Shown here in pieces: positions 1 through 22,749 of a DNA stretch of 22,749 nt. Where the stretch lies: positions 1-22,749 of the IMG/VR virus record IMGVR_UViG_3300028600_000176. The stretch is one strand, 5' to 3'. Below the pieces are notes generated by a model that was not told the DNA's origin, ran no database searches, and was given only the letters and a program-made list of their open reading frames with translations. A program made the position numbers and the translations under genes. This DNA is from a virus. The stretch's first letter is position 1, and each line of letters begins with the position of its first letter.

Positions 1-1
1 C

Positions 2-121
2 TCTGAGTTTGGCACAGGTGCTGACCGCAAGCAGGAGTTCTCCCGTTACCTCATCAAGGGTGACTACGAACCAGCCGCCGACGAAGCGCAGCGTGTGCTG
101 AATGCTACCCTCGCTGGCTAA
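2..121 (+). CDS. C-terminal end of an unidentified protein (5' end outside window)
   Basis: An open frame enters from the left edge and stops with TAA at 119-121, leaving 39 codons. The peptide starts SEFGTGADRKQEFSRYLIKG and ends in a helical, alanine-rich tail (ADEAQRVLNATLAG). It is followed at once by a hairpin terminator, as expected for the last gene of a transcription unit. The fragment is too short to assign to a family, and no catalytic motif is visible. The frame is supported by protein-like composition and the terminator just after its stop. Confidence 0.7.
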   Translation, partial: SEFGTGADRKQEFSRYLIKGDYEPAADEAQRVLNATLAG

Positions 122-136
122 CCCCAACAAACAATC

Positions 137-160
137 ACCCCTGCCCTTCGGGGCGGGGGT
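137..160 (+). terminator. Hairpin terminator with UUCG tetraloop
   Basis: ACCCCTGCCC and GGGCGGGGGT form a 10-bp stem (one T-G wobble) closed by a TTCG tetraloop, 15 bases after the stop of the partial gene. TTCG loops are exceptionally stable in RNA. There is only a weak T-run afterwards (TCTTAAC), so termination may be incomplete. No promoter was recognised between it and the next gene at 190, so read-through into the downstream cluster is plausible. Confidence 0.75.
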
Positions 161-170
161 CTTAACAAAA

Positions 171-189
171 ACAAATAGAAACAAAACAA
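171..189 (+). promoter_or_regulatory. A/C-rich translation leader, copy 1
   Basis: ACAAATAGAAACAAAACAA lies directly before the ATG at 190. It shares the core AATAGAAACAAA with leaders at 748, 991 and 2365. It has no G except in TAG and no purine-rich Shine-Dalgarno sequence, so it probably acts as an unstructured ribosome-loading region. Its function is inferred from recurrence and position. Confidence 0.55.
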
Positions 190-513
190 ATGAAAATAAG
201 AATGAACACCATGAGAATTAACTTACTCGTTGAAGTCCGCACCTTGGACAACCCAGCTATTGCTGTGTTGCAAGACGTGGATATGGCAGACCGACCCAAG
301 CTAACGGGCTTGCTGCTGGACGCAATCACTGAGCATTACTGTGACCCCGACAGCATCAGTGTATGTCGAGCAGACATCCCAGAAGATGGGGACATCTTCG
401 CAGGGATCGGAGTTCCCTTTGAGATTAGTCAGGACGGAGAGGACTGGGAGGGTCTTGCCACCCTCACCATGATCCCGATCTACAATGAACCCCTGTATAC
501 ACCAGAAGACTGA
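190..513 (+). CDS. Hypothetical acidic protein, 107 aa
   Basis: First gene of the rightward small-gene cluster. The protein is acidic (many Asp and Glu in the second half, DIPEDGDIFAG and SQDGEDWEG) with a beta-type N-terminus (MRINLLVEVRTL) and a central helix (RPKLTGLLLDAITEHY). Three in-frame ATGs (codons 1, 5 and 8) compete. I chose 190 because the A/C leader abuts it, but codon 8 (MRINLLVEV) would also give a compact fold. There is no signal peptide, membrane segment or recognisable motif. The next gene starts 10 bases after its stop. I do not recognise the family. Confidence 0.75.
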   Translation: MKIRMNTMRINLLVEVRTLDNPAIAVLQDVDMADRPKLTGLLLDAITEHYCDPDSISVCRADIPEDGDIFAGIGVPFEISQDGEDWEGLATLTMIPIYNEPLYTPED

Positions 514-523
514 ACCCTTATCC

Positions 524-757
524 ATGACCGACAAAGAACAACAAGCATATGCACTAGCAGAGCACGCGACTGATGATGAGCTGGCGACAATGGCAGCGGT
601 AGTCCTATCACTACCCAACATTGAATCCTCCACCATGTATCATAAGTCATGTGACCTGCTCCTTGACATATGCAACCACGACAACGAACACATAGCCGAG
701 GCAGCCAAGCACCTAGTGCACCTGTTGACCGAGGCATACAACAACAACAACCAATAG
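524..757 (+). CDS. Hypothetical small helical protein, 77 aa
   Basis: Begins MTDKEQQAYALAEHATDDEL and is predicted almost all alpha-helical and acidic, with a HEAT-like spacing of helices (AEAAKHLVHLLTEAY near the end). An earlier in-frame ATG at 485 would overlap the previous gene by 29 bases and add an unlikely N-terminus, so I prefer 524, which lies 10 bases past that gene's stop. The C-terminus NNNNQ followed by TAG coincides with the A/C leader of the next gene, so those last codons may be set by the leader rather than by protein function. The family is unknown. Confidence 0.75.
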   Translation: MTDKEQQAYALAEHATDDELATMAAVVLSLPNIESSTMYHKSCDLLLDICNHDNEHIAEAAKHLVHLLTEAYNNNNQ

Positions 758-763
758 AAACAA
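748..763 (+). promoter_or_regulatory. A/C-rich translation leader, copy 2 (spans upstream stop)
   Basis: CAACCAATAGAAACAA is immediately upstream of the ATG at 764. The TAG inside it is the stop codon of the previous gene (755-757), so the ribosome terminates six bases before the next start. This geometry fits termination-reinitiation. It matches the copy at 991 almost exactly except for a missing AAACA. Confidence 0.6.
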
Positions 764-1003
764 ATGTATATAATAAAATGGACGACCCGCCAAGGGAGTC
801 AATGCAAGAGCATCACGCGCAGCCTATGCTCCGTAGCAGCCAACCTCGTAGTTCGCTATCAGGCGAAGGAAGAAGCTGTAGCAACAGACACTGAAGGCAC
901 TGTCATTGGACGGGCGTGGCTTGATTGCCCCGCTTGGAACTGGTATGTAGACCAGAGCTACACCCTGACAGATATACCTAACCCCGAAACCAACAACCAA
1001 TAG
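764..1003 (+). CDS. Hypothetical protein, 79 aa
   Basis: Starts MYIIKWTTRQGSQ, with a basic first half and an acidic, Trp/Tyr-rich second half (WLDCPAWNWYVDQSY). It contains three cysteines but no CxxC pair. It appears to be a small beta-rich soluble protein. The start is fixed by the leader motif six bases after the preceding stop. The last codons read ETNNQ then TAG, again part of a leader for the next gene. I do not recognise the family, and there is no membrane segment. Confidence 0.75.
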   Translation: MYIIKWTTRQGSQCKSITRSLCSVAANLVVRYQAKEEAVATDTEGTVIGRAWLDCPAWNWYVDQSYTLTDIPNPETNNQ

Positions 1004-1014
1004 AAACAAAACAA
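991..1014 (+). promoter_or_regulatory. A/C-rich translation leader, copy 3 (spans upstream stop)
   Basis: Reads CAACAACCAATAGAAACAAA then ACAA, directly before the ATG at 1015. The TAG is the stop of the 764 gene. With copy 1 it is the fullest form of the motif (TAGAAACAAAACAAATG in both). Confidence 0.6.
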
Positions 1015-1428
1015 ATGCAAACACACTACGAAGAAATGACAGACAAGGAACTACGCAAGCTACTCAAGACATGGGGCTGGATGCTTAAGAAAGATGGGGA
1101 TCAGTATGAAGTACACCCCAAAGGTGAGCGAGGTGACTGGAGCTACTTCACCACCGACAAGGTGGATGCACTAGGCACAGCAGCAGCTGAGTCACGTGCC
1201 ATGTTCAACACCCACCTGCGTCACATCACAAACGATGAGGTGAAGGGTGCGCTGCTCTTGTGGTTCAGCACGTTCCGTGCGGGGTGGCGAGAGCGGCTGT
1301 TCGATGCATGGTATACAGGAAACTATGGGATCTACAACACCCACGATGTATCCTCTATCCTGCAACGTCTACGCAATACCAATGGGCAAGATACCTTAGC
1401 CCAGATCCCAGTCAACCTATACAAATAA
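1015..1428 (+). CDS. Hypothetical protein with small HicA-like N-terminal region, 137 aa
   Basis: Residues about 8-55 run helix (DKELRKLLKTWGW), strand (MLKKDGDQYEVHPKG), strand (DWSYFTT), helix (KVDALGTAAAESR). This order resembles small alpha-beta-beta(-beta)-alpha folds such as HicA or double-stranded-RNA-binding domains. The similarity is in pattern only; the conserved HicA histidine context is not evident. The C-terminal half is helical with many aromatic residues (LLLWFSTFRAGWRERLFDAWY). A second ATG at codon 8 is possible, but the leader supports 1015. The C-terminal segment of the 1908 gene follows a similar pattern. Confidence 0.75.
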   Translation: MQTHYEEMTDKELRKLLKTWGWMLKKDGDQYEVHPKGERGDWSYFTTDKVDALGTAAAESRAMFNTHLRHITNDEVKGALLLWFSTFRAGWRERLFDAWYTGNYGIYNTHDVSSILQRLRNTNGQDTLAQIPVNLYK

Positions 1429-1432
1429 AACC

Positions 1433-1888
1433 ATGAAACACACTACAAAAACATACAAGGGCACTCCCTACATAGTGTCCTTTGACCCCACAAGCTACAC
1501 CCCACTCACCGAGGATGGAGTGGAGCGAGCGGAGATTAGTTTCGACGGACTAGAATTTTGCACTACCAATGAGACTGAACACCTCATTGACAATGCTGGT
1601 AGCCCCCAACAAAATCTTGGGTTCATAGCTGAGAAGTCGAGGAGACGTGGGATAGGAGTAGAGAACCAGCAGGTGCTCAAGGCTATTCTATCCTGTCTCG
1701 TCGAGACATCATGGGAATATACTAAGCCCTTTGCTGGGATGCATACTGTCAAGGATGTCCTAAGCTTCTATGGATTCTCCGAGGAGCATAGCAATATGTT
1801 TCCTGAGTCTACTCTACTCAAGCTATTAGATGCTACCATTCTTCTGTGTGATGCAGGAGTAACTAGCCTATCTACTAAAGATCACTAA
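1433..1888 (+). CDS. Hypothetical protein, 151 aa
   Basis: Starts four bases after the previous stop in an A-rich context (ACAAATAAAACC before the ATG). The N-terminal 75 residues look beta-rich (KTYKGTPYIVSFDPTSY, AEISFDGLEFCTTNE), with a basic stretch EKSRRRG. The second half is helical (VLKAILSCLVETSWEY, STLLKLLDATILLCDAG). There is no known motif, signal peptide or transmembrane helix. It is probably translated as part of the same polycistronic message. The family is unknown. Confidence 0.75.
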   Translation: MKHTTKTYKGTPYIVSFDPTSYTPLTEDGVERAEISFDGLEFCTTNETEHLIDNAGSPQQNLGFIAEKSRRRGIGVENQQVLKAILSCLVETSWEYTKPFAGMHTVKDVLSFYGFSEEHSNMFPESTLLKLLDATILLCDAGVTSLSTKDH

Positions 1889-1907
1889 AGAAAACAACAC
1901 CAAACAA

Positions 1908-2363
1908 ATGAAAACACAAACACAAACACAAACACAAACAGTTAAAGTCCGCGACCTTAAAGTGGGGGACATCATCATGATGGCAGGAACTGAACATATC
2001 GTAGAGGGTCTCTATCCATATGGCACAAGCTCCCACAGCACCATAGTCAAGACGAACCTGACCCCGAAGCAGCACGCCCCCTACTTGGACAACCTCCATG
2101 AGCTTGAGCTAGTCGGCTTCATGTCACCACACTTCACCATCGCAGTGGAGGCAGTGAACTTGGGTGATGCATGGAATAATGTATTCCACACGACCAAGCC
2201 CAAGGTCAAGCGCAAGTCGAAGATAGTGCAGCGCATCGAGGATGCAGGCTACCACATTGAGAAGACAGGACGGGAGTGGCACGTCTGGCACAAGGATGAT
2301 CACTCAGTCACTGCCATCTATGACAGGCTACGTGACATCCCCAGCTTCCCACCCTACGCTTAA
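1908..2363 (+). CDS. Hypothetical protein with (TQ)4 N-terminal repeat, 151 aa
   Basis: The protein opens MKTQTQTQTQT, encoded by an in-frame ACACAA hexamer tract. A small beta-barrel-like segment follows (VRDLKVGDIIMMAGTEHIV, residues 13-31), whose LKVGDII pattern is common in SH3-like and Hint-type beta folds; no intein or protease residues are present. A lysine-rich linker (KPKVKRKSK) leads to a C-terminal helix-strand-strand-helix segment (VQRIEDAGYHIEKTGREWHV) similar in plan to the N-terminal region of the 1015 gene. The start follows the A/C leader ACAACACCAAACAA. The function is unknown. Confidence 0.75.
   Translation: MKTQTQTQTQTVKVRDLKVGDIIMMAGTEHIVEGLYPYGTSSHSTIVKTNLTPKQHAPYLDNLHELELVGFMSPHFTIAVEAVNLGDAWNNVFHTTKPKVKRKSKIVQRIEDAGYHIEKTGREWHVWHKDDHSVTAIYDRLRDIPSFPPYA
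1914..1940 (+). repeat. In-frame hexanucleotide tract (ACACAA)4 ACA
   Basis: Four perfect ACACAA units plus ACA lie just after the start codon of the 1908 gene and encode alternating Thr and Gln. Being a multiple of three, copy changes would lengthen or shorten the TQ run without a frameshift. It extends the A/C-only composition of the upstream leader into the coding sequence. Confidence 0.9.
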
Positions 2364-2364
2364 A

Positions 2365-2382
2365 CCACAACCAATAGAAACA
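2365..2382 (+). promoter_or_regulatory. A/C-rich translation leader, copy 4
   Basis: CCACAACCAATAGAAACA stands immediately before the ATG at 2383. Unlike copies 2 and 3 its TAG is not the stop of the upstream gene, which ended at 2363. The motif is therefore conserved even where its TAG has no stop-codon role, which argues that the sequence itself matters. Confidence 0.6.
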
Positions 2383-2550
2383 ATGAGAACTACAATAACT
2401 ATACTCGGACTTGATAGCACCATCAACATGGTGGCCAACCTCAAGAAACTCATCACCGTAATTGAAGACCAAGAGGTTGACATGTATGAGGTGATGGATG
2501 GGTCATACCAGATTGAGAATGTTAACCTAGAGATAGACTCAACACCATGA
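2383..2550 (+). CDS. Hypothetical small protein, 55 aa
   Basis: Begins MRTTITILGLDSTINMVANL and continues as a strand-helix-strand mini-protein with an acidic C-terminus (VNLEIDSTP). The frame is open for 47 codons further upstream, but that part overlaps the 1908 gene out of frame. The A/C leader abuts the ATG at 2383, so I use that start. Its stop overlaps the next start as ATGA (2547-2550), indicating translational coupling to the membrane protein that follows. The family is unknown. Confidence 0.75.
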   Translation: MRTTITILGLDSTINMVANLKKLITVIEDQEVDMYEVMDGSYQIENVNLEIDSTP

Positions 2551-2732
2551 GCTATTTACTTGCACCCTTAATCCTGATCCCTGTATCCTGTTACCTGATT
2601 CACCTAGTGTGGGTCAGGTATCGGGAGGAGCAGCACCTCTCTAAGCTGAAGCGTGTAGCTGATGCTAGAAAAATCAATGACCTATCAAGACGATGGGTCA
2701 GCGAACTTGAACATAAAGTAAACAACCGATAG
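2547..2732 (+). CDS. Small single-pass membrane protein, 61 aa
   Basis: Residues 3-24 (YLLAPLILIPVSCYLIHLVW) form one hydrophobic segment. It is followed by a strongly charged, mostly basic helix (RYREEQHLSKLKRVADARK) that could make a coiled coil to the end. This suggests an inner-membrane anchor with a cytoplasmic or periplasmic helix. Small phage lysis helpers (i-spanin or holin-like) have this shape, but no endolysin is nearby, so the lysis role is only a possibility. It overlaps the upstream gene by four bases (ATGA). The last codons NNR then TAG fall in the next leader. Confidence 0.75.
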   Translation: MSYLLAPLILIPVSCYLIHLVWVRYREEQHLSKLKRVADARKINDLSRRWVSELEHKVNNR

Positions 2733-2743
2733 AACCCAAACAC
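2721..2743 (+). promoter_or_regulatory. Divergent copy of the A/C leader before the MarR gene
   Basis: AACAACCGATAGAACCCAAA then CAC precedes the ATG at 2744. Compared with copies 2 and 3 it has CGATAGAACCC for CAATAGAAAC. TAG is again the upstream stop. A second TAGAAACAAT occurs just after the start codon (2751-2760), inside the coding sequence. Confidence 0.45.
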
Positions 2744-3037
2744 ATGACCATAGAAACAATAATAAAAACACAGCAGCAATTCCTCAGAGCACACAAGCAC
2801 AAGCTTAACCTGACCCAAGCAATCACCATCCTCCTACTTGAGGAGGAGTCCATGACAACCAGTCACATCAGCCGTAAGATTGGACTGACTAGTGCTGCCA
2901 TGACTGGCATCCTTGACAAGCTCGAGTCCATGCGTCTTGTCTTCCGAAAGCGCAACCAGTATGACCGCCGAGTAGTAACCATTGGCCTCACCGACCGAGG
3001 CCGCGAGGCAGCACACGACATCATCAACCCACACTAA
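2744..3037 (+). CDS. Short MarR-type winged-helix transcriptional regulator
   Basis: A 97-aa protein with a MarR-like winged helix-turn-helix. Residues 22-34 (NLTQAITILLLEE) form the first helix, 38-47 (TTSHISRKIG) the positioning helix, 49-63 (TSAAMTGILDKLESM) the recognition helix, and 70-86 (RNQYDRRVVTIGLTDRG) the wing with the typical DRR and LTxxGR motifs. MarR proteins are dimeric repressors or activators, usually about 140-150 aa. This one is short because the terminal dimerisation helices are reduced, so it may dimerise differently. It probably controls phage transcription, but its target is unknown. An internal ATG at codon 37 has a strong Shine-Dalgarno sequence (see the hairpin at 2829). 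Confidence 0.85.
   Translation: MTIETIIKTQQQFLRAHKHKLNLTQAITILLLEEESMTTSHISRKIGLTSAAMTGILDKLESMRLVFRKRNQYDRRVVTIGLTDRGREAAHDIINPH
2829..2847 (+). promoter_or_regulatory. Shine-Dalgarno-containing hairpin inside the MarR gene
   Basis: TCCTCCT and AGGAGGA pair perfectly around a five-base ACTTG loop. AGGAGG (2841-2846) lies five bases before an in-frame ATG at 2852. It is the only canonical ribosome-binding site I saw at usable distance from an ATG. Internal initiation would give a 61-residue protein with just the recognition helix and wing. Because GAG codons for EEE produce this sequence, chance is a serious alternative. Confidence 0.3.
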
Positions 3038-3082
3038 CCAACCAACCAACCAACCAACCAACCAACCAACCAACCAACCAAC
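3036..3082 (+). repeat. Tetranucleotide tract (AACC)11 AAC
   Basis: Forty-seven bases of uninterrupted AACC repeat start within the stop codon of the MarR gene and end nine bases before the ATG at 3092. They make up most of that 54-base gap. Tetranucleotide tracts of this length are prone to replication slippage. Here slippage would change leader length rather than a reading frame. Confidence 0.95.
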
Positions 3083-3091
3083 TACAAAATT

Positions 3092-3532
3092 ATGAAACCA
3101 ACAAACAACAACAGCGTAACAATAATCCACCCCTATGTATACAACGGACAGTGGGTATTCGACGACGAGTCTCGTAAACTAGACAAGGAAGCATTCGTAT
3201 CAGGTGCTGACTCTATCATGGACATGCTATACCTTTCAGCCCATGGTGCCGAGGCAGCATTCATACCTGAGGCAGCGCAGTTCAGTCTATGCTTTTCAGA
3301 CACATCATTCAAGGGACACAAGTATCAATTCAATTGGGTCGAGGATAATGGAATGGTCTACGATGATGACCAGTGGAACTTATACATGGAGCCTACTTCT
3401 GGTATCAGTGGCTGGTTGTGCCCAGCCTTACTCAGATTCTTCCCTGACGCACCGAAGCACCTCTATGTGGAGGCTACTCCACACCAGCTGGGCCGCAACG
3501 TATCACGTGAGATCATATCCGCCAGCAAGTAA
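3092..3532 (+). CDS. Hypothetical protein, 146 aa (DUF6717-like plan, unverified)
   Basis: Residues 9-40 read as a hydrophobic strand then HPYVYNGQWVFDDESRKLDK and EAFVSGAD. From memory this PY-x-Y-x-G-x-W-V-F-D-D followed by E-x-F-V-x-G-A pattern resembles the DUF6717 family of unknown function; I could not check it. The rest is mixed alpha/beta with many aromatics (YQFNWVEDNGMVYDDDQWN) and a cysteine-containing helix (GWLCPALLRFF). There is no membrane or signal segment. Its leader is the AACC tract followed by ACTACAAAATT, so its expression may depend on tract length. Confidence 0.75.
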   Translation: MKPTNNNSVTIIHPYVYNGQWVFDDESRKLDKEAFVSGADSIMDMLYLSAHGAEAAFIPEAAQFSLCFSDTSFKGHKYQFNWVEDNGMVYDDDQWNLYMEPTSGISGWLCPALLRFFPDAPKHLYVEATPHQLGRNVSREIISASK

Positions 3533-3537
3533 CTCTC

Positions 3538-3849
3538 GTGAATACATACCTACTCAATACCAAGCAAGAAGCCAAACGACTAGTCGATAACGCCTGTCGT
3601 TTAACTGGGTTCACAGAAGATGAGATCATACTAGGCAGGGAGCACCGCTTTTCCCTGATCAGATATGTAATGTATTATATTCTGAGGCAGGGGGGAGCTA
3701 CGTTCCAAGAGATATCCAAGTCTATAGGGAACGTGCACTACACTACTGTTATTGGAGGCAACAAAAAGATCCAAGAACTTATCTATATTGACACCCAAGT
3801 CCAAGGAATATACAATCAATTACATAATGGAAGTCCCAACGACAAGTAA
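3538..3849 (+). CDS. Stand-alone DnaA domain-IV-like DNA-binding protein, 103 aa
   Basis: The whole protein aligns by eye with the C-terminal DNA-binding domain of DnaA. Residues 12-32 match the first helices (AKRLVDNACRLTGFTEDEII), 34-50 the RxxxxxxxR-x-x-MYYIL helix, and 54-80 the helix-turn-helix and signature (TFQEISKSIG then HYTTVIGGNKKI). The AAA+ ATPase domain is absent, so it cannot act as an initiator alone; it might bind an origin, compete with host DnaA or regulate transcription. By alignment with E. coli DnaA, R34 and R42 match R399 and R407, but Q408, D433 and H434 become Y43, H67 and Y68. The start is GTG, five bases after the previous stop. Confidence 0.8.
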   Translation: MNTYLLNTKQEAKRLVDNACRLTGFTEDEIILGREHRFSLIRYVMYYILRQGGATFQEISKSIGNVHYTTVIGGNKKIQELIYIDTQVQGIYNQLHNGSPNDK

Positions 3850-4186
3850 CATTGATCTCCTGACTGAGTTCCAGAAGGTGTTCAACACCCACATCAGACC
3901 TGTAGCGGAGTCAGAGTTGGAGGGCATGAGCAGTGAGAACGCACTGGAATATGATCGGCTAAGGGATAAGTTAATTCCAGCCTCTATCATCATCGACACC
4001 TTCCTGTATCTGTCGGTGCATCTCAGTGAGATGGCTGCTGATCAGATCATCGAGGCCCAAGCCGATGGTGATATTAGTAGGCTCATTGAGACCTGTGATA
4101 TACATGACCCATATTGGAAAGCAACACGATCATTGTCTCTGGCACTCAAGGTATTTGCACAAGAACCTGAGAGGGGAAACCCCTAA
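3827..4186 (+). CDS. Hypothetical helical protein, 119 aa
   Basis: Starts MEVPTTSNIDLLTEFQKVFN and is mainly helical and acidic (ESELEGMSSENALEYDRLRD, then AADQIIEAQADGD). An in-frame ATG 25 codons earlier lies deep inside the DnaA-like gene in another frame, so the start at 3827 is preferred; even so, the coding regions overlap by 23 bases. A short hairpin AGGGG-AAA-CCCCT (4172-4184) overlaps the end of the gene. There is no known motif, and the family is unknown. Confidence 0.7.
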   Translation: MEVPTTSNIDLLTEFQKVFNTHIRPVAESELEGMSSENALEYDRLRDKLIPASIIIDTFLYLSVHLSEMAADQIIEAQADGDISRLIETCDIHDPYWKATRSLSLALKVFAQEPERGNP

Positions 4187-4191
4187 CGATC

Positions 4192-4380
4192 ATGCCAAAC
4201 TCACACCATCCATACGAACGAGTGACTGGGGGTAAGGGGGATAGAGATATCCGAACCAACCCAACGACCTACCGCAACAGTTTATTCTGGAAGAGGTCAA
4301 CGTGCTGTGATGCACACGTCGAGTCCAAGGAGGGTAAGCTATACTGCAAGACATGTGGTAATCTGACCTCAACCAAGTAA
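4192..4380 (+). CDS. Small zinc-ribbon-like protein, 62 aa
   Basis: Last gene of the rightward cluster. The N-terminal 30 residues are polar and probably disordered. The C-terminal part has C38, C39 and H42 followed by C52 and C55 (CCDAHV, then YCKTCG), a likely CxxH plus CxxC zinc-ribbon knuckle pair. Such miniature proteins often bind nucleic acid or protein partners. It starts five bases after the previous stop and is followed by about 60 bases of spacer and a strong terminator. The specific function is unknown. Confidence 0.7.
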   Translation: MPNSHHPYERVTGGKGDRDIRTNPTTYRNSLFWKRSTCCDAHVESKEGKLYCKTCGNLTSTK

Positions 4381-4440
4381 AGTTAAGGCCCTGAGAATCG
4401 CACACACGGATTGATCCTGCACCCTGCACCGTGCTACATC

Positions 4441-4481
4441 AGCCCTGAACCCCTTTAAACACAGGGATTCAGGGCTTTCTT
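4441..4481 (+). terminator. Intergenic terminator between convergent operons
   Basis: AGCCCTGAACCCCT pairs with AGGGATTCAGGGCT (14 bp, one C-A mismatch) around the loop TTAAACAC and is followed by TTTCTT. It lies 60 bases after the last rightward gene and ends five bases from the stop of the leftward giant gene (4486). The T-run favours the plus strand, but the long stem could stop leftward transcripts too. Confidence 0.85.
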
Positions 4482-4485
4482 GTGT

Positions 4486-7400
4486 CTAGAACTTCTCGTC
4501 CAGCTCTATGTGTTTGAAGGGGTAGGTAGACATCGCTCTGTATATTGCACCAGCACGTCGGAGTGCGTCGTCCGTAGTCATGGTAGCATTTGGACCTTGT
4601 GACTTCGCGTATAACTTATTGAAAAACTTGGGTCCAATCACTGGCTTGTCCATCACACCATAGAAAGTATTCTTCGCTCTACGTTTACTAATACCTGAGC
4701 TAGTCATGATGTCATAGGCACCCTTCTCAGTCATACCAAGTCCAACATACCCTCGTGTGATTCGGACTAGATCATTCTGAATGATCTTTCTCTTGGCTAC
4801 CTCATCGTGGTATAGCTGGCCGAGTGCGTCGTCCGACTGCGGGCGGGCCGAGTATGCCCGATACTTGGCGCTAGAGACCCGATCATACTCATCCCTTAGC
4901 TCATACAAGTAGCGTCGATATTGTTTATCTACATCCACAGTGTGTGGTTTAAATGGTTTGAACTGATCAATCATGATCTGCAAAGGCATGTCCTCTTTCC
5001 GTAGCAGGGTAGGATCTATGTCCTTGGTGTCATACAGTTTCTTGAACCTCTTATAAAGATCAGGACCGTAAGCTTCCTTGAGAACATATGCCATCCGCTT
5101 GGTCATCTTAGTGATACCATCGTCAGTCCTCTCTTCGACGATGGGGTTATCCGTAGCAGCGTTCCTGTTCTCAGAGATATCTATGAGGGATGACGCTAGA
5201 ATCTGTGGATCAAGATACTGATCTGTCAGAAATCCCGTCACTAGTTTACCAGCACCTGACGCAAACTTACCACGCCTGACATCCTCCACCATACGAAGAA
5301 CAGGATCAGCCCCCAACGATAAAGGGTTTAGATAAGTGAAGTCCAAGCTTACGAGGTTACCCGTATCCTCGTCTCTGAAGTAGAAGAAAGTATGGCCGCG
5401 TAAGTAGGATGGGATGCCAGCCCTCATGGCCGCATCCTCTTCCTCCCCGATCCCAGCCATCGATTGGAGGACGGTTGGAACGACAGCCGACACGACACCA
5501 AGCATGTTAGTCATACTTAAAAAACGATTCAGGCCCCGTCTTTTTAGGACAGCATTCCCACTACGCATTTCCTCAAACGCCAGCTTGTATGTGTTCATTA
5601 CAATGCGGGGCACCTCTGCTTTGAATCGTATGAAAGGTGCAAAGAGCATACCAAAGTTGGACTGAGATAACCCAGTAATAAATGGTGGAGCCTCACTGTG
5701 TGACTGAGCAGTCATCTTAACTTTCTTAGCAGCCAACCTCTTGAGTTGATACTCATCCGTCGGGATGTTGGATCCTACCTCCTTACTTGCATCGCGCAAT
5801 ACTCGTAGTTCTTTCTCGAAGTATCCAATTTTATAGAAGGCGTCGATAGCCGAGGCCAATTCCGCCGCCTTTTCGTAAGCATACTTGGCAGGTTTGCCAC
5901 CCTTCTTCAGCTTGGAGAGAGGACCGACCTGCTCCTCCATGAGGATGTCTGGTGTTGTCTTCCCCCGCATCAGGTCCAGCATCATCTGTCCGCGAACCTC
6001 ATCACCGATGATGCCAAGGGAGGTATACTCAATCATGGCTTCCTCAATCTGCTCCCCGAGCACCATGCCTTTAGCCTTGGCACCCGCACGCTCAATCATA
6101 ATCAGTGGGACATCTTTCACAGCACCATAGTATCCTTGAGCAGGACCAAAGAAAAACATGTTACTAGCTGCGTTACGGACAAAGAACCCGACACTACCGA
6201 GAGTCTTACTAGCCATGGAGAGACCAGTGACTGCGCGTGCTAATCTCCCAAAGCTACCAATGACTTCCTCTGTTTTAGTTTGAAGCCCACGTAGTTCAGT
6301 GCGATCAAAAGTCTTGTCGAACCCGTCCTTTAATTCTGCTGGAGCATAGTATCCAGCGAGTGGGTCTCCGTCAGAAAGCTGGTCGGTATTCCGCAGTGGT
6401 CTCCATCCATTGTATGTATCAGGGTCCTCCTCACGGGCTATGACCAACTCATCGTAGGTCATTAAGAAACCCTCAGCTTTACCCATCGTAGCTACATTGT
6501 TGATGAACGCTTGGTTAGCGGACATCTTGGCCACTGTGGAGAACGTACGTAATAGGTTGTCAACTGTACCATCCTGCCCATACTCCCCAAGTAAATTTCG
6601 TAAGGAGATGTCTAAGTCTTTCTTCTCCTTGAGGTTGTCTACCATCACACGGTAGCTCTCCGCGTGGTTCTTAGCTAGCGCACTCATGCTGTTAGGTTTG
6701 TATGACTCCAGAAATTCATCAAGCATCCGTTGACCTTTGGGGTGGCCACTGTCATCCGCTGCTCGCAGCTTGGCTTCAGCCTGTGCAGTAGCATCGGACT
6801 CCGATAGGTTTTCATTTTTAACTAGCAAGGCAGTCTGGTCTTTCACATATTGCTTCTCAAAATATTTAATAGCAGCCTCCCTAACTTCGTGATAAGCACC
6901 ATCTGTCTGGACCTTCTTTGCATAGCCAGCATCCGTGAACATACGGTATGATCTGGTGATGTAGAAATCCATGTTCATGTCCATCCTTGCCTGTAGTTCT
7001 TCGTTTAACCCAAAGTTGTCCTTGATGTAAGTGGACAGTGGTTGAATAAGTTCCTTGCGGATGTCTCTGATATGCTGAGCAAGCTCGGGTGACACCGCTT
7101 CGAGCTGTCCCATGGCCTGATCCTTAGTGCGAAGAATTTCATCGCGAGCTATCATTTCTTCAGAGGCAACAGCTTCTTTCTTACGCAGCTTGGAGGCTTC
7201 TATTGCCGCCTTCGATTGTTCGCTAGTGAGGGCATCGTTGGCTACAATGGCTGTGAGCTCGGCCTCGTGGACCTTGTCAATATCTGTGAGAACCTCACTA
7301 TCTACGACGATACCTTTAGCATCACCCATAGCCTGTTCGAGCATCAACTTCTGTGTATCAGAAGGGGTGTCCCCAAAAGCTTTCTTGACCAGCTTGTCCA

Positions 7401-10400
7401 TCTTCCTCTTATACTTAGTTACAATAAGATCTGAGGCTCTCAGGAATGACAGTCTATTCTTATGTAGGTCTGTGATACGAGGATCGACTTCTCCTTGGAA
7501 CAACCGATTATACCAACGACGTGGTGCGTTGTAGTCACCCGTCTTATAGACTGGCATCTCAAGAGTTTTTAGGAAGCCAGCCATGTTGACACTGTCTGAA
7601 TCAATTGATCCACCAGACTCAAGCGAAGAGTTCAGAGCTTTACCCAATATAGGGGCGGCCTTCTTACCAAACTGTTCCATCGATGGGCTACCTACATTTA
7701 GGTCAAACCTAAATTGCTGATCCCACCCGTAGTTTCTCCACAAACCAAGTCCCTCCTTGTGCTTTACAATCTTGTTCATGGACCAAGTCTTACTCGAACT
7801 GGTAGCAATCTTTTCTAGCTTCTTCAGTCTGCTTGTGTGGTAGTCTTGGATACGTTTAAAGTTTGCCTCAACGTGAGCGATCACATCTGCATCTGCATTT
7901 GAATGAACTGTGTTCACATCCCCCAGTAGCCTGAATGAATAGTCACCACCCTTCTGAGTTATGACCACATCCATGACATCATACTTCTGCATGTCTTTGA
8001 TCTCAACCATGGCATTAGCATACTCCTCAGGGGCAGAGGTAGCTAACCACTCGGCAAAGTGATTGTGTATCTGGACAGGTAGTTGACCTTCCAAGCGTCC
8101 ACGAAACTCACTCAAGTCGGTTGAGGTATTCTCAAAGCCATACTTCGCCCACGCATCGTAGCCTTTTGTCATGGCTCCAGACTTCTGTAAGTCTGCAATC
8201 ATCTTGGCTTTCTTTGCAGGGTCAATCCCGTCTGCTTTTTTCAGAGCATTGACTAAGACTGCACGTCTTGACAGAGATATGTTCACAATCTGTCCTGAGC
8301 CTGAACCCTGAGTCACGATTGATGGAGCGTTGATCCCTCCGTTTGCAGCCAGAAGCTTTACAAGTAGGGGGATAGTATTTGGAGTTGCCGCCATACGTCC
8401 ACCCTCCTTGATGAGCTGCTCAATTTGTGCGGACTGTGCATCGGCCTCTGCATTACTGATCTCGCCTTTGTTGTAGCGGTCAACGATGTGATACTGTTCG
8501 TCTTCTAATGTGAATGGTGCCATGGACCCAACGCTTAGTGAGCCATCGGCCTCAATACTGAAGTCCATCATGGAACGCGATCCAGTTTTACCAACTACCA
8601 TCATCATGGTTGGGGTGACGGGGTTGGATAACTCATCCGTAATGATCTCCATGTATCCTCCCTTTGCTAATTCGCGAAGAGCTGTCCGTAGTTTGAATAC
8701 ATCAGTTGTGGCGACGAGAGGTTGCTCTCCATCCACGCCAATCACTTGCTCTTTTAACCGAATCACCATATCGGTGTCTAGCTCTTGTTGGGTGAGGGCC
8801 TGATCTTGCTGAGCATTAATCAACGCACTAAAATATCTCTGCTTGACGTTTTGTAGGGCTCTGCTAAGGGCTGGGCTATCTCCAAAATCAAGCATAAGCT
8901 CAGACTCAAGGCCGCTATCAAAGTCAGCCATCCCGTTACGCTCTGTGAGTAGTCCCTGTGTAGAAGGGTCAATGATTTCAGGAGCTACATTTTCTAGATA
9001 CCGCTGTAAGGTCTCACTCTGCTGGTCTGCGTCTGTGAGATTGATGATGTTCTCCGCAACAGTTAATGGACTTGTGGTGATGTTCTCGAGAACACTTTCT
9101 TCTACCATCTCATCTAGCGTGGTAAGTGCCACCTCATAGAAATCATCAGGGACTGCGTCAGTTCCCGCGGGTAGATTGTTGAGGGTCTCTTTTCGTGCCT
9201 GATCCCTCATTTTCCAACGTGCTCCCAGAACTCTTTCCTGTCGTTTCCTTAGAGAGGTCCTTAATTCCGTGCGGAGATCGGGGAGACTGGGTGCATCTGT
9301 ATCGCGATCTTCCTGCTCTGGGTAGTCTGCCCTGCCTGTGGTCAGGTCCGCCACAAACTGAACCTCTGCTCTGGGTATTCCTCCAATACTAGTATTCAAT
9401 GCCTCTGCGGCATTCAGCTCAGCTAGGAAATCTTCTGGGTCCGCAACCATTTTATCATTTAAGATAGCGGCCAGAGTGACATATGAATTGTCTGGATTGT
9501 TGGGGTCAAAATTGAGGTGGGTGGGTGCCATCCGATAACCCTGCTTAATAGCACGGAGCTCATCTACTAGTCTATTGACTGCCGATGACATATATTTGTT
9601 CTCCATACTACCAACAGAACGGCTGGCCGCCATCCTCTTGAATACCCCCATCACATAACGGAAGAGGATCTTCGTCATAGATGGATTGGTCTTATAAAAT
9701 GCATGGTCCTCTTCGGTGGTGTATCCTCTCGTTACACGCTGTCCGACTGAACGCAAGTGTTCCTCTACCAGCATACGTTTGGTGTTGAGGATCTCCTGTT
9801 GGAGGGTGGCTAGCTCCTCTGGCGTCATGTCTGCCGTTACCTCCGCTGCCAGCAAAGCCTTGGTGTCATCACGCTTCGTATTGTTAGTGGTAAAATAGTT
9901 ATCGATGATGCGCTCGAAGTCATCCTTGCTGAGAGCTGATGCTAACTGGTCTATCTCCGATTGTGAGAGTGCGTTGTAGGATGCTACATGAGCGAGCTCT
10001 TCCTCAATCACGGCTGACATGAGTAAGCGGGAAGACACAATGTCCATGTCCTTAGTAAGCTGAAAGATGACTTCTGGGTTTAGGTATATCATACCTCCCT
10101 GCATCTTCGCAGGACCAGAGGATTCAGGGTCAAAGGCGAGGTTCACCTCAGGTGGGATAAGGTCCCTCATGTGTTGCAAGATAGCCCTCATTTTCGTTTG
10201 GGCTTCGCTAAGGTTCAGCATGTTATCAGGGACATCTAAGTCTCCAAGCTCACCGACCAATGCCTCAACTTCTGCGGCATTGTTAATGGCATTCTCTTCG
10301 AGAGAACTATTCAAAATTTGCCTCTCCCTTGAGTTAAGTGGCTTGTCAGCTTGCCTCGTAGCCTGCTGTCGGGATTCATAACCAGCCATGTTTTCTACTC

Positions 10401-13400
10401 CAATAGCACGAAGCATCATGTTGTTTCTATCCATCTGAACCATGGCAGCTTGCGCGATCCGCTTGGCTGCGGTCTTGGCACTAGCTTCCACACCTTCTCC
10501 TGACTTGACAGTAATGACATCTACGATGGCATTGCTATACTCAGCTGCTTCGGCAGAGGTCACGCCTTTGCCAAAGAATCTAAGGATGGCATCACCAATC
10601 CTCTTGAAGAAACTCTTCTTGGCATTCTTGGCCTTGCCAAGTGCGAGGATCTCCTGCTGTAACTCATTGGACAACATGATACCTGCAATAAATTCGTCTA
10701 TGTTCCCTAAGGAATCCATGATGGGACTGTTGGGTGCGTATCCGTTTTCACGTGCGGCCTCTCGGATCTCTCCCATTAGGTTTTCTAACCTACTGCGGGC
10801 CTCTTGCTGGGACTGGGTGAGGTTCTCTTGGGGTTGAGACACGGTGTTCCATAGAGTGGCGTGGAGATACTCTTCGAGGAGAACATTGGTGAGTCCTTTT
10901 CCGTTGTGACCATTCATGTTGAGGGTCACACTTAGAGACCCATCAGTATGCTTCGTAAACAATCCAGCATACTTCCCTAAGTTCAGCTCCGTGATATTAA
11001 ATTCTATGGCTGTAATAAGGGAAGGGTTCTCAAGGAGTAACTCAGCCACAAGCGAGTGCTGCTTATTCAGTTTGTTGGCAGCGATGTTCCTTAAGGCCGT
11101 AAGCACACTCTCAGGATCACCTGATACAAGACCAAGCCTCTTAGCTTCAGCCGTGTTGAGCTCATTAGCCATGGCCTGTCCTGCTTGACTGACTCTGGAT
11201 CTCGCCATTCTACTCGCACGAGTGTTGGCGTTGGCTTTGGCGAAGGCGCTCGCGTCAGCCCCATTCTTGAGATTCTTCTGGACTGTCTGCGTGTACCCTG
11301 AATCCTGACTCATGTTCCCGTCAACTGAAGCAGTATTAATGTTCAGGATCTTGAGAGCATTTTGCAGGCGCAGCATCTCAGGATCCTGTTGAGTAGAATC
11401 CTCATTCTGCATTGACTGGAGTCGGTCTTTAAAATCTTTGACCTTCTGGTTTTGGCGACCTTCATCTAACCACGCTTGAACGAGACGCATCAGCTCTGAG
11501 CTGGAAGTCTTCTTGACCTGCTTACGGTTAGTCGGAGTGTCTCTCATGACAGAATCGAACACTAAATCTTCGAGTAGGGTTCTGGCTTCTTTCTTCTGGT
11601 CTAAATTTTCGAGGGCAGCAGCTGCTTCATCATATGCCATGTAAGCATCTTTCCTCTCAGGAGCGAGGTCAGTAATATTAGCACGCTGGAAACGAGCCAC
11701 CTGTTCAGCCTCAACATTAATAGCACCGCCGCCGTCTTCACGGCTTACATCTAACTCGACAGTTTGGATCGTGTCTTGGCGACTTTTCTTTTTGTTGTAG
11801 CGTTGCTGCCCAGCCATGCGGGTGGCAACCTTTTTAGCGATGGTTCCTACCGTTGGCATTGCATCCTTGGTAACTTTGTTGTTTAGTATTTCATCCAGCA
11901 CATAGTTGGATACGGTTTCTAAACTATTGGCACTGACCCTATCTACGGACATCATCGGAGATACCTGCTTAGCTAGGTTCTTCTGGCCAGCATTAGTTTT
12001 AGGAGTATTTGTAAACTCCATAAATGCTTGTAAGAGCTGTGTTCTAGCCGCGAGTTCATTCTGTGGTTGTATCTCATATACACCATCGGCATTTTGCTGA
12101 ACATACGAACGGACATTATTACGACTACCTTCCTGTAGAAGTTCTTGTCTTATCGCCCTCACATAGGCAAAGTATTTTGTTTCAGCTTGGACCGATAGGG
12201 ACCCAGCGGTAAGATAAATTGGATCAAGTGGTTCCCCACGGGGGCTCATAAGACTGAAAAAGCTGCCTTCCGAGGCATCGTCGAGCGCCGCCGTCACATA
12301 CATATCAGTTGCATCCGCTACCTCAGCTGCTGTTACTGTCTCCCCTTCGTTCAGGTCTCTTGAGGTTGTGGCACCAGTTGGGATGCTGTCCACGGTGACG
12401 GGTAGATTGCCAACCTGAACATCATCAAACATAAGCGAAGCCACCATGTATTTTTCAAAGGTAGTGTTATCTTCAACAGTATCTCTAGCTCTAGCTTTTT
12501 TATGGTGACTCGTCATTACAAGACCTTCCTGTTGCTCTGGCTTGCGGATCATAGTCACACGTCTACCCTCCTTCCAGTCTACCACAAATGCCTTGTTTAC
12601 ATCAGCTGGGTCCATATCTTCAGGAACCGTAAATGGAATTTCAGCTTCTTCGAGTAGAGCCATAGTCAGTGGGTTGTTGTCAAACACCCCTCGACCATCT
12701 TCGTCTACATAAGCACGGTGCACGGTACGAACAGATTTTTGTGTCTTCGGGTTAAACCATGTCTTGGCTTTTGACTCCTTTGTCGTGATGGTTTCCCCGC
12801 CGACTGGTTCAGAGACTTCTATCCACGGGCTGTTTTCATAAATGCGAGTGGCGATGTAGTCCGAGATGCGAGAGTAATATTTAGGTGGGCGTCCCTCAAT
12901 AGAGACCACCCCATAATTTTGTTTGGTGCTGATCCTTACAGGATACCCTGCATCGATCACCGATTGTATCTTGGGGGCGTTGTTTTTTGGATCGCCTAAA
13001 CCAATGAGTTCCTCGATCTCCTTGCTGAGCTCAATGACTTCATCTTCTGTTTCGTTAAGCGGAGCCTCAGTGGTATCCTCATCCAGCTGTTGCTCATAGG
13101 CATCCGCTGCACGGGCTGCATTAACCTCTTCAGGGTTAATTCCTGCCGCCTCTAGGTTAATGACTTCTGTTCTCGTAGGAGGGGGAGATAGCACATCTAA
13201 GAATGCTGGTGACACCGTGGACCTCGTGGTATCAAAGTCTCCCGTCAAGCTGTTAGCGGCCTCCTCGGACAAATCCATTTCGATTTGAACTGGTGCTTTG
13301 ATGGCCTCCTTTTTAAACTGCTCTTCCTCCATTTCTTGGCGGTTTGCCGTCTCCCAGTCCTCTGGGGTGCGCTCCTCTAGCTCTTGAATGATAGTAAAGA

Positions 13401-16400
13401 TATCTTGAGTGTCCTGATCTACGCCAATCTGCTCATTGTTTTCGGGATCAATTACCCCAACAATATTTCCATCCTCATTGAGGACATAGTTCTCAGTGAT
13501 TGTTGCAGCGGCTTCTTCTGCGGAGATCTCGTCCCCTGTTATAGCCGCAATGTCACTGGCAACAAATGAGGCATCCACCACACCGTTCTGTCGGATCAAC
13601 TCAGCTACACGCTTGCGAATAAAGGGCTCTGATTTCTCGATGCTGGGTTCTACGACCGCTGGCTGCTGCTGACCCACACTTGTGGGGGTGGGGATTGTAG
13701 TATCAGCTTCAGCTCCGCCATCACTAGGCTGGTCTTCGACAACAGGATCCACCTGCTCGGTGGGAGCTGCTTCAGGGAATACAATGGTGTTCAATGTGTC
13801 TGATCCCGTTTCAGATGGGATTACTACACCGTTCGAGAGACCAACTACCCTAGCATAAGTCTTGTCCCTAGCTTTAACATCTTGTTTTACCACAACAACT
13901 TGGGCAACATTCCCGCTGGGTAACTGAACCCAGTCGCCCTCGACCAGATCATTAACAGTGGTTGGGGTGGATGGTATACTCTGGTCAAACTCACGTTCAC
14001 CTTGAGGGATTTCAACTGGTGTTGGTTCGGCTTCTGGAGGAGCTTCTTCTTGAGAGGGTGGTGTGCCCGATGGGCCGCTAGGAGCTGGTGGGGTTTCTTG
14101 CCCTGTGGGGCCAGCATCTCCATTACCACCCCTAGTCTGTGTGTATCTGTCGTATGCTCCGCGAGCGGCGTCAACCTCCCCAATAGGTACGGTCAAAATT
14201 TGTTCAACTAGTTGAGCTGACACAGGAGCCCCGCTTTCATTGAGGCGGTCCGTTACATCTTTGATGAATCCCTGCTGCACGGCTCGCTGTTCAGCTCTGG
14301 CCATCGCTGACGTAGTTCCATTAATGCTCTGAATGGCACGTCTACCTGCTGGAAGACCGCCACCAAATATACCACCAGCTAAGGCAGCCCAACCAGCACC
14401 AGAAATACGTTCCAGAAGAGGGGTGTCCTGATCCGTGTAGAAGTCTGTGACTATCCCATTCACGAACTCATCAATAAATTCTTCTGCACTCTCTCCCGCC
14501 GCGTCACTAATGATTTCCCCAAGCACTGTATCCTTTAGACCATACTTAGAACTACCATAGACAGATTTCCTAGTCGCGGCTTTGAGAACACCAGCGAGGA
14601 GTTTGTCCTGCTTGCCAGACGCAGCCACCTGTTGACCCCTTTTACTCAGGCGAGAGATCACTCCTACAGCTTGCTTCTTGGACATGCCTGACAAGAAAGT
14701 TTTTTCGGCACCTCCCGCGCCAATTGCACCAAAGGATCCTGTGAGCAAGGCGGTAAAAGCTCCGCCCACTAAGCCTGCCCCAAGAGCTCTATCGTGTTTT
14801 TCTTCGTGAGATAGCCCACTTGATTCCAAGGCAGCATAAGTGCTGGCATAGGTCATTCCCGCCGATCTGTTAAATGCAGGTAATGCCATCGCTGGGATGG
14901 TGTTGAGTTTGCTGACTTGGAACTTGCTAAACTTTTCAATTGCGTCCATGGCACCCTTCCTACCACTCGCTCCTGTGGTAGTAACAAAACCATCCTTGAC
15001 TAAGCGGTTCAGAGTTGTCTCTGCGCTTTCCCTGCCCGTGACTTTAAAGGCATTGGTAACAATACCTTTCGCTACATTCTTCAAAGTCAGGTTAGCACCT
15101 GTCTTCGCAGCTAAGTATCCAGCACCACCTACGCCACCAGTGAAGAAAGCCAGTGCACCTGTGATGGCCACATCAGTAACGACGGGGGCTACCATCTCAG
15201 CGATGTCTTGCCCCATACCCATCTCGACTCCAAACAGACGAGCGGTTGCACGCCTAGCTTGGTTGTCTTTGATCTGATCTTGGAGATAACCCTGAGCATA
15301 TTCATTCCCCATCATGGCAGGTATAGCAGCAAGTGCACTCCCCAAGGCGTTGGGGATGGACATACCAATACCACCAATACGGGAAGTTAGCTCACTGTAA
15401 TTATCATCATCCTCCACAAACTCCTCTAGAATTGTCCCATTGCTTTTTCCTTCCGCCAGACCTACCTGAACTGCTTCCTGCCATTCATCTTGGGCATTTC
15501 CATTAGAGAGAATCTGGTTATATGTGTCGAAGTTATTCTCTAAGGTCAGCTTTCTTTGGTTTTGTAAGTTTGTTACCTGCTCCTCAGATAGCTGTGGGTT
15601 GGCCTCAATGATAGCATCAAACATCTGTTTGCGTGGGACGGCAGCACCGTGCATTACGGCATCTTGGTACCCATAATCCTTTAAGTTATACTTCAACTTA
15701 TCGGGCTCATCTTGGAAAGCCCACAGGTTTTGTTCGGTTGCGGCACCTGCCGCAGCTTGCTCCACCACTTTCTTCAGATCATCGAAGTCAACACTCTCAC
15801 CTTTGGAAGATACTAATCCCGTCTCTTCTAGGATATAACCAAGGTTTTCTACATTGCTATCATATACTTTCTTAGCGCGATTGATCTCCTGTTGATCACC
15901 ACTAGCTAGACCCTCATCATAAGTAGCCAGTGCTTGGATGGTAGAGGTCCAATACTTTTTGGCACGGTTGTGCGGCGTAGCCTCAATTGTATTCTGGTCA
16001 GGCCCAAAAAATCCTTTTCCATCAGCATTGGTATGAATAAAACCAGCCAACATGCGACCTTCTCGGTCTACTTGCATTGTGCCGAGGGTGTTTCCGCTCG
16101 CATCCTCGTCGGTAAGTAGCGCGTTCAGATTATCTGCGAGATCCGCGAACCGACGCTGCTCACTGTAGGTCGTGCCTTTCAGGTTAACGGCGCTATTTGA
16201 TGCCTCAATCTCTAGCGCGTCATCGTATCCAATGCCTAGATGCTTGGAGGACTCAATAATCTCTTTAGTGCTCATCCCCTTAGCTTGCTTGCCAAGTCTA
16301 ATTACTGACTCACCAGTCGAATCCGTAACCCTCGCCGCGATAACATTGCCAGTGTTAACACTATCTATAACAGACTTATCCCAATCTGCACTATAGGCTA

Positions 16401-16893
16401 CCTCCTCTGCCTCCGCCCTGAGTTGGTTCCGCTGCTCTATATAGGCGGGGTCATTCACCTCCCCGTGTTTAGCTATTGCCTTTTCATTTGCAAAGAACGC
16501 AGTTGCCTTTTGCCATTGTTCAGTATCACTCCCGTATGTGCTAGTGATCGTCTGTAGGCGTGACTCCAGACTGATCTCTTTTGGGGCATACAAAGCCTTC
16601 ACTTGGTCCTTATCCTGAGGATCTAGGAGTCCTTTTGAGGATAGAGCGGACTGGTAGTTCTGTCTCAGGTCTACCTCCACGGCTGCATTCCACGTGTCTT
16701 CTTTAAAGTGGTGCTGCCTTACGAAATCAGAATACCCTTTGTAATCTTTAGCATCATCACCAGTGGCATTTTCTTCCCCCCACTCTGAAAACTTAGCGTA
16801 GGTGGGTGTTGGGATCGCTTGGGTAGTATCATAAGCGGAGGAGTCTGCGCTGGCCTCTAGGGGAGCGCGTAGGAATTGGGATAAATCAGTCAT
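4486..16893 (-). CDS. Giant phage polyvalent/ejection-type protein, 4135 aa
   Basis: One uninterrupted frame. Residues 1-560 are mostly charged helices. Three glycine-rich hydrophobic blocks follow (about 571-600, 702-726 and 829-850), possibly membrane-inserting. A Pro/Glu linker (about 922-968) and a small beta segment (VNDLVEGDWVQLPSGN) come next. Residues about 1960-2070 and 2270-2380 resemble phage metallopeptidase domains but carry EExxH (E2007-H2011 and E2298-H2302) instead of HExxH. The C-terminal third has helices, a hydrophobic NAASNMFFFG segment (about 3565-3582) and APFIRFKAEVPRIVMN (about 3750), reminiscent of the LPD38 region of large polyvalent phage proteins. No lytic transglycosylase or RNA-polymerase core was recognised. 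Its place at the end of the terminase operon suggests a virion protein delivered with the DNA. The start ATG is 27 bases after the previous stop, without a Shine-Dalgarno sequence. Confidence 0.85.
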   Translation of the reverse strand: MTDLSQFLRAPLEASADSSAYDTTQAIPTPTYAKFSEWGEENATGDDAKDYKGYSDFVRQHHFKEDTWNAAVEVDLRQNYQSALSSKGLLDPQDKDQVKALYAPKEISLESRLQTITSTYGSDTEQWQKATAFFANEKAIAKHGEVNDPAYIEQRNQLRAEAEEVAYSADWDKSVIDSVNTGNVIAARVTDSTGESVIRLGKQAKGMSTKEIIESSKHLGIGYDDALEIEASNSAVNLKGTTYSEQRRFADLADNLNALLTDEDASGNTLGTMQVDREGRMLAGFIHTNADGKGFFGPDQNTIEATPHNRAKKYWTSTIQALATYDEGLASGDQQEINRAKKVYDSNVENLGYILEETGLVSSKGESVDFDDLKKVVEQAAAGAATEQNLWAFQDEPDKLKYNLKDYGYQDAVMHGAAVPRKQMFDAIIEANPQLSEEQVTNLQNQRKLTLENNFDTYNQILSNGNAQDEWQEAVQVGLAEGKSNGTILEEFVEDDDNYSELTSRIGGIGMSIPNALGSALAAIPAMMGNEYAQGYLQDQIKDNQARRATARLFGVEMGMGQDIAEMVAPVVTDVAITGALAFFTGGVGGAGYLAAKTGANLTLKNVAKGIVTNAFKVTGRESAETTLNRLVKDGFVTTTGASGRKGAMDAIEKFSKFQVSKLNTIPAMALPAFNRSAGMTYASTYAALESSGLSHEEKHDRALGAGLVGGAFTALLTGSFGAIGAGGAEKTFLSGMSKKQAVGVISRLSKRGQQVAASGKQDKLLAGVLKAATRKSVYGSSKYGLKDTVLGEIISDAAGESAEEFIDEFVNGIVTDFYTDQDTPLLERISGAGWAALAGGIFGGGLPAGRRAIQSINGTTSAMARAEQRAVQQGFIKDVTDRLNESGAPVSAQLVEQILTVPIGEVDAARGAYDRYTQTRGGNGDAGPTGQETPPAPSGPSGTPPSQEEAPPEAEPTPVEIPQGEREFDQSIPSTPTTVNDLVEGDWVQLPSGNVAQVVVVKQDVKARDKTYARVVGLSNGVVIPSETGSDTLNTIVFPEAAPTEQVDPVVEDQPSDGGAEADTTIPTPTSVGQQQPAVVEPSIEKSEPFIRKRVAELIRQNGVVDASFVASDIAAITGDEISAEEAAATITENYVLNEDGNIVGVIDPENNEQIGVDQDTQDIFTIIQELEERTPEDWETANRQEMEEEQFKKEAIKAPVQIEMDLSEEAANSLTGDFDTTRSTVSPAFLDVLSPPPTRTEVINLEAAGINPEEVNAARAADAYEQQLDEDTTEAPLNETEDEVIELSKEIEELIGLGDPKNNAPKIQSVIDAGYPVRISTKQNYGVVSIEGRPPKYYSRISDYIATRIYENSPWIEVSEPVGGETITTKESKAKTWFNPKTQKSVRTVHRAYVDEDGRGVFDNNPLTMALLEEAEIPFTVPEDMDPADVNKAFVVDWKEGRRVTMIRKPEQQEGLVMTSHHKKARARDTVEDNTTFEKYMVASLMFDDVQVGNLPVTVDSIPTGATTSRDLNEGETVTAAEVADATDMYVTAALDDASEGSFFSLMSPRGEPLDPIYLTAGSLSVQAETKYFAYVRAIRQELLQEGSRNNVRSYVQQNADGVYEIQPQNELAARTQLLQAFMEFTNTPKTNAGQKNLAKQVSPMMSVDRVSANSLETVSNYVLDEILNNKVTKDAMPTVGTIAKKVATRMAGQQRYNKKKSRQDTIQTVELDVSREDGGGAINVEAEQVARFQRANITDLAPERKDAYMAYDEAAAALENLDQKKEARTLLEDLVFDSVMRDTPTNRKQVKKTSSSELMRLVQAWLDEGRQNQKVKDFKDRLQSMQNEDSTQQDPEMLRLQNALKILNINTASVDGNMSQDSGYTQTVQKNLKNGADASAFAKANANTRASRMARSRVSQAGQAMANELNTAEAKRLGLVSGDPESVLTALRNIAANKLNKQHSLVAELLLENPSLITAIEFNITELNLGKYAGLFTKHTDGSLSVTLNMNGHNGKGLTNVLLEEYLHATLWNTVSQPQENLTQSQQEARSRLENLMGEIREAARENGYAPNSPIMDSLGNIDEFIAGIMLSNELQQEILALGKAKNAKKSFFKRIGDAILRFFGKGVTSAEAAEYSNAIVDVITVKSGEGVEASAKTAAKRIAQAAMVQMDRNNMMLRAIGVENMAGYESRQQATRQADKPLNSRERQILNSSLEENAINNAAEVEALVGELGDLDVPDNMLNLSEAQTKMRAILQHMRDLIPPEVNLAFDPESSGPAKMQGGMIYLNPEVIFQLTKDMDIVSSRLLMSAVIEEELAHVASYNALSQSEIDQLASALSKDDFERIIDNYFTTNNTKRDDTKALLAAEVTADMTPEELATLQQEILNTKRMLVEEHLRSVGQRVTRGYTTEEDHAFYKTNPSMTKILFRYVMGVFKRMAASRSVGSMENKYMSSAVNRLVDELRAIKQGYRMAPTHLNFDPNNPDNSYVTLAAILNDKMVADPEDFLAELNAAEALNTSIGGIPRAEVQFVADLTTGRADYPEQEDRDTDAPSLPDLRTELRTSLRKRQERVLGARWKMRDQARKETLNNLPAGTDAVPDDFYEVALTTLDEMVEESVLENITTSPLTVAENIINLTDADQQSETLQRYLENVAPEIIDPSTQGLLTERNGMADFDSGLESELMLDFGDSPALSRALQNVKQRYFSALINAQQDQALTQQELDTDMVIRLKEQVIGVDGEQPLVATTDVFKLRTALRELAKGGYMEIITDELSNPVTPTMMMVVGKTGSRSMMDFSIEADGSLSVGSMAPFTLEDEQYHIVDRYNKGEISNAEADAQSAQIEQLIKEGGRMAATPNTIPLLVKLLAANGGINAPSIVTQGSGSGQIVNISLSRRAVLVNALKKADGIDPAKKAKMIADLQKSGAMTKGYDAWAKYGFENTSTDLSEFRGRLEGQLPVQIHNHFAEWLATSAPEEYANAMVEIKDMQKYDVMDVVITQKGGDYSFRLLGDVNTVHSNADADVIAHVEANFKRIQDYHTSRLKKLEKIATSSSKTWSMNKIVKHKEGLGLWRNYGWDQQFRFDLNVGSPSMEQFGKKAAPILGKALNSSLESGGSIDSDSVNMAGFLKTLEMPVYKTGDYNAPRRWYNRLFQGEVDPRITDLHKNRLSFLRASDLIVTKYKRKMDKLVKKAFGDTPSDTQKLMLEQAMGDAKGIVVDSEVLTDIDKVHEAELTAIVANDALTSEQSKAAIEASKLRKKEAVASEEMIARDEILRTKDQAMGQLEAVSPELAQHIRDIRKELIQPLSTYIKDNFGLNEELQARMDMNMDFYITRSYRMFTDAGYAKKVQTDGAYHEVREAAIKYFEKQYVKDQTALLVKNENLSESDATAQAEAKLRAADDSGHPKGQRMLDEFLESYKPNSMSALAKNHAESYRVMVDNLKEKKDLDISLRNLLGEYGQDGTVDNLLRTFSTVAKMSANQAFINNVATMGKAEGFLMTYDELVIAREEDPDTYNGWRPLRNTDQLSDGDPLAGYYAPAELKDGFDKTFDRTELRGLQTKTEEVIGSFGRLARAVTGLSMASKTLGSVGFFVRNAASNMFFFGPAQGYYGAVKDVPLIMIERAGAKAKGMVLGEQIEEAMIEYTSLGIIGDEVRGQMMLDLMRGKTTPDILMEEQVGPLSKLKKGGKPAKYAYEKAAELASAIDAFYKIGYFEKELRVLRDASKEVGSNIPTDEYQLKRLAAKKVKMTAQSHSEAPPFITGLSQSNFGMLFAPFIRFKAEVPRIVMNTYKLAFEEMRSGNAVLKRRGLNRFLSMTNMLGVVSAVVPTVLQSMAGIGEEEDAAMRAGIPSYLRGHTFFYFRDEDTGNLVSLDFTYLNPLSLGADPVLRMVEDVRRGKFASGAGKLVTGFLTDQYLDPQILASSLIDISENRNAATDNPIVEERTDDGITKMTKRMAYVLKEAYGPDLYKRFKKLYDTKDIDPTLLRKEDMPLQIMIDQFKPFKPHTVDVDKQYRRYLYELRDEYDRVSSAKYRAYSARPQSDDALGQLYHDEVAKRKIIQNDLVRITRGYVGLGMTEKGAYDIMTSSGISKRRAKNTFYGVMDKPVIGPKFFNKLYAKSQGPNATMTTDDALRRAGAIYRAMSTYPFKHIELDEKF

Positions 16894-16920
16894 AGCTGAG
16901 TTGTGATGTATGGGCGGGGC

Positions 16921-17955
16921 CTATTGTCCTAGGTCCCATTGGGATGATGTTGGTGCTTGTCTTGTCTGTGGGGTGTTTGATTGTCCTTGTATACTAGAAA
17001 ACTCAGCAGATTGCAACCTTATCTCGAGGTCTACATTGGCGTCCATGAGAGCATCTTGTAATGCTTCATCACTCATGTTCTCCTCACGAATTTTGCTTAG
17101 CGGGATCTCTTTGATGCGAGCCAGTCGAATCTCGAGACCGCGCTTAGATTTTGGTGTGAGTGTGGGAGTTGATGATTGAGCTGTTGGAGCAATAGGGTTC
17201 CCAGCGTCATCAAATTTCATGTCCCCACCCCCATCAGTATCATAGCCCAACGATTGCAGAGCGGCATAATTAGATGTGATCTGCTCATTTCTCCTGCTAA
17301 TAAGTGCGTCTCGTTGTTTTTTCTCAGTCTCTCTGGCGGCGGTAGAGCGGCCTCTGTCGAGGTTATACTGTGTTAGCTTGAGTGCCTCCTTCTCTTCGGG
17401 GGTCTGGACGCCATCCTCATCAATGATCCCAGTAACCTGCTCAACACCTCCAGTATCCACATATGGGGATAGTCTCTTGCGATAATCTGCCCGATCTTGC
17501 TTTTCCTTATTCTCTCTTTTGAGTCGTTCTTGTGCCTCAACGTCCAAGCCTGCGTATGCGGTACCAAGGATCTTAGATCCTAAGGAAGTATTAGCCAGAT
17601 ACGGATTTTCCATCTGTAGATCTGTCAAAGCTTGGGCTTTGGTTGCGGGATCGCCTTCACTATCCCTGATGCCATTAATCTGATCAACCAGCTTAGGGAT
17701 ACGGGATTCAAGATCACGCTGACGTGTAGCATTATCCCTGCGTTGCTGCAAGGTTTCAAGATTCATCTGATATTGTAGGTCGGCATTCCGCCCACGGTCG
17801 ATGGCATTATAAATATCGATGCTCTCCTTGATCTCCCTATTGGATGGGCCAAATGCCTTGTTCAAGTAAGAAGCCTCTGATCCTTTAAGACCAGAGGAGA
17901 AGAACCGATTCCTCATCGGCGTGATATCATTTTCTATTGAGAAGCTGTTTGGCAT
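16921..17955 (-). CDS. Coiled-coil protein, probable virion/ejection component, 344 aa
   Basis: Highly charged and mostly helical. Coiled-coil-like stretches lie around residues 40-100 (IDIYNAIDRGRNADLQYQMN onwards), 138-165 (AQERLKRENKEKQDRADYRK) and 200-240. The tail after residue 265 is Ser/Thr/Pro/Gln-rich. There is no membrane segment or enzyme motif. It starts six bases after the 180-aa gene and stops 27 bases before the giant gene, so the three are almost certainly co-transcribed. Position and size would fit a gp15-like internal virion protein, but there is no sequence-level proof. The stop is CAA TAG in an otherwise GC-rich spacer. Confidence 0.75.
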   Translation of the reverse strand: MPNSFSIENDITPMRNRFFSSGLKGSEASYLNKAFGPSNREIKESIDIYNAIDRGRNADLQYQMNLETLQQRRDNATRQRDLESRIPKLVDQINGIRDSEGDPATKAQALTDLQMENPYLANTSLGSKILGTAYAGLDVEAQERLKRENKEKQDRADYRKRLSPYVDTGGVEQVTGIIDEDGVQTPEEKEALKLTQYNLDRGRSTAARETEKKQRDALISRRNEQITSNYAALQSLGYDTDGGGDMKFDDAGNPIAPTAQSSTPTLTPKSKRGLEIRLARIKEIPLSKIREENMSDEALQDALMDANVDLEIRLQSAEFSSIQGQSNTPQTRQAPTSSQWDLGQ

Positions 17956-17961
17956 ATGCTT

Positions 17962-18504
17962 TTATCTTGTAGAGGTGCGGTCCATCCGTGAGTTCAATCG
18001 ATCAGCACGGCCCATCTCAGGTCCACGTCGATACAGTGGAATTTCTTCAGGTCCATTACCGTATCTCCCCGTATATGGCCCGCGATAAGGTCCACGTTCC
18101 GCTGGCATTTCCTCATAGGGCCCACTGGGACCACCACCTTGATAAGAAGTAGGTGGTTCATCCATGTTGATACGCGGTCTTTTTTTATTTCTGTTACGAA
18201 GAAACTCACCGTAAGCATCCTGCGCTGAGCTGCCTATGCCGCCTTTGGCCATGGCATACTGCTCAGCATCTACAAATGCTTGGGACTTAACAGTCGGGTG
18301 ACCAGCAAGCTTCATCATCTCTGCTCGTGCAAACATTTCGTTGGCCTCCTTCTTAGCACCAGACCTACGTAACTTCCTAGCAGCTACACGTGCCATGTGG
18401 TAATCAGATGTAATCCTGCGTGGTTTATCACTGAGGCTACCTGTACGGAGAGAGGATTTCCACTCACCGTCCTGAAGCTTTTGCCATTTGCTTTTCTTTC
18501 TCAT
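17962..18504 (-). CDS. Basic Arg/Gly/Pro/Tyr-rich protein, 180 aa
   Basis: The N-terminal 100 residues are basic helices (MRKKSKWQKL, then MARVAARKLRRSGAKKEANE and MFARAEMMKLAG). The C-terminal 70 residues are low complexity with RGPY-like repeats (ERGPYRGPYTGRYGNGPEE) and end in RMDRTSTR. RG-rich tails commonly bind nucleic acid or mediate assembly, so contact with packaged DNA or a virion partner is a reasonable guess. It starts seven bases after the 379-aa gene (TAATTAAACC before the ATG). No family was recognised. Confidence 0.7.
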   Translation of the reverse strand: MRKKSKWQKLQDGEWKSSLRTGSLSDKPRRITSDYHMARVAARKLRRSGAKKEANEMFARAEMMKLAGHPTVKSQAFVDAEQYAMAKGGIGSSAQDAYGEFLRNRNKKRPRINMDEPPTSYQGGGPSGPYEEMPAERGPYRGPYTGRYGNGPEEIPLYRRGPEMGRADRLNSRMDRTSTR

Positions 18505-18511
18505 GGTTTAA

Positions 18512-19651
18512 TTAAGCTCCAAATTTATTGCCCCCAATCTGACCCAATCTGCGGCGGCGGCGTGGTTCTTCTTCATCACGTCGGGAAAGTCTATTCGTGA
18601 AGTTGTTCATTTCCTTGCTACCAATCCCCAATTCCTTGGCCTTCGCTTTATCATCTTTATTAAAGGTGTAGTTACCCCCAGACTTTGAGAGTTGACCCTC
18701 TAGGTATGCTCCAAAGTCTTGGCGTCCTTTTAACCGTGCCTGTGGAGATTGAATCGTTGTTGGGGCTTGGCCTGACGCAGGTTTGTTGGCTACCTCTTGA
18801 GCCGAGGACTTGGCTTGTGGGCTTGTGATAGTGGGGAGATCGACGGCTCCAGCATTGGGGTCAATAGTTGTGTCACCAAACCCCGTGCCAGCAATTTGAC
18901 CCATTGGTTTAAGCACCGTATTCTCAGGGCCTGCTGCCTCCGCGACCGCTGGTGCTGCTTCCTTCGGCTTAAGAGCAGCTAATGCTTTACGTGCGGCATT
19001 ACGCTCTCTGAGTCTCCCCTCATACTGGTCTGCTGTCTCACCCTCCTTGGCGCGACCGATGGACTTTTCGCCAAACTTCTCATTAAAATCTTTCTGGGCA
19101 GCCGCAAAATCTTTTGGAGTCTCAGGGCCTTTTAGCTCATACCCACGCTCTTTTTGGATCTCAGCCACTAAACCACCTAGCTCCCTAAACCCCTGAGTTG
19201 CGTTCATGGTTTCTCGCTCATCCTCGGTGATCTGTCCTTCATTGAATTTTTCACCCTGATCAAACTCAGCATCATAGTCAACTGCATCCTCAAAATTTTC
19301 TAGGGCAGCTATGCCAACTGTGCTTTCGCCCTGAGTTGCAAGTGTATTGGCGGACTGCCCCAGATCCGAGATACTTGCCCCCACCTGAGACATGGCGCTG
19401 GCTCCCGTCTCAGCGACTCGCTTAGCCGTTTCTGCGGCGGCGGTCTCTTGTCTAGACTTCTTCACAAAATCTGCCTTGTTCTGAGCAGCAGAACCACCAA
19501 CGCCAATTCCTTTATAATCTTTTAAAATTTCTTTGTCCTCTGCGTTGCGCGTGGATATGGCCGTTTTTCGGGCAGCGTCAGCCGCTTGACTGGACGCAAT
19601 TTTATTATCATACTCTTCCTGCTGTTTTTTTGTTCTGGGTATAGCGGCCAT
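18512..19651 (-). CDS. Low-complexity helical protein, probable virion component, 379 aa
   Basis: First gene after the promoter region below the terminase. Residues 1-105 are Ala/Lys/Glu-rich helices (KKQQEEYDNKIASSQAADAA and so on) with a small Gly/Ala/Ser patch (GASAMSQVGASISDLGQSAN) that could pack against membrane or protein. An acidic stretch (about 117-150), a disordered Pro/Ala/Thr-rich middle (residues about 225-305) and an Arg-rich end (EEEPRRRRRLGQIGG) follow. An Ala/Gln-rich N-terminus is typical of T7 gp14-like ejection proteins, but identity is unproven. The start has no Shine-Dalgarno sequence (AAGTTCCAC before the ATG). Confidence 0.75.
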   Translation of the reverse strand: MAAIPRTKKQQEEYDNKIASSQAADAARKTAISTRNAEDKEILKDYKGIGVGGSAAQNKADFVKKSRQETAAAETAKRVAETGASAMSQVGASISDLGQSANTLATQGESTVGIAALENFEDAVDYDAEFDQGEKFNEGQITEDERETMNATQGFRELGGLVAEIQKERGYELKGPETPKDFAAAQKDFNEKFGEKSIGRAKEGETADQYEGRLRERNAARKALAALKPKEAAPAVAEAAGPENTVLKPMGQIAGTGFGDTTIDPNAGAVDLPTITSPQAKSSAQEVANKPASGQAPTTIQSPQARLKGRQDFGAYLEGQLSKSGGNYTFNKDDKAKAKELGIGSKEMNNFTNRLSRRDEEEPRRRRRLGQIGGNKFGA

Positions 19652-19665
19652 GTGGAACTTATAGG

Positions 19666-19726
19666 TTCAAGTTAAGTGTCAGTATATACATTGTGCCTGC
19701 GAACTCAAGGTTAAATTCAAGGTAAG
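19666..19726. repeat. Three copies of an 11-bp motif YTCAAGNTWAR around a promoter
   Basis: TTCAAGTTAAG (19666-19676), CTCAAGGTTAA (19704-19714) and TTCAAGGTAAG (19716-19726) are near-identical direct repeats. The second overlaps the candidate -35 box and the first lies at the predicted transcript start. Such placement suits a repressor or activator operator. The motif is short, so chance is possible. Confidence 0.4.
19681..19708 (-). promoter_or_regulatory. Candidate promoter for the 379-aa/giant-protein operon
   Basis: On the minus strand, TTGAGT (19708-19703), a 16-base spacer and TATACT (19686-19681) form a sigma70-like promoter. The expected start near 19674 gives a leader of about 22 bases before the ATG at 19651. 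It sits in the only sizeable gap (65 bases) of the leftward operon. Confidence 0.5.
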
Positions 19727-21495
19727 TAAGCAGCATCGTTCTGAAGAGCCGCCTTCAGGTGCTTCATTGATTTTGGTGGTTTGCGGTAGCTTTGATTTGG
19801 GTCCACAATCTTTGGCTCCATTGCTATCAAACCATGCCTTTGCCGTGCACAGTCAAGGGCAAGGAAAGCGGCATCGGCCAAGTCAGGGCTTTTCCCGATC
19901 CTCTGCTTAAACTCAGGCTTTGATTCGATCCTCACCTTGAGCGAGCCAGTCTTCACCAGCTCGTAAGTTCGCCCAATAATTTCCTGAGCTAGATCACTAT
20001 CCATCCCAAAGATCTGGCGCGTTCTCATGAGCTCCTTGCCTACAAACCACAGCTCAGAAACCCTATTGGTGTATAGCTCTATACCAGTAAGTTGGCTATT
20101 TACTGAGACTCTCTTATCAGAAGGCTTGCCACCAAAGGTAACACGCAGGAACCGAGGCGACCACTCACCAGCCAGCACGTCACAAAATGAGGAGCCAGCA
20201 CCTGTAGCATCCACCGCCAGATCATCTGGGGCTACGCCTTCCTTCTCACATATCTTCTTGATCTGCTGGACGATCTGGTATGATCGTGGCACCGCCTTGT
20301 TGGTAGCATCGTCATTCAGCTGGAAGCTCTTGCCCAGCTCAAACACATACTGCCCTGTATCATCTGTGCCTACGTAGCCTGTATATAAAATCGTTCTATC
20401 GCCACCATTAGTAAAGGCTGGGTCAAGCCCAGCTACCTTGGTAGGTTGTGATCCCCACTTTACTTTGTGCATACACCCGCTCTTGGTAATCTCGTTCTCG
20501 GAATAGATACCACAGTCCTCATCACTATCAAAGAACACAGCACGAACCATCCGCATATAGCCCCGTGAGGCTATGCCGAGCAGCTCACGTTTCTCAGCTA
20601 TCTGGTCAGCACGTGGCAGGTATGGGTAGATTGTCTCACCAGCTAGGATGTTGGGGCTGCGCTCACCATCCAGTCTGATATACTTACCGCCCCACTTGGT
20701 GCGCCAGCCATCATCGACGTTGGTATCTACTGAGTCCCAGCCATCCTCTGGCTCAGACCACACACCAAAGGCATCGAACTTAGAGTTGGGGTTGGACATA
20801 CCAATCATCCTGAACTCTGGGTTAGCAGACAGGTTGGTAAGACCAGCGTGGACCACAGCCTCAGAGATCTCCGATAGCTCGTCCCCAATCACGATGACCC
20901 TCTTGTTCTTAATACCAATGAATTTACCGACAGCTTCACGCGTCCTGCTCTTCTCCGCTGCAATGAGCGACAGACCAGACTTCTCCAGCAAGGTGCCGTG
21001 CTCATTGACATACGCGACGTTACCAATTGAATCCCGAATCCTGAAAGGCATATCATCTATCACTGCCAGTAACGTGATGATTGAACCCCAAATCCTTTTT
21101 CGTGCTTCACGCAACGTGGTTGAAGTAATCAGGACTAAGGTATCCTTTGGCTGGGACAAGCAGTTAACGATGGCAAAGGCAGCCATGGTGTGAGACTTGG
21201 ATGAGGATGCAGCACCACCTACAGCGAGGAACTTATTCTCAAGGCAGCTGCGGATGATCAGCTTAGCCCATGGGTTTTGCTGCATCAAGGGTTCAGGAAT
21301 GTCGGGGCGGTTCCAGAGGGTGTCACATATACGCCAGAAGTAATACTCCTTAGCCCTTATCAGGTCATGGTTGGCAAATCCAAACAGCAGGGCGGTGAGT
21401 AAACTGGTTGGTGGAATGATCATACCACCTACATCCATATCAGTGGTGGACGGTTTAATGTAGGGCTCGTATTTGCTGTCTAATTTAATGTCCAT
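19717..21495 (-). CDS. terL: Terminase large subunit (TerL), packaging ATPase/nuclease
   Basis: A 592-aa motor protein that pumps DNA into the prohead and cuts concatemers. With ATG numbering: Walker A GGAASSSKSH at 93-102, a TSTT segment near 124-127, Walker B VIVIGDE at 200-206, and coupling-motif-like GMSNPN at 232-237. The C-terminal RNase H-like nuclease shows D358 (GLDPAFTNGG), D429 (AVDATGAG) and D541 (PDLADAAFLALD). The length is normal for TerL. A TTG codon at 21534 could add 13 residues, but the ATG at 21495 gives a sensible start (MDIKLDSKYEP) and leaves room for a promoter. Unusually, the small-subunit candidate is divergent rather than directly upstream. Confidence 0.93.
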   Translation of the reverse strand: MDIKLDSKYEPYIKPSTTDMDVGGMIIPPTSLLTALLFGFANHDLIRAKEYYFWRICDTLWNRPDIPEPLMQQNPWAKLIIRSCLENKFLAVGGAASSSKSHTMAAFAIVNCLSQPKDTLVLITSTTLREARKRIWGSIITLLAVIDDMPFRIRDSIGNVAYVNEHGTLLEKSGLSLIAAEKSRTREAVGKFIGIKNKRVIVIGDELSEISEAVVHAGLTNLSANPEFRMIGMSNPNSKFDAFGVWSEPEDGWDSVDTNVDDGWRTKWGGKYIRLDGERSPNILAGETIYPYLPRADQIAEKRELLGIASRGYMRMVRAVFFDSDEDCGIYSENEITKSGCMHKVKWGSQPTKVAGLDPAFTNGGDRTILYTGYVGTDDTGQYVFELGKSFQLNDDATNKAVPRSYQIVQQIKKICEKEGVAPDDLAVDATGAGSSFCDVLAGEWSPRFLRVTFGGKPSDKRVSVNSQLTGIELYTNRVSELWFVGKELMRTRQIFGMDSDLAQEIIGRTYELVKTGSLKVRIESKPEFKQRIGKSPDLADAAFLALDCARQRHGLIAMEPKIVDPNQSYRKPPKSMKHLKAALQNDAAYLP

Positions 21496-21501
21496 TAAAG
21501 A

Positions 21502-21530
21502 TTGAATACATTGTAAATACCAACTATACT
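21502..21530 (+). promoter_or_regulatory. Candidate rightward promoter, apparently leaderless
   Basis: TTGAAT (21502-21507), a 17-base spacer and TATACT (21525-21530) match the sigma70 consensus well. The predicted transcription start is about 21537-21538, at the ATG of the HTH gene, so the mRNA would have essentially no 5' leader. Confidence 0.5.
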
Positions 21531-21551
21531 CCAACCCATGGCGAAGGACAA
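21523..21551 (-). promoter_or_regulatory. Candidate leftward promoter for the terminase large subunit
   Basis: On the minus strand, TTGTCC (21551-21546), a 17-base spacer and TATAGT (21528-21523) give a start near 21516 and a leader of about 21 bases before the ATG at 21495. Its -10 box overlaps the rightward -10 box, so the two promoters should compete. Its -35 lies inside the coding sequence of the rightward gene. Confidence 0.4.
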
Positions 21552-22221
21552 CCCTGAAGACAATAAAAATAAAGGCCCCGAACCACTGCCTTTACACCAT
21601 AAAAAAGTCAGTAACCCGTTCGGCCAGAATGGGAAGAAGCGCCGCCTGTTCACTAAAGCCATGGAGCTCTATGAGCAGCAGTATACTTTTGCTGCTATCG
21701 CCAAGGAGTGCGGAGTCCACGTATCGACTTTGCGTAGATGGTTCAGGGATGCAGGTGCACCTCCCAAGAAGAGTAAATGGGAAGAGAACCCGACTCCGTG
21801 GATTGATAAGGACGCACCAAAGCCAGAGTCTATCTTCGACGGAACAGAGGAGCATAAGACTAAGCACGCTGTAGACAAAGCTGCCGAACACGCCCACCTA
21901 CAGGAGAAGGGTAGGATCGATGAGATCGCCTCAGCGCAATCCAGTCCAGCTGAGCAATACCAAAGCTACATGGCTAGCCAAGCGGTCCGCCTGATGCGAG
22001 ATGGCATGGCTCAGATGAGACCACCGACTAACGTCCGTGAAGTGGAAGTGCTAGACAAGATAGCTAGGCGTCACTTCGGGCTAGACGAAAAGCAAAGCGG
22101 GGGAGCAACCAGCCTCAGCATAGACATAAACATTCTAAATGACGCAGCTGCGGCCTCAAGGAAGAGGCCCACTAAAGTTGTCGATGTAGACCCAAATCCA
22201 AAAGACAACAAAGACCAATGA
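21538..22221 (+). CDS. HTH protein, probable terminase small subunit
   Basis: A 227-aa protein. Residues 37-72 (LFTKAMELYEQQYTFAAIAK, then ECGVHVSTLRRWFRDAG) form a clear helix-turn-helix after a basic arm (GKKRRL). The middle is a charged helix region. The segment LDKIARRHFGLDEKQSG followed by LSIDINILND resembles the C-terminal oligomerisation or TerL-contact part of many small terminases. The small subunit recognises the packaging site and loads TerL. A stand-alone transcription regulator is the alternative, because the gene is divergent from terL. It ends with an ATGA overlap to the next gene. No Shine-Dalgarno sequence is present (CTCCAACCC before the ATG). Confidence 0.7.
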   Translation: MAKDNPEDNKNKGPEPLPLHHKKVSNPFGQNGKKRRLFTKAMELYEQQYTFAAIAKECGVHVSTLRRWFRDAGAPPKKSKWEENPTPWIDKDAPKPESIFDGTEEHKTKHAVDKAAEHAHLQEKGRIDEIASAQSSPAEQYQSYMASQAVRLMRDGMAQMRPPTNVREVEVLDKIARRHFGLDEKQSGGATSLSIDINILNDAAAASRKRPTKVVDVDPNPKDNKDQ

Positions 22222-22472
22222 AATTCTTCGCATCAAGGACGCACGAGCCTAACCCCTTCGTAATCAAAGGGAGCGTACGCTCTAACCTAGATTACTTTTA
22301 TTCAGCTAAGCAGGTCACGGGAGACTTTGTCAGGGTAATCCCCTCGACATGGAAAGAGATCTCGTTCCTACAGAGCCTTGAGAAAGGCTATAACTTATTT
22401 GCTCCATGGCACGGCGACGGTGTTCTAGTCAAAGCAGACTTCCTCCCAGCTGTCCGTGATCATAGGCGTTGA
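22218..22472 (+). CDS. Hypothetical protein, 84 aa
   Basis: Starts MKFFASRTHEPNPFVIKGSV; a small alpha/beta basic protein with no recognised motif. Its ATG overlaps the upstream TGA (ATGA), and its last 17 bases overlap the start of the resolvase gene, so the three genes are translationally linked. The upstream bases are A/C-rich (AAAGACAACAAAGACC before the ATG), similar in composition to the left-cluster leaders. A link to DNA packaging or recombination is suggested only by its neighbours. Confidence 0.7.
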   Translation: MKFFASRTHEPNPFVIKGSVRSNLDYFYSAKQVTGDFVRVIPSTWKEISFLQSLEKGYNLFAPWHGDGVLVKADFLPAVRDHRR

Positions 22473-22749
22473 TAATGGTTCTTGCTCTGGGGCAGCAGTT
22501 GCAATCAGCAGCTGGGACGGTGCTGTCCTAGGATACACTAGGTTACCAAACCACAAGGTAGGCAAAAAGACGGAGCTCGACATGATCGGCTTACGTGACT
22601 GGGTGCTGGGATTCAAGCTACCGCCCGTCAACATTATCGTTGAGGAACCTCTGCATCACGCCCCTTCATCTCAGTCCATGCGATCCATGGCACTGTGCTA
22701 TGGTCAAATCACTGGGTTATGCACAGGCATGGCTTGGCATTGGGAGGGT
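22456..22749 (+). CDS. RuvC-like Holliday-junction resolvase/nuclease, N-terminal part (cut by window edge)
   Basis: Ninety-eight codons run off the right edge. The N-terminus (V/M)IIGVDNGSCSGAAVAIS is an RNase H-fold first strand with D6 as the first metal ligand. A second strand, NIIVEEPLHHAP, supplies E63 or E64, followed by SSQSMRSMALCYGQITGLCTG, which resembles the RuvC helix with serines and glycines before the third acidic site. The remaining catalytic aspartates would lie past residue 98. Phage RuvC-like enzymes resolve branched DNA before packaging. The start is GTG at 22456, since a stop (TAG) closes the frame shortly upstream. It overlaps the preceding gene by 17 bases, suggesting coupled translation. 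Confidence 0.75.
   Translation, partial: MIIGVDNGSCSGAAVAISSWDGAVLGYTRLPNHKVGKKTELDMIGLRDWVLGFKLPPVNIIVEEPLHHAPSSQSMRSMALCYGQITGLCTGMAWHWEG

What the first reader, a model, noticed from the sequence alone, without database searches (positions are those of the whole stretch)
9763..10960. Two metallopeptidase-like segments both carry EExxH instead of HExxH
Residues E2007-E2008-Y-L-H2011 (with downstream DEFIAG, E2067) and E2298-E2299-L-A-H2302 (with downstream VEEH, E2377) follow beta strands and sit in helices as in phage gluzincin-like domains. In both copies the first zinc-binding histidine is glutamate (codon GAA). The same replacement twice suggests an inherited functional variant: an altered metal site, a pseudo-enzyme or a domain duplication. 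EExxH pairs also occur in di-iron carboxylate proteins, so another metal is conceivable.
Basis: partly seen in the sequence, partly recalled or inferred. Interest (0 to 1): 0.6.

Follow-up and report, generated by a model that had tools for sequence, protein, structure and literature searches.

The report
Paired phage zincins with glutamate ligand
A giant protein that this phage probably packs into its particle and injects carries two metal-enzyme-like domains in which one metal-binding histidine is a glutamate, and 47 distinct relatives show that this position is only ever glutamate or histidine, so it looks like a maintained alternative metal site and not a decayed enzyme.

Summary
Both EExxH motifs are at the stated coordinates, in one 4135-residue ORF on the minus strand of an IMG/VR phage fragment. 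With a 26-row alignment AlphaFold2 gives both segments (D1 ~1940-2115, D2 ~2225-2420) a confident zincin topology, not a ferritin-like bundle. D1 is a sequence homologue of the HExxH domain of ejected virion proteins, including solved ones (9sfn, 8vb2; N4 vRNAP weakly). In 48 non-redundant relatives carrying the pair, the other site residues (E2008, H2011, E2067; E2299, H2302, E2378) never vary, and the first ligand is only H or E: D1/D2 are H/E in 22, E/E in 21, E/H in 5, H/H in none. A chance HExxH elsewhere in the protein varies freely at that position. So this is a maintained ligand variant, probably a Glu-His-Glu metal site, not decay. Corrections: the D2 third-ligand candidate is E2378, not E2377; a D1-D2 duplication is not detectable; the two substitutions have different histories; di-iron is not supported. 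Metal, activity and role (self-processing beside a variable effector region, or a non-catalytic ejection module) are inferred. The module belongs to the known polyvalent/virion MPTase class; I found no description of the conserved EExxH variant.

The parts
4486..16893 (-). Giant ORF, 4135 aa: probable virion-packaged, ejected polyvalent protein
   Evidence: relatives with the same domain order
14794..14808 (-). HEEKH (residues 696-700) in the N-terminal hydrophobic region: chance HExxH, used as internal control
   Evidence: in relatives position 1 is H, E, D, P, R or A and position 5 can be R
10549..11076 (-). D1: zincin-like domain, residues about 1940-2115
   Evidence: AlphaFold2 pLDDT about 70-95 over most of it; homology to ejection proteins 9sfn_G, 8vb2_A and vRNAP zincin
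10861..10875 (-). D1 motif EEYLH, residues 2007-2011
   Evidence: position 2007 is E in 26 and H in 22 of 48; E2008 and H2011 invariant
10693..10695 (-). D1 presumed third ligand E2067 (DEFIAG)
   Evidence: invariant in 48 of 48
9634..10221 (-). D2: zincin-like domain, residues about 2225-2420
   Evidence: AlphaFold2 pLDDT about 73-92 over most of it; family of 39 loci
9988..10002 (-). D2 motif EELAH, residues 2298-2302
   Evidence: position 2298 is E in 43 and H in 5 of 48; E2299 and H2302 invariant
9760..9762 (-). D2 presumed third ligand E2378 (second E of VEEHLR)
   Evidence: invariant in all 46 rows with a residue there
7639..9396 (-). Variable region after D2 (residues about 2500-3085), probable exchangeable payload
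   Evidence: identity to the near relative falls from about 80% to 36-65% here and returns to about 80% after it; relatives carry ART-PolyVal, GNAT/methyltransferase or DUF7178 here
4507..7638 (-). Conserved C-terminal region (residues about 3086-4129)
   Evidence: 29-36% identity in distant relatives; matches large proteins of Pseudoalteromonas phage Y3 and Pelagibacter phage HTVC027P

Best explanation
D1 and D2 are two zincin-fold domains in the middle of a giant, probably packaged and ejected phage protein of the polyvalent type. In each, the metal site keeps the general-base glutamate, the last histidine of the motif and the downstream glutamate, while the first ligand is an interchangeable His or Glu. 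The window has Glu in both. Most likely the site still binds a divalent metal through a Glu-His-Glu triad and serves as a slow or conditional processing (self-cleaving) site next to the variable effector region, with Glu changing metal affinity or preference. Shown: fold prediction, homology of D1, invariance of the site, restriction of position 1 to H/E. Inferred: metal binding, identity of the metal, catalysis, self-processing, packaging and ejection.
For: Site residues invariant in 48 non-redundant relatives and position 1 only H or E; in the 23 rows found by motif-blind patterns the same holds. H to E needs two base changes, and both codons of each residue are in use, so this is not sequencing error or a hotspot. 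By BLOSUM62 only about 9% of His changes give Glu and about 3% of Glu changes give His. The chance HExxH at 696 varies freely in the same proteins. Both domains get zincin topology at good confidence. The D1 profile hits 9sfn_G (E 4e-10) and 8vb2_A (5e-5), both HExxH ejection proteins; N4-like vRNAPs, an internal virion protein and a DarB-like protein read here all have HExxH. Precedent: EEXXH in ZIP8/ZIP14 is needed for Mn transport (PMC10457451); H1 to E is about twofold enriched in zincin motifs (PMC3650047).
Against: No metal, activity or cleavage data. The model carries no metal and its coordinates could not be measured. Strong conservation would also fit a pseudo-enzyme that uses the site for another purpose. 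Foldseek against PDB puts zincins at the top but with no E below 1e-3. N4 vRNAP, with a canonical motif, is reported to be packaged uncleaved (PMC5512222).
Confidence: 0.5

Rival explanations
1. Maintained pseudo-peptidase: the Glu forms no metal site; the domain is a structural or partner-binding part of the ejection apparatus, and the conserved polar cluster is held together by hydrogen bonds or a salt bridge (for example E2298 with R2381).
For: The zincin region of N4 vRNAP is reported to be needed for encapsidation while the protein is packaged unprocessed (PMC5512222). In the E/E class no canonical HExxH remains apart from the chance one. R2381 is conserved in 43 of 46. Inactive partner domains are common among metallopeptidases (PMC11266112).
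Against: Reviewed pseudopeptidases mostly change several site residues and to many letters; here only one residue changes and only to Glu. R2381 stays Arg when 2298 is His, so no compensating pair is seen.
Confidence: 0.33
2. Division of labour: one domain of each pair is the working HExxH site and the other a Glu-type regulatory site, with the roles exchanged between lineages; the window class has given up the canonical site altogether.
For: Combinations are H/E 22, E/E 21, E/H 5, H/H 0; D2 has His only inside the clade where D1 has Glu.
Against: Only about two changes per domain on the tree, and the independent-pairs test has no power; the hypergeometric P of 0.038 ignores relatedness. E/E lineages are common.
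Confidence: 0.1
3. Di-iron carboxylate (ferritin-like) site built from the two ExxH motifs.
For: Two ExxH motifs plus conserved Glu in one chain.
Against: Each motif follows a three-stranded sheet and lies in its own zincin-like domain; canonical HExxH homologues exist for both.
Confidence: 0.02
4. Chance EExxH strings or sequencing error.
For: EExxH is short; 0.24 expected by composition.
Against: Conserved in independent metagenomes and 48 lineages.
Confidence: 0.01

Closest known systems
Zincin-like MPTase domains of polyvalent proteins (Iyer et al. 2017, PMC5512222)
   Same: Zincin core, active-site helix plus Glu helix, one to several copies in giant phage proteins with exchangeable effectors (ART, GNAT, methyltransferase)
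   Different: The text describes HEXXH and HEXXXH variants; a conserved EExxH class is not mentioned
C1 zincin domain of Schitoviridae virion RNA polymerase (N4; PMC12633501; PDB 11fw)
   Same: D1 is a sequence homologue; giant ejected protein
   Different: Canonical HExxH; no D2 found there in the records read; no RNA polymerase domain was detected in the window protein
Ejection proteins 9sfn_G (internal virion protein) and 8vb2_A (tetrameric ejection protein gp48, phage PhiM1)
   Same: D1-homologous domain with solved chains
   Different: HEAVH and HEAAH motifs; proteins of about 1300 aa
ZIP8/ZIP14 (SLC39) EEXXH metal transporters
   Same: Same His to Glu exchange at the first position of a metal-binding HEXXH, altering metal specificity (PMC10457451, PMC5661630)
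   Different: Unrelated membrane transporters; analogy only

Membership tests
Zincin-like MPTase of polyvalent proteins | N-terminal helix, three-stranded sheet, two C-terminal helices | tested here: met
   Model numbering (add 1899): D1 H45-54, E65-69, E78-82, E88-93, H102-119, H166-175; D2 H331-346, E352-355, E363-366, E369-372, H386-409, H459-490
Zincin-like MPTase of polyvalent proteins | HEXXH in the first C-terminal helix | tested here: not met
   EEYLH and EELAH in the window; met by the homologous D1 or D2 in relatives
Zincin-like MPTase of polyvalent proteins | Glu in the following helix | tested here: met
   E2067 and E2378 invariant and helical in the model
Zincin-like MPTase of polyvalent proteins | Sequence relationship of D1 to known members | tested here: met
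   vRNAP zincin E 1e-3 in the phage collection for relative L038; 9sfn_G E 4e-10 with the family profile
Zincin-like MPTase of polyvalent proteins | Sequence relationship of D2 to known members | tested here: inconclusive
   No match in phages, genomes or PDB sequences; assignment rests on fold and on HELSH/HELAH/HETIH relatives
Active zinc peptidase | Zn binding and peptide-bond cleavage | not testable with these tools
   No biochemical data
Di-iron carboxylate protein | Four-helix bundle with paired ExxH | tested here: not met
   Predicted fold is zincin-like
Polyvalent protein | Several unrelated domains incl. effectors in one phage-encoded giant protein | tested here: met
   Met in relatives: ART-PolyVal, GNAT, methyltransferase, DUF7178 after D2; the window protein itself has no Pfam domain
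Polyvalent protein | Packaged and transferred to the host | not testable with these tools
   Inferred from homology to ejected proteins and a virion structural PHROG match in L075

The most novel reading that the evidence does not exclude
A large phage protein family carries a conserved non-canonical zincin site (Glu-His-Glu with the general-base Glu kept) that uses a metal other than zinc, such as manganese or iron, for cleavage or another reaction in the ejected protein.
Probability: 0.2. Interest if true: 0.75.

Novelty: new variant of a known kind. Interest (0 to 1): 0.55.

Why it matters
Zincins with a changed first histidine are usually called dead. Here the change is to one residue only, is kept across a diverse phage family, and is matched by close relatives with the canonical motif in the same place. 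That gives natural pairs in which to ask what Glu does in a zincin site, and whether the metal sites of giant ejected proteins matter for packaging, processing or action in the host.

Tried and rejected
Two-sequence AlphaFold2 model: pLDDT 42, meaningless fold matches, replaced by the 26-row model. Pfam, PHROGs and phage tblastn with the window region itself: nothing, apart from a weak PHROG match to D2. First viral scans with the window region or a near-identical pair: only the near relative at most; terminase linkage opened the family. Duplication of D1 and D2: no significant profile match. D2 in annotated phages, bacterial genomes or PDB sequences: no match. HEEKH at 696 as a third zinc site: rejected, its positions drift. 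A replacement ligand: His1987 is present in 22 of 26 D1-Glu rows and no D1-His row, but the window has Leu there, so it is at most lineage-specific. Exclusion of H/H: suggestive only.

Full report
What is there. The window is an IMG/VR phage fragment. A single ORF at 4486-16893 on the minus strand codes for 4135 aa, next to three smaller ORFs and a terminase large subunit. A relative on a 66-kb contig has the same giant protein with both motifs, DEFIAG and VEEH unchanged, a terminase of 92% identity, and an ORF that I read as an N4-gp56-like major capsid protein (own reading).

Finding the family. Direct searches failed. Terminase linkage gave relatives of 45-54% and 28% identity in the region. 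They show true HExxH in D2 of one group (HELSH) and in D1 of another (HEYAH). A D2 profile scan with patterns that do not touch the motif gave 39 loci, each with the D1-D2 tandem in a long ORF; a D1 scan gave 80 loci, partly overlapping. After removal of rows above 90% identity, 48 remained.

The site. In these 48 rows E2008, H2011, E2067, E2299 and H2302 are invariant, and E2378 is invariant in the 46 rows that have a residue there. Position 2007 is E 26 / H 22; position 2298 is E 43 / H 5. One pattern of the D1 scan demands E or H at position 1, so I also counted the 23 rows of the motif-blind scan: E/E 11, H/E 11, E/H 1, nothing else.

Fold. With 26 sequences AlphaFold2 gives pLDDT about 70-95 over most of D1 and D2 (mean 72.7 overall, pTM 0.42, so their relative placement is unsure). 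Each has a helix, three strands, the motif helix and a later helix bearing the glutamate, which is the zincin core described for polyvalent proteins. PDB fold matches are weak in E-value but led by zincins; the viral library gives internal core proteins and a virion RNA polymerase at 2.7e-5 to 1e-3. By sequence, the family profile matches the solved ejection proteins 9sfn_G at 4e-10 and 8vb2_A at 5e-5, and a D1-only profile matches N4 vRNAP weakly at 0.019. The reference-phage D1 homologues that were read (L042-L044, L164-L172) all have HExxH. D2 has no sequence match outside the family.

History. On a tree built without the two trait columns, D1 needs at least 2 changes and D2 at least 2. D1-Glu is almost one clade; D2-Glu is widespread, and D2-His sits in two places inside the D1-Glu clade, one of them next to the window's own branch. 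So the two Glu are not one event copied by duplication. The outgroup state for D1 is His, hence Glu is probably derived there; D2 cannot be rooted. No protein has H/H, but with so few changes this is not statistically supported.

Setting. Between the window and its near relative, identity is about 80% over D1-D2, drops to 36-65% over residues 2500-3085, and rises again to about 80%. In other relatives this stretch holds ART-PolyVal, GNAT and methyltransferase, or DUF7178. The tandem therefore borders an exchangeable payload, as expected for a polyvalent protein whose peptidase domains are proposed to process it (PMC5512222).

Mechanism. Decay is disfavoured: only one residue changes, only to one other residue that can bind metal, through two base changes, with both codons of each in use. 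Two main readings remain: an altered but working metal site (favoured, 0.5) and a maintained non-catalytic site (0.33). ZIP8/ZIP14 show that EEXXH can be the functional form of a metal site and change metal choice, though they are unrelated proteins. Metal binding, activity, self-processing, packaging and ejection were not tested.

Novelty. The fold and setting are known. A conserved EExxH class beside canonical relatives is not mentioned in the passages I read on polyvalent MPTases, N4 vRNAP or pseudopeptidases, and a full-text search for EExxH together with HExxH found only two papers on ZIP transporters. H1 to E changes as such are on record, for example often in peptidase family M2 (PMC3650047). 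The paper library lacks most subscription journals, so absence there is weak evidence.

Noticed in passing
window 3538-3849 (+): Small ORF of 103 aa resembling the DnaA C-terminal DNA-binding domain (Bac_DnaA_C, E 1.8e-5, below Pfam's cut-off) without the ATPase part.
   Followed up: partly
window 2744-3037 (+): MarR-type regulator of 97 aa (Pfam MarR E 3.4e-9) encoded by a phage.
   Followed up: partly
L040 giant ORF 2121-13091, residue 1243: An additional canonical zincin (HELGH with a later NELIAEF), so this relative has three zincin-like domains; L071 has an extra D1-like HEAAH domain at residue 2533 of its ORF.
   Followed up: partly
window 10933-10935 (residue 1987): A His at the start of the strand before the motif helix is present in 22 of 26 D1-Glu relatives and in none of the D1-His ones, but the window has Leu; possibly a lineage-specific ligand or pocket residue.
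   Followed up: partly
L013 19404-19718 (-): The 66-kb relative encodes a separate 104-aa protein with HEVSH, a possible stand-alone zincin; no Pfam match.
   Followed up: partly
window 2834-3130 (-): Mechanical ORF with a repeated VGWL stretch opposite the MarR gene; looks like a short tandem repeat in the DNA and not a gene.
   Followed up: no
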